A stretch of 64,000 bases of DNA. Source: Undaria pinnatifida (taxonomy: Eukaryota; Sar; Phaeophyceae; Laminariales; Alariaceae). The stretch is taken from positions 12,504,205-12,568,204 of the forward strand of contig JABAKD010000005.1 in assembly GCA_012845835.1 (NCBI GenBank), written 5' to 3'. The notes below the pieces were generated by a model that was not told where the DNA came from, searched no databases, and saw nothing but the letters and a program-made list of their open reading frames with translations. Made by a program: the position numbers and the translations under genes. Shown here piece by piece: positions 1-64,000 of this stretch. How positions within the stretch are numbered: the first letter of the stretch is position 1; each line of letters starts with the position of its first letter.

Positions 1-60
1 CAAGCCGCCTCGTTTCTACCAGATAAAAAACCTGCAAGCAGTATGATATGCTCTACTCAA

Positions 61-355
61 GGTTGTCAGAGGAGACGGCACTTACTCTTTTAGCCCTTGA
101 CAAGACGGCTATTTTTCCGTTATTTTTCGCTTGACGTACGCCAACTTATTAGGCTTTAGTGTGGAAGATCTCAGAAGACGGTACTTTCAGCCCTTGGCTG
201 ACGGCAATTTCCCGATAATGACGTTTCATGACTGACGCCAAACTACTAGGTTTTAGTACGGAAGATCTCAGGAGACGGCTCTTTCAGCCCCATTGACCGA
301 CGGCGATTTTCCTATAATTTACCTTGACTGACGCCAGACTACTAGGTGTTGGCGT
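61..355. repeat. Degenerate tandem repeat, about 95 bp x 3
   Basis: Three successive units share the series 'cag.agacgg', 'cttt.agccc', 'gacggc.at' and 'gacgcca.actactagg'. Units begin near 66, 168 and 265 and are roughly 85-90% alike by eye. No coding potential is seen. Confidence 0.7.
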
Positions 356-1471
356 TCAACGCTTGGTTCTACGCTGTACGTTTTTTCGTTGACTGACCGT
401 CTACTGACATCTTTGATGTTACTCGTTCTTCGAGTATTTGTATAGATTACTTGTAAAAGATATCGACCACTCAACTGGTCGAACTCGCTGCTGACGTATT
501 TGAAATATTACACCTGGTATGTTCAATACAAGACCATTTGAGGTTTTGATTACATCATGGCGCATTTTTGTTGAGATTACTCGGACAAAAATATAATGTT
601 AGATTGTTGAGTGGATAGAACGGGAGGCTGTTGGTTTATTTCTTGGTTTGTTTGTTGTTGCCACTCGTGGGCTAATTCGACCATTATTCTATTCTATACT
701 AATTTCAAGTTGTTTGTCCCAAACCGTTGATTCGGTTGTAAAGGGATTGAGACTTGAATAGTTACCGGTACAGCAGTAAGATGTCGTATTGTATTATGAC
801 CATATGATCTGAATATGTACAGCAGTAAAATGATGTCGTATTATATTATGACGATGTCATCTGAAGATGCGTTTTATACCGGTATCATGCATTATTTGTT
901 ATTTGTTCGTGCTCGGAGTTTCGTACGGGATGTCGGGCGTAGAAGTTTAAAGTACGAGTTTGTAGGGTGGAGTTGCAAGGCGGGCGTTCTGTATAATGTG
1001 CACGTCGATGCTGAAAGTAGTGCGGTTGATGCAGCTGTTCGGAATACGTGAACAACCGATACGAAATGTCAAAATGTACGAGATTGTCAACAGCAAGCCC
1101 CCCCCACCTCATCCGCCACACGCTCGTATTCCAACGGTAATACTTTTTCAACGGAAAACTACTAGTAGACTGTTTCGAAAGCACCATATTTCATCAGTGG
1201 GTGCCTGTTTGTTCTTGTGTTCCGCTATTATGAATAGTTGGTGGGAGGGCGGTCTCGTGTTCCGTAATACGCCCCAAAGCCATATACTTCGAAGTATATA
1301 GACTAGTCTATAGTTCGAAGTATGTTCTTTTTGTATGATACCTGGAGTCGGGTTATAAATGGCTCACAGCATCGTAGATTGTGAGCACAGAGCTTGTATC
1401 TGCTCTGGGAGAGCCGCCTTCTCTTCGTTATTCCAAGTACACGAAGCATGTAACACAGCAGCAGCAAACAC

Positions 1472-1507
<36 letters not shown>

Positions 1508-2420
1508 ATTTACAGCAACAGAGCTCATACCTATCATTGAAACGCCTGTGTTCTTCCCCCATTTCGACTTGCGACGCCGTCGGGATGTCAATAAAGTCAG
1601 CCCCGTCCTGAACGAACCTTGTGTGGTATTTACAAAGCATAGAAAACGGGCTCTTTTTTTGTCGTTGTTCAAATGACCCAGCTTATCGTGGCCAAAATAT
1701 TGTAAAGCCGGCACCACAGTAGACCTGTACTCATAGAATCGGCGCGGGCAATGCGCTGGGTGTCGATGGCTGCAATGTGAAGATACGTACATTGTATACT
1801 GGTAAATACACATTGCACCATGCGAGTTACTTTTTGGCGGGCATCGTCATGTTGATACAAGGTGACAATATCGAGTGTCCTCTTTTTACCTGGTATATAT
1901 GATATCAAATATCGTACCCTAGGGCTCGTTAATTTATTATTTGGACATTTTTTTGCGCCTTGCAGACATGCCTACGTCAGTATAGAAACCCATCGCAGCC
2001 TCTGATGCCCCTTCCCTCGTGCCCAAAGGGGTTGTCATGTATGGTAGGAGTAGGAACGGTGCTCCGTCTCGCAAGCGATGTTTGGTCAATGCTCAAAAGG
2101 ACTAAGGCAAGGAACAAATGAGTACTTGTCCCCCCCGGCAAGCGCGCCGTCATCTGACGCAATGCGATGCGTTTTGTTGTTGTATGGCTTGATATTTCCG
2201 TACGTGACGCACGTGATGATACCAGAAAGTACTTGACGCTTTTTGGGGGCGAGGGGGTCAAGCTGTGAGGCAGGGTGGGACCCGTACTTACGTTGAGTAC
2301 GGCAGGGGTCCCTCAGTAAGGCAATGGTGTGGCAGAGCAGTACGACGGACCTTTTGGGCAAAGCCGCCTTAGGCTTTTCTACGAGGCTTATAAGTGCAGT
2401 TCTTAGCCACGCCCAAGCGA
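356..2420. other. Intergenic stretch without a supported gene
   Basis: Only short ORFs with low-complexity or mutually overlapping translations occur. A fragment of dispersed repeat R lies at about 455-500. A nested palindrome lies at 1285-1322, with TACTTCGAAGTA followed by the perfect 16-bp palindrome TATAGACTAGTCTATA. No promoter of the downstream BTB gene can be assigned here. Confidence 0.5.
1472..1507. repeat. (GTT)n microsatellite
   Basis: Twelve consecutive GTT units. The poly-Val, poly-Leu and poly-Asn ORFs crossing it on both strands are artefacts of the repeat. Confidence 0.95.
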
Positions 2421-2480
2421 TTTTGACCGCCTTATGTTGGGATACCGCCTTATATCGGGATACCGCCTTGTTGCGGGACT
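2420..2480. repeat. Short copy of the 'GGCGGTATCCCGATATAA' repeat
   Basis: Three units of 'accgccttat..tcgggat' are the reverse complement of the 32-bp satellite unit found at 46870-47180. The same satellite is therefore present at two sites 44 kb apart. Confidence 0.7.
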
Positions 2481-2496
2481 CCTTATGTATGTTGTG

Positions 2497-2785
2497 TACT
2501 TTCTAGCTTTTGGACAAGCCGTGGTCACAGGTGTCCGTCCTTTGTACCCCCCGGTTCTTGCCTTCAATTTTTATCGCGCATAGGGTTGAGCAATCCCACT
2601 GCTCGTCGATTTTTCATCGAGTGTTGCTAACTCACGGTCTCGCGCTTTCCGCAAGTCATTTTGTGCACAAGAAAAGCCCCCACGAATACATAGGAGTTTT
2701 TTCGAATCGGGGGGATTCGAACTCGCGAAACTGACTTATTACCAGGCTCGAGGATAACCTGATATGCCACCAGTGCGATTATACC
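2497..2785 (-). mobile_element. tRNA-like SINE, copy 1
   Basis: Read on the minus strand the element starts with a tRNA-like head. An A-box-like 'TGGCATATCAGG' is followed after about 40 bases by the B-box/T-loop sequence GAGTTCGAATCCC. A body of about 230 bp follows and matches the plus-strand copy at 22047-22356 almost base for base, ending at 'cttgtcc.aaagct.gaaagta'. This copy has no poly-A tail. tRNA-derived SINEs are transcribed by Pol III and mobilised by LINE machinery. No LINE is visible here. Confidence 0.8.
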
Positions 2786-3237
2786 TGCCTGGTACATGGC
2801 ATTCTAATTTTGAGTTTACAAGAGTGCAAGAGCAGTCTACCGGTCTTGAGTTGCAGTTTCTTATATATTTTACTGCTGCAACAATTATCCCGCGCTTACT
2901 CCCCTCAACCCTTGTGTGCAGTTCTGGAAGGGTCACAATACACGCTGTGGCGTACTGCTCTACCTGGTAGGTATCTTGTAAGTTACGATTATCCTGTCAT
3001 ATTTTAATGCTTACCGTACCGTGCAACGTGTCGCCACGTGTTCTGTCGTCCCGTGTTCTGCTTCCGTGCGCCGTTCGTTTTACTTGTTGCTTCGGTGTAA
3101 CCGGATTGGGTGGGGTGGGGTGGGCTAACTGGCTGGCGGCGTTTGGATTGGTGCCTGGCGTATCGCATGGTGCGTGATGTTTTGGCGTCGGTGTGTCGTG
3201 AGCGCAGGTGGATCCGGACAGGCTTTGTCCGGACGAT

Positions 3238-3321
3238 ATGTTCATCGAGCAGATGGGATCGTTGTTGGACGACGATGAGCACTGTGACGTTACGTTTTTC
3301 GTGGGGCCCTCTAAAACGGAG
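3238..3321 (+). CDS. BTB gene exon 1 (start of BTB domain)
   Basis: Encodes 28 residues from ATG through 'LLDDDEHCDVTFFVG' to 'PSKTE', the first beta strand of a BTB domain. The donor is GAG|GTGAGA, phase 0. The 30 bases before the ATG contain a stem-loop (TCCGGACA / TGTCCGGA). The frame is open back to 3202, so the ATG at 3238 is a choice, not a proof. A second in-frame ATG follows at 3253. Confidence 0.85.
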
Positions 3322-6300
3322 GTGAGACGCGTGCTACGATAGAGTCGTTATTAAAAACAGATTTTGGCAAAATTATTCCTGCGTGACGGGGCTCCTTACC
3401 CCCTTTCGACCCCCAAAACCCCTCCCTATACTTATTTGAAGTAAATTTGTAAATAATAAAGGGTTTGCAGTCGTCGTAAAGGCGTTAACCCAAAAACGTC
3501 GGAATGTCGTTTTTGTGTAGCAAAACGAATATATATACTTCGAAGTATGTACGTATATTTATGCCTACGCCATGGGGTTGGTCATCATAAGGGCACTTTC
3601 AGTTTACTAAAAAAAAGTGAATGGGTGGGGTGTAGAGCTCAAGTGGGTGTGAGCCTCAAAACGCACAGATGGGGCACCTTCGCCGTAGCATGCGTCGTTG
3701 CAAATATTTACCAGTGCATGCAAAGCTGGGTATCAACCACTCATCCGGTCGAATTCACAGCTGACTCATTATTATTTTCGTAGGATGTCTGCTTGTGATA
3801 GTCTTGCCTGGTACCTAGAGACATGGGGCTGTAGTTGCTGGTGTTGGTGTTGGTGTCGGTGTTGGTGTTGGTGTTGATGGTATGTACGGCTACCTGGTGG
3901 AAAAATAGGGCTGTTGTTGGTGTTGGTGTGTATCGCTACCTGGTGCCTGGGGTAAAACGTGTCAGGGTGTTGTTGGGGGTGGTGTTTGTGACACGGCCAC
4001 CTGGTGCCTGGTAGAAAAAGTGAGGCTGTGGTTGGTGCGGGTGTTGCAGGTGGTAGCGGTGTTGGTGTTGGTGTATGTGTACCTGGTACTTCGCAAGTGG
4101 TAAGAATTATGAGGCTGGTGCTGGTGTTGTTGTTGTAGGTGGTTGTGTCGGTGCTTGTGGTAGAAAAATGAAGCTGTTGTTGATGGTGGCGGTGGTGGTG
4201 GTGGTGGTGGTGGTGGTGGTGGTGGTGGTGGTGGTGGTGGTGGTGTTGGTGTTGGCGGTGGTGTTGGTGTTGGCTGTGTTGTTGGTGGTGTTGACGGTGT
4301 TGGTAGGGGTGTCGGTGTTAGTGTTGGTGGCTGTGTTGAAGTCGGTTTTGGTCGTGTTGGTGGTAATTGTTGGCGTTGTTGGTGGTGTTGGTGTTGGTGG
4401 TGGTATTGTTGGCGTTGGTGGCGGTGTTGGTGTAGGTGTGTGTTGGCGGCGGTGTGATGTCATGGCCTCATCGCCAGGATATAGTCGGTGGTTACGTTAC
4501 AAGACAGACCCATCGTATCAGGCAAGATTGAAGGACCGACAGCGATGAGCGGGGGGTGGTGGGGGGAGATCTGAGCTTGTATTGTATTAGTCGCATCGGT
4601 GTCGTTGTCGATGTCGTTACATGCAACTGCCTTTCCTGCCTTTCTGTTTATCGTGTACCGGGTACTTGGCGTGGTGTAGTGCAGGCGGACGGAGGGAAGG
4701 AGACATACCGTCGAGAGCCTTCCGTTACTCGCCGACAGCAACAAACGGAGAGTTTCGCCGCTGGGTGTCCGTCGGATAGACTCCCACAACTTCTACACAG
4801 AGTAGTATCATTGCAGGGTGTGCGTCGTATAATATCATGCCGACGCGGTACAGCTGCAGTGGTCGTATGATACCGCTTGTACCGTCGACCAAACGGTACG
4901 ATATGTTCCATGCATGGTATTTTACCTAGTTGACCATATGGGGATCCAGAATCGCGACCAAACAAGCGAGTTTTTGAGGCTTTTCGCTTATTACCCGCCT
5001 TTTGATTTAGTGAGGACGCTGTAGACAAGCAATATCATCTATTCGCGTGTGTCGTACAGGCTCTTGGATTGGTGTGAACGGTTCGATTGCTAGACGTACC
5101 CAAGCATACCCCGTACCCCTCTCTCCCCCAAGGCGGCGACTGTTGCTGTTGTTGTCGCGTTTTTCTGTGGCCCCGATAGAGATGCATGAGTAGTGTAAAG
5201 TAATGGTCGGTACCTGGTGCGGAGTGTTTATATATAATAATCTGCCATCGATTATGGTAGAAGTTAATGGCAAGTAGCGCCTTTGTTGGAGGCATGACCA
5301 GCGATCGCAACGGCAGATGCCGGTTTGTTTCGTGTTTCGTCGGTGTTGCACTTTGTTTTTTTGTTCCGCTTGACCTTGTTTATTTCGAACTTGCTTTGCT
5401 AAGTTAATCTGAACTGAATTTCTTTTTGTTTGTTGTGTACATGTATGCACAGAACGGCGAGATAGTTGCGAGGATTTTTGTTGTGGGTTATCTAACGTTG
5501 GAAATATCATAATGCTGTCGAAGGAAGTATGGATTGGTAGGCGTCGAGGCATTGTTGTTGTTCTCACATTAACTCTTGTCAAGAATCTAGAGTCCGTGGT
5601 CACACCAGGAGGCATTATCTACACCCGCCAGGAATACAGGCTTACTAATGCTGGTATTATCCCGTTTCGCATCCAATGCATGGGGGTCCAAAAACGAACA
5701 AACGGGTGACACAAATCAAGCGTTCATGTACGCGCCTACGCAGTCCTACGAACATGCACCAGTACGAGTTCACTAATAAGAGCATCACAATGATGCCCGC
5801 GTATCGCACGGATCTTTGCGTTGCGGTGCGGACGCCCCCCCTACCCTCGCGACCCCGTCGGCTTGGTGTCTGCTTGTTTTCTTCTTTGTTTTCCCCCCCG
5901 ACATTTTTTCCGGCGTCACCCCCCCATCATTTTCCCAGAACATTCCCACCCGACATGTTTTCCCCTCATGAAGCACGTGAGCACGTACATAGGTGCGTGT
6001 GTGTTGTTCGCTTCAAGCTGGCCTTTCCACTTTTCACCCATCTACCTCCAGCACGACCAGTTATTGGAGGCGCCTTGACCGGCTTTGTCCCACAAATCGT
6101 GCCAGGTAAAGTACCAAATATATTTCACTTTATAGAGGTTTTTAAGCCGTTTTTTGAGATGTTGTTGTTGTTGTGTGTTTTTTTTGTGAAATCGCGAGAG
6201 GGCGTCGACCCACCTTAACCCTAGCCCTAACCCCAACCCCAACCCCAACCCTAACCTCATCCCTAACCTTGACCCTAACCCCAACCCCAACCCCAACCCT

Positions 6301-9300
6301 AACCCAGGGTAGGGGTCCGACCCGAGCGCGGCTTCGCCGCGCGTTTTGAAAGAACTGTTAAAAAATGTGCGGACCACCTCGAACATTGAAATATATTTGG
6401 CAATTGGTTCATCTGGTACGATTTGTGGGGCGAGAACATCGCGAAGAAAAGCTACGTACTGGGTTATTGTTATTTTGTTGTAATAGTTCCATGCGCATTA
6501 CCCGACGTTTTCCCCCGCCGAATTCCCAAAGGCAGCACGATGTAGCCTTTGCGATGTTCTCAAAACCCACATATCATACCATTGGATGAAAGTACGAAAT
6601 GCATTTCGACGTTTGAGGTGGTCCGCACGTTTTTTTTCCCGGGTTTTTCCAAAACGTGCGTTCGGGTCGGAGCCTTAGCCTTAGCCTGGTTAGGGTTAGG
6701 GTTGTGGTTAGGTTGGGTCGACGCCCTCTTGCGATTTGATTTAACCCCCCCCCCGAAAACACGTAAACGAGCCTAAAAACCTCTTGCAAAAGTGAAATAT
6801 GTTTGGTTCTTTATCTGGTACGATTCGTGGATCATTTGGCGGTGAAGGTGCCTACCCAAAGGGTTCACTCGATATGTTACTACAGTATAGTACATTGTAT
6901 AGGCCCGTCAACAACTCCAATTTGGAGTGAGCTCAGGTTTTTCTTGTGACACCACCCTTGAACAACCTGGAGCACAGGCTATTATATGGGACTTAGTGTA
7001 GCGCTCGCCGCTGAGAACGATTTCTCGGTCCGATTTTCCTCAGCGTTCGCTTAAAAAGTGAGCATCACTTTCTTATTGGGCACTTTGTTATCTGGCAGGC
7101 CTATACTGTGTTGTTGTTGTTGTTGTTGTCGTTGTTCTCACATTAACCCGCATAATCAAGTCCGTGGTCACAGGACAGGCTCCAGTCACTCTGGAGCTGA
7201 GGAATACCCCAGGGAAAACACACACACAACCCTGTGTATGATAGTACCGTCTTCATTGTGCCGAACACGCCAAAATAAGGTAAGAAGCTCTCTTCAACTG
7301 AACCCAATTACTGGGGGAGATTACTTGCAGTCTAGAGTTGTATTTTGTCCTTCGTCCGGCGGTAAAACCGTCAAGTGCAAATATGAAAATACGCCAACTG
7401 CCGTCAAGTACAAGAATAATATATACAGGTACAGTAGGTGGCCCTATATAGTGCGGGTCATATGGTGCGAGTGTCCGATATTGTGCGGGTGTCCGATATT
7501 GTGTGTGCGGATGTCCGATATTGTGCGTGCGGATGTCCGATATTGTGCGGGTGTCCGATATTGTGCGGGTGTCCGATATTGTGCCAGAGCCCGATATTGT
7601 GCGGGTGTCCGATATTGTGCGGGTGAAATCGTTTGGCACAATATAGACCCCTCTATAGTGGCCGGTTTTTATATAGTGCGGGTGCCCGGTATAGTGCGGG
7701 TAAATTTTCGTGACACATACCCGCACTATATAGGGCCATCTACTGTACAGCTGTACCTGGTATGGTTTACATAGCTATAAAACTTGAGAAGTGGCGGCTG
7801 AAAATACAAAGCAGTAGTTTTCTTTTTGGTCCGCCTCTAAAACGGGTTTATAGTTTCCGTGACAAATTGATTTTTCATCACCCTGTTGACCCTGGTACAA
7901 GCTAGTTTCTAAGGGGAGTCTACGACCCACACCCTTCATGAGGACGCACGCCCAATAACACGCGCTATCGTATTATCGCACACAGCTTGCGTTGATGAGT
8001 TTCGGCGAAGTCTTCGATGTCAAAGCTTGTTTTTGCTGTTTATAGTATGTACCAGGTAGACTGCAAGGCTGCACGACACAGCGGTGTACCATATAACACG
8101 AAACTCTTTTACACGCACTAATAGTTACGACCCAAGACGGTACTCTTTTGGCGCTATAAAACTCTGGAGGTGACGGATGGAATCCAAAGCCTTAGCGGTA
8201 AGACTAAACGCTAGTATCCCAAGTACACCATACCTGGTTCCGTACTTTTGTTTGAAGTATTTTTATTTTGTCAAAAAACGAAGAAACACACTTTCAGCTG
8301 TGAAATCGACCAAGAAAGATTTTGATCAAAACTATTATTTGTAGGATGTGTGACTTCGGGCGACGGCAGCGTTCGATGTTTTTGTCGTAGGTTGTGTACT
8401 TTCGACCTTAACGTCTTTTCTACAACTGGAAGGCCTTTTTAAGGGACATTTTTACTTTAAGTTGGTGAAGGGAGGGATTTTGGGGCTCTTAACCCCTTTA
8501 CCACTGGAAACCCATTTTTGGGGACAAAATTACTTGGATTTAGTACAGGGAGGGGTTTGGGGGCTCTAAAGGGGTTAAAGGGGTGAAAAGACAGCTGTGC
8601 TCCACGGTGGAGTGCCCCCCCCGTAGTTTGAGCGTTGTGGGTTTTGTTTCTCAGCTGGCACGTGATGTTTGTTTGTTGTGGCGTTGTACTGGTATCCTTT
8701 TTTCCTTTTTGCGTGGAATCTTGTATGGTAGAGACGAGGGGAGCACCGAAAAGGGGAAAAAAAAATATATATATTTGGGTTAACGCCTTCACCACTGGAA
8801 ACCCGTTTTGGGGACAAAATTACTTGGATAGTACAGGGAGGGGTTCGGGGGCTCTAAAGGGGTTAAAGGGGTGAAGGGAGAGCTGTGTTCCACGATAGAG
8901 TGCCCCCCTAGTCTCAGCGTTGTGGGTTTTGTTTCTCGGCTGGCACGTGATTTTTGTGTTTTGTGGCGTTGTGCTGGTATCCTCTTTTTTTTTTAATGGA
9001 ATTCTGTTGTACGGTGGAGACGAGGGGAGCACAAGAAAGGGAAAACATGAGTAATTTCTTTGGGTTAACGCCTTTACAACTGAGAACCCTTTTGGGGGAC
9101 AAACTTACTTGAATTTTGTATAGGAGGGATTTTGGGGTTCTAAAGGGGTTGAGGAGTCGAACAGGTATGGGGGGGGGGTTACTGGAACCAAGAAGAAAAA
9201 AGTTGCTGTACAAAAGGTCGTTTTCTCGATTCCCACAGAAATCGCAACGCTCCTTTTTTTTTGTTTGTTCCTCTCTAGGAGTGTGGCTGGGGTTTTCTCT

Positions 9301-12300
9301 TTTTTGTGCGCTCCGCTGTGGGGAGTTATCAATGTGTTATCGACAACAGTTTCCCAACCACAACAACAGTTTCCCAACCAGACCCTAATTCTGGGCATCA
9401 GGTGTTGTAGGTGTTGTTTACCATATGAGAAATATCGTGGTGTATCATACAATTTTATATTGTGGTTTGTCGTTGGGCACTGGCAAAGTATGTGTGTACT
9501 GGCAGTAGTACTCTAGTGGCGGGCGGTAGCTGTCTGATAGCCTGCCAGTAGATGCTGCCCAGCAGGTTTGAACTTACGCATGTCCAAGAAACACATCACA
9601 TTATCTTATGGAAACCCATCGAAGTCGATTTGGCGAGGGCTAGTTTTAAGCCCCAGTATGTACTGCTGCAATCCAGTATACTGATTGTTGAAGGCTGTAT
9701 GGTTATGTACTGATCGAGGCTATCAATGTCGCAACCCAGCGTTTTTTTTTTACGTTTTCATGGACAACTGATCTCCCAACTACCACTGCCGCCGCCAACA
9801 CCGACTTACCTCCTGTAATCGTTTTCGTTTCTTGTTTTTTTCGCTTGCTTGCCGTTGTTGATGTCGTTGTCGCTATCCTTGTTTGTTGGCGCGCTTCCTT
9901 CGGTTGGGGCTGGGGTTGGGGCTGTGGCTGGTGGCTGTGGCTGGTGGCTGTGGCTGGTGGCTGTGGCTGGTGACTGGCTGTCCTCGTTAAGGTTAAAGCG
10001 CATAAGACCCACTTGGTTGCGCGGTCAGAGTATTTCCGCAGTATGTTCAGGAAAGGGGCGATGCGCGAGAGCGAAACGAGCGAGGTGGGTCTTGTGGTCT
10101 TGTTGAATGATCGTTTCACTCTCATGTGACGGATGTGTTTTTTTTCTGTTTTTTGTTGTTGTTTTTGTCGTAAGTCTTGCGTGTTTTTGGGGTTGTTTTT
10201 GGAGTTTTTTGGGATTTTATTTGGTTTTTCTTCAGGGATTTGTTTCGAAATGTTTCGGGAATTGTTCTGGGGATTTTTCGGGAATGTTTCGGGGGGGTTG
10301 GTATGCTATGCTTGTGTTTTTCGGTTTTCTACTTGGTTATAGTTATTTGACGATGGCCTTCGGGGTTTTCAAGGATTTGGCGGGATGGAGGAGGGGTGCC
10401 GGTAGCTCGATGAGCGCGCGTAGTAGCTCGGTGAGCGAGCGTAATGCTGCGCTGTTGCATTACAGTTTGTACCGGTGGTTGGTGGGCGCTGTAACTCAAC
10501 CTGTGGAAGTCGCGGCTGACGGTTTTGTTTTGTTTTTGTATGATATCCTGCTGCATGCCCAGCTTCACAGAGCCGTGCTGCTTAGACGTGGCTCCGGACT
10601 TCGTGCCCAGCTTCACGGAGCCGTGCTGTTAGCATGTAGCTCTGCACTGTAGCAGTGGTTGTACGGGGCAGTCTCGGTATACCGTATACCGTAGCGTCGC
10701 TTTTTCGAGTAGGCGTGCAATTGGGTCGGCATGACTTGAAAGCCTTTACAAATTGAAACCTTTTTCGGGGATAGATTTACTTGAAGCAAGTAAGTGTAGG
10801 CAGGGATTTGGGGGCTCTAAAGCCACCTCGTTATTAGTCAAACCAATACAATACTCATCTTTTTACGGAGGTGCCGACTATCCGACTTATTGGGTTTCCA
10901 TACTCGTAGGAAGGGTTGTTCAAATGCGGAGTGCGCTCTTCCTTTTTGTAGCGGGGCCTGCTCGGCTGGGGGGGGGGCTGACTTGGCTCGCTTCCCTCTC
11001 ATGACTTCAGTCGGCAAGACGGCTGACCATCAGCTGATTTCGCCAGCCGACTTGCCGACTGAAGTCACTTAGTTGGCTAACGGCACCTACCGATTATTTT
11101 TTAGTCGTGAAATATTGCCGACTCAACAACTCTAGCGGTTTGGATACCAGAGATACCCTAACTCACCTGAATATGTTTTAGCTACCTGGTTTGAGGGGCT
11201 CTATACCTCGCAATACCTTCGACTGAACATTTATTAGCCTCCTGCTTTGAGGGGCTCTATACCTCGCAATACCCTTGACGGAATATTTATTGGCCTACTG
11301 ATTTGAGGGGCTCTATACGTCGCAATACCGTTGACTTGAGTATTTATTAGCCTCCTGATTTGAGGGCCTCTATACCTTTCAATACCCTAGATTTTTCCAT
11401 GGCCTACACATGCATTTGTACAGTGGCAGGCATTCCGAGCAGAGTTGAGTAATTTCTCGGGTGGTGACTATCAGCTGAAGAGGGCGCCGTCGGTGATACA
11501 TGGTTATCACCTGCAGCACTGCAATCCCGCCATGGGGACCAAACGCTTGGGAAGAGAACAGGATCATTATGGGAGTTGCCTCAGTTTGTTGATGTGAATA
11601 TGCGTCGACGGCTGTTTTCTTTTTGATATCAAATGGAGCGCGTGTTTTTGTCGCGGGTGGGTATCACCCCTTTTCGGGGGGTTGAGGCGCAAAAGTTGAC
11701 GAAAAAACTCACGACTATTGCACAGGGTCAACTATATCTATAACTCTAAAGGTGCTGTTCAGATTGTGCTATTAATATTAGCCCCCTTCAGGGACTTGAG
11801 ACGAAAAAATGACGGAAAAAACTGCCGATTGCAGCGTCGACCACATGAAGCTATCTGACCTGCTGGTGTAGAACATGTGTTCGGACTGCAACGCAGGAAT
11901 CTGTGAGGCAAGCGTGAGGCGTGACGATAGTCGGATTCCCTCAAGGTTTTCCTGCTGTAGATGCTTTTTATTGGACGGGGCTCGTCGCTTTTTGGTCTAT
12001 ACGAATGGGTCCCAAAAAAGTTAATGTAGAATACGGGTTTTATAGTTTCCGCGCACAGATTGATGAACGTCGCCTTGTTGATGTTGACCCTGCGTCAAGC
12101 TAGGGCTAGTTCTGAGAGGTTTTGTAGTTTCCGCGCGCAGATTGATGAACGTCACCTTGTTGATGTTGACCCTGCTGCAAGCTAGTTCTGAGGGGAGTCG
12201 CCAACCTGTATCCTTAACAAGGACACACCCAGGAACGCCTGCGATCGGAGTATCAATCACACAGCTTGCTAAGATGAGTGTCGACGAAATCTTCGATCTC

Positions 12301-15300
12301 ACAGCTGTGGTGTGTGTTTGTTTTTTAATGTAACAAAATACCTCCATCGTCGCGACATGGGTGTAGCCCTGCCCACCATAATAGTACCCCCATTTGGGCC
12401 CAAAAACCGCGATCGAAACAATGATGACGAATGGCCGTTTTTGCGTGAGCAAGAGGACCTCTGTCGTGCATGATGCTCTTGGTATTCGTAGCGTGTCGTT
12501 AAAGCCCTTGGATTGCCTCGTACAACTCCTTGGATTGAGTGTGCCGTCATACTCGTTGGATTGATTGTGCCGTACAACTCGTTGGAGTGATCGTGCCATA
12601 CAACTCCTTGGATTGTGTCGCAGATCGGAGCGTACATAGCCCCCTATCCTTAGGTGGCAGCACTGTTTGTCTCATGTGGAAGATGCTGTAATCGTCGATA
12701 TTTTCGTTAATTTTTTCCCTCGAAGCTCGAAAACAGTTAATTCCAAGATGTTAGATGCGATGAGGTTTACTTTGTATTGCGGTCGATCCGAAAATACATC
12801 CTCAGTTGGTTGATATGAAAACGCGTCAACGACTGATGTTGTACTTCAAAGCACGCCTTTTTTTTACATGGATAGAACGCGTTTTTTCTCGCGACTATAT
12901 ATTGACCGTTTTGGGACTTGAGACGAAAAAGTTGACAAAAAAAGCGACGAATATAGCATAGGCCACATGAAGCGATCCGAGCTGCTGGTATAAGAGATGT
13001 GATCGAAATACGACGCAGGAAGCTGTGAGGCAAGCGTTAGGCGTGGCGAAACTTGGATTGCCTTTAGCTTTTCCCTGACGCTTTGATTATGTCGCGCTCG
13101 TCGATTTTTGGTCTGTATGTATGGGTTCCAACAGGGGTAAATAGTAAGAACTCGGACGGAAGATTCGTTGCTCAGGGGAGGGCACCTACTTGGCCACGTG
13201 TTTGAGGAAGTGGTTGACAACGCACTTTTAATTGTGTCTTGAAAATAGCGCTGTGAGTCGGCACGACTTTAGTCTCCATCAAGTTAATCCTACATAATGG
13301 TTAGTCGTGTACCGTAGGTGCCGACTATCGGATTTATTGGATGCCCATACTTGCGAGAAGGATTTTCCAAGACGGGATGAATTTATTTCTTCCTTTTGGA
13401 GCGGGGCCCCTCCGGCAGGTGGGACCCGATTATGCCCGCTTCGCCTGAATTCAGCCGGCAAGCCGGCTGGCCATCGGTTGGCCACACCACCCGACCTGCC
13501 AACCAAAATCAGTTGGGTGGTTAACGACAGACAGCTGCCGAGTGTTTATCAGTCGTGAAATCCTGACGAGCCGCAGCTCTACTAAAAAGCCCTAGCCGTA
13601 ACCGTAGGCCAATCAAACGCGATCAGCTGATGTGAGGATCCTCCCATTCGTTTCGTAAACAATGGGCCTGAACCCAGTTTTGCTCAGGGTCGGGTGCCAT
13701 ACTAACTCCCATATTCACGAAAAACGGTGAGCAAATGGTCTGATAATCCTGCGCTCATTGGGTCAGTATTGCGATGTTCTCAGCCCACAAACATTACCAC
13801 ATAAAAATACCAATGTAGTTTCGACTTTTGAGGTTGGTCGCAGTCTTTCGAAGTTTTCCAGAACGCCCGGCGAGGCCGCGTTGTCGGGACGGAGCCTTGT
13901 CGCCTGGGGACTGGGTAGGACTGAGGTTAGGCTCGACGCAATTTTGTGATTTGTTGAAAAACGAACACAAAAGGTTGAGATACACTTGGAGCATTTGAGC
14001 CTCGACGTCAAATTTTGGCGTTTCTTAGTGTGTTCAATGGTGGCGGCACAGTAAGAAACTGGGCCACGATGTCAAATTTGGCGTTCCTTACTATTTTAGG
14101 AGGCGTGTTCTGCAGGTCGTTTGACCTCATGTCGCGTGTCGTTTTTAGGACGGGTTTTTTATCTCCGTTCTTAAGAGGCACGGCATTTTTTCTTTTTTTT
14201 GGTTCTCTCTTAAGGTTGGGCAATTTCATCCCTTGATTCTTATTTATACTGGTCGCTCACTGGTCACAGCAATTTCCTAGTATGTTTGCTTTTCCGTTCT
14301 TGCTAGACACCGACAGCGTCTTGATGTGTTTATCCCTCGGTTCTTACTGATCACATCAATTTCTCACTGGTAGTATTGGCTCCTCCGTTCTTGGTACGAG
14401 GCACAGACAGTTTGTTACTGCGTGGGCTTGTTTCGGTGTGTGATGACGTGTTGTCGATGGTCATGGCATGCGAGTCAGAAACAGCAGGAATCGATCTACA
14501 CATAGCGCGCATCAGATCCCTCAAGATGATGTACGGTATATGATATGTGTCATTCAAGCCAGATATACCTCTGTTGAGTATGATCTGGATGACCTGGAGA
14601 GGTAGATAAATGATGTTGGCGTATGATGTGAAAGGTGTGAATGATCTATGATAGTGGTATACACGTTTCCTGGCTTGGATATGTCGTGCATAGATCTGAC
14701 GTGCACAGATGATGCACATAACAAGTTCAGGTAGATGACTATAGGAGGCCTGAGTAAGGCGACATCCAGATGTACGGCGGTCACAACCGCTTTTCCGCGA
14801 CTGGGGAATCGTTCTCATAAGCTGGAATGAATAAGGCGGCGGTAGCCGTCGTTTACTTTTTTATGATGTAATCGACAGAAAAGGATACAGAGGATCTATG
14901 CAGCGACGTGGTCCGTCCGATGGGCGATCGTTCTGATTGACTGCTTGCGGCTCGGGGCGTAGGCGTTATGGTTCCATGGTTTTTGGCTGTTTGTCGTAGC
15001 CTAACGTGCCGTCGTTTCTGTGAGGGCTGTTTGTTTCATGAACTATGCTAAGACACGTTTTTTGTTGCTTCAAGTCTAATCGTGAATGTTTTGGTGGTTT
15101 ATACTCTTTTTGGCTTGTCGAAGGTCTCTTGTGTTCCCGGTCATATCGGTGTTCTTGTTGTTGTTACGTTATCTCATCAAGTCATCGTCATCACCTAGTC
15201 CGTCGCCGCAATAGAGGCTCATGTATTACATTTGATTACTGTCTCAACAATCATGGAATTTCTATGTTGTGGCTGGCGTTCTTTTGTGTGACTGCTGCGC

Positions 15301-18300
15301 CGCTCATGTGATCGCGCTTGGGTTTCTATATTGTGACTTGCGTATTTTTATCCTCTGCTGAACCGGTTTTCAGGTTACTGTATCGGAGCACGATGAGACG
15401 ACTCTGCGGCAGATGTTGGAGTACATTTACACCAACCGCGTCAAGGATATGCTGGGGCTTTCCGCGGACGAGGTCATCAAGCTTTTGGCCTTGGCAAATG
15501 GTGAGCAAGGGAGCGAGCGAGCGCTTTCCCGAACAGGAGTGAAGATGCCTCGCTGTTGCCCTTTTGTATTTTTGCGCAGATTTTCATGGCGTGTGGTAGC
15601 TTTTCGAAGCATGCGCTTGGCCTTCTTAGCAGAGAGCGAAAGAAAGGCCAAGGAGAGGTTGGTTGGACATGGAGTTGTTCATCCGAGGGATAATTGCGGT
15701 CGGTAGTGTATACTAGGACGGGCGGATAGCAACAATGCCCCCGCTGCTGGCGTTTGTGTTTTGTGTAACTTTTTTTTTGGAGCGGAATTGTTTTTGGGGG
15801 GATGGCTGACTGGTTAGGCTGCCACGTACTGCGGCTACTGTGTAGGCGTGTGTGCCACGTGTTATGTATCGCTTTGTTGCTGCGTTCTGGTATTTTTCGT
15901 CGTTGTCGTTATCGTACGAATAGCTTGTTTGCCCGTCTTAAGTGATGTGTTTTTTCGGCTCCGATAATGTTGTGTCGCGATTTCTCTGCTGGGGTTGTGT
16001 GCGCGTACTTGTGCTCGTCGCTAGCCGCGCACGGAGACGGCTGCAACAGCAGTAGCAGTGGTGGTGCAGTAGTCGTATCGGTATATGTTACAGGATCACT
16101 TCGAATGTGTGCGTCAAGATATGTTCGTAGTAGATGTAAGTATAGACTATGGGGCGGACACTTGAAGGTTTTGTGTGTGTTTTGTTTCCATTTATTTTTT
16201 TGCCCTGTTTTTTTTTTCGTCTCTCGACGTGTTTACTTCAGCGGCACGTGCGCCTTTAGCGCCGCCTAGAGCTATGAAACGCGGTGCTTTAACTCGTACG
16301 GCTGTGGATTACAGCGGGTACCCCGAGTCAAGAGCGCCTTGTGACAACCCGGAACTAGCGCTGTTAGCTACACATTGCTCTTATCTGTAGTGTGAAATGT
16401 ATAGCTTTGTGGTATAGGCGGGACGTGCCGATTGGACCACGCTCAAGTCCCGAAAGCTGTTACCCTGGGCGCTCTCACGTCGGGGTACCCACTGTAGCTG
16501 GAATTTTTATTAGCAGTGCTTGTTGCTTGTTGCTCGCGTGGCGAAATAAAAGCCAACCAGCGATGCAGTCTTTTTTAGCAAACACCACAAGCCGAGCCAC
16601 GAACGCGCCATTGGAAGAAATAGTTTGTCTGAACGCGTCAGTGCGCTACCGCCCCTTTGTCCAAGTTGAAATACAAAAGAAGGATAAGAAAATCCCAGCA
16701 AGATAATTAGCCTACTGCTGTGAATCACAGGAACATAAGAAATTGGACAGCTGTTGTACTGATGGTAGTGTAGGCCACATTATTTACCAAATAAATACAT
16801 CTAGCCTAAAACCAATACATAGAATAAAGGGGGCTTCTTGTTAAAGGGCGGCGTCCTGTATTTTTTCTTGTTGGTTTGTGGAGACTTGAGAACTCCCCTA
16901 GCTTACTTACTGTGTGTCGTAGTACCTAACCCTTTAACTTTTTTTGCCCTTTTAGCCGCTCATGTGTAATTTTTTTTGCCTTTCTCACACTTCGTTTTTG
17001 TTTGTACCAGGTACCTTTTTTTCGGTGTCACCTTTTTTGTTTTTTCTGGTCCTGCTGGTGCTGCTTCACTTTTCCCCTTGTCGTGACCCTTGTCTTTGCC
17101 TTTTTCTTGTACCTTTTTTGGGCTGCTGCTGCTTCTGATATGCTCTGCTTATGTTGCCGATACAGTAGTTTTGGTGTGCCTGCTGCTTAGCTTTTGCCAC
17201 TGTTGTCACTCTTGCCTGTACCTTTTTATTGTGTACCTTTTTCTGCGTTGTTGCTGCTGCTGCTTGTGTGCTGGCGCGTCTGCTGTCTCCGCTGCTGACT
17301 TTTGCCCTTGATTTCACCGTTCTCTGTACCTTTTTCTTGTTTGTACCTTTTTGGGGTTGTTGCTGCTGCTTCTGCCGCTACTGCTGTTTCTGGTGCGACG
17401 ACGATGAGCAGAGTTTTTGCTTGAGGAGCTGAAAGTTCTCTGCGAACACTCAGCGCGCAAGATCGTATCTGTGGCGAATGTGGCTAAAATGCTGCTGGCA
17501 GCAGAGCGCTATCAGGCGGAAACGCTCAAGGCCGCCTGCCTATCGTTCGTTCAAAAGAACATGCCAGAGGTGAGTTTTGCGCACCTGGTATAACGTACGT
17601 CTTTTTGTAAAGCACTAAGAAACGAAATACCGGTACACCTGAGCTGTGAGATCGAAGAAATGCCTGTACGCCCGAAAGAACATAGCTGAGATGATTTTTG
17701 TATAAATAATACGCAGCTTGCAAAGATAAGTATTGACCTGAAATTCGTCGAACTCACGGCTGACGTCCTTGATTTTTTTTTAATAAAATACTTTTTGTCG
17801 TTTCGGGATATTTTTACGCGTAAACGGAACAATCAGTACTATTGATTAGGTTGTGACTTCATGAAAAACTTACTAAAAATGGGCGACCGGTGTGTTGCGT
17901 GCAATATGGGTATCGACCCCTAATTTGTCTAACTAACAGCTGACGTTGCTTGGAATAATTCTATAAAAACAGTACCGATAACTTTGCTGTTAGCTCCAAG
18001 ATATGCGTGTTCGTCCAAGAGAACGAAGAATACCTGGTGTGGTCTTTGTATATAATCTAAAAAATGAAAAAATACACTTTTTCAGCTGTGAGATCGACCA
18101 CACAGGGTTCTTTGATCAAAACTCAGCTTTGCAAGCGGCGTGTGATACTTGGATCGCGGGTGGTATGGGGTGTGTATACCCTCCTGAAGGATGCTACAGG
18201 TCGGTGACTCCCCTGCTTTTGCCAGGTTCAACAGGACTAACACGATCAGCCTTGTTCTGCGCACGGAAACTGTATAACCCGCATTGAGGGGGACAAAACC

Positions 18301-21300
18301 AGACACCTGTGGAATTGAGTATGCGTGAAACAATGAGTTTTATGGTGTGAGTTAACTTTTGGAGTGGGCTACTTGGGTTTACCGGGTTTGTACGCAAGTT
18401 CCGGTGTACTCTCTGTGTATGTGGCGGGCCAGCGGAGGTCCAGCCCAGGCCTGATACTCGGGCTGTTAGGGCTGTCGAGTCATGATGGAACATGCGGTGG
18501 ACGTCGATCGCTACTGCTGCGAAGTGATGTGTCTTCTGCTCTTGACGTATTGCAAAGGCACACTCACACACCTGTATTGATCGAATGAAGACCGACGAGT
18601 GAGATCTGGCGTTCTGCATCAGGCGTCAGGCGGTGCACACTTGATCCTAAAGCTCTTCAAGCGCCCATCTTACACACTACCAGGGAATACACAAACTAAG
18701 GCGTGGGTCAAAAACGCCAGACTCCTGCAGTCACTAGAGATGGAAGGTCTTGCTAATAAAACATGATGACCGAAAGTGCGTGTCACCACGGTAGCCGATT
18801 GCTTTTGCTATTCCAGGCAGCCTCCTCCATGGATAATTCTGGGTGGAGCGACCGTAGGCCACATATTAGCGCGCCTGTAAAGAGTGAAGTCGGAATTCAT
18901 ATCGTCAAAAACACGGAACGACTTCCTCCGGGTGAATGTTGATCGGGACTACGTGCATACAACAAGCAAGATATTCCCGGGTGAGTCGATTCCTCCGAAA
19001 GAGTGGACGTGTTGGAACGGGTATCACTAAAGGCGTGAGCGAGCCGTACGTGGCCACCACTTTAGTCGGGACCCTCGAGCCACCTCGTGGGGCCGACTTT
19101 GAGCGCTTGATATGTTTAAAAAATGAAAAAAATACACATCAGCTGTGATATCGACCAAGAATATTTTTGCGACCAAGAATATTTTTTTCGATTGATCAAT
19201 ACTCAGCTTTTTTGCAAGCTGCGTGTGATACGTAGATGTTGTCGTGTCAGGTTTTTTTTTTTCACCCTTGCAGGCATCGTAAGTACCGGTGTCCTTCAGC
19301 TGTTTTGATGGAGGATTTCGTCGAAAGTCGTCTTTGCAAGCTGCGTGTGCTACCTACTTCGATCGCGCGCTTTTTACGGGCGGGGTGGGGTGTGTACGCT
19401 CATGGCGGAGTAAGAGGCGGGGTCTCTGCGATGTGGATATTCTAGAGCTGTCTCTTCCACGGGAAGTGAAGGGCACGCCAGCTATCTCTCGATTGCGAAT
19501 GCAATTGAGTTAACATCGACACGCGACGTGTGGGACAACACGTTGAAGTGTGGTTAGCTTGAGCTTTTTTTTTCTCCCCGTCCGCCGCTGGATTAAAAGA
19601 AGAAAAAGCTACGCCTAGAGCAGATGTGTCCGCTGTGCGTCGGAAGTGGGTCAACTACCGTATGGCATTGCACGTATTGGCGTGTTTTTTTCCCCACCGT
19701 GTTTGGTTTTCTGTTCTTTTCTTTTTCGTTTTGCTCGCCAAGACACGCCTCCGGAATGACATTCGCAACACCAGCAGCAGCAGCAGCAGCACTAGAGCTG
19801 TCGACCGTCGAGTGCTTCCGTTTCAACCACTTGTGCTGCTGTTGTTGTCAACTTTCTTGTATCACGTCGGTGCCCTGGTCTCATCCGGGCATATGTGTCC
19901 GTTGCAACCCTGTGCACACAATCGGATGAATCACGACGCGCAACAGTACATACAGTAGCTATATGGCGAATGTGCGTATGCATGTATGTATTATTTGTCA
20001 ACTGCTGAAAAGAAGCGCTCCGTTCGAAGTCCAAATAGCGGATGTAGTAGGAAGGGCAGCCGTCGTGTTCTTGTGGAGGCCGAATGGCTTGACCTCGCTA
20101 ATACATGAACGCCTAGCTCAACAGCAAACCCCGTGCACATTTCGAGTCGGTGTACTTGTAGGCTTTTTCCGCCACTGGAATACGAACATCGGTGCTTGTG
20201 GTGGATGGCTTTGGTGTCAGAAAGCATGCTCCAGAGGGAAAATGGACGATGAACATTGATGATTGCAGCGTTGGGCGTTGCTTAATAGGGGGCATGTTAA
20301 AATTGGTGTCCGAATTATACAACAATGTACGGGGTCGTACGGGACGGGTGCGGCGTAAATCCTTCGCGTGCTGCTCGGTCACCCGACTCGCAGAAGCTTG
20401 AAAATGTCGCAATCATCGTTTTTTTTTTGTCGCCGCTATACATGTTACACGGGCCCCCGAAAATGGGCTATGACGCAGGTCTTTGAACGAGCAGGACGAC
20501 GAGTGAGATGAGGCAGGGTCTGCCTTGCTGTTTTTTTTTATGTTTTCGTGTAATGTTGACAACGAAGGCGGGTACCGTAGCGGGGAGGGGGGGGGGGGGA
20601 AGAGGCTGCTTAAGAAGTGACGCCGGATCTGAGTTACGTAACCACGATTCCACTTGTTTTCATGCGCGTCGTGTGTCAATCAATTTAACTCGATTGCATA
20701 TCTCAGTCAAGCTGGTTGGCTGGCGTGTTGTTCAGTTCCCGTGGAAGCGACAGCGCGAGCTGTCCCTAGCGGCGGTCCCCGTTGCTACTGACGGTGGTGA
20801 TCCCTCTGTCAATGCCGGTGTGTGCCCGCTAAATAATAAAGAAATAAAATACCGGCATTATAGCAGCAACCGGCACTATTCCTTATTCTTGGCACTACTG
20901 GTTGTTATCGTCTGTGCCAAGCGATTTCTCAGGAGCTACAGCGGGCAACCTGCACCAGAGAGGGACCTCTACCCCAGCGATTTCTTAGGCGCTATAGCGT
21001 GCAACCGGCACTATAGAGGGACACCACTATTGTGGCACTATTCCGCATGCTGGCCATAGGTACTGGTTGTTAACATCTGTGCCAAGCGATTTTTCAGGCG
21101 CTACAGCGGGCAACCTGCACTATAGAGGGACCTCTACCCAAGCGGTTTCTCAGGCGCTATAGCGTGCAACCGGCACTATAGAGGGACCACTTTCGGCACT
21201 ACTGACGGTGTGTGCGTTAGTTAACATTTTTGGGCACATGTCGAACGACCTCACGCCGCTTTTTCGCCCTTGTTGCACGCGAATTAAAAAAACATTAGTT

Positions 21301-24300
21301 GCACCCTTTGGGGTGCGTGTAAGCCATGCACCCCTGCGTAACCCCTTTAGAGCCCCAAAGTCCCTCCCTATACTAACTTAAAGGTAAATTTGTCCCAAAA
21401 AAGGGTTGCCAGTAGTGAAGGCGTTAATGTACTGCTAGTGGTATACCCCCCCGATAAGTGGTATACCCCCCCGACCCTCCCGATATGCCTGGTGTCATGT
21501 CCCAAACCAACCAGAAGCCTAATCCCTAACCAAGGCCCAAAATCATACCTGGTATGTAATGGGGTGGGGTCAGGGTATGCATATAGAAATACAATACTTT
21601 GCGCTGCCGGGGTTGTAACGAAGACCACTGATAGGGACAGCTTACGCTATACCTACAATGGGACTCGAAGGGTGCGCCAGCTAGCGTTGGGCTGCGAAAG
21701 CAACTGAGTTAAATCGACACACGACGCGTATGAAAATACGCGGAAGTGTGGTGAGCTAAAGCTTTATTTTTCCACATCCGCCGGAGGATAAAAAAGAAAA
21801 GAAAAAAAAAAATTTAGGTGTGGGTGCATGCTTACCTGGTTCCATGTCCCACGACTAGAACCCTAGTCCCTAACCAAGGCCCAAAATGATACCTGGTGAT
21901 GTAATATACGAAAGAGGTGGGATCAGGGTATGCATATAAAGATACATTACTTCGAGTGCATGCTTACCTGGTTCCATGTCCCGCGACCAGAATCCTAAAA
22001 GCCCTTACCAAGCCCCAAAATAATATCTGGTATATAACATACGAATCCGGTCGCCCCGGTGGCGTATCAGGTTATCCTCGAGCCTGTTATAGGCGAGTTT
22101 CGTGAGTTCGAATTTCCCCGAGTGCACAATGGTATGAATTCGTGGGGACTTTTTCTTGCGCACAAAAATCGACCTGCGGAAAACGCGAGAGCGTGAGCTA
22201 GCAACACTCGATGAAAAATCGACGAGCAGTGGGATTGCCGAACCCTACGCGAGACAAGAATTGAAGGCAAGAACCGGGGGGGAGAAGGGACGACACCTGT
22301 GACCACGGCTTGTCCAGAAGCTGGAAAGTAGAAGTGCGCGAAAAAAAAAAAAAAACAGAACTGACCTGGCGTAGTATTCTTGGCTAATGGTCAGCGTCTA
22401 AAGGGGTGGGATCAGGGTGTGCATATAAAGTTACAAGGCTTTGCGTATGGGTGCATGGCTTCTATGCACCGCTAGGGGCGTATGTATTTTTTCAACGCGT
22501 GATGTCTGGCTGGTCGGAGAAAACCCGACGTGCTCCGTCCTGATATGATCGGGGTGCGAGGGTCAAAGGTCATTTGGGACTGCCGCAATGCATGAACGAG
22601 TACCCCCCCCCTTCCCCCCCCCCCCTTCCCCCCCCCCCCTTCCTCCGGATGACTCTGCATGAAATGAGTTCCTCCCGTGAACCTAGCGCAGCCCTATTTT
22701 GTTTGCATGGCCAATGCTGTAGCCGTACAGTTATGTTTGTGCTATGTTTTTGATTCGGAAGGCTTCTGTCAAATTAAGCCACAATACGGACACATGATGA
22801 TCTACAAGTAGATCGTCTAGATCGTGTACAGTACACGTCGTATCTGCCGTGATGATATATTGTGCAGGATTTTGTTCGATGAAGTACAGATCCAACCGCG
22901 GAAGCATTTGCTAGATGATGCAGATCGTACGACTCCCACCGGGTAGCATGGGCTAGACCATGCAGAGTTTACCAGAAATATCAACTAATATTAATAGGAC
23001 ATGAAGTAGGGATACATGGATTATCTATTCGAGGCGTGAATTAATTCTCGAGTACTACGCCTGAAGTTTTGGGACGCTTACAAACCGTATGTTTTGTGCT
23101 CCGCTTACTTTCTGTTCCCGGTTTTTTTTTACATATAGTGTAGTTGCTGTTGTTGTGTCGCGTTGCTGTTATTATGTTGTAGCCAAATGCGCGCGTTCTG
23201 ACGGAGCTAGTTTTTTTTTTTGGCGTGCGACCGGCTTTTTGTCTCAGTTGCTCTAATGCCTGTAAATGTTACTGAAGTAGAATACTGGCTTCTAGGCCGA
23301 AGGGTTCTTGAAACTTCAAGTTGGCGCAAGATGGTACACAGCGAGCGACGGCTTTTCCCGTGACACCGCCATTGAATTGCTGACCTTAACGGTACCCAAA
23401 ACGGCAGTCAACGATAGCCGGTACCGGTAACCTATGGGGTTTGCCCTGGCACAGTAGGTGATGGCAGTAGTAGTCTACCGACAGTAGCTATCTTCTGATG
23501 TTGAGCCTGCCTGTATAGATGCTGCCCTGTAGGTGTTGAACTCACGTACGTCCAAGAAACACGTCAACCTGTATGTTGTGGAAACCCGTCAAGGCCGTTT
23601 TGGGAGGGCAGTATCCAGTATATTCTGCTGCAATCCAGTGTACTGATTGTTGTCGAAGGCAGTATATATCTACTGGTGGAGGCTACCAGTTCCCAACCCT
23701 ACGTAGTGGAGAATCATCCCGTCGGGGCGGCTGCGGTACGGTAGAGTAGCCGATACCACTGCCAACAATATCGTAGACTATTTCCAAGTAACTTGTCTCT
23801 GAAAACGGGGGTGCCGGTCTAAAGGGGTTATATATTTGGGGTCATTCTTAACGAAAAAAAGAAACAATGTCAGGAATACGTGACATTTTTTTTGTCTTGA
23901 ATCCTGATTTGGAATTGTTCTGGAAATTTCCGTAAAAACGGGGGTCAGAAGCCCTGTGAAGAGGTGACTTTTTTTTTTTCTTCTTTTTTTTTTATCCTCC
24001 GGTGACGTTTCAGAAGTTCGCAATGTCAGGAATCGTGGTTTTTGTGCGTTCGTTAGGAAACGTCACCTGAGAAACTACATATTTTCTTGTTGTTTTGGGC
24101 CGGGCTCAGGTTTCGAAACTCGCACTTGGGTCTTGCTGAAGAGTATAAATATCCAAACACCGCGCGGCACGCCTTTTTATCTGCTTTGTCCTTTTGTTTT
24201 TCGTTTGTCTTGAGCGACGCCTCTTGTCTCTCTCGTTACCCGATTTCGCTGCGCGCGTGTCCTCTTGTGCCCCTCGTTACCCGATTTCGCTACGCACGTA

Positions 24301-25235
24301 TCCTCTCGTCTCCCTCCTTACCCGATTTCGCTCCGCACGCGTCCTCTTGTCTCCATCGTTACTCGGTTTCTTGATTTTTTTTGCACAGGTATGCAGATAC
24401 CCGGCGTTCGAAGCGGAGGTGTCCGCCAATCCTAAGCTGTCGATGTTCATCTTGCAGGGGATGGTGAGCTTTTGTAGTGTTTGTCGCGCGGCCCTCTTGC
24501 AAGCTTTCACATATGGGGCACATGACGATCTGCAGTAGATACTCTACAGATGCCGTTGTCTGTCGTTGTGATGTGTTGTGCAGCGGTTTTGGGTCGGCGA
24601 CTCAAGTGGCCGTCGCGACCCTGTTGCAAGCTTGATACGTGGGACGAATCGCGAGTTGGATGAACTACTACTTCTACTGCTGCTACTACTACTACTACTA
24701 CTACTACTACTTGAACAACTGATTAATCCAACTACCACCGCCGCCACCACCGCTTGAACGACTGACTAATCAAAATACCACCACCACCACCACCATCACC
24801 ACAACAACCACATGTACAATTAACTGTTAGTAGCCCCTCTGCCACCGCCACCGCTATCACCTCCACGACGACTGCAACAACTGACTAATCCAACTAATTC
24901 CACCGCCATCACCAGACCAGAAAACAACTAATTAACCCAACCACCACGGCCACACCACTTAACCCACTACAAACAAACACAGCAAGAACAACCAAGTAGC
25001 CCAACCGCCACGGTCACCACCACCACCACCACCAAGAACAAGAACAAACTAATCCAACCACCACCACCACCACCACCACTTCCACCAGGCGGATGCGCGA
25101 GAGGAGGCAGCAGGAGGAGGCGGCGTGAAGAAAGCCACCGCCCTCCCTCGGGCAAAGCGCCGCCGGGTGGGGTCATCAAGCGGCCTCGCGGGCCGGGGTC
25201 GAGACGGCACAGAGGTACCCAACGCTCGTCTCTGA
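3238..25235 (+). CDS. BTB/POZ-BACK protein gene, six exons over 22 kb
   Basis: Spliced gene read exon by exon: 3238-3321, 9992-10084, 15374-15500, 17412-17569, 24389-24463 and 25089-25235. All introns are GT..AG and the phases match (0,0,1,0,0), giving 684 nt and 227 residues. The product has a BTB/POZ fold in order: 'EHCDVTFFVG', 'AHKTHLVARSEYFRSMF', 'LRQMLEYIYTNRV', then the helix 'SADEVIKLLALA'. A BACK-like helical segment follows ('LLEELKVLCEHSARK', 'ERYQAETLKAACLSFVQKN', then 'YPAFEAEV..NP'). The C-terminal tail is basic with a nuclear-localisation-like 'PRAKRRRVG'. BTB proteins dimerise and often act as Cullin-3 adaptors or nuclear regulators; which applies here is not shown. The start is the ATG at 3238; an upstream non-coding or coding exon is possible because a candidate acceptor lies at 3206-3207. 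Introns are 6670, 5289, 1911, 6819 and 625 bp and full of transposons. No exon is disrupted. Confidence 0.88.
3326..3696 (+). mobile_element. MITE family M, copy M5, at the intron 1 donor
   Basis: The left terminal inverted repeat GACGCGTGCTACGATAGAG begins at base +5 of intron 1. The right end is 'ccgtagcatgcgtc'. Internal blocks ('gacggggctcctta', 'acccaaaaacgtcgg', 'gccatgggg') match copies M1-M4 in the 51-56 kb region. It is interrupted by a nested piggyBac-like MITE at 3396-3488. Confidence 0.8.
3396..3488 (-). mobile_element. piggyBac-like MITE P1, nested in M5
   Basis: The ends are TTA(c)CCCCCTTTCGA and TCGTAAAGGCGTTAA, so the TIR is roughly C(C/G)CCTTT(A)CGA with a TTAA target duplication (left copy has one change). 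Related MITEs M1 and M3 show the empty site around 'TTAACCCAAAA' (M1) and 'cctttgcccaaaa' (M3). TTAA duplication is the hallmark of piggyBac-type transposition; no transposase is present here. Confidence 0.8.
3837..4445. repeat. GT-rich low-complexity tract (GTTGGT, GGT)n
   Basis: Long runs of GTTGGTGTTGGT with a pure (GGT)n core at about 4189-4244. Four short 'TACCTGGT' blocks punctuate the first half. The poly-Val and poly-Thr ORFs crossing it are rejected as genes. Confidence 0.9.
4446..6085. other. Intron 1 sequence with a short protein-like segment
   Basis: At 4462-4548 (+) an ATG-initiated 28-codon frame reads 'SRWLRYKTDPSYQARLKDRQR'-like (21 residues, last 20 'RWLRYKTDPSYQARLKDRQR'). 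Its look resembles the 'Y..DPEYR.R.KER.R' pattern seen in some algal and giant-virus proteins. It may be a stray gene fragment or chance; confidence is low. The rest holds only short unsupported ORFs. Confidence 0.3.
6089..6429 (+). mobile_element. TIR element T1 carrying telomere-like repeats
   Basis: The left end 'CCCACAAATCGTGCCAGGTA' and the reverse complement of the right end 'CCCACAAATCGTACCAGATG' form inverted repeats of about 38 bp that continue to 'CCAAATATATTTC'. The interior holds about 95 bp of degenerate CCCTAA/CCCCAA repeats (6216-6308). A second copy in the opposite orientation follows at 6551. Confidence 0.75.
6551..6830 (-). mobile_element. TIR element T2, inverted relative of T1
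   Basis: It shares with T1, in reverse orientation, the blocks 'gaggtggtccgcac', the GGTTAGGG-type repeats (6670-6715), 'gggtcgacgccctc' and the end 'ctggtacgattcgtgg'. The left boundary 'gcgatgttctc' recurs at T1's right end and at T3. Confidence 0.7.
7429..7748 (+). mobile_element. TIR element enclosing an 18-bp minisatellite
   Basis: The ends are inverted repeats of about 30 bp: 'GTACAGTAGGTGGCCCTATA' at the left and its complement with one change at 7719-7748. Between them lies a GTGTCCGATATTGTGCGG array (7467-7625, about 9 units). Short poly-repeat ORFs here are artefacts. Confidence 0.75.
7845..8032 (+). repeat. Dispersed repeat R, divergent full-length copy
   Basis: Contains the ordered blocks 'tttatagtttccg', 'caccctgttgaccctg', 'aaggggagtc', 'atgaggacgcacgc' and 'cacacagcttgc..gatgagttt' that define repeat R (best copies at 12040 and 35385). 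Confidence 0.7.
8489..8578 (+). mobile_element. piggyBac-like MITE P2
   Basis: TTAA CCCCTTTACCACTGG ... GGGCTCTAAAGGGG TTAA. Both TTAA duplications and the CCCCTTTA inverted termini are intact; total 90 bp with duplications. Confidence 0.85.
8579..9064. repeat. Tandem amplification of MITE plus flank (about 290 bp)
   Basis: The spacers 8579-8779 and 8867-9064 are clear relatives ('gagtgcccccc', 'gcgttgtgggttttgtttctc', 'gctggcacgtgat', 'gacgaggggagcac'), each followed by another P MITE. The MITE and about 200 bp of flank were therefore duplicated together at least twice. Confidence 0.8.
8780..8866 (+). mobile_element. piggyBac-like MITE P3
   Basis: TTAA CGCCTTCACCACTGG ... GCTCTAAAGGGG TTAA, 87 bp including both TTAA sites. 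Confidence 0.85.
9065..9152 (+). mobile_element. piggyBac-like MITE P4
   Basis: TTAA CGCCTTTACAACTG ... TTCTAAAGGGG TTGA. The right target site has decayed by one base. Confidence 0.75.
9500..9725 (+). repeat. Dispersed repeat, pair with 23440-23690
   Basis: Shared blocks in order are 'tagatgctgccc', 'ttgaact.acg', 'gtccaagaaacac', 'ggaaaccc.tc', 'ctgctgcaatccagt' and 'actgattgttg'. No TIR or LTR structure was recognised. Confidence 0.7.
9992..10084 (+). CDS. BTB gene exon 2
   Basis: 31 codons with acceptor TCGTTAAG|GTT and donor GAG|GTGGGT. They contain the most diagnostic BTB signature in the gene, 'VKAHKTHLVARSEYFRSMF', then 'RKGAMRESE'. Phase 0 on both sides. The 70 bases upstream are a 'ggctgtggctggt' minisatellite. 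Confidence 0.9.
10085..10735. other. Intron 2, first part: T/G-rich, small duplications
   Basis: A 181-codon open frame (10107-10652) is a T-rich run followed by two duplicated blocks ('agctcg.tgagcg', and 'gcccagcttcac.gagccgtgctg' at 10557 and 10607). It has no recognisable domain and sits inside the BTB intron; not called as a gene. Confidence 0.5.
10736..10825 (+). mobile_element. piggyBac-like MITE P5 (decayed)
   Basis: The left end 'TTGAAAGCCTTTACAAATTG' and interior '..GGGGATAGATTTACTTGAA' align to P2-P4. The right end 'GGGGGCTCTAAAG' lacks an intact TTAA. Confidence 0.65.
10862..11110 (+). repeat. Dispersed repeat, pair with 13306-13575
   Basis: Both copies run 'gtgccgactatc.ga.ttattgg', then a 'gcggggcc' segment, a 'cggcaag.cggctg.ccat' inverted segment, and end 'agtcgtgaaat'. 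An internal self-complementary segment (cttcagtcggcaag / cttgccgactgaag) in this copy could form a hairpin of about 85 bp. Confidence 0.7.
11187..11392. repeat. 62-bp tandem repeat x about 3.5
   Basis: Unit 'tttgaggggctctatacctc' + 'gcaatacc' + 'ttgac' + 'atttattagcctcctg' repeated with few changes. Confidence 0.9.
11575..12010 (+). repeat. Dispersed direct repeat, pair with 12775-13140
   Basis: Shared blocks are 'gttgatgtgaata', 'cttgagacgaaaaa', 'ccacatgaagc', 'gaggcaagcgt.aggcgtg' and 'tttttggtct.ta'. The pair brackets repeat R at 12040-12340, so a whole composite segment may have been duplicated. Confidence 0.65.
12040..12340 (+). repeat. Dispersed repeat R, near-complete copy
   Basis: Runs from 'tttatagtttccgcgcacag' through 'gttgaccctg', 'ggggagtcgcc', 'gcgatcggagtatcaatcacacagcttgc' (block) and 'gatgagtgtcgacgaaatcttc' to 'ctcacagctg'. 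The first 80 bp are duplicated (12040 and 12125). Confidence 0.75.
12505..12620. repeat. 31-bp tandem repeat x 4
   Basis: Units of 'tacaactccttggattgagtgtgccg' type, alternating 'ctcgttgga' and 'ctccttgga'. Confidence 0.85.
12775..13140 (+). repeat. Second copy of the 11575-12010 repeat
   Basis: See the partner entry; divergence is substantial but block order is the same. Confidence 0.65.
13306..13575 (+). repeat. Second copy of the 10862-11110 repeat
   Basis: Same block order as its partner 2.4 kb upstream, including the terminal 'cagtcgtgaaat'. Confidence 0.65.
13771..14005 (-). mobile_element. TIR element T3, relative of T1/T2
   Basis: Begins 'gcgatgttctca.cccaca' like T2, then 'tttcgac.tttgaggt.ggtc', 'cggagcctt', a decayed GGTTAGG tract and 'ctcgacgc'. 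The telomere-like array is almost lost. Confidence 0.55.
14010..15373. other. Intron 2, last part
   Basis: No gene supported. 14460-14790 is enriched in 'gatct.ca' and 'agatc' words and resembles the GATC-rich segments at 22795, 26640 and 52620. Confidence 0.5.
15374..15500 (+). CDS. BTB gene exon 3
   Basis: Acceptor GGTTTTCAG|GTT, donor AATG|GTGAGC, 127 nt ending in phase 1. Encodes 'VTVSEHDETTLRQML', 'EYIYTNRV' and 'SADEVIKLLALAN', the C-terminal helices of the BTB fold (the 'L.YIYT..V' motif is family-typical). Confidence 0.92.
15501..17411. other. Intron 3
   Basis: No nested gene supported. From about 16985 it becomes very pyrimidine-rich with a reiterated 'tgtacctttttcttg' motif (about 7 times) up to the exon 4 acceptor, an unusually long polypyrimidine region. 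Confidence 0.6.
17412..17569 (+). CDS. BTB gene exon 4 (BACK-like helices)
   Basis: Acceptor GATGAGCAG|AG, donor GAG|GTGAGT, 158 nt. Joined in phase to exon 3 it encodes 'FLLEELKVLCEHSARK', then 'ERYQAETLKAACLSF' and 'VQKNMPE'. This is the helical repeat that follows BTB in BTB-BACK proteins. The strong donor and clean phase support a functional exon. Confidence 0.92.
17600..19400. repeat. Cluster of repeat R copies, both orientations
   Basis: Core copies occur at about 17705-17765 (+), 17890-17945 (+), 18085-18330 (-, nearly full length), 19135-19235 (-) and 19295-19350 (-). Each has 'cagctt.gcaag' near one end and 'tcacagctg' near the other. Translations such as 'LQAACDTWI' come from the repeat and are not exons. 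Confidence 0.75.
19400..20829. other. Intron 4, middle
   Basis: No gene supported. Contains a (GCA)n run at 19770-19790 and a G-run near 20585. Overlapping ORFs of 100-180 codons in several frames show no domain. Confidence 0.5.
20830..21205. repeat. About 65-bp tandem repeat x 4
   Basis: Units 'aagcgatttctcaggcgcta' + 'agcg.gcaacc.gcactatag' + 'agggacc'. Related in style to the 28926-29222 array but not the same sequence. Confidence 0.85.
21348..21427 (-). mobile_element. piggyBac-like MITE P6
   Basis: Reverse orientation: (G)TAA CCCCTTTAGAGCCCC ... AGTAGTGAAGGCG TTAA. About 80 bp with duplications; left target site one base off. Confidence 0.75.
21480..22450 (+). repeat. About 130-bp repeat x 3, interrupted by a SINE
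   Basis: Units start 'cctggt.tcatgtccc.cgac' and continue 'aaccaaggcccaaaat', 'tacctggtatgtaa', 'ggggt.ggatcagggt.tgcatata'. The third unit (from 21960) is split at about 22046 and resumes at about 22357, with the SINE between. Confidence 0.75.
22047..22356 (+). mobile_element. tRNA-like SINE, copy 2, with poly-A tail
   Basis: Head 'GGTGGCGTATCAGGTTATCC' (A-box-like), B-box 'GTGAGTTCGAATTTC', a body of about 230 bp identical in plan to copy 1, and a 15-base poly-A run at 22341-22355. It sits inside the third unit of the 130-bp repeat, an internal proof of insertion. Confidence 0.87.
22457..23439. other. Intron 4, no gene seen
   Basis: Poly-C with regular 'tt' interruptions at 22603-22640. 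GATC-rich segment at 22795-22960 ('gatctacaagtagatcgtct'). Confidence 0.5.
23440..23690 (+). repeat. Second copy of the 9500-9725 repeat
   Basis: Same block order as the partner in intron 1. Confidence 0.7.
24225..24366. repeat. 42-bp minisatellite x 3.3 next to exon 5
   Basis: Units 'cgttacccgatttcgct' + 'cgcacg' + 'tcctct.gtctccct'. It ends about 20 bp before the exon 5 acceptor and so lies over the likely branch-point region. Confidence 0.85.
24389..24463 (+). CDS. BTB gene exon 5
   Basis: Acceptor TTTTTTGCACAG|GTA, donor ATG|GTGAGC, 75 nt, phase 0. Encodes 'VCRYPAFEAEVSANPKLSMF', then 'ILQGM'. The pattern 'paFe.ev..nP.L...iL..m' is the usual end of a BTB-BACK helical bundle. Confidence 0.85.
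24655..25088. repeat. Trinucleotide-rich intron 5 (TAC, CCA)
   Basis: (CTA)n at 24668-24711, then repeated 'ccaccaccac' and 'gactaatcc.acta' blocks up to the exon 6 acceptor. Part of a degenerate minisatellite. Confidence 0.85.
25089..25235 (+). CDS. BTB gene exon 6 (basic C-terminal tail)
   Basis: Acceptor CTTCCACCAG|GCG, phase 0, open to TGA at 25233-25235 (48 codons). Encodes an acidic/Gly start 'ADAREEAAGGGG', then 'KKATALPRAKRRRVGSS', a classical-looking nuclear localisation sequence, then 'LAGRGRDGTE'. A GT at 25215 could be a further donor, but the stop 21 nt later makes this a sensible last exon. Not confirmed by a poly-A signal. Confidence 0.7.
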   Translation, partial: ADAREEAAGGGGVKKATALPRAKRRRVGSSSGLAGRGRDGTEVPNARL

Positions 25236-25239
25236 TTGT

Positions 25240-25632
25240 TCTGTGGCGATGGTGCTCGTCCGTGATAGGTCGGTGGAGATGGCGCTCGCCTCTAATTGGT
25301 CCGTGGAGATAGCGCTCGCCTCTGATTGGTCGGTGGAGATGGCGCTCGCATGTGATTGGTCGGTGGAGATGGTGCTCGCGGCTGATTGGTCTGTGGAGAT
25401 GGCGCTCGCCGCTGATTGGTTGGAGATGGCGCTCGCCTCTGATTGGTCTGGGGAGCCGCTGATTGGTCGGTGGAGATGGCGCTTGCCTTTGATTAGTCCG
25501 GGGAACCTCTTAATGGCCTGGGGAGCCTGCGATTGGTCGGTGTAGATGGCGCTCGCCTCTGATTGGTCGGTGGAGATGACGCTCGTCTCTGATTGGTCGG
25601 CGGAGATGGCGCCCGCCTCTGATTTGTTGGTG
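25240..25632. repeat. 30-bp minisatellite x about 13
   Basis: Unit 'ctctgattggtcggtggaga' + 'tggcgctcgc', partly decayed. Starts immediately after the BTB stop codon. Confidence 0.9.
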
Positions 25633-25708
25633 GAAAGGGAGGGAGGGGGGGGGGGGGGGGGGGGGGGGGGAAGGGGGGGGGGGAGGGGGGGGGGGGGGGG
25701 GGGGGGTA
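25633..25708. repeat. Poly-G tract
   Basis: About 70 G with a few A interruptions; a strong candidate for G-quadruplex formation downstream of the BTB gene. Confidence 0.95.
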
Positions 25709-25709
25709 C

Positions 25710-26394
25710 CGTCGTAGGTGTCGTGGTGGGGTTTAATTACAGTACGTGCTAGAGCAAAGAAGCAAAATCGATTATCGGATGATTTGCGCGAAGCCGGGGG
25801 ATTACGGGCAGCTCGCGGGTTGCTGGCCGCTCGTGGGTTGCGGGCGGTGGGGTGGGGCTGGTGTGGAGGCTTGGAGATGAAAGTGTTGTTGTTGGTGATG
25901 GTGGTGTTGCTGCTATCACGGCGAGGCGAAGCGAAGGCGAGCGAGCGGGCGGGCTGTCGCTCTCGGGAACATGGCTGTGTTGTCGCGAGTGGTGGTGGTG
26001 GTGGTGGTGGTTACGTTGTCGCGGTCACAGGAAGATGGCGCGAGTTGCTGCTGCTGCTCTGGGAACACTGAACGGAATGGGATGGAAGCTTGTTGCTGTG
26101 CGGCGCGGGAAGGTGGAGAAGACGGTGGTTGAAAAGCGGTCGTCTCCTTTTTGTTGCGCTTTCGGTGTTGACTTTGAACCGTCGAAGGTATAGAAAAGGG
26201 TGTTGGAATCTACCGTCTCCATTTTTTGCGATTCCTGATGTTGAGATTGGATGCGTCCGAAGCCGGGGAGGGTGTTACTGGGTGTTCGAAACGATTTTTT
26301 CTACTTGGCGAATCCGATTTCTGTTGAAACACTCGACCTTTTTTTTTTTTTCAAACCCGTTGTTGAAATTGAATTCGTCGAAGCAAAGAGAAGG
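25710..26394. other. No firm gene; possible short coding segment
   Basis: An ATG in good context at 26034 opens 'MARVAAAALGTLNGMGWKLV' and runs to a GT at 26190. The second half is part of an 80-bp degenerate repeat ('ttga..ttgaa.cgtcgaag' at 26165, 26240 and 26365), so I do not call a gene. Confidence 0.3.
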
Positions 26395-26612
26395 GGCGTG
26401 CTCGAAACAATCGTCTCAATCTGGTGTCGATTGAAACAATCCGATCCGATGTCGAATCATCCGATATCGAGTGACACAGTCCTGTGTCGATTGAAACAAT
26501 CCGATATCGATTGAAACAGTCCGATATCGATTAAAACAATCCGATATCGACTAAAACAATCCGATATACCGGTATCGATTATAACGATCCGATGTCGATT
26601 GAAACAGTCCAC
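26395..26612. repeat. 20-bp tandem repeat x about 10
   Basis: Unit 'tcgattgaaacaatccgata' with single-base variants; contains GATATC-type palindromes. Confidence 0.9.
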
Positions 26613-26639
26613 ACACGGCACAGATCAGATAAGAGCCGC

Positions 26640-26870
26640 TTCATAATCTGTGTCTTTCACGGCAGACAGATCCCTGACAGATTCCTGGTCTGCGTACGAT
26701 CTGCAAGTCTTGAGTATGTTGCCAGATGAGCCGTATTATTTGCAGGACCTAGTATGTTTCCTGTGTTAGATCTGTACACCACAGATCCTTCACAGCATAT
26801 CATAACCACAGATATATGATCTAGATGATCTAGGTGATCTAGATCGTGATCTGTGGGATGTGTGAAAAGA
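26640..26870. repeat. GATC-rich segment
   Basis: Dense 'agatc', 'gatct' and 'gatctagatgatc' words. Related by composition to 14460-14790, 22795-22960 and 52620-53060. Confidence 0.6.
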
Positions 26871-26984
26871 AATTGATCCGATGTCGGTACTGAAACCATC
26901 GTCTCTTATCAAGGTCGATTTGGTTCGTAGGATTGAATCTAGAAATAGAAAAAAAATCACGGAACATCTCATGGGTCATGCCCC

Positions 26985-27125
26985 CTCCCTCCCCACGGCG
27001 TGGACGTTTTCCTGATCTTCGAAGGGTCGAGTTCGATCGGGTCAAGAGGGTGTTCAGAACCTCACGGGTCGGGGCGGAGGTCACCCTGATGTGACCCGAC
27101 CCGACCAGACCCGATCCGCGAAAAA
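26985..27125. repeat. GACCCG-type repeat, copy 1
   Basis: 'tcacgggtcgggg' facing 'gtgacccgacccgac'. Same family as 49655, 50445, 52440 and 55420. Confidence 0.7.
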
Positions 27126-27129
27126 CCGG

Positions 27130-28925
27130 AAAAATATCGGCTGCGATTCACAGCTCCGATCGTTCGGGGATTGTCACCCAGAAATGGAGCTTGGTTTGTG
27201 GTGGCGTCTTACTGGGCGTGGCGCACGAGCAGTGTTTACTTACGAAACGCGCGGAGGGCGCGAGGGTTGTTCTCAGGCTTTTCCTTTGTTCTCTTTTTCT
27301 TTTGGTTCTCGCCCCGGGGGGCGTCTCGGATTTGTCGCTGTCACTGTGATGTCGTGATTGTGGTTTATGCCCGCCGAGCACAATACTACTAGTACCATTA
27401 CTTCTGCTACTACTTGTACTCCTGCCACTACTTGTGCTGCTACTACTACTGCTATATACTAAGAGGGGGGCTGCCTTGCCGGTGGTGCTGTCATCATGCC
27501 GCTGGAAAAAATATTATTTTGGGCGTGTAGGTTTCACCGCTTTTTTGTTTTCGTCTACGTACGTTTATGATCCCCCCCCCCCACCCCCAGCGCCCTCCAC
27601 CCTTGTTTGCGTTAATAGAGAGAAACGGGGCGGTCGGTTGTTTAGCAGGTAGGTAGTGCGTAAGAGAGAGTCCGCGATGGCGTCTTCTCGAGGGTAAGCA
27701 CGCGGGATGATGGAGATGGACTCTCGCGCCGGGGCGGTGCCGGGGGAGTTCGCCATGCATCGTATACAGGTTTTTGTTGTCGTGGGGGGATGTTGTGTGG
27801 AGAACTGCCGGCTTTTTTTTTCTTTTTCTTTCTTCTTTCTTTTTTGTTGAATAAAAGCCCGGAAAAGAGCGTTGATTTGATCGGGTGGACAAGACACTTA
27901 CCTATACAAGAAGAAAAAAAACGCCGGCAGTTGTTCTACAGAGTAGCAAGGCGTGTGCGTGTGCTTGCGCGACACGGGGTGTGGGAGATGTGTAGATTGG
28001 ATGGAAAAAAAAAAGGAGGCTTTGTCGTTATGGTTTTGTACCACAGGATTTTACAGTACGGTTATTTTGCCCCATGCCTCTAGTACGGGGCTTTTTACGG
28101 TAGAACCTGAATCTTGTATGGAGAGGGGAGGCGGGGGGCATTGTTTGGTCAAGTCAAGCAGTTGTTGCGCTGTTGCGTTTTTTTCATTTTTTTTTTTCAT
28201 TTTTTCATGTGTGGGGCTTTGTGCTGGGCTTAGGCGTTGTGGTTTTGATTGGTTATGGTATACGATATGGGCTGGCTGAAAATTCTCTGTACATTGGTTC
28301 ATAATTCCATCGACGCTTCGGCATCCTCTTGTCGTACGCAGTGCAGTGATACCAGCAGCAGTCGATGCTTCGTGTTTTGCGGTCTTCCTTGGGCTGAATG
28401 GGAGAGAAGAGCAAGAATTAAATTGAACCATGGCAGAAGCGCGAAACTTACATGGGCGTTGTAAGATGCATCTTCGGACGCTTCTTATGTTTCCAACACA
28501 GAACACGGGGGACATACAAAGTACAAGTACAAGTACATTATTAATGACTGCAAAACGAAAGGCTCTGCAAAAATATGAAGGCCCTCTTGTGCTTCCTCTC
28601 TTGCTTGCTATTATAGCTGGTATTATTTTTGTTGTGCTAATGATGTGTTGGCCGTTCTTGTTTTATTTTGTGTTGATTCTTGGAGCTCGTTCGAGCTGTC
28701 TCTAGCGACGCGACGATAAAAATGTCTCTGTAATTATTATTAACTGAAACAAAATGTGTAACATTTTTCATTTTGCGCATTTATCTCAGCAGCCGATGTA
28801 CATGTCAGTCAGCTACTTCGTACGTATGACAGTCGTGGTTCATGAGCTTAGATTGGGACGCCGAACTACAGCAGTATAGTATTATTTGTGCGGTACACTT
28901 TTGTTGTGGGCCGAGGCAGGCAGTG
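27130..28925. other. No firm gene
   Basis: ORFs of up to 154 codons on both strands overlap and have no domain. See the separate low-confidence entry at 28430. Confidence 0.5.
28430..28705 (+). CDS. Possible small membrane protein, 91 aa
   Basis: Open frame from an ATG in good context (gaaccATGGc) to TAG. Residues 52-85 are one long hydrophobic stretch ('PLVLPLLLAIIAGIIFVVLM', then 'MCWPFLFYFVLILG') preceded by 'KRKALQKYEG', so a single or hairpin membrane helix with basic cytosolic flank is plausible. No family is recognised, no introns or neighbours support it, and a chance T-rich frame is possible. Confidence 0.3.
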   Translation: MAEARNLHGRCKMHLRTLLMFPTQNTGDIQSTSTSTLLMTAKRKALQKYEGPLVLPLLLAIIAGIIFVVLMMCWPFLFYFVLILGARSSCL

Positions 28926-29222
28926 ACAAGCGATTCTCACCGTACCAAACTGGCCTCCCGCACTAACGGGACGGCAAACTGTAGGACGAGGTAACGACAA
29001 GCAATTTTCACCGCACTAGATGGGACCCCGCACTACATGGGGTACCGCACTAACGCGGGGTCAACGTGACGAGCGATTTTCACCGCATTGATCGGGGGCC
29101 CCGCCCTAAAGGGTACCGCACTCTAACGCGGTACCAGGACTGTAGGACCAGGTCGTGACAAGCAATTTTCACCGCACACTACTCTGACTGGGATCGCGCA
29201 CTAACAACGCGGGACCACGACT
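28926..29222. repeat. About 80-bp tandem repeat x 4
   Basis: Units 'gacaagcaattttcaccgca' + 'ct.gat.gggaccccgcact' + 'aacgcggg'. Confidence 0.85.
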
Positions 29223-29669
29223 GTTGTTGTTGTAAAGTAGTTGAAGGCGTTTCGGCTCTTCTATCTAGCCGCTCGCACAAAGCGAAAAGTACCACCACAG
29301 GCAGGAAGGATGACGCCACCTTTTGTGACTTTTTATTTATTGTAGAGGGGGGGCCTGGGGCCTGGACAAGAAAAAAGAACGAAGACAAAAGGGATACAAA
29401 CTTTCCAAGGCCTGCGGAGGCATTTTCGGTACGAGGTGCTGTCAGTTATCGAGTTTTTTTGCAACGTGTCCCATGAAGTGCTCTCTCTCTGCAGCTACGG
29501 AGTACTAGTAGTAGTAGAGGCGCCCCCCGAGATATCGTAATCTAACTGCCCATTACCTGCAGCATGCTGCTGTAGTAATGGTTACAACTCCACAGGAAGG
29601 CGTTTTTTCTTTGCGAACCTTCTTAGCCTTATTACGTCGCCGAAAGTGCGATAATAATAGCGAGTTGGC

Positions 29670-29742
29670 AATTATAACTACTACTACTACCACTACTACT
29701 ACTCTACTACTACTACTACTACTACTACTATACTACTACAGT
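29670..29742. repeat. (ACT)n microsatellite
   Basis: About 20 units of ACT with short interruptions. Confidence 0.95.
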
Positions 29743-29961
29743 ACTGTTATTTTTTTTCTTGCGGAAATGAAAGCTGAACCTCGTTATTTTAACTTTTTTT
29801 GTTGTCATATTCATTATTGACTCGCATAATAATCGCATAACAATCAAGTCGTCCGTGATCGCAGGACAGGCTCCAGTCACACTGGAGTGGTGGAAGAATA
29901 CCCCACGAAAAAAGAAAAAATAAAGTGGTTCACGTGCAGAGCTGAAGAAGCAAATTGTGCA

Positions 29962-30506
29962 TGTTGATTAAGGTATTAGTGGGGTATCTGTATTATTATT
30001 AGTCCGCTTGACCACTTGCAAAAGGTTAACCAATATATTACCCAAACTAAGCCTTATAACACTCTTCCCCCCTGAAACGGCGGGATAGCAGGTCGGCCGG
30101 ATATACGGGCGGACGTGTCAATATCCAAGCGGTTTCATTTCCTGGGGATACCGTGGAGGAGAGTTTTTTTCAAGTCTGACACCATGGGGAAAGTCTGAAA
30201 GAATATAAAAATATTAATAAGGACACACAACTCGTAATACGCGCGATCGGAGTATCACACACAGCTAGCTTGCAAAGATGGCTTTCGACGAAATATTCGA
30301 TCTCACAGCTGGAGTGTATTTTCATTTTTTATAATATACTCCGGAGAACTATTGTGGATGGTGGGATTCGAACCCACGACCCAAAAAAAACATGGTCTGT
30401 CGACGACGCCCTTCGTCAAGATATTATTAATAGTGGAGTATTAATAGTCCGTTTGACCACTTGCAAAAGGTGAACCACTAGCTTACCCAAACTAAGCCTT
30501 ATAACA
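29962..30506 (-). mobile_element. TRIM retroelement TR1, with nested repeat R
   Basis: LTR-like ends 29962-30061 and about 30411-30506 are direct repeats ('agtccg.ttgaccacttgca' ... 'ccttataaca'). On the minus strand the PBS-like TGGCGTCGTCGAC homologue abuts the 5' LTR (30396-30410, one change), followed by a T-arm-like GTGGGTTCGAATCCCAC. A purine tract (GGGGGGAAGAG) precedes the 3' LTR. An R fragment (about 30215-30345) is inserted in the interior, since TR2 and TR3 lack it. No coding capacity. Confidence 0.8.
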
Positions 30507-30809
30507 CACTACATAGTCGCCGACCTATATGACACACAAGACCCAGGCTACGGTAGGGGGGTCCCCTTTTGGGCCTTTTATTTCAGTGGCTAGGGGTCAC
30601 TCGCGCGAGTAACCCCTTTGTTCCTATGCAATCTTACGTTTTCTTTGTGTTTTACATTGACGAAATCAATTCGCAATGCAAAGGTGATCTAAGCTGCGCC
30701 AAACCAAGTGCCTAAACCATCTCCATCCGTAGGGTACAGAGCTACTCGTGCGAGTGGCTCTAACACACCAGTGAAAATGGGGGTACCCCCCCTACCGTGG
30801 CCTTGGTCA

Positions 30810-30945
30810 CAAATCGTAATACGCGCGATCGGAGTATCACACACAGCTTGCAAAGACGAGCTTCGACGAAATCTTCGATCTTACAGCTGGATGGAGGAGT
30901 GTATTTTCATTTTTTATAATAATGTATTCGCCTAAAAATAAAAAT
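30810..30945 (+). repeat. Repeat R, 3' part
   Basis: 'cgtaatacgcgcgatcggag', 'cacacagcttgcaaagacga', 'cgacgaaatcttcgatct', 'acagctgga', 'tattttcattttttataat'. Nearly identical to the R insert in TR1, so these two are recent relatives. Confidence 0.85.
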
Positions 30946-32950
30946 ACAAGTGATTGATATCGGAAGCCAGCGTTGGTATACATCCGTAACATTCCCATGC
31001 TGACGGGTACATGCTGTAACAAGACTCCTCTCGCAGCTGAAACCGGCCACACCGCATGCCACCCCCGACAATATACCACGCCAATGTGCAAATCCGAGGA
31101 GACAAAACAAACACGAGACGTGGTAACAATAATAATATACTACGAACGACTTCCGATACACCCACCGAAGCACGGACCACCGGACAATTACGCGACCGAC
31201 AGCTGGCCGTGGTTGTCACGTGTCTCTGTGTTGGGGGCCCCTGTGCGCTGCCTCTTGTTGGCTCTTGTTTGGGTAAAACATGCGGTGTGCTCGATGGTCT
31301 CACGGCACCAGAATCAGAACGTCCGCTCGTACGACGTATCATTCTTACAGGAAATAAATGTAATACGACCTGGTATTTTTTTCTCCATCAACACTCAGAC
31401 AACAACAACAACAACAACAACAACCGACGGGGTGGCGGGGGCGCACGTCTTGAAGGCGTGTGTCCCCGTCGGGAGCTCAGGGTAGGGGTATTTGAGAAGA
31501 AAAAATAAGGGCTAGAAAGTGAGAAATCTGAGAAAGATACGTACGCATCGAGGAAAATATTGGTACCTGTTACGTACGAGAACGCATCGTGTGAAAACTG
31601 CGACACGGACGCGGCGGTGCGGGAGAAGGAAGGCAGCCCCGACAATCCAACAGTCTACAGCGACCGGCCTAGGAAGTGGGGTATTGGGCGAGCTCTCGAT
31701 CGCACCACGCCGCGCCCGCTTGCGAGGGTGTGCGCGTACCGAAACGCGGCGGAACCTCGCAGTGAGCCGAATCAACGCTTGAGGGTGTGCGAGGCGAGTG
31801 GTGGCTTTGGAGGTTGAGAGCTGCTCCGCGGCGTGGAGGGAGGCACGAAGGAAGAAGGATTGCCCGGTTCGTGTCGATCGACGGATAAGAGAGGGAGGGG
31901 GGGAAGCTAGCTAGGTCGGTGGTCTCGGAGCAGAGAGGTACGAGTGGAAGTTACCTTCATCACCCAGCAGTCCATTTGGCAAAAAGATCGTCGTGGTCTC
32001 CTTGGCAGTAGCAGTGGGTCCACCGACGTAACCGCTGTTTTCGGAATCACGTTCGGCCGGCAAAGCCTAAGATCGTGCGTTGCGCCTCGTCGTATTTATC
32101 TCTGACTCTAGACGCTGCCGTGTTGCCGGTGACCGCACTTTGTCCGCTGCTCGTTCTGCTGTTGGTTGTATATAAAAGCGCGACGAGAAAGAGCGGAAAA
32201 GATATCACAGGATACGCTACGTACAATCTTGACGTACTTTTTGCTCGTACTCAATCAAGTGTATTTCATAAAAAATATACCAGGGATATATATTTCAAGG
32301 ACGTCAGCCGTGAGTTCGACGAATTTCAGGTCAATAGACTACTCATCTTTGCAAGCTGCGTTTCAGCTCTGTCTACTTGTACTCTTTTAATAGACTATGT
32401 ACCTTATAGCAGAAGATACCCACGAGAGATACTGCTGTAGATTGGCGAGTGTATCGTTTCCGCGATTTAGACTGCTGCTGTCGTAAGACGCGCGAAACAA
32501 CGAGCGTAAATAACATCGCGCCTTATTTTGGCGGTCTACTAGCCTAGTAGGTTCTAGATACTGCTGCTTGCTGTGCTGGTGCTGATCGCATTTGTTGTAC
32601 TGTAAGTACGTCGCGTGAAAAAAGGCAAAACAAAGAGCGTAGTCTAAACGGTGCTGCACAAATTGCAGCCCAACCAACACAGCTTTAGGAGGGACGCTGT
32701 TTTGGCGTGGCAATTGCTGGGGTTGGGAGGGGACACTAACAGTATTATTGTTGTGTGCCAGCATTCCAGTGTTGGCACAACTGTTTTTCGTTCGTTCTTT
32801 TATTTATTTATTTATTTTACTTTTCGTGTGAGTTGGGGGCAGACAGCCCTTGACTGTAACCTCTATATTTCTTGCAGTCACTCGTACACTCGTACCCGCG
32901 GTTCGAGAAAAGGTCAACGTTCAGTCGCGAGCGAGGTAATTAAACTGTAG
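30946..32950. other. No firm gene; three exon-like segments
   Basis: (AAC)n at 31397-31424. Exon-like segments without a recognised family: 31559-31700 (+, 'VTYENASCENCDTDAAV' frame); 31955-32070 (-, 'ETTTIFLPNGLLGDE' before a GTAAC donor, with an AG upstream); 32878-32935 (+, between 'ttcttgcag' and 'gag|gtaatt'). Each could belong to a long-intron gene like the BTB gene, or be chance. An R fragment lies at 32310-32370 (-). Confidence 0.3.
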
Positions 32951-32980
32951 TAGCCGTAACAATAATATTACAGCGGTCGC

Positions 32981-33856
32981 ATGCGCCTCCTGCTGTTGTT
33001 TAACGTGGTCACATCGTGGATCACAACAAGAGGGGCGACCCGTGTCGCAAGAGGAGGTTTTGTGCACGGTAGAACCGGAAGGTCGATGAGAGGGGGGGGG
33101 GTACTGATGGCAGAGCCACAGAGAGAGCGAGAAGGCGGGGACTCTTTCCTTGCCACCGCCGATAGCATTGAGCAGCAATACCGCACGGCCTTCTGCGCGT
33201 TGAAATATACACGCAGCAGTTACAAATCAGCCATTTATATGGATAGCGGGTTGTCGTTCGATGCTTCTTCGGAAGTGTATGGGGGGGAGGACTTGGCCCT
33301 TGCGGTTGGAAGTGGCAAGCTCAAAGGTGGGAGAGGCAGTGTTTTTGGGGAGGGGGTTAAGAGGGCAGGGTCACACAGAGAGCGAGACGGCGGGAATTCT
33401 GTCCCTGCCACGACCGACAGCATCAGCCAGCAACACCGCACAGCCTTCTGCGCGTTGAGACATGCACGCAGCAGTTACAAATCAGCCATTTATATGGATA
33501 GCGGGTTGTCATTCGATGCCTCTTCGGCAGTGTATGGGGGGGAGGACTTGGCCCTTGCGGTCGGAAGTGGCAAGGATAGGGGTGGGAGCAGTAGTGTGTT
33601 TGGGGGAGGGGTTAAGAGGGTAGGGCCACAGAGAGAGCGAGACGGCGGGGACTCTTTCCTTGCCACGGCCGATAGCATTAAGCAGCAATACCGCACAGCC
33701 TTCTGCGCGTTGAAACATACACGCAGCAGTTACAAACTAGCCATTTATATGGATAGCGGGTTGTTGTTCGATGCTTCTTCGGAAGTGTATGGGGGGAAGG
33801 ACTTGGCCCTTGCGGCTGGAGGGGGCAGGGCCATGAAAACAGGGAGGTACATCTAG
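32981..33856 (+). CDS. Tandem-repeat ORF, 291 aa, unknown function
   Basis: Open from ATG to TAG with three repeats of exactly 255 bp (85 codons), marked by 'RSSYKSAIYMDSGLSFDASS', then 'VYGGEDLALAVGSGK'. The N-terminus 'MRLLLLFNVVTSWITT' is hydrophobic and could be a signal peptide. Each repeat keeps one Cys ('TAFCAL'). The unit length is a multiple of three and all three repeats are free of stops. Differences between units include both silent and replacement changes. That favours a real repetitive protein but does not exclude a satellite with a fortuitous frame. No family is recognised. An AG acceptor at 32972 would allow it to be an internal exon. Confidence 0.4.
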   Translation: MRLLLLFNVVTSWITTRGATRVARGGFVHGRTGRSMRGGGVLMAEPQREREGGDSFLATADSIEQQYRTAFCALKYTRSSYKSAIYMDSGLSFDASSEVYGGEDLALAVGSGKLKGGRGSVFGEGVKRAGSHRERDGGNSVPATTDSISQQHRTAFCALRHARSSYKSAIYMDSGLSFDASSAVYGGEDLALAVGSGKDRGGSSSVFGGGVKRVGPQRERDGGDSFLATADSIKQQYRTAFCALKHTRSSYKLAIYMDSGLLFDASSEVYGGKDLALAAGGGRAMKTGRYI

Positions 33857-34044
33857 TATTTTCGTGGTTTTTGGTTGTTGGAAACATCGTTCCACGCTCT
33901 CATCTGGATTTTGTGTTCTTTCATATGTTTATGGTTTTTGACACTCACGCTACATTGTCAGATGGCAAATGAAATAATAATAATAATAATAACATACGAA
34001 CGGGAAAAATGAAAATATATTAAAAACGAAGCAAGGAAACATTA

Positions 34045-34456
<412 letters not shown>

Positions 34457-34589
34457 CTGCCCTCCGACAATATAGCGTTTATTTTGCGATATGTATGTTC
34501 TATATTGCAATCCATATATAATGACACACCACGAAGCTGTATGTAACACATTGTATACCTCACCAACACACCTCTTGTATGCCACACCT

Positions 34590-35080
34590 AAAATCAAATC
34601 TGCTAGAATAATACACAATACCAGGCAGGTGATATCACCTCATTACCTATCCAACCAGCCATGCCGTGGCTCCAATTCGTTTTTTTCCGCCCCCCCCGCC
34701 CCCCCCCTCCTTCCCCACCACCCGCACCATCGCCTTGACCTAGCACGTTTAGTAAAGTTCCCCCCAGGTATACATTCATGCCACCTAAAGGGGTTTGATT
34801 CCCCCCCTCCCCCCCCTCCCCCCCCCCTCGTTTTGTTCTCTCCCGCCGCCCCACCTAAAATCAAAATCTGCCAGAGTAATAAACACTACGAGGCAGGTGA
34901 TATAACCTCATTACCTTTCTAGCCATCTATGCCGTAGCTCCAATCCATACCCCCCCCCCCCAACGCCCCCTCCTTCCCCACCACCCGCACCATCGCCCAG
35001 ACCCAGCACCACCACGCGTATAGCTATCTCGTACATCTATGCGACCTAAAGCTTTTGGCAATCCCCCCCCTCCCCCGACC
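34590..35080 (+). repeat. C-rich direct repeat, about 250 bp x 2
   Basis: Both units run 'cacctaaaatcaaa.tctgc', 'gaggtgat..cctcattacc', 'gccg.ggctccaat', poly-C, 'tccttccccaccacccgcac' and 'catcgcc'. Confidence 0.8.
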
Positions 35081-35103
35081 TCTTCGAACACTTCGCCCTC
35101 TCC

Positions 35104-35300
35104 TCACTGGTAATAAGACTTACAGGATATGCATGATAAACTGATGCGTTCCTTCCACAACCGTCAGATTTGTCCCCTTAAGGGGTTTATAGTTTCCGCG
35201 CACAGATTGTGTTGCCCCGCCCGCCCCCCCCCCCCCCCCCCCGCCCGCTCCCTCTTGTTCAAACCCAGGCCCCCACGCCCGTATAAACTCCGCTCTCCCC
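35104..35300 (+). repeat. Direct repeat of the flank of repeat R
   Basis: 'cactggtaataagacttaca' ... 'agtttccgcgcacag' at 35104-35210 recurs at 35296-35420, with a poly-C run between. The first copy carries only the 5' end of R. Confidence 0.7.
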
Positions 35301-35384
35301 TCATCGGTTATACGACTTGCAGGATACACTTGATAAACTGATGCATTCATTTCCTTCCGCAGTTGTCAGATTTTGTCCCCCTCA

Positions 35385-36185
35385 AAAACGGGTTTTATAG
35401 TTTCCGCGCACAGACTGCCTAACATCACCCTGTTGACCCTGATAGCTACACTGTAGTTGCAAGGGGAGTCGCCGGCCTATATCCTTAATGAGGACACACA
35501 AGCCGTAATGCGCGCGATCGGAGTATCACACACAGCTTGCAAAGATAGATGGGTTTCGACAAAATCTTCGATCTCACAGCTGGAGTGTTTTTTTGTTTTT
35601 TTAATATAGCGTAGATGCCGTTCCGATGTAAATCGAGCATCCTTCCATACATACATTAAGCAGCAGTATTTACGAAGTCGAACATTATTATTTATTTTTA
35701 TTATCCATGCGTCGCGTGTTATAAGGCTTAGTAGGTTGGGCCGACGACGCCATTTATGTGTTAAGGAATTAATGGGTATTAGTCCGACGACGCCATTTAT
35801 TTGTTAAGGAATTAGTGGGGTATTAGTCCGTTTGACCGCTTGCAAAATTTTAACCAATTGCCTACCTAAACTGAGCCTTCTAGCATATATATAGGCAAGC
35901 TGCGCAGCGCTACTGAAAAAAACAAGAAAAAAATTGCGGGGGGGGGGGAAAAATACGACCACCGCGGAATAATATTATAAAAAATGAAAATACACTCCAG
36001 CTGTGAGATCGAAGATTTCGTCGAAACTCATCTTTGCAAGCTGTGTGTGATACTCCGATCGCGCGTATTACGAGTTGTGTGTCCTCACTAAGGATATAGG
36101 TCGGCGACTCCCCTTACAACTACAGTGTAGCTATCAGGGTCAACAGGGTGATGTTGGTCAGTCTGTGCGCGGAAACTTATTACAC
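35385..36185. repeat. Foldback pair of repeat R (inverted arms about 210 bp)
   Basis: The left arm 35385-35613 (+) and right arm 35972-36184 (-) share long identical blocks ('caccctgttgaccctgatag', 'ctacactgtagttg', 'aaggggagtcgccg', 'cctatatcctta', 'cgcgatcggagtatcacaca', 'cttcgatctcacagctggag'). The 360-bp centre contains two fragments of TRIM LTR (35745-35885). The arms could form a long hairpin. Confidence 0.85.
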
Positions 36186-36227
36186 GTAGTAATAATATGT
36201 ACTACACGTAGTAGTTTAGTATCACGC

Positions 36228-36840
36228 AGTTTGCAAAGATGAGTATTGACCCTAATTTGTTCGAACTCACAGCTGTGACGTTGTGTTTGTTGTAACTTTT
36301 TTAAGCAATACCGGTATTAATCGGTGACATCAGCCCACATATTATTCGTATTATTATTGTCATTATTGCCGGTCAATGTGCTCAATAAGTAGCGAATGTG
36401 TAGAGCTAGCTCCATGTCGTCAGCACTAACTTCTTGCTGCAGCGCCCCACCCAGCAGTAAGTAATAGTATGTAGCAGGCAGCCGACAGAGTTGCGGTCAT
36501 CAGCATGACGATGTCATCTTATACTCGTACACGTAGCGGATAGTGGCACTGCGCAATCTGTGTACGATACGTACTTGTACGTAGTCAAAGTGTATCTATC
36601 GTCGCGCATACTAAGCAAAACATACCGGGCACCAAGTACAAGGTTATGCCGCACAGAAACAGGAGAAGCGGTGTAATTGCTGCTGCTTCTTCGTAGATCG
36701 TATGTAGGATTCAATCGGTTGTACTCACAGCTTGCTGGCGCTTTCAAATGTACCACGCAGCTTGCAAAGTTGAGTTTCAACCATTCAATCGGTTTTACTC
36801 GCAGCTGACGTTTTCCAATTTTTATAATTTTTTCATGAAA
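36228..36840 (+). repeat. Two R core copies
   Basis: 36228-36285 'cagtttgcaaagatgagtat' ... 'tcgaactcacagctg' and 36755-36810 'cgcagcttgcaaagttgagt' ... 'actcgcagctgacg'. Nothing else supported here. Confidence 0.7.
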
Positions 36841-36887
36841 AAAAGAATATTCGAGAACATTGTGACAGGAGGAGAGTTATGGACAGT

Positions 36888-37166
36888 TGTAAGCTTATTG
36901 GGCGAGGACACAGAGTGCCCCCTGCACGTCTGCCAATTGAGCAGGTCCTCGGAGAGTGCTCACTTGCTTAGCCTTCGTGAAGACGTATTAATAGCTTTAT
37001 TCGATTCCACCAGCAGAGCCCCGGATGGCTTCTGAGATCGGAGGCACGTGCTTCCGATCTATTTCCTAACTTTCCCGAATATAAAACGCCAACCTTATCA
37101 TACGACACCCGTCCAAATGCTTTCAAGTTTGGATAATTATAGATCTTTCGAGGCCGTATCTCAACA
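36888..37166 (-). repeat. 3' LTR of copy A
   Basis: On the minus strand it runs from TGTTGAGATACGGCC to CCAATAAGCTTACA. Contains an interrupted version of the 26-bp palindrome around GGCACGTGCC seen intact in copy B. Confidence 0.85.
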
Positions 37167-38200
37167 CTAGCCCACCCTGATGAGCTGCATGTGCAGAAAT
37201 ATGAGAGATTCGGGGAAACTCCGGTTCTACGAACTGCACCATGAGTCGAAGATGCGTCTCCTCGAAACCCACTCCCACACCTCTAACGGTCTGGCTATGG
37301 AGCCAGGAACACGCGAAGAAAAACAGTTGAAGGAAACGCAGACCCTACAACAAGGCAAACGTTACCCATCGAAAACCTGCCGCGTGTCGCCGGTGTGGCG
37401 GGGGGGGGCAGAAAAGGCTCTAGAACCTGCCGCACACCGCCGGTGTGGCGGGGTAGGGCAGGAAAGGCTCTACCGCTAACCAATCACAGAAGCGGTATTG
37501 TGGCGAGGTGAGCCCTCGTCAATACGGAGGGGAACACAGGCGCTAACACAAGGGAGAAGTCATGCGAAAAAGCTCCCGCGGGCCATCGGCATGGCGGGGG
37601 GCTAGACGAGGAAACGACAAATACCCGGGATGGAAGGTGGCAACACCTACAGCCCCGCGAGGGGGGGAAGTGTTTAGTCGAAAAAAACAAAGTAGAACAA
37701 ACACAACACACGAAAGATAAAAGATGACACGGAAACGACAAATGCCCGGGATGAAAGGTGGCAACACCTGCAGCCCCGCGAGGGGGGGGGGTGTTTAGTC
37801 GAAAAAACAAAGTAGAACAAATACAACACGCAAAAGATAATAGATGACACACAGAACCGTACATAGCCCTGTACCACGTTACGCGCGAACAGGGTACCCT
37901 GGTCGCCCCCCGGCTCTGGACTGAGGAGGGCGTCGGCAGGGCGAAATTGAACAATGACGAAAAAGCAACAGCCCTGCGCCTCAGATAGCGGCGTTTTACC
38001 CGATCCTTGGCCCGGCACTGAGCAGGGGGCTCGGCAGGACAAAAAGAATGAAACAAAATGAAAAGAACCACCCCAAAACCCGACAAAGACTCTCAGGACA
38101 CTCCGAACAAGCCAAAGACAAAGACTCAAGCCTCACAACCCAAAAAAATGAAGAACTATCGAGGAGCGGTGGCGGCTTGAAAGTCAACTGGCTACGGCAA
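37167..38200 (-). other. 3' non-coding region of copy A
   Basis: Contains tandem duplications: 'cctgccgc.c.ccgccggtgt' at 37377 and 37429, and a 120-bp unit 'cccgggatg.aaggtggcaac' at 37622 and 37746. Copy B has the matching region at 62205-63468. Confidence 0.75.
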
Positions 38201-38628
38201 CGCCTTGAGATTCGTCTACGTTACGTTGGATTCCCCGAGGAAACGCACTGGCGATGTGAACTTGCAGGCACCAAGAACCTCGTACGGCTCCCGTCGAAGT
38301 CGTGTAGCGCGCCGAGGGAAGAGGAAGTTTAATCGGTCCCGGGTCGTCCAGAAAGAGCACCAGGTATACTTTGTCCTCGGTAGTGCTCGCGCTGATTTTT
38401 CCAAGCCACCACGACCCATCGTCTCCCTTGTATCAAAAGTGGGCTCCCTTAGGAAGTACCGTTTCGTGGTAGCGACGGGGCCAATCGGCGCGGGGAACAC
38501 AAGCGTAGCCCGGCGCTAGGAATCGTTCCTCGTTGTTGAGGGAGAACTCGCGATTTGCCGCCCCGATCCGCATTCGGCGGTAGAGGCGGTTGGTTTGGCG
38601 GTGCTGGCCCGGGATTCCGGCCCAACAA
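38201..38628 (-). pseudogene. Copy A C-terminal module after the chromodomain
   Basis: Minus-strand frame with 'RADWPRRYHETVLPKGAHF', a stop, and then the conserved 'YKGDDG.WWLGKIS' to 'RGSWCLQVH' segment, a chromo/Tudor-like beta module by appearance. The TGA just before 'YKGDDG' is also present in copy B. Confidence 0.75.
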
Positions 38629-40082
38629 TACATGTTTCGTCAAGTGCTTTTTGGTGTAAAGAGGAGAAGTTTTTTGTCACACATGACTGGTGACTCGCTG
38701 CGCGAAGTGAAATGTTTGTGTGTTGTGTTGTTTTTTTTTGTTGTTGTCCCGCATCGTGATGTAGCAGGATCGAACAGCAGAGGCGCAAACGTTCAGGCGC
38801 ATGCACCACCAGCGCTGGGTTGGCAGGCCAGCCGAAGGGTGCTTGTATGCTACTACTAGCAGTGTAGAGTGTGTTGGTGTTCGTGTGTGTGTCCCAAAAT
38901 AAATGCACCCACGTGGTGGTTGTTTGCGTGCGAGGGTGTAGTTCGTCACGCCGTTTGATTTGAATCGCAGCCGTTTGAATTTTATGGTTTTGTAAGGACG
39001 AGGAGGGTTTTTTGCGAAGGGATTTTTTTGTCCGCAGCCCAGGGCACAACGAAGTGAAATATTTGTGTGTTGTGTTGTTGTTTTTTGTTGTCCCGCATCG
39101 TGATGTAGCAGGATCGAACAGCAGAGGCGCAAACGTTCAAGCGCATGCACCACCAGCGCTGGGTTGGCAGGCCAGCCGAAGGGTGCTTGTATGCTACTAC
39201 TAGCAGTGTAGAGTGTGTTGGTGTTCGTGTGTGTGTCCCAAAATGCACCCACGTGGTGGTTGTTTGCGTGCGAGGGTGTAGTTCGTCACGCCGTTTGATT
39301 TGAATCGCAGCCGTTTGAATTTTATGGTTTTGCAAGGACGAGGAGGGTTTTTTGGGAAGGGATTTTTTTGTCCGCAGCCCAGGGCACAACGAAGTGAAAT
39401 GTTTGTGTGTTGTGTTGTTTATTTTTTGTTGTCCCGCATCGTGATGTAGCAGGATCGAACAGCAGAGGCGCAAACGTTCAAGCGCATGCACCACCAGCGC
39501 TGGGTTGGCAGGCCAGCCGAAGGGTGGTTGTATGCTACTACTAGCAGTGTAGAGTGTGTTGGTGTTCGTGTGTGTGTCCCAAAATGCACCACCAGCGCTG
39601 GGTTGGCAGGCCAGCCGAAGGGTGCTTGTATGCTACTACTAGCAGTGTAGAGTGTGTTCGTGTTCGTGTGCGTGTCCCAAAATGCACCACCAGCACTGGG
39701 TTGGCAGGGCAGCCGAACGGTGCTTGGATGCTGATAGCAGTGTCGGGGGGGGGCGACGCGCCCCCCCCCGAACCCCCCCCCCCGGGCCCGACACAGTGTG
39801 CGTTGGAAGGACCCTCACCAGCAGCCGAAGGGTGCTTGTATGCTACTACTAGCAGTGTAGAGTGTGTTGGTGTTCGTGTGTGTGTCCCAAAATGCACCAC
39901 CAGCACTGGGTTGGCAGGGCAGCCGAACGGTGCTTGGATGCTAGTAGCAGTGTCGGGGGGGGGCGACGCGCCCCCCCCCGAACCCCCCCCCCCCGGGCCC
40001 GACACAGTGTGCGTTGGAAGGACCCTCACCAGTGTGCGTTCGAAAAAGTACATGGAAAAACTATAGTATGTATTTTTATTAA
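38629..40082. repeat. Satellite-like insertion inside copy A
   Basis: Copy B shows the empty site ('catcttgcgttattgggcc'). The insert holds about 2.4 units of 341-349 bp (from 38702, 39051 and 39392), then four units of about 100 bp ('ccaccagcgctgggttggca'), then two G/C-rich blocks ('gacgcgccccccccc', at 39752 and 39963). The ends are 'tacatg..' and '..tttttattaa'. No coding content. Confidence 0.8.
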
Positions 40083-40310
40083 CGCAAGATGTGGGAGCGG
40101 GAGAGGTCGAGGTCCATTTCCCGCATCTAGGAAGATTCAGAGAGTCCCGCCCAATGCCTCTTGTATAGCACCGCGATGACGCCACCTCGCCCCGGTACCG
40201 ACTGATGACCGGTGATCTGCTCCACCTCCAGCCGTTCGAAGGGGGTCGAAACGTCGTCTTGAATGACGTGGTACGGCGGGGACTTCTTGGAAAAATTGTT
40301 GAGCACCTAC
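40083..40310 (-). pseudogene. Copy A chromodomain
   Basis: Minus frame 'FERLEVEQITGHQS' ... 'GGVIAVLYKRHWAGLSE' ... 'MDLDLSRSHIL', matching a chromodomain as found at the C-terminus of chromovirus integrases (binds modified histone tails). A TAG replaces the residue expected to be Trp after 'LSESS'. The 1.45-kb insert cuts it immediately after 'SHIL'. Confidence 0.75.
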
Positions 40311-40930
40311 TGCGTCAGCCCCGCCGGTAGGTACTTGGTCATGTCCCCGCTGTCATGGGGGTTGGCGCAGGGTTTGCAGCGCTCGATGGCCACACGCCGA
40401 CGAGCGTCCGAACCGGGCAGGTCGGAAGGGAGATCCAAATAGAGGAGGTTGCTCCGGAGCGGCGAACCGTCCGGGGTCTCGTCGTCGGAGCAGGGACCGA
40501 CTGCCAGGATCTTGTACGGGCCCGTCCAGTTAAGCGCGAGTTTGGCCTTGAGTACCTTGGCGTCGGTGTTTGCCTTCACACCCTGGCGGATGTGGAGAAA
40601 GATATGTACACCCATACCCAACCACCCACAGCGAAGTTAGGTGCTGGACGCAACGCGTCGGCGAGGGCGGAGTTTCTGCGGTTAACACGAGTAACGGTAA
40701 AGGCGTGGTGTGCGCGGACAATGTCGTTCGCGCACTTTTGCCGGTCGGTGGCCAAGTCGCAATAGGCCAGGTGGTCAGGGGCTAGACTCTGGTGTCCCAC
40801 GACACCTGTGCGGTCGAAAACCGTCAGGAGGAGCCGTGGGGGTCTGCCCATGTGGACCTCGGTGGGCGCCAGACCCGTCGCGCGCTGACGGAATTGTTGT
40901 ATAGGCCAATTCTACGTGGGGCTGATGCAA
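40307..40930 (-). pseudogene. Copy A integrase C-terminal region
   Basis: Minus frames 'TGLAPTEVHMGRPPRLLLTV' and, after a shift, 'LNWTGPYKILAVGPC'. The latter is the GPF/GPY-type motif of Ty3/gypsy integrases. It ends at TAG after 'LPAGLTQ', a stop shared with copy B. Confidence 0.8.
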
Positions 40931-41995
40931 GTCCCAATCGTCTTGTCGCTCGTTGACGACCATAGCCAGCATTTGTGCCATAGTGTGGTTAAACCGCTCA
41001 ACCCCCCCGTTACCGTTGGGATGATAGGAACTTGTAGCAAGCTTGTGCACACCCAACAGCTGATATACAGCTTGTGAAAGCTTGGAGTCGAACTGCAGGT
41101 CGTTGTCCGAGAGTATGGTGCGCGGGCACCCCCACAAAGAAATGTGTTGGTTCACCAGGACATTGACTGTGCCCTCCGCGGTGAACTCAGTGGCACTGAC
41201 GGGGAACATGTCGGCCCGACGACTTACGCGATCGGTAAACAGGAGGATGTAGGTGTTGCCTCGTGGTGTGACCGGGAGGGGGCCAAAGTAGTCAACACTG
41301 ACGGCGATACCTGGGCCTTCCGGTAGAGGCATTGAGATGATTGGCCGGCGGACAGTCAGCCATGGGGTTTTCCGCGCGTGGCACTTGAAGCAGTGGCGAA
41401 GCCACCACCGGGTGCACACATTCACGCCAATCCACCAATAAAACGGCTCCAGCATGCGCAACGTGCGCGTGGTGCCAAGGTGACAAAAAGTCATCGAGTG
41501 ACAAGCTTGCATGACCCAAGGGCGCATGAGCAGGGGGACGTAGATGCGAACCGGCTCGTCGTTTAGCAAGCAAGCAGCTCGCCCCACACAGTTGGGTTTG
41601 TCAGACCTTGCTGGCGGCAGTGTCGGATTACGGACGAGTAGGACGATGTCGTCGTCGGTTGTATGCAGTCGAGTCGACCCTCGCCAGCTTCTGGATGTCT
41701 GAGAGGGAGGGACGCTTGTGCAAGGGGTAGCACGCCAAAACGTCGGCGGCACGGCCGACGGTCGGCCGATAGAGATGTAGCGTATCGTGACATCGCACGT
41801 CGGCTCAGCGTGCTGTTCTCGCTTCCCATCGGCATGCGAATAACGCGCGACGGAATCAGCGGACCTCAATTCAGCAGCGTCGTCGAGGGCATCCGACCTT
41901 GTAGGTGCAGTTGGCGTGTCACCAGGACAAGGCGTGAGCCGTAGGAGAGGAGTTTCCATAGGTTCTGCGTGGTCGCAGTCGGACGGAAGTGGCAC
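40775..41995 (-). pseudogene. Copy A integrase (zinc finger and catalytic core)
   Basis: 406-codon open frame. The zinc-binding HHCC region ('HSMTFCHLGTTRTLRML', then 'HCFKCHARK') precedes the RNase-H-fold core with D in 'VSVDYFGPLP' (codon 41291-41293), D in 'ILSDN' (41105-41107) and E in 'GGVERFN' (40997-40999). The spacing is DD35E. Catalytic residues are intact, but the frame breaks after 'AYTTIPSA', where copies without the shift would continue into 'SAATGLAPTEV'. Integrase inserts retroelement cDNA into host DNA. Confidence 0.92.
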
Positions 41996-42469
41996 CGTGC
42001 GGACCGGCGAATCGGCAAGAGCAAGGGTCGCGGCCGTGGGACTCGCAGCGGGGTTGTACCTCGTCTGGAAGATGCCCGAGGGGCTCCGCCGGGCCCGAAT
42101 CCTTCATCTACAGCGGGGGTGCATTACCCGTTGCTGTCGCTGTTTGTCGACGCGTCGTCGACGACGGAGAGGCTGGAGCGCCAAGAAAGGCAGAGACGGA
42201 CACAGTCGAGCAGACGGTCGTGGCGGGGTCTGTCTCCTGTAGAGAACTTTTTGATAGATAGGTCGGCTGTGCGATGGGCGTCGCTGCAGCCAGGGCTTCT
42301 GCGGAGCCCGTGCCGCCGTCGATGGGTATGGCAGAAACCGAAGCGAAAACGGTGTCAGCGGCAGGCGAAGTCGACATACGGCCGGTACAGCCTTTGGTAG
42401 TGGCGACGGAGGCAGAAACACGAGCGACGAATCTCCCCGTGGAAGCAGAAAAGCCGTCAATCCTTATAC

Positions 42470-42745
42470 GTGGCTCGTGTGTGCGAAAATCGTGAAATGC
42501 GGTAGAGGTGAGAGGGAGCCCACCCAAGACAGCATGTTCAGTACGGGACACGAGCCCCCCCAAGACAGTGCTTTCGGCGAGGGGAACGAGTCTGCCCAAG
42601 GAAGTGCGTTCGGTGCGGGGCACGAGTCCACAAAAAGCAGTGCTTTCGGTGCGGGGCACGAATCCACCCAAACTGACCCCTGGGATCGGCGAGGAGGGAG
42701 CGTGCAGCCCGCGGGTCCGTAGAAGGTAGATACCGCTATCTCCAA
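42470..42745 (-). repeat. 45-bp repeat array in copy A pol
   Basis: Five to six units of about 14-15 codons ('GLVPRTEST.L' pattern) between the RNase H end and the integrase. The region is unlike any known gypsy domain and may be a linker that expanded by slippage. Confidence 0.75.
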
Positions 42746-42819
42746 CGGGGTTGGGGTTTGTCAACCCCACGGGATTGAAGTTTGTCAAGCCACTGTGGCC
42801 GTACTCCGTAGCAGGCTCT

Positions 42820-43140
42820 GGCAAGCGGGCCAGACAAATCGGCCATGCTGTTGGCGCTGCCTCTACGGTACTCGAGTGTGCAATCGAACGCGGTGACGAA
42901 CTCCTTCTACCGCTGGACTCGTGCATTGAGGATCCCCGCTTTGCCAATGCTCTCCTGTGTCTTGTGGCCAGAGGATATGCGGAACTTTGTTCCCCACAGT
43001 ACCCTCGGAGGCATTTAGGAGCCCAAACATTGCTGCCGGTCCCCAAATCTAAAGGAGTCCAGTGCCTCTCCGAGTCGAGCGTTGCTCGACTGATGTACGC
43101 GATTTTCATAGTGAACGAAACGTCGTCCAGCGTCACAGTA
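42820..43140 (-). pseudogene. Copy A reverse transcriptase and RNase H remnant
   Basis: The start 'TLDDV' corresponds to the RT catalytic '.LDD' box. One base is missing just after it relative to copy B. RNase H survives only as 'EFVTAFDCTLEYRRGSANSM'. The RT fingers and palm before LDD, and the protease, are absent. Confidence 0.75.
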
Positions 43141-43384
43141 CCCCCGACGAAACAGGGGCCGTGTTCTTACAGCGTAAGGTCAGGGCCGACGCTAGAAGCT
43201 ATCTCGACAACTTCACGGCTTTTCATTGGCCAACGCGCCCGAGAAATAGGTCGGAAACTCCGAAGGGGGAGCTTTGCGAGCGCTGGCCGCTGTAAACGGC
43301 CCCGCCGCGGCTCGGACGAGATTTCTTGCTTCTTGCAGTCGCAGTGCAGGTGCGGAACCGACTAGAGGAGGCCGGGTGCGCCGA

Positions 43385-43875
43385 CCCGGTCTCACTGTCG
43401 CGAATAGCTTCGCGAACGGCAGAAAGTGCCTCACCGAGCTATTTTTTCCTTTCCACTGGCATGGGTTGTTGACCCTAGGATCATCCGCCCGGAGACCAAT
43501 GCCCCACACTGGGTCCAGAGGGCTGGATTTAGCCAGAAGCTTGTTGTCAGAGCTCAATTGGTGATTTGTTTATGGCTAGATTCTGCGTGAATTTGGCGTA
43601 AGTGTCAGATAACACGGCGTTTTGCTCCTCCCTGTCCCCAACACCGGCGTCAAAGTTGCGCACGCCTCGACCGATGCGTTTGCTTGTGCTTGGACTAGGC
43701 GACGAAACGATGAGCCCCACTGCTCGATGGTCTTGGAAAAGCCTGGCCTTTTCGGTCATCATGTATTGCTTCGCGCAAGAATATAGCACGTCGTCCACGG
43801 CAAACGACGAAGGGGACAAAGGTGAAAAATAGGATGGGGGCTGCCAGAATACCACCACTTTGTCTGTGGAGTATT
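43385..43875 (-). pseudogene. Copy A NADAR domain
   Basis: Minus-strand frame 43547-44230 carries 'TDKVVVFWQPPSYF', 'FAVDDVLYSCAKQYMMTEKA', 'RLFQD', 'SKRIGRGVRNFD' and 'AKFTQNL'. After a small frameshift come 'SPLDPVWGIGLRADDP' and 'CQWKGKN', and after another shift 'GEALSAVREAI'. This is the full order of NADAR (YbiA-type) motifs. Known NADAR proteins act on ADP-ribose-linked nucleotides, including removal of ADP-ribose from guanine bases. Here the usual Glu of 'AEQYMM' is Lys in both copies. The two shifts are shared with copy B, so the domain is probably dead in these copies. Confidence 0.9.
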
Positions 43876-43879
43876 CGAG

Positions 43880-44861
43880 AGAAGGGTCAAAAGCCGAGTT
43901 GGAATTTGGGCCTGCAATGTCCCCGTCCGGGAACACCAGGCTTCGGGAGCACGACGCGAATCCGAACCCGTGATTTCTTGCCTCGGGTCTTTCTTCGCTC
44001 GTTGGCGGAAAAACGCAAGAATCCGCTCTAATTGCGCCCGAAAAATGGCAAAAACCGACAGTGCCAACCCGTTGGTAGCCTCGTTGGACACTTGTGGGTC
44101 TGCAATGTCCCCTTCTGGGAACACCAGTCCTCGGCTCTTTGGGTCTGCAGTGTCCCTTTGCGGGAACACCGAGCCTTGGGATCAAGATGCGAGTCCGACC
44201 CCGCGGTTTCTTGCCTTGGGTCCGCCTCACTCGCTCGTGGAAACTCGTAAGAAGCCGCCCTCACTGCACCCGAAAAAGAGTCCAACACCGACGGTGCCAA
44301 CCCGTCGGTAGCCTTGTTGGGCATTTGGGGCTGCAATGTCCCCCTCTGAGAACACCAGTCCTCGGCACTTTGGGCCTGTTGTGTCCCCCTCAGGAACACC
44401 AGGCCTCGGGAACACGACGCGAGTCCGAACCCACGGTTTCTCTCGTCATGGTTTCTTCGCTCTTCGGCGTATACTCGCAAGAGAACTGCTCTAACTGCGC
44501 ACGAAGGGACAGGGGCTCTGCGCTGTTTCTGCTTGACGAGAGGCGCGATTCTGCCGTTACGGGAATAGCGTCCAGCTGATCAGGCTGGAGGCCGTGACGT
44601 CACCACTGGCCCGTCGCGCAGTGTCGGATCTTCTTCCTGCGCCTCTGGGGCAGACGTCGCCCGAAACACGTAGGTTAGCGTGTTAAAAGACGAAGCAGGG
44701 TCCGTAGACCCTGTGGGCGTCTTCTGGAGCGGAGCTCGAGCAGGTGGCAATAATGTTTTTACCCGAGGAGGCTCTTTTCTGTTATGGCTCTTGAAGAAGG
44801 GAGATGCTTTTTCTTTTTTTCCTGCCGACGACGCCATTTGTAAGGTTATAGGTGGGGACAC
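43880..44861 (-). pseudogene. Copy A gag-like region with 232-bp repeats
   Basis: Starts 'MASSAGKKEKASPFFKSHNR' next to the PBS. Then two and a third units of about 232 bp, each carrying 'E..GSDSRRAPEAWCSR.GT'-type sequence, run into the NADAR domain. The frame shifts between units. No capsid major-homology region or zinc knuckle was seen. Confidence 0.65.
44820..44836 (-). other. Primer-binding site of copy A
   Basis: Minus strand TGGCGTCGTCGGCAGGA, two bases after the LTR end ..CTTACA. It would pair with a tRNA ending ..GACGACGCCA. Shared with the TRIMs. Confidence 0.8.
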
Positions 44862-45107
44862 AGAGTGCCCCCTGCAGGTCTGCCAATTAAGCAGGTTCTT
44901 GGCGAGTACTCACTTTCTTTGCCTTCGTAGAGACGTCGCTTTATTCGATTCCACCAGAGCCCCGGATGGCTTCTGAGATCGGAAGCACGTGCCTCCGATC
45001 TATTAGCTAACTTTCCCGAATATAAATCGCCAACGTTATCGTACGAAACCCATCCAAATGGTCTCAAATTCGGATAATTACAGGCCTGTTGAGGCCGTAG
45101 CTTACCA
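44839..45107 (-). repeat. 5' LTR of copy A
   Basis: About 85-90% like the 3' LTR by eye. The outer end reads TGGTAAGCTACGGCC where the other LTRs begin TGTTRAGATACGGCC. The divergence suggests an old insertion. Confidence 0.85.
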
Positions 45108-45209
45108 CCGTCCCGAAACCGTTCGTTTTTTTTGTGGTAAGCTTCTCGAGCATAATTGCAGCACTAATGCAGACGTCGCACAGGATTCTAGAGCTCAGAA
45201 GCTCTGTAG

Positions 45210-45638
45210 ACGCCGAGGAAACAAGGTGCAGCACCCTCCCTCCTGCTCACTCGTGTCATCCAGCATGCCAACTCATCATCACAGTCAGTCAGTTCCTTCG
45301 TCCTAACTACTGTAAGCTTTTCTTGCCCTCAAGCGACACACCTTTTTCAAGCGTCATCAACCAACAACTCTTCTTCACATGTATTCTCGACATCGTATCT
45401 TCTCGGTCGGTCTAACGACTACCAGCATCAGCCAGCCTTTGCAGCATACTGCGGAGTACCATCTGGTGGTGGTATTCCTATTAGGGGTTTTGAGCCTCGA
45501 TTTGCCCGTGGTGCACGAATCGGGTACCTCCGTGGACACGGAGTCTTGGAGCAGCAAGCAGCTAAGGATGTCACTTACACTGCAGTCCAGCGTGAGGTTT
45601 TTTCAGCGGCCCGGTCTATAGTAAATAGTACTTATTAA
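45210..45638 (+). CDS. Unidentified coding segment, C-terminal exon-like
   Basis: A 142-codon frame without an ATG start, open from a TAG at 45207 to TAA at 45636-45638. The last 75 codons look protein-like and non-repetitive: 'QPAFAAYCGVPSGGGIPIRG', 'FEPRFARGARIGYLRGHGVL', 'EQQAAKDVTYTAVQREVFSA'. Several AG acceptors precede it (for example 45276-45277). It lies just outside the chromovirus LTR on the opposite strand, so it is not part of copy A as delimited. Gly/Arg-rich, no family recognised; a host gene's last exon or part of another retroelement gag are both possible. Confidence 0.45.
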   Translation, partial: TPRKQGAAPSLLLTRVIQHANSSSQSVSSFVLTTVSFSCPQATHLFQASSTNNSSSHVFSTSYLLGRSNDYQHQPAFAAYCGVPSGGGIPIRGFEPRFARGARIGYLRGHGVLEQQAAKDVTYTAVQREVFSAARSIVNSTY

Positions 45639-45784
45639 TATATTAGTGATGGGTTGTTAATACTTTTGGGTTTGGGTCGGGATGGTCACAAAAAATAAAG
45701 CTGAAGCTCACCACACTTCACAACATATTTTACATGCACATCGTGTGCCAATTTAACTCCTCCACAGTCACTTGCATTTGCAAA

Positions 45785-45895
45785 ATAGATGTACCACGCA
45801 GCTGGCAAAGATGAGTATCGACTACTTTAAAATTTATCGAACTCACAGCTGATGACGTGTTTCGAAGATATTTTAAAAAAATAGCTCGTTTTTCG
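45785..45895 (+). repeat. R core copy
   Basis: 'taccacgcagctggcaaaga' ... 'tcgaactcacagctgatgac'. The rest up to 46270 holds nothing I can support. Confidence 0.75.
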
Positions 45896-46271
45896 CAAAT
45901 TCAGCTTCCCAGCACGTAATCGGGAGCGTTATTTTGGCCCTGCAACAATTTTGCACAGCAGTTGGTTCGGCTTGGTTATGAAAAATGCTCTCCCCGGCAT
46001 CCCCAAGAAATGACACCGCTTGGGTATTGACAGGCCCGCCCGTATATGCGGCCGACCAGGTATCCCACTTAGTATGCGAACCGCAATGATAGTGTGCGGA
46101 CTGACCTTGATAAAATTAAGTGCTCCGAGTCATCCCACGGTGGGGATGAAGCAAATTCTAAGAAATTTCTGAGGTCCTATCATGAGGAGCTCAATATCTC
46201 TCAGCACCGGAAACATGACTTAGAAGGTGTTATTCGATGGCGAAACCCGTCCGACGATTCTATGCGCTAGT

Positions 46272-46543
46272 GAGTCGTTCTATGGTAGCCCCCCCCAACT
46301 TTTCCTTCACGAAGTCGCCGGTTTCGAAACTAGCCCACGGCCGTATCTCCCGTGGAAAATACAGTGCCCTTTGCCACCCAGACGTCATCGGTCGATCGCC
46401 CTTTGCGAACAAGAAAAATATGTGACGATATTCTTTTCATAGCATCCTTCCTCTTGTCGAGCAGCCACGAAACGTTCGTTAAAAAGAAAATCGCTGGTGT
46501 TGGGGGGGGGGGGGGGGGGGGGGTGACTATCGTAGAGTCAATC
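46272..46543 (+). mobile_element. MITE family C, copy C1
   Basis: TIR GAGTCGTTCTATGGTAGCCC with right end complementing to GATTGACTCTACGATAGTCA-type. Interior 'gccggtttcgaaac', 'ggccgtatctcc', 'catagcatccttcctc' and 'gtcgagcagccacgaaacgt' is shared with C2-C5. A G-run of 22 lies before the right TIR. Confidence 0.8.
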
Positions 46544-46869
46544 TAGTCCTAAAACAAACATACTCGCAAACGTATCAGACTAACCGGTAGTTACCTTACC
46601 CACTTGGGTAGCTCAACCGCACTATACAGGTCAGAAACATTAGTTAACCGAAAAAAAAAGGCAAAACCCCGGAGTAAGATGGGTCCTGTATAGTGTCCAT
46701 CGATTGTAGGGGCAGTCGCGCCCTGAGGATGCCACGTCCCACGATGGCCCCCGACGCCTCAGGTCGACGTGCCGCCGCTTCGGTGGGTTTTGTTTGTTTG
46801 TTTTTCGACGGAGTTAAGAAGTTTTATTTATTTATGCTTCTATCCAAGGACATGTACAGTGGGGGTCCC

Positions 46870-47180
46870 CCAATAAGGCGGTCTGAGCAACGCAGTGTCC
46901 CGATATAAGGCGATCTGACTAAGGCAGTATCCCGATCTAAGGCGGTCTGACTAAGGCGGTATCCCGATATAAAGCGGTCTGACTAAGGCGGTATCCCGAT
47001 ATAAGGCGGTCTGACTAAGGCGGTGTCCCGATATAATGCGGTCTGACTAAGGCGGTATCCCGATATAAGGCGGTCTGACTAAGGCGGTATCCCGATATAA
47101 GGCGGTCTGACTAAGGCGGTATCCCGATATAAGGTGGTCTGACTAAGGCGGTATCCCGATATAAGGCGGTCATATATCGC
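46870..47180. repeat. 32-bp satellite x about 9
   Basis: Unit 'ggcggtctgactaaggcggt' + 'atcccgatataa'. The unit is itself two related halves. Same family as 2420-2480. Confidence 0.95.
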
Positions 47181-47430
47181 TTGGCGCGACTATTAATAGG
47201 AAATTGCACTCATATCCTCGAAGGAATTGAAGCGGCTTCCCTCAATAAGGCGGTCATATTGCTCTCAATACCACACCACCGCCTTGCTCTGGGGGACCCA
47301 TGCTGCACGTCTATAAGGATAACGAGGCCCACATGAAACTTGGTCGATACAAATCGGAGGAAATCAAGAAATCCGACAACTGTTATAATAGTCTATACTG
47401 CTTTTTTTGTTTTATAGGACCCTTTACTTA

Positions 47431-47955
47431 CTTTTTCTTTTTCTTTTTCTTCTTTTTTTTTTTTTTTTTTTCTTTTCTCTTCTTTTCTTTTCTTTTCTTT
47501 TCTTTTCTTTTCTTTTCTTTTCTTTTCTTTTCTTTTCTTTTCTTTTCTTTTCTTTTCTTTTCTTTTCTTTTCTTTTCTTTTCTTTTCTTTTCTTTTCTTT
47601 TCTTTTCTTTTCTTTTCTTTTCTTTTCTTTTCTTTTCTTTTCTTTTCTTTTCTTTTCTTTTCTTTTCTTTTCTTTTCTTTTCTTTTCTTTTCTTTTCTTT
47701 TCTTTTCTTTTCTTTTCTTTTCTTTTCTTTTCTTTTCTTTTCTTTTCTTTTCTTTTCTTTTCTTTTCTTTTCTTTCTTTTCTTTTCTTTTCTTTTCTTTT
47801 CTTTTCTTTTCTTTTCTTTTCTTTTCTTTTCTTTTCTTTTCTTTTCTTTTCTTTTCTTTTCTTTTCTTTTCTTTTCTTTTCTTTTCTTTTCTTTTCTTTT
47901 CTTTTCTTTTCTTTTCTTTTCTTTTCTTTTCTTTTCTTTTCTTTTCTTTTCTTCC
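47431..47955. repeat. (TTTTC)n microsatellite, about 525 bp
   Basis: About 100 pentamer units with one 4-base phase slip near 47772. The Phe/Leu/Ser and Lys/Glu/Arg frames on the two strands are artefacts. Confidence 0.98.
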
Positions 47956-48433
47956 TCTTTTTCTCTTATGGTCTGGGGGTGACTCGTTGTGTTCTCGTAC
48001 TCCGTACGCTACGTAGCATTTCACTTGCTTCTCCTTGATGAATTGTGACTGTTTTGGTCTCGGTTTATTCTGTTTCACAGTCAGTCTGTGACCACCGAAT
48101 TTGTATCTCTCTAGTCATGTAGGATGAAGAATCAGCACGGACACTGGGTGTACTGAATGTCGTTGGGTACAAAAAACGGTTTAATGTGAAGACAACATCC
48201 ACACACTGAAATCTCAAACCAAGGAATCTGGCCTTGAACCAACATTGTAAAGACAGCACGTAACGTTATTTGTTAAATGGTCATGTCATGCAACACGTGT
48301 GATACCAATGTGCGACGACAGTATGAGCGAATGTATGTGGTAAGGATAATAGTATAGGGGGTGGGGTAGCTAATTCATACTATTTCAAGCATTCATTTCA
48401 TTTTAATGATACAGGGAGGCGATATCAGATTGG

Positions 48434-48694
48434 AGTCGTTTTACGGTAGTCCCCCCAACTGTTACTTACCGAAATGGCCGGTTTTGAAACCAACTCCCGC
48501 CGTGTCTCCGGAACTAGGGCGCCCCTTGCCACCCCGACCTCATCGTTTGACAGTCCTTTGCAAAAGCAGAAAGCATGCTTTCGTATGACGATATTTTTTT
48601 CATAGCATCCTTCCTCGTGTCGAGCAACAATGAAACGTTCGTTAAAGAAAATCCCCGTTTTTTTGGGAGGGAGGGGCTGTCGTAGATATCAGTC
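48434..48694 (+). mobile_element. MITE family C, copy C2
   Basis: GAGTCGTTTTACGGTAGTCC ... GGGGCTGTCGTAGATATCAG with the same internal blocks as C1. Confidence 0.75.
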
Positions 48695-48699
48695 ACGGT

Positions 48700-49195
48700 C
48701 GGTGCTGTTGTATCGGTACAGGAAGCTTTCTCATGTCGAGGTCAGCGCATGCGGCTAGGGTCAGGATTAGGGTCAGGGCTAAACGCATGGCACGGTACGG
48801 CTGCGAATGGATCATTATGTAAAGGGCGGGGGAGATGAAATTTAGCTAATGCATACTCCTTGAAGACATTTACGATTATTTTAATGATAGGAGGGTGGCG
48901 ATATCAGAGGGCTGGCACTGCTGTGTTGTACAGGTATAGAGGAAGCTTTAGAGTATTGTTGTAGGAGACCGGCCGTTTGGGGCACGTCTTGTGCTCGTCT
49001 GGCAACATCCAGGATACACCCCCGGGTTTCCTATTCTTTGGATGTGTATCTTTATGGTGGAGCGGATACTGCTGCTTGCTCTGACATCATCGCGAACACC
49101 AGCCAGTCCGTGGTCAAGGGGTCTCCCCGCGGTCTGTGGTCTGTTGAGAGCAGAGGCTCCCCGCGTCTGCGGGTCGGCTAGTTCCTTACCGGCCA
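48700..49195. other. No gene seen
   Basis: Short 'gggtcaggattagggtcagg' telomere-like patch at 48756-48780. Otherwise no structure supported. Confidence 0.5.
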
Positions 49196-49199
49196 GCAG

Positions 49200-49640
49200 T
49201 CAGTCGACAGTCAGTGTCGGTTCTGGCTCGGACTTGTCTCCCCGCGGCTGCAGCTTGACAGGCAACGCACCTTTTCCCCCTGGCGTCAACTCTCTTCTTT
49301 CTTGGGCGATCGACTCACTCAGGCGCTCTGCCGGTGCTGGCCCTGGTTGAGATTGATCCAACTCGATCAGTCCCAACAGTCCACAGGCATCTTTTGGCCA
49401 TAGTACGATCCTGCAAATGGCGCAGGGGGGGGGGGGGGGATTCAAAACCATACAATTACACGACCAAAGCAAAGGTGTGGCTCTATGGGGCAGGGGAGGA
49501 GGCGTACTCACTTGTGCTGCTTGCCTTAGTCGTTTAACCAGCGTTGCTACAAATTGTTGCTCTCCGACGAAGATGTGCAGCGCGATGAGCTTCAATCTCG
49601 GTAACTCTCGGAAAACATTCCCAGAAAAGTAGATAAAAAT
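49200..49640 (-). CDS. Possible exon pair of an unknown gene
   Basis: The upstream segment (about 49528-49640) encodes 'LPRLKLIALHIFVGEQQFVA', then 'TLVKRLRQAAQ' and ends at a consensus donor CAA|GTGAGT. About 115 bp later 'tgcgccatttgcag' is a good acceptor followed by an open segment ('DACGLLGLIELDQSQPGPAP' in one frame). The continuous frame between them is just a poly-Pro artefact of a G-run. The phase that joins the two segments correctly does not keep the longer frame, so the second exon's frame is unsure. No family recognised. Confidence 0.3.
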   Translation of the reverse strand: MFIYFSGNVFRELPRLKLIALHIFVGEQQFVATLVKRLRQAAQVSTPPPLPHRATPLLWSCNCMVLNPPPPPCAICRIVLWPKDACGLLGLIELDQSQPGPAPAERLSESIAQERRELTPGGKGALPVKLQPRGDKSEPEPTLTVD

Positions 49641-49654
49641 CACGGCTGTTCACG

Positions 49655-49865
49655 GGACGGATCGTTTCTCACGGGTCGGATCGGATCAGGGTGACCCGAC
49701 CCGACTCGACTCGACCCGACCCGACCCGTGAGCATTGAATACGTCCTGACTCGACTCATGAAATTTAGAAAAAAAGCTCCTGACCCGCCCCCGACTCGAC
49801 CCACTGAGGCCTCAAAGACCTCCTGAACTGACCCGCGGGCCGGGCCACGACTCGTGGAGAGCGCC
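49655..49865. repeat. GACCCG-type repeat, copy 2
   Basis: 'gtgacccgacccgactcgac' with about 45-bp higher-order periodicity ('cctgac.cg..tcgac'). Confidence 0.75.
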
Positions 49866-50444
49866 GAAAAACAATCAATTGACCGCGCGTCCCTCCTTTC
49901 GAGACAGAGCAGCACCGTTCCTACGGCTGACCAAGGCTACGTATGGTGGCGGTTTTTTTTCCCGGGGGGGGGGGGTGTTTTTTTTTGTTTTTTTGTTTGC
50001 AGTGGCTGGGCAGGGTCACTCGGGCGCTAGTGACTCCCCCTGTCCCTTTTGCGGTTTTATGAGCTTTTGTGATGTTTTTGTTTTTATTTTTTTTTCGATC
50101 GATACAGGAAATCCGCAATGGAAGGAATGGTGTAAGCTGCACTGCGCCAAGCAAAATCGCCTAGAAAATGGTCTTCGTCCGCAGCGAGGTGCAGAGTCCC
50201 TCGTGCGAGTGGCGAAAACGCGGTAGTAAAAATGGGGGTGTGCCCGGGGGCCCCTAAGAGGGGGCCCAAAGGGGGGGGGGGCTTCCCGTAGCCTTGTTCT
50301 CGTGACAGAGGCTCCCCTACATCATACCTCAAACAGATTTTTTCGGGGACCGTTTTACGTTTCGTCCGTGTACCGTGGGTGTGCCCGACTTAAGGGCATC
50401 CCATCCCCTTGGCGCTGCAGAAGGAAAAAGATCCGGGCTTGTGA

Positions 50445-50640
50445 CGGGTCATGACCCGACCCACCCATCACGTCAGGAGGTTCTAAAAAAGTCGCGGGTC
50501 GAGTCGCGTCGGGTCAGAAGGTGCTGCATTTATCACGGTACGGGTTGGGTCGGGTCGGGAGGTTTTGAAACCTCACGGGCAACGGGACGGGTTCGATAAC
50601 CCTGACGAAACCTGACCCGTGAAAAGCCCTGGAAAAAATT
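50445..50640. repeat. GACCCG-type repeat, copy 3
   Basis: 'gggtcgggtcgggaggtttt' and 'gacctgacccgtgaaaagcc'-like ends. Units of about 45 bp. Confidence 0.75.
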
Positions 50641-51036
50641 GAAGATGAAAATTCACAACTACGGCATCGGCCACTGCTGGTTGCTGTTGAGCAGCATGGT
50701 GTTCGAACGACGACAACAATGCAAAGACTCGTGCATACGGGACGGGCGCAGACAGCATGATCCCTACACTCGTACTGCTGCGCGCTCACGCTACTCGTAG
50801 ACGCTTGCGAAAAAATCGCAATCCAGTCGTCGTTTTTCTTGGTTGCTGTACACGTGCCCGCCGAAAGGGTTAGGGCGGCAAAAAAACGTTGGCCTACACA
50901 TACATGCCCGGCCATGCTAAACGCAATATATTTCCCATTGCAGTTAAGAGCGTATGTGTAGTTAGAAGGGCCTGTTTCGGTTTGTTGTGACGGAATCGCT
51001 CTCGAATGGGAGTACCCGCTACATTGCATAAAAAAA

Positions 51037-51355
51037 GGCGCGTGCTACGATAGAGGTAAAAAGGTATACCTTTTTTTGGCGGAAATGGTTTTTGAATGAC
51101 GGGGCTTCCTTAACCCAAAATCGTCGGGAACAGGGCATTTTTTTTTTTGTTTTTATTTTTGTGCCATGATTATCGTTGTGTACCTAGCTTAGCTAGGCCA
51201 CGGGATTGTTCATCCGGCATGTGTCGTAGCGGTTTTTGTCTTTCTCTCTGCTAATCAGTTTTTTCTGGTTAAGAAGGACATGTCTTAAGCTCCTGCAAAA
51301 GTGAGCGGTAGTATTGAAAAAAATTGGCGTACTTCTCTCTGTAGTAGCGTGCGTC
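51037..51355 (+). mobile_element. MITE family M, copy M1
   Basis: GGCGCGTGCTACGATAGAGG ... 'tctgtagtagcgtgcgtc'. The interior 'gacggggcttccttaaccca' is the uninterrupted form of the site hit by P1 in M5. 'AAAGG' on both sides may be a target duplication. Confidence 0.8.
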
Positions 51356-51367
51356 AAAGGCACACAA

Positions 51368-51643
51368 GGACGCGTGCTACGATAGAGGTGCACCACTTTT
51401 TTTCGTAATACTACCCCTCGATTTTGGGAGCTTAAAGACCTCTCCCAAAAACCGATTTGGAGGAAAATAATAAAACTGCTACAAAACTACCGGATGAAAA
51501 CTCCCATGGCCTACGTACACAGCGAGAATCACCGCACAAAAAACAAAATTGGCGAATTTCCTTCGTTATTGGGTTAAGGAGCTCCGTCAATCAGAAACCA
51601 TTTCAGACGAAAAGTGCTACCACCTCTATCGTAGCACGCGTCC
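51368..51643 (-). mobile_element. MITE family M, copy M4 (perfect 23-bp TIRs)
   Basis: Both ends carry GGACGCGTGCTACGATAGAG plus GTG with no mismatch. The interior is the reverse complement of M1-M3 ('ttaaggagctccgtcaatca'). Confidence 0.9.
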
Positions 51644-51693
51644 AACCCGATCAAATTGCCGAGGCAGACTCCTGTCGTCTCACGGTGTCTATC

Positions 51694-51963
51694 GATTCCT
51701 TTCACGGTACGAGCCCCCCCCCAACGTTTCTTTAACGAAATATGACGTAGTCGGTTTTCAAACCCAGCTCCCGGCCGTATGTCCTGAAATTGCGGTGCCC
51801 CTTGCCATCCCGACGTCATTGTTCGATACTCTTTTCGCAAAACAAGAAAATATGTGAAGCTATTTTTTTTAGTAGCATCCTTCCTCGTGTCGAGCAGTCA
51901 TGAAACGTTCGTTGAAAAATAAAATATCTGGCCTTGGCGGGGGAGCTATCGTAGAATCAATCG
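51694..51963 (+). mobile_element. MITE family C, copy C3
   Basis: GATTCCTTTCACGGTACGAG ... GGGGGAGCTATCGTAGAATC with the shared interior ('gcatccttcctcgtgtcgag'). Lies 50 bp after M4. Confidence 0.8.
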
Positions 51964-52297
51964 ACCACTCCAAAAATCAATGCCCAGAAAGGGTAAGAAG
52001 TGCCAGGTATAAGAACACCAAAAAGGAAACGGCAAAGAAAACCCAACAGGAAACCCATAATGAAGGAGACTTATATGCACAAGCTTTATCTCCCTTCGGT
52101 ACGTAACAAGAATGATTCCTCAGTACCGCTCTAATACAGCCTTCCTACTAGCTTCGCCTTTCGGTTTTACGGTGTGCACCATCTTGGCACTCGGAAAAGT
52201 TTGGGTAATGATCGGGTGTTCTCTGGTATCTTCTTCGATCGTGTGGGTATCGAGTGAGACGATCACCCCAACAAAGGAGAGTTGACACCAGAGAAAT

Positions 52298-52347
52298 CGT
52301 CGAACCACCACCACCACCACCACCACCACCACGACCACCACCACACC
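52298..52347. repeat. (CCA)n microsatellite
   Basis: About 15 units with two interruptions. Confidence 0.95.
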
Positions 52348-52439
52348 GCCACCATGGAATAGACAGCGGCAACAACATGAGTTCTTAACCCTTGCCTGTG
52401 GAACCTCAAAGGGGAAAATTGTAGGTGTTTTCACGCGTC

Positions 52440-52625
52440 ATGGCCCGACCCGAAAACCATGGCAGGAGGCTCTCAATATCTCCCGGATCGAGTGGGATCG
52501 GTTCAGGAGGTGTTTCAAACATGACCGGACGGGTCGGGTCGCGTCAAGAGACTTTTAAATGTGGCGGGTCCGGATGGGTAACCTGACTCGACCTGACCCG
52601 TAAAAAGACCTGGAAAATTTCACAT
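52440..52625. repeat. GACCCG-type repeat, copy 4
   Basis: 'gacgggtcgggtcgcgtcaa' and 'gacctgacccgtaaaaagac'. Same end block as copy 3 ('ctggaaaat'). Confidence 0.75.
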
Positions 52626-53060
52626 ATCGCACAGATAGATCACGATCTAGATCGTATAGATAATATAGATAATATATATCATATAGACCACATAGATCAT
52701 GTACATATCATACATATTATATAGATCGTGTAGATCATATAGACCATTTAGATCATACATACTATATGGATCATATAGATCATACATATCATATAGATCA
52801 TATATATCATATATCATATAGATCATATAGATCGTATAGATCATATAGATCCATCTACAGCACATCACGCATCTGCCGTTACGAGATATTATTATGCTTG
52901 ATCTGGATCTACAGAGCGCGGATCCATCGCAGGAAAGGTGTCCCAGATCCTGAAGATCGTACGGCCCCCACTGGGAAACATGATGACCGACCTACAACAC
53001 CGTACTGTACAGATCTTCCCCTTCCCTGAAATATCTAGATCATCAAGCGATCTGTCAAGA
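52626..53060. repeat. ATAGATCAT array in a GATC-rich segment
   Basis: 'atagatcatatagatcgtat' units for 230 bp, followed by a non-repetitive GATC-rich part ('gcatctgccgttacgagata') similar to 22840-22960. Confidence 0.85.
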
Positions 53061-53586
53061 CGTGTGGAAAATGGTCGGCGATAAAAAATTGACGAATTTT
53101 ACAGAAGCACCCGCTAAATGAGGCAGGCCGAGAGCTGCGCAAACTAAGCAAGTCAGAGGATTGCATCTAAAAACCGCGCTGCTTGCTCCGGCGCAAGAAG
53201 CTGTGCACGACGTGCGCGCGCCGCATGGTGGTGGTGCCTCCTGTACACTACTATACGCGCTATTTCTCAACACCAAGGATACCCGGCGAGGGGGTCCCTT
53301 TTGGGGCATTTTTCTTTTCAGTGGATCGGACTCACTCGCGCGAGTGACCCCCCTGATCCTTTGCGGTCGTTATTAGTTATTAGCTTGTTCTTGTTTTTTT
53401 CTCGTGCTAAGACACCGCCATGAAACAGTGGTTAGCTGCGCTGCGCGAAATTAACCGCCTGGAGACTTTTTTTGTCAGTGAGGCACAGAGTCGTTCGCGC
53501 GAATTTCGCCCAAATCCGGCAGTGATTTTTTTTTACTGTAATCCCCCTCCCGTAGCTTCGATGACGCTGTTGCAACAGATAAGATC

Positions 53587-53847
53587 GACTCGTTCTACGG
53601 TACAAGCTTTCCTGTAAGGAAATCGCCGGTTTATAAACCGGCTCCCGGCCGTGTCTCCTAAAATACGGTGCCCCTTACCACCCCGAAAATTCGTCCGGTG
53701 GCCCTTTGCCAACAAGAAAATATTTGAAGATTTTTTTTTTCATACTCTACTCTGAAGAATAGCATTCTTCCCCGTGTCGAGCACTCACGAAATGTTCGTC
53801 GAAGAAAATCGCTGGTTTGGGGGGGGGCTAGAATCGTGGAATCAGTC
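53587..53847 (+). mobile_element. MITE family C, copy C4
   Basis: GACTCGTTCTACGGTACAAG ... 'gggctagaatcgtggaatca', interior as C1-C3. Confidence 0.75.
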
Positions 53848-53934
53848 TATCACAGTTCTCTTCTGAGTCATCCCCCCGGTAGGAGTTTATCACTTTTGGA
53901 GGCCGAACGTTTCTGACTGGTGGAGCCCTCTCAA

Positions 53935-54022
53935 GTGCGGGACTATCTGTTAGTAGTACGATAACTATAATATCGGTTCTAGTGTTACGATATCTATAAT
54001 ATCGGTTCTCTAGTAGTACGAT
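53935..54022. repeat. 33-bp tandem repeat x 2.6
   Basis: 'agtacgataactataatatc' + 'ggttctctagt'. Confidence 0.85.
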
Positions 54023-54502
54023 AAATTAAAGAGCACACTCGTTGTTGGGACTGGCGGGCAGAACCGGTGTGGTCGGGTTTGCGAACAACGAACGCCTTCA
54101 AAAGCCATGATTTTCGGGTGAGATACTGAGCTCGTTACGTTCGGAGCTCACAACAATTTTGGTGTTTCTGTTGTACCCCTGGCGTGAGAGGACTCTCTCC
54201 TCTTGTTCTTCAGTCGAGCTATGTGGATGAGATACCCCAATAATTTCGGCGAAGAAAAATGGGAGAGTCATTCATCCCACGGCGGCGGCAGGGAAGGGAG
54301 TGCAGCGGAAGTTTTCTGAGCTCCTACATAACATCATATCAATGAGCTAGTTCAATATCTCACCCGAAACACGACGTCGACGACATTCGCTCGCGCAATC
54401 CGACCAGCACATCAAAAACGGTTGTGATATCCCCTCTAAGGTGTAACAGCCAACACAGCAACCCTCTCGTGTGAGTGACCAGTGCAGAGCCAGAGGCACC
54501 CA

Positions 54503-54884
54503 TGCGTTAAGGTACTAGTGGGGTATTGGTCCGTTTGACCATATGCAAAAGATTAACCAATAGCTTACCCAAACTAAGCCTAATAACACTCTCCCCCGCT
54601 GAAACGGCGGGATAGTAGGGCGGCCGGATTTACGGGCGGAACCGTTTATATCCAAGCGGTTTATCATTCACTGGGGATACCGGGGAGGAGAGAATTTTTC
54701 AAGTTCGACATGGGGAAAGTCTGAAAAAGTTTTTTATGGTGGATGGTGGAATTCAAACCCACGACCCCAACAACCCATGGTCTGTCGACGACGCCATTTG
54801 TTGAGGAATTAGTGGGGTATTAGTCCGTTTGACCACTTGCAAAGGGTTAATCAACAGCTTACCCAAACTAAGCTTTATAAAACA
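54503..54884 (-). mobile_element. TRIM retroelement TR2 (complete)
   Basis: 86-bp direct terminal repeats (54503-54588 and 54799-54884) of TG..CA type. Minus strand: 5' LTR, PBS TGGCGTCGTCGACAGACC (54779-54796), T-arm-like GGTCGTGGGTTTGAATTCCA, about 180 bp of non-coding DNA, polypurine tract GCGGGGGAGAG, 3' LTR. Total 382 bp. TRIMs are non-autonomous LTR elements needing proteins from a larger relative. Confidence 0.88.
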
Positions 54885-55040
54885 TGAACAACAGCAGCAG
54901 TCGGTCCCTCGGTCCATATTGCCCCGGTACTATTAATACTACAAATTTGCTCTTTGAAAGTACCCTGGGATAACTGATAGCAGTCTCTTACTTGAGGAGG
55001 CGTCATAAATGCTTGCTTGTCAAAGGGGTGTAACCCCTAC

Positions 55041-55314
55041 CGACGCGTGCTACGATAGACGTATAAGGTATACCTTTTATTGTCTGAAATGTTTTCTGAA
55101 TGGGGAGGCTCCTTAACCACAAATCGTCGGAAATATACCATTTTGTTTTTTTGCGTTATTCTCGTTGTACACTATCCTAGGCCATGGGGTTTTTCATCCG
55201 GTATGCAGCAGCAATTTTATTTTTATTTCCAAATCATTTTTTGGGAGAGGTCTTAAGCTCCCAAAATTGAAGAACCCCAGGAAAAAAGCGGTGCGCCTTT
55301 ATCGTGACACGCGC
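55041..55314 (+). mobile_element. MITE family M, copy M2
   Basis: GACGCGTGCTACGATAGACG ... 'atcgtgacacgcgc', flanked by TACC on both sides (possible 4-bp target duplication). Confidence 0.8.
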
Positions 55315-55419
55315 TACCGTGGGATGACTCTGGGGGTATCCCACCCTACACCGTACGCGAGGCCTTGGTGACCACCACGCCTGCTGCGTGCCCTAGAAGA
55401 GATGCGCGCTGGTTTTTCC

Positions 55420-55670
55420 CAGGAAGTTTTCACAGGTCAAGATCCGGCCGGCGGGTCGAGTCAGGAGCTTTTCAAGACACTCGCGGGTGTCTAGTCGGGT
55501 CGGCCCGGGTCAGGGGGTGATCGAAACGTCACGGGTCGGGTTGGGTTGGGTCGAATCAGGAGGGGTTTTAAAGTACCACGGTTTGGGTCGGGTTACCCTT
55601 ACCCGACCCGACCCGACCCGACCCGACCCGGCCCGGCCCGGCCCGGCCCGACCCGCGAGAAGAGGATGTC
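55420..55670. repeat. GACCCG-type repeat, copy 5
   Basis: Most regular copy: 'cacgggtcgggttgggtcg' followed by (GACCC)n and (GGCCC)n at 55596-55655. Confidence 0.85.
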
Positions 55671-55702
55671 CTACATTTTTGTGTTTTTTCAACCCCGCCT
55701 GA

Positions 55703-55740
55703 CAAACCCTAACCCTAACCCTAACCCTAGCCCTAACCCA
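55703..55740. repeat. Interstitial (CCCTAA)n
   Basis: Six units, nearly perfect. Directly follows a GACCCG array. Too short and internal to be a chromosome end. Confidence 0.9.
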
Positions 55741-55925
55741 TGGTACGAAATACCGGTCGAAGTGCCCCCCGATGACATGACTGGGGTAAAGTGGTTAGAA
55801 ATGTCAAAATATTGTGTATCACCGCGAGAAGTGGTAATCCGATCCTGAGGAGACCCGTTTTTTTTCTGGGGCACCGCACGCGAGGACCACGTCTATAGAT
55901 CTCACCGAAAACACCGAAGGGGGTT

Positions 55926-56201
55926 GGACGCAGGCTACGACAGAGGTAGCAGTTTTCGTCTGAAATAGTTTCTGAATGACGGGGCTCCTTTGCCCAAAAT
56001 CGTCGGAAAAAAAATAAATAATGGGCCATTTTTTTTTGCATGGTTCTCGTGCTGTGTAGCTAGGCCATGGTATTTTTCATCCGGTACGTAGCAGTTAAAT
56101 ATTTCTCCAAAATCAGTCCTGGGAGAGTTTTTAAGCTCCCGAAATTGAGGGGTAGTATTAAGAAAAAATACTGGTGCGCCTCTATCGTAGTAGCGCGCGT
56201 C
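55926..56201 (+). mobile_element. MITE family M, copy M3
   Basis: GGACGCAGGCTACGACAGAG ... 'ctctatcgtagtagcgcgcg'. The interior matches M1/M2 block for block. Confidence 0.8.
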
Positions 56202-56371
56202 GTTGATAGTACATGAAAATGCGACAGGGTAGTATTAAGAAAAAATACTGGTGCGCCTCTATCGTAGCGCGCGTCGTTGATAGTACATGAAAATGCGACA
56301 GGGGTAGTATTAAGAAAAAATACTGGTGCGCCTCTATCGTAGCACGCGTCGTTGATAGTACATGAAAATGC
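56151..56371 (+). repeat. 75-bp tandem triplication of the M3 right end
   Basis: Units at 56151, 56228 and 56302 each contain the last 50 bp of the MITE ('actggtgcgcctctatcgta') plus 20 bp of flank, so the right TIR was amplified after insertion. Confidence 0.9.
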
Positions 56372-56378
56372 GATCCGA

Positions 56379-56942
56379 TGAAAAACGGTGCCCCTTGCCA
56401 CCCACCCCGACGTCATCGTTCGACAGTCTCTTGCAAAAACGAGAAAATATGTTTTAAGGCACTTTTGTTCATGGCATCCTTCCTCGTGCGTCGAGCAGTA
56501 AGCCATGGAACAAACGTTGGTTAAAGAACATCGCTGGTTTTGGGGGAGTGTTAAGGAATTAGACGGGCATTAGTCCCTTTGACCACTTGCAAAAGGTTCA
56601 CCAATAATAGCTTACCCACACTAAGCGTTATCACCCCCTCCCCCTGAAACGGTGGGATAGCAGGTCGGTCGGATATACGGGCGGACGTGTCAATATTCAA
56701 GCGGTTTCATTTCCTGGGGATACCGAGGAGAGGATTTTTCAAGTTCGACATAGGGAAAGTCTGCAAAAGTATATTGTTGTGAATGGTGGGATTCGAACCC
56801 ACGACCCCAAAAGCCATGGCCTGTCGACGACGCCATTTTGTTAAGGAATTAGAGAGTAATAGTCTATTTGACTACTTGCAAAAGGTTAACCAACTGCTTA
56901 CTCAAACTAAGCTTTAGAACAGGAGGCTATCGTGAAATTGCG
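56379..56942 (+). mobile_element. MITE family C, copy C5, split by TR3
   Basis: Left part 56379-56548 (5' end missing) and right end 'ggaggctatcgtg.aat' at 56922-56942, with TR3 between. GGAG is duplicated at the junctions. Confidence 0.75.
56549..56921 (-). mobile_element. TRIM retroelement TR3
   Basis: LTR-like ends 56549-56633 and 56839-56921. PBS complement 'ctgtcgacgacgcca' at 56821-56835, T-arm-like GTGGGTTCGAATCCCAC, polypurine CAGGGGGAGGGGG. 373 bp. Inserted in C5. Confidence 0.87.
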
Positions 56943-57149
56943 ATCCGGTGTTTGCTCGCGAAAGCAGCGGGCACTCTGTTTTTTTTTCCCATCAAGGAGG
57001 AGTCGACAAGATTAGCTACCTCGTCTCCCTTTTCCAAGAGGTAAAATGGAAAAGAGCCTCCTCGGGTAAAAACATTATTGCCACCTGCTCGAGCTCCGCT
57101 CCAGAAGACGCCCACAGGGTCTACGGACCCTGCTTCGTCTTGTAACACG

Positions 57150-57960
57150 GTAACCCACGTGTTTCAGGCGACGTCTGCCCCAGAGGCGCAGGAAGAAGAT
57201 CCGACACTGCGCGACGGGCCAGTGGTGACGTCACGGCCTCCAGCCTGATCAGCTGGACGCTATTCCCGTAACAGCAGAATCGCGCCTCTCGTCAAGCAGA
57301 AACAGCGCAGAGCCCCTGTCCCTTCGGGCGCAGTTAGAGCAGTTCTCTTGCGAGTATACGCCGAAGAGCGAAGAGACCATGACGAGAGAAACCGTGGGTT
57401 CGGACTCGCGTCGTGCTCCCGAGGCCTGGTGTTCCTGAGGGGGACACTACAGGCCCAAAGTGCCGAGGACTGTTTTTCCCAAAGGGGGACATTGCAGCCC
57501 CAAATGCCCAACGAGGCTACCGACGGGTTGGCACCGTCGGTGTTGGACTCTTTTTCGGGTGCAGTGAGGGCGGCTTCTTACGAGTTTCCACGAGCGAGTG
57601 AGGAGGACCCAAGGCGAGAAACCGCGGGGTCGGACTCGCATCTTGCTCCCGAGGCCTGGTGTTCCCGCAAAGGGACACTGCAGACCCAAAGAGCCGAGGA
57701 CTGGTGTTCCCAGAAGGGGAAATTGCAGACCCACAAGTGTCCAACGAGGCTACCAACGGGTTGGCACCGTCAGTTTTTGCCATTTTTCGGGCGCAATTAG
57801 AGTGGATTCTTGCGTTTTTCCGCCAACGAGCGAAGAAAGACCCGAAGCGAGAAATCACGGGTTCGGATTCGCGTCGTGCTCCCGAAGCCTGGTGTTCCCG
57901 GACGGGGACATTGCAGGCCCAAATTCCAACTCGGCTTTTGACCCTTCTCTCGAATACTCC
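57150..57960 (+). pseudogene. Copy B gag-like region with 232-bp repeats
   Basis: Repeat marks 'cgtgctcccgaggcctggtg' type recur at about 57410, 57642 and 57875. The frame changes between units as in copy A. Confidence 0.65.
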
Positions 57961-58450
57961 ACAGACAAAGTGGTGGTATTCTGGCAGCCCCCATCCTATT
58001 TTTCACCGTGGTCCCATTCGTCGTTTGCCGTGGACGACGTGCCATATTTTTGCGCAAAGCAATACATGATGACCGAAAAGGCCAGGCTTTTCCAAGACCA
58101 TCGAGCAGTGGGGCTCATCATGTCGTCGCCTAGTCCAAGCACAAGCAAACGCATCGGTGCGCAACTTTGACTCCGGTATTGGGGACAGGGAGGAGCAAAA
58201 CGCCGTGTTATCTGACACTTACGCCAAATTCACGCAGAATCTAGCCATAAAGAAATCACCAATTGAGCTCTGACAACAAGCTTCTGGCTAAATCCAGCCC
58301 TCTGGACCCAGTGTGGGGCATTGGTCTCCGGGCGGATGATCCCAGGGCCAACAACTCATGCCAGTGGAGAGGAAAAAATAGCTCGGTGAGGCACTTTCTG
58401 CCGTTCGCGAAGCTATTCGCGACAGTGAGACCGGGTCGGCGCACCCGGCC
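57961..58450 (+). pseudogene. Copy B NADAR domain
   Basis: Motifs 'TDKVVVFWQPPSYF', 'FAVDDVPYFCAKQYMMTEKA', 'RLFQDHRAVGLIMSSPSP', then 'SPLDPVWGIGLRADDP', 'CQWRGKN' and 'LGEALSAVREAIRDS'. Besides the two frameshifts shared with copy A, an extra 8-base loss after 'SKRIG' removes the 'RGV' part of 'GRGVRNFD'. The Lys thought to attack ADP-ribose in this family ('MMTEKARLF') is retained, while the preceding conserved Glu is Lys. Confidence 0.9.
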
Positions 58451-58679
58451 TCCTCTAGTCGGTTCCGCACCTCCTCTGCGACTGCAAGAAGCAAGAAATC
58501 TCGTCCGAGCCGCGGCGGGGCCGCTTACAGCGGCCAGCGCTCGCAAAGCTCCCCCCTCGGAGTTTCCGACCTATTTCTCGGGCGCGTTGGCCAACTAATA
58601 CCCGTGAAGTTTTGGAGATAGCTTCTGGCGTCGGCCCTGACCTTACGCTGTCAGAACACGGCCCCTGTTTCGTCGGGGG

Positions 58680-59010
58680 TACTGTGACGCTGGACGACGT
58701 TTCAGTTCACTATGAAAATCGCGTACATCAGTCGATCAAGGCTCGACTCGAAAAGGCACTGGACTCCTTTAGATTTGGGGACCGGCAGCATTGTTCGGGC
58801 TCCTAAATGCCTCCGAGGGTACTGTGGGGAACAAAGTTCCACATATCCTCCGGCCACAAGGCACAGGAGAGCATTGACAAAGTGGGGACCCTCAATGCAC
58901 GAGTCCAGCGGTAGCTTGAGTTCGTCACCGCGTTCGATTACACACTCGAGTACCGCAAAGGCAGCGCCAACAGCATGGCCGATTTGTCTGGCCCGCTTGC
59001 CAGAGCCTGC
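58680..59010 (+). pseudogene. Copy B RT end and RNase H remnant
   Basis: 'VTLDDVSVHYENRVHQSIKA' followed by 'RLEKALDSFRFGDRQHC' corresponds to the RT segment from the LDD box into the thumb. RNase H ends with 'FDYTLEYRKGSANSMAD', then 'LSGPL'. The region just before LDD is unrelated to RT, so the NADAR part is joined directly to mid-RT. Confidence 0.8.
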
Positions 59011-59084
59011 TACGAAGTACGGCCACAGTGGCTTGACAAACTTCAATCCCGTGGGGTTGACAAGCCCCAACCCCGTTGGAGATA

Positions 59085-59345
59085 GCGGTATCTACCTTCT
59101 ACGGACTCGCGGGCTGCGCGCTCCCTCCTCGCCGATCCCAGGGGTCGGTTTGGATGGATTTGTGCCCCGCACCGAAAGCACTGCTTTTTGTGGACTCGTA
59201 CCCCACACCGAACGCACTTTCTTGGGTAGACTCGTCCCCCTCGCCGAAAGCACTGTCTTGAGTGGGCTCGTGTCCCGTACTGAACATGCTGTCTTGGGTG
59301 GGCTCCCTCTCACCTCTACCGCATTTCACGATTTTCGCACACACG
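59085..59345 (+). repeat. 45-bp repeat array in copy B pol
   Basis: Five to six units 'GLVPRTEST'-like, same as copy A. Confidence 0.75.
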
Positions 59346-59710
59346 AGCCACGTACAAGGATTGACGGCCTTTCTACTCCCCCGGGGAGATTCGTCGCTCG
59401 TGTTTCTGCCTCTGTCGCCACTACGAAGGCTGAGCTGGCCGCGGGTCGATTTCGCCTGCCGCTGACCGTTTTCGCTTCGGTTTTTGACATACCTATCGAC
59501 GGCGGCACGGGCTCCACAGAAGCCCTCGATGCAGCGACGCCCATCGCACAGCTGACCTATCTATCAAAAAGTTCTACACAGGAGATGGCCCCCGCTGCGA
59601 CCACCTGTTCGACTGTGTCCATCTCTGCCTTGCTTGGCACTCCAGCCTCTCCGTCGTCGACGACGCGCCGACGAACAGCGACAGCAACGGGTAATGCACC
59701 TTCGCTGTAG

Positions 59711-61018
59711 ATGAAGGATTCGGGCCCGGCGGGACCCCTCGGCCATCTTCCAGACGAGGTACAACCCCGCCGCGAGTCCCACGGCCGCGGCCGGCTCCGC
59801 CCGCCGCCGCGACCCTTGCTCTTGCCGATTCGCCGGTCCGCACGGCGCCACTTCCGTCCGACTGCGACCACGCAGAGCCTATGGAAACTCCTCTCCTACG
59901 GCTCATGCCTTGTCCTGGTGACACGCCGACTGCACCTACAAGGCCGGATGCCCTCGACGACTCTGCTGAATCGCGGTTCGCTGATTCCGTCCCACGTTAT
60001 TCGCATGCCGATTGGAAGCGAAAGCAGTACGCTGAGCCGACGTGCCATGCCACGATACGTTACATCTCTATCGGCCGACCGTCGGCCCTGCCGCCCGACG
60101 TTTTGGCGTGCTACCCCACGCACAAGCGTCCCTCCCTCTCAGACATCCAGAAGCTGGCGAAGGTCGACTCGACTGCATACAACCGACGACGACATCGTCC
60201 TACTCGTCCGTAATCCGACACTGCCGCCAACCAGGTCTGATAAACCCAACTGTGTGGGGCGAGCTGCTTGCTTGCTAAACGGCGAGCCAGTTCGCATCAA
60301 CGTCCCCCTGCTCATGCACCCTTGGATCATGCAAGCTCGTCACTCGATGACCTTTTGTCACCTTGGCACCACGCGCACGTTGCGCATGCTGGAGCCGTTT
60401 TATTGGTGGATTGGCGTGAATGTGTGCACCCGGTGGTGGCTTCGCCACTGCTTGAAGTGCCACGCGCGGAAAACCCCATGGCTGACTGTCCGCCGGCCAA
60501 TCATCTCAATGCCTCTACCGGAAGGCCCAGGTATCGCCGTCAGTGTTGACTACTTTGGCCCCCTCCCGGTCACACCACGAGGCAACACCTACATCCTGCT
60601 GTTCACCGATCGCTTAAGTCGTCGGGCCGACCTGTTCCCCGTCAGTTACACTGAGTTCACCGCGGAGGGCACAGCCAATGTCCTGGTGAACCAACACATC
60701 TCTTTGTGGGGGTGCCCGCGCACCATACTCTCGGACAACGGACTGCAGTTCGACTCCAAGCTTTCACAAGCTGTATATCAGCTGTTGGGTGTGCACAAGC
60801 TTGCTACAAGTTCCTATCATCCCAACGGTAACGGGGGGGTTGAGCGGTTTAACCACACTATGACCCCAATGCTGGCTATGGTCGTCAACGAGCGACAAGA
60901 CGATTGGGACTTGCATCAGCCCCACGTAGAATTGGCCTATACAACAATTCCGTCAGCGCGGCGACGGGTCTGGCGCCCACCGAGGTCCACATGGGCAGAC
61001 CCCCGCGGCTCCCCCTGA
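59711..61018 (+). pseudogene. Copy B integrase (zinc finger and catalytic core)
   Basis: 435-codon frame. HHCC finger 'HSMTFCHLGTTRTLRMLEPF' and 'HCLKCHARK' (60340-60470). Catalytic D (60548-60550), D (60734-60736) and E (60842-60844) give DD35E. The first 170 codons are Arg/Ser-rich and probably out of frame with the true protein. It breaks at the same point as copy A after 'AYTTIPSA', so the shift is inherited. Confidence 0.92.
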
Positions 61019-61535
61019 CGGTTTTCGACCGCACAGGTGTCGTGGGACACCAGAGTCTAGCCCGTGACCACCTGGTCTATTGCGACTTGGCCACCGATCG
61101 GCAAAAGTGCGCGAACGACATTGTCCGCGCACACCACGCCTTCACCGTTACTCGTGTTAACCGCAGAAACTCCGCCCTCGCCGACGCGCTGCATCCAGCA
61201 CCTAACTTCGCTACGGGTGGTTGGGTATGGGTGCACATATCTTTCTCCACATCCGCCAGGGTGTGAAGGCAAACACCGACGCCAAGGTACTCAAGGCCAA
61301 ACTCGCGCTTAACTGGACGGGCCCGTACAAGATCCTGGCAGTCGGTCCCTGCTCCGACGACGAGACCCCGGACGGTTCGCCGCTCCGGAGCAACCTCCTC
61401 TATTCGGATCTTCCTTCCGACCTGCCCGGTTCGGACGCTCGTCGGCGTGTGGCCATCGAGCGCTGCAAACCCTGCGCCAACCCCCATGACAGCGGGGACA
61501 TGACCAAGTACCTACCGGCGGGGCTGACGCAGTAG
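60930..61535 (+). pseudogene. Copy B integrase C-terminal region
   Basis: 'SAATGLAPTEVHMGRPPRLP' continues the integrase in another frame, then 'LNWTGPYKILAVGPCSDDE' (GPY motif), ending at TAG shared with copy A. Confidence 0.8.
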
Positions 61536-61800
61536 GTGCTCAACAATTTTTCCAAGAAGTCCCCGCCGTACCACGTCATTCAAGACGACGTTTCGACCCC
61601 CTTCGAACGGCTGGAGGTGGAGCAGATCACCGGTCATCAGTCGGTACCGGGGCGAGGTGGCGTCATCGCGGTGCTATACAAGAGGCATTGGGCGGGACTC
61701 TCTGAATCTTCCTAGAAGCGGGAAATGGACCTCGATCTCTCCCGCTCCCACATCTTGCGTTATTGGGCCAGAACCCCGGGCCAGCACCGCCAAACCAACC
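61536..61800 (+). pseudogene. Copy B chromodomain
   Basis: 'LNNFSKKSPPYHVIQDD', 'FERLEVEQITGHQS', 'GGVIAVLYKRHWAGLSESS', TAG, then 'MDLDLSRSHILRYWAR'. The TAG sits where chromodomains have the Trp of 'sWE'. This places the element among the chromoviruses. Confidence 0.8.
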
Positions 61801-62204
61801 GCCTCTACCGCCGAATGCGGATCGGGGCGGCAAAGCGCGAGTTCTCCCTCAACAACGAGGAACGTTTCCTAGTGCCGGGCTACGCTTGTGTTCCCCGCGC
61901 CGATTGGCCCCGTCGCTACCACGAAACGGTACTTCCTGAGGGAGCCCACTTTTGATACAAGGGAGACGATGGGTTGTGGTGGCTTGGAAAAATCAGCGCG
62001 AGCACTACCGAGGACAAGGTATATCTGGTCCGCTATCTGGACGACCCGGGACCGATTAAACTTCCTCTTCCCCCGGCGCGCTACACGACTTCGACGGGAG
62101 CCGTACGAGGTTCTTGGTGCCTGCAAGTTCACATCGCCAGTGCGTTTTCTCGGGGAATCCAACGTAACGTAGACGAATCTCGAGGCGCTGCCGTGGCCAG
62201 TTGA
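61801..62204 (+). pseudogene. Copy B C-terminal module after the chromodomain
   Basis: 'YACVPRADWPRRYHETVLPE', 'GAHF', TGA, then 'YKGDDGLWWLGKISASTTED', 'VYLVRYLDDPGPIKLPLP' and 'TSTGAVRGSWCLQVH'. The second half has the look of a small beta-barrel (Tudor/chromo-like) module. It ends with a stop at 62204. Confidence 0.75.
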
Positions 62205-63468
62205 CTTTCAAGCCGCCACCGCTCCTCGATAGTTCTTCATTTTTTTTTTAGTTATGAGTTTTGCGTCTTCGTCTTTGGCTTGTTCGTAGTGTCCTGAGAG
62301 TCTTTGTCGGGTTTTGGGGTGGTTCTTTTCATTTTTTTTCATTCTTTTTGTCCTGCCGAGCCCCCTGCTCAGTGCCGGGCCATGCTTTGGGTAAAACGCC
62401 GCTATCTGAGGCGCAGGGCTGTAGCGTTTTCGTCGTTGTTCAATTTCGCCCTGCCGACGCCCTCCTCAGCCCAGAGCCGGGGCGACCAGGGTACCCTGTT
62501 CGAGCGTAACGTGGTACAGGGCTATGTGCGGGTCTGTGTGTCGTTTCTAATCTTTTGCGTGTTGTATTTGTTCTACTTTGTTTTTTCGACTATTACGGAG
62601 ATCCATTGTTGACAGGGGTAAATGTCTCATCATCATGTTGAAAAACAAATCACCGGAAAATTCTCATAATTTTCGCAATATCTCGGCCAGAACATCATAT
62701 ATATATATACATATTTTGCCCCGTGACCGTAAGGCCTATGCACACAATCCAAGCTATCGTGTACCGGTATCGACGAAGAATTTACAGAGTTATGACCCTT
62801 TAGGCATTTACCCCTGTTAACAATGGATCTCCGTAATAAACACTTCCCCCCCTCGCGGGGCTGCAGGTGTTGCCACCTTCCATCACGGGTATTTGTCGTT
62901 TCCGTGTCGTCTTTTATCTTTTGTGTGTTGTATTTGTTCTACTTTGTTTTTTCGACTGAACCCTTCCCCCTCTCGCGGGGCTGTAGGTGCGGCCACCTTC
63001 CATCCCGTGTATTTGTCGTTTCCTCGTCTAACCCCCCGCCTTGCCGATGGCCCGCGGGAGGTTTTTCGCATGACTTCTCCCTTGTGTTAGTGCCTCTGTT
63101 CCCCTCCGTATCGACGAGGGCTCGCCTCGCCACAATGCCGTTTCTGTGTTTGGTTTGACGTAAAGCCTTTTCCTGCCCCCCCCCGCCACACCGGCGGTAT
63201 GCGGCAGGTTCTAGAGCCTTTGCTGCCCGCCCTCCGCCACACCGGCGGCACGCGGCAGGTTTTTGATGGGTGAATTTTTCCTTGTTGTAGGGTCTGCGTT
63301 TCCTTCAACTGTTTTTCTTCACGTGTTCCTGGCTCCATAGCCAGACCGTTAGAGGTGTGGGAGTGGGTTTTGAGGAGCCGCATCTTCGACTCATGGTCTA
63401 GTTCGTAGAACCGGAGTTTCCCCGAATCTCCCATATTTCTGCATATGCGGCTCGTCAGGGTGGGCTAG
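62205..63468 (+). other. 3' non-coding region of copy B
   Basis: Matches copy A 37167-38200 with the same tandem duplications ('ctcgcggggctg.aggtg' at 62854 and 62973). Interrupted by a MITE at 62593. The sequence 'cagggtgggctag' before the LTR is the likely polypurine tract. Confidence 0.75.
62593..62836 (+). mobile_element. Tc1/mariner-type MITE in copy B
   Basis: 244 bp. TIRs start TTACGGAGATCCATTGTT and continue to 'ACAGGGGTAAATG', about 32 bp with one mismatch. Flanked by TA on both sides. Copy A has the empty site 'ttcgacTAaacac'. No coding capacity. Confidence 0.92.
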
Positions 63469-63739
63469 TGTTAAGATACGGCCCCGAAATGCCTGTAATT
63501 ATCCGAATTGAGATAATTTGGATGGGTTTCGTATGATAAGGTTGGCGTTTTGTATTGGGGATAGTCAGAAAATAGATCGGAGGCACGTGCCTCCGATCTC
63601 AGAAGCCATCCGGGGCTCTGGTGGAATCGAATAAAGCTACGGCTTCACGAAGGCTAAGAAAGTGAGTACTCTCCGAGGACCTACTCAATTGGCAAACGTG
63701 CAGGGGACACTCTGTCCCCCCCCGCCCAATACCCTTACA
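63469..63739 (+). repeat. 3' LTR of copy B
   Basis: From TGTTAAGATACGGCC to CCCAATACCCTTACA, 271 bp. Contains a perfect 26-bp palindrome at 63574-63599 centred on GGCACGTGCC, possibly part of the R-region/poly-A signal hairpin. Confidence 0.88.
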
Positions 63740-64000
63740 GAATCACGTGTCACCTAAAACACCGAACTTGAGAATACGTGAAAATTCCACCCGTTAAAGA
63801 ACCTCACAGAGTATTCACGAACACAACGAGCTTTGCAGGAGGAACAAGAGGAGCACCCACCCTCCGTAGCGACGGTGGACTGCGGAAGGAAGCGTGGAGA
63901 TAGCTATCCCTACAGAAAAGGGGACAAAATCCAAAACGTTCACACAGGTACATATATTTTGACAACAGTAGATAAATGACTACCAGGACAATGCCGGAAG
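63740..64000. other. Right edge of window
   Basis: Flank of copy B. No repeat or gene recognised in this short stretch. Confidence 0.5.

What the first reader, a model, noticed from the sequence alone, without database searches (positions are those of the whole stretch)
57961..58450. A NADAR (YbiA-like) domain encoded inside a chromovirus
Seen: both retroelement copies encode, between the gag-like repeats and pol, the ordered NADAR motifs 'VDDV.Y.CAKQYMM.EKARLF', 'AKFTQN', 'SP.DPVWGIGL' and 'LGEALSAVREAI'. Known: NADAR proteins handle ADP-ribose-linked nucleotides, and some members remove ADP-ribose from guanine in nucleic acids. Inference: the active ancestor may have carried NADAR to undo host ADP-ribosylation of its RNA or cDNA, an anti-defence role. 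I know of no well-described retrotransposon with this domain, but I could not search.
Basis: partly seen in the sequence, partly recalled or inferred. Interest (0 to 1): 0.88.

Follow-up and report, generated by a model that had tools for sequence, protein, structure and literature searches.

The report
ADP-ribose enzyme domain in kelp retrotransposons
Two decayed copies of a jumping gene in a kelp genome carry a broken enzyme domain (NADAR) of a kind known elsewhere to strip ADP-ribose off DNA bases; younger copies in the same genome keep it intact as part of their replication protein, an arrangement already reported in 2025 from another brown alga.

Summary
In detail: both copies encode a Pfam NADAR domain (E 1e-16, 5.6e-10). 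The window is Undaria pinnatifida. [quoted passage not shown]

Best reading: a selected catalytic Pol domain that probably removes ADP-ribose from element nucleic acid; the substrate is inferred. 'Chromovirus' is not established.

The parts
57979..58420 (+). NADAR domain of copy B, with three frame-shifting indels relative to an intact genomic relative; E43K, W89G, E125K
   Evidence: Pfam pieces; active-site codons and indel count; C-terminal helix by alignment with relatives
43400..43849 (-). NADAR domain of copy A, with two frame-shifting indels; the same E43K, W89G, E125K
57323..57923 (+).
   Evidence: Tandem Repeats Finder; matches to L111 1239-1468
43905..44441 (-). the same 233-bp tandem repeats in copy A
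58712..58718 (+). junction of a shared deletion of about 2.09 kb that removed most of protease and all of reverse transcriptase (copy A: about 43103-43109, worked out from the arms)
   Evidence: blastn against L116: sequence equivalent to 332-2418 absent; 40 of 40 scored genomic matches (the two window copies among them) align across the junction
60314..60823 (+). integrase zinc-binding and core domains, copy B
   Evidence: PF17921 E 9.1e-8, PF00665 E 7.4e-6 (below its cut-off)
41018..41536 (-). integrase zinc-binding and core domains, copy A
   Evidence: PF17921 E 1e-8, PF00665 E 4.1e-5 (below its cut-off)
61536..62204 (+). C-terminal region after integrase, copy B: chromodomain-like, then Agenet/PWWP-like (both weak)
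   Evidence: Agenet E 0.0095 in one window piece, no chromodomain hit in the window pieces; chromo E 0.02-0.06 and PWWP E 0.07-0.25 in intact relatives
44835..45108 (-). 5' LTR of copy A
   Evidence: 83.5% identical to 36884-37167; 88-89% to LTRs of two intact elements
36884..37167 (-). 3' LTR of copy A
63468..63739 (+). 3' LTR of copy B (no 5' LTR found; homology to copy A starts at 57024)
38629..40079 (-). 1.45-kb tandem-repeat block in the 3' part of copy A, absent from copy B

Best explanation
The two window elements are old derivatives, not able to move by themselves, of a Ty3/Gypsy LTR retrotransposon family of the kelp Undaria pinnatifida whose Pol protein carries a YbiA-type NADAR domain as its first recognisable domain, ahead of protease, reverse transcriptase, RNase H, integrase and a weak chromodomain-like tail. 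Shown by computation: intact members exist and were inserted recently; 58 of 69 long RT frames have NADAR in place; the domain keeps its active site and shows constraint; the window copies have lost catalytic residues, frame, protease and reverse transcriptase (copy A also leader and Gag). Inferred: such derivatives spread with proteins supplied in trans; and, as part of Pol, the NADAR domain is packaged with the element's RNA and cDNA and hydrolyses the ADP-ribose-guanine (or a similar N-glycosidic ADP-ribose) linkage, removing a host- or stress-made modification that would block reverse transcription or mark the nucleic acid.
Against: No activity, expression or substrate was tested. The two diverged copies behind dN/dS 0.15 and 0.19 (L185, L182) lie in frames of only 515 and 397 codons and have each lost one active-site residue (W133R, E125K), so they are not intact elements and one catalytic residue can be lost without frame loss. 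The 60 copies were chosen from the best-scoring, mostly stop-free places, which favours conservation. Pooled pN/pS within type 2 is 0.50 and within type 1 0.33. NADAR is 46.5% identical between the types while RT is about 80%: it changes faster than the core enzymes, which fits conflict but also weaker constraint. No DarT match was found and only one PARP exon match (where none of the 14 control genomes rang either), so no host enzyme that ADP-ribosylates nucleic acid is identified. PMC9503650 argues that phage NADARs mainly act on small soluble ADP-ribose compounds (passages read).
Confidence: 0.55

Rival explanations
1. The NADAR of Pol acts not on nucleic acid but on small ADP-ribose compounds (for example products of tRNA-splicing phosphotransferase, cyclic ADP-ribose signals or NAD-capped RNA), as a metabolic or anti-signalling enzyme.
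For: A Tpt1/KptA-type gene is present in the genome (three exon matches). PMC9503650 proposes soluble substrates for many viral NADARs (passages). Active site conserved.
Against: Fusion to Pol places the domain with RNA and cDNA rather than free in the cytosol. The nearest solved homologue hydrolyses guanine-linked ADP-ribose. PMC9503650 itself argues for macromolecular targets where NADAR sits in RNA-virus polyproteins.
Confidence: 0.22
2. NADAR serves as a binding or structural module of Pol (an RNA- or ADP-ribose-binding spacer), catalysis being irrelevant.
For: Copies L182 (E125K; P0060 has the same change) and L185 (W133R) keep an open NADAR frame with an active-site residue lost. NADAR differs much more between types than RT does.
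Against: All seven active-site residues are identical between types at 46.5% overall identity (binomial p 0.005) and stand in 56-60 of 60 copies. L182 and L185 lie in short frames (397 and 515 codons).
Confidence: 0.15
3. NADAR is a passenger: a gene fragment picked up by dead copies, with no role in any active element.
For: The window copies alone show a frameshifted, catalytically dead domain.
Against: Intact recent copies with NADAR in frame, constraint, and NADAR in 58 of 69 long RT frames; of the other 11, one has it split and ten lack it along with Gag.
Confidence: 0.02
4. The open frames are conserved only because the copies are young, and NADAR is in slow decay in this lineage.
For: Many copies are near-identical; pooled pN/pS within types is 0.33 (type 1, 35 copies) and 0.50 (type 2, 21 copies), so part of the variation is neutral decay.
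Against: Against diverged copies dN/dS is 0.15-0.19 with dS 0.42-1.44; frame and active site are kept in both types.
Confidence: 0.06

Closest known systems
Gypsy-12_Ec32 lineage of Ectocarpus (PMC12477816, Genome Biol 2025; section 5 part 1 and passages read)
   Different: Here in Undaria; two types with an in-frame TGA between ORF1 and ORF2; dead derivatives without protease and RT; selection, active site and fold examined.
NADAR of Phytophthora nicotianae var. parasitica (PDB 8bau)
   Different: the solved protein is not described as retrotransposon Pol; 29% identical over the aligned part; the adenine-stacking Y84 is F in type 1 by my reading of the alignment
NADARs of Nannocystis and other Myxococcota (L028-L031)
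   Same: nearest named cellular sequences of the scan, 53-58% identical
   Different: encoded in bacterial genomes; their surroundings were not examined
ORF1 of Tx1 LINEs of Crassostrea gigas (named in PMC12477816)
   Same: NADAR carried by a retrotransposon
   Different: LINE, different place in the element; seen only as a statement in that paper
Chromoviruses
   Same: Gypsy order with a chromodomain-like region after integrase
   Different: chromodomain match below cut-off; published phylogeny puts the Ectocarpus chromodomain Gypsy lineages outside chromoviruses

Membership tests
NADAR superfamily, YbiA subfamily | Pfam PF08719 above the gathering score | tested here: met
   window copy A piece 62.0 bits and copy B piece 40.2 bits against 35.1; intact copies up to 176.7 bits
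NADAR superfamily, YbiA subfamily | catalytic/ADP-ribose residues incl. the YbiA-type glutamate E125, in genomic relatives | tested here: met
   56-60 of 60 copies per residue; residue list from PMC11543638 section 12
NADAR superfamily, YbiA subfamily | the same residues in the two window copies | tested here: not met
   E43K, W89G, E125K in both copies; frameshifts; R79 not readable in copy B. Member by descent, not a working enzyme
NADAR superfamily, YbiA subfamily | NADAR fold | tested here: met
Ty3/Gypsy (Metaviridae) | order protease-RT-RNase H-integrase | tested here: met
   on pieces of intact copies; protease weak (E 0.06-0.3). In the window copies an RNase H remnant (weak) and integrase remain
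Ty3/Gypsy (Metaviridae) | LTRs TG..CA and short target duplication | tested here: met
   LTR pairs in 3 of 5 copies tried; 4-bp duplication read by eye in these three; the flanks of one are TA-rich repeats, so that one is less sure
Chromoviruses | C-terminal chromodomain | tested here: inconclusive
   PF00385 E 0.021-0.064, 13.6-15.2 bits against 25.1
Chromoviruses | RT/integrase phylogeny inside the chromovirus clade | not tested
   no reference chromovirus set held; PMC12477816 reports the contrary for Ectocarpus
[quoted passage not shown]
   NADAR place met; chromodomain only weak
Gypsy-12_Ec32 lineage | sequence kinship with the Ectocarpus elements | not testable with these tools

The most novel reading that the evidence does not exclude
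NADAR has been captured independently by at least two Gypsy lineages (Undaria-type and P0129-type, RT 35% identical), each time ahead of the protease in Pol. It would then be a recurrent counter-measure of retrotransposons against ADP-ribosylation of their RNA or cDNA, implying an undescribed nucleic-acid ADP-ribosylation defence in the hosts.
Probability: 0.3. Interest if true: 0.82.

Novelty: new member of a known kind. Interest (0 to 1): 0.52.

Why it matters
Reversal of nucleic-acid ADP-ribosylation is known mainly from bacterial toxin-antitoxin systems. A catalytic-looking NADAR kept inside the Pol of recently inserted eukaryotic retrotransposons, with more than one origin, would suggest that eukaryotic retroelement nucleic acid meets ADP-ribosylation, and gives a concrete enzyme to test. 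The kelp family extends the Ectocarpus report to a second brown alga and shows how dead derivatives carry the relic.

Tried and rejected
Passenger-only reading: rejected by intact in-frame copies. 'Gag-like repeats': rejected. A search for long NADAR polyproteins with the decayed query scored none of 241 candidates; repeated with an intact piece it found 14 of 997, so the first blank came from the query. One capture or two within Undaria: the tree puts type 1 near Myxococcota and type 2 apart, but type 1 plus type 2 as one clade is not clearly rejected (AU p 0.49, 0.052; with the family relatives 0.049), so I do not claim a swap. Type 2 together with P0129 is not rejected either (p 0.20), so which lineages share a NADAR origin is open. 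The first all-element AU test (p 0.0001) left out rows later recognised as elements (P0122-P0126, P0128); only one search counts. That test was named after the tree was seen, which weakens it. In one search, 37 of 80 bacterial and 19 of 27 viral loci were given; two viral ones were dropped for stops, and 62 rows entered. One search used 23 of 80 bacterial and 9 of 27 viral loci, 51 rows. Chromodomain tail by sequence search of solved structures: one chance-level row. Possible transcription, from adapter-like tails in some database proteins, is a recalled idea without a call; not claimed.

Literature: searches (open-licence PMC, listings only) showed no paper on NADAR in Undaria retrotransposons among the rows listed.

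Full report
What was checked. Pfam NADAR is present in both retroelement copies: copy A on the minus strand (E 1e-16 and 6.6e-6 in two frame pieces) and copy B on the plus strand (E 5.6e-10, 0.073 and 6.1e-6 in three pieces). The copies are inverted and 95% identical over 4.75 kb. Copy A has LTRs at 44835-45108 and 36884-37167, 83.5% identical, so it is old. Copy B has only a 3' LTR, at 63468-63739.

Which genome. The window lies in G000:C52 of a 511,146,479-base assembly. The window has 50.06% GC. I take the host to be this wakame assembly.

What the window copies are. Compared with intact relatives, copy A runs from the 5' LTR over about 20 bases directly into ORF2, some 218 codons in; leader, Gag and the start of ORF2 have no match there. 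The tandem repeats called gag-like match the 230 bases just upstream of NADAR in ORF2. A segment of about 2.09 kb with protease and reverse transcriptase is missing, with the junction at 58712-58718. A 361-base query across that junction gave 40 scored matches of 876 candidates; all 40, the two window copies included, align across it at 91-100%, so this is an amplified family without its own RT. Both copies have E43K, W89G and E125K; K50, D130 and W133 are kept, R79 is kept in A and unread in B; there are two (A) and three (B) frame-shifting indels. Between the copies pN/pS is 0.88, about neutral but from only 12 counted differences; against the intact-type copy L130 it is 0.30, so most of the divergence probably arose before inactivation.

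The intact family. PF08719 in the own genome: 1454 candidates, 150 scored, all 150 above the cut-off. Nine scored places lie in frames of 2473 codons and five in frames of 2371 (types 1 and 2). Pieces gave, in order, NADAR, weak protease, RVT_1, RNase H, zinc-binding and core integrase, a weak chromodomain (E 0.02-0.06) and a weak Agenet/PWWP-like region. LTR pairs were found in 3 of 5 copies tried: 99.6%, 100% and 99.8% identical as aligned. In the first and third the single mismatch lies in the bases just outside the LTR, so all three pairs are identical inside it. The other two copies gave a 92-base match only, and none. Target duplications of 4 bases read from the three (by eye); one of these sites has TA-rich, repetitive flanks. 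An upstream ORF1 (no Pfam match) ends in an in-frame TGA directly before ORF2 in 7 of the 8 type 1 loci (near-identical to each other; the eighth, L108, has another upstream sequence) and in the one type 2 locus looked at.

Is NADAR a regular part. The RT piece gave 150 scored of 1752 candidates. Of 69 with a listed frame of 800 codons or more, 58 have a listed NADAR at the expected place. For the other 11 I fetched about 4.4 kb upstream: one has a split NADAR; ten have none at E 1e-3. In six of these ten (L196, L197, L200-L203) an LTR runs straight into Pol; in the other four (L194, L195, L199, L204) the stretch shows Pol from a late start and no NADAR. None of the ten shows a Gag match of 150 bases or more. 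So no autonomous NADAR-free member was seen; RT hits beyond the best 150 were not examined.

Selection and active site. Twelve NADAR pairs were compared. L130 against L185 gives dN/dS 0.15 (dS 1.44) and against L182 0.19 (dS 0.42); nine other pairs run from 0.19 to 0.56, the high ones with few changes or with a decayed copy; one pair (L130 against L157) is saturated. L185 and L182 are open over NADAR but lie in frames of 515 and 397 codons and have W133R and E125K; decay in them would raise, not lower, dN/dS. Pooled pN/pS is 0.33 within type 1 (35 copies) and 0.50 within type 2 (21). Sixty copies were fetched of the 150, mostly the best-scoring and stop-free, which favours conservation; active-site residues stand in 56-60 of 60. 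Types 1 and 2 share all seven at 46.5% overall identity. Between types, NADAR is 46.5-48% identical, part of ORF1 40%, protease-to-RNase H 57%, integrase region 69%, RT about 80%.

Origin and recurrence. Of 14 protein hits to an intact piece, P0122-P0126 and P0128 share the element's post-NADAR segment (44-57% identical to type 1) and P0127 that segment and RT (67%): the same family in unnamed sources. P0129 has NADAR 33-183, protease, RT, RNase H and integrase, but RT only 35% identical and no match to the family's long linker beyond the stretch before RT. Trees: type 1 groups with Myxococcota (97/89; with the family relatives 94/86). One clade of all element NADARs is rejected (AU p 0.005; with four myxobacterial rows 0.007). 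Without P0129, family plus Myxococcota is not rejected (p 0.28), family alone is borderline (0.049), and type 1 plus type 2 alone is borderline (0.052). Type 2 plus P0129 is not rejected (0.20). So the element NADARs probably have at least two origins; which lineages share one is open.

What it does. NADARs of the YbiA type hydrolyse guanine-linked ADP-ribose (PMC11543638, passages and section 12 read). Given fusion to Pol, conservation and recurrence, I judge that the domain removes ADP-ribose from element RNA or cDNA. This last step is inference. The genome shows no DarT match (one of 14 control genomes rang), one PARP exon match (no control genome rang) and a Tpt1-type gene; genes split by introns limit these searches.

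Novelty. PMC12477816 (section 5 part 1 and passages read; [quoted passage not shown] The kind is therefore known. To my knowledge new here are the kelp family, its dead derivatives, the selection and active-site evidence, the in-frame TGA, and a remote second Gypsy protein with NADAR.

Noticed in passing
L111 277-279; L109, L110, L112-L115 equivalents; L123 1484-1486 (minus): A TGA separates ORF1 (no Pfam match) from NADAR-Pol in the same frame, after '..RQPGTFRT(G)N', in both element types although part of their ORF1 is only about 40% identical: possible stop-codon readthrough.
   Followed up: partly
G000:C30: 26 of the 150 scored NADAR places lie on contig C30 (8.1 expected by length; binomial p 1e-7). 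The 150 are the best of 1454 candidates, so this describes well-kept copies only.
   Followed up: partly
window 38629-40079: Copy A has a 1.45-kb block of nested tandem repeats (340, 210 and 98 bases) in its 3' part that copy B lacks.
   Followed up: no
window 47433-47953: About 104 copies of TTTTC in a row, 97% matches; near it nine 32-base repeats at 46873-47171.
   Followed up: no
window 33109-33815: A 255-base unit (85 codons) repeated 2.8 times inside an open frame of 296 codons.
   Followed up: no
P0130-P0133: Four database proteins in which NADAR is listed together with ADP-ribosylglycohydrolase (PF03747), two of them also with PF10021.
   Followed up: no
L196, L197, L200-L203: Six deletion derivatives in which an LTR runs straight into Pol without Gag and NADAR, most at differing points.
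   Followed up: partly
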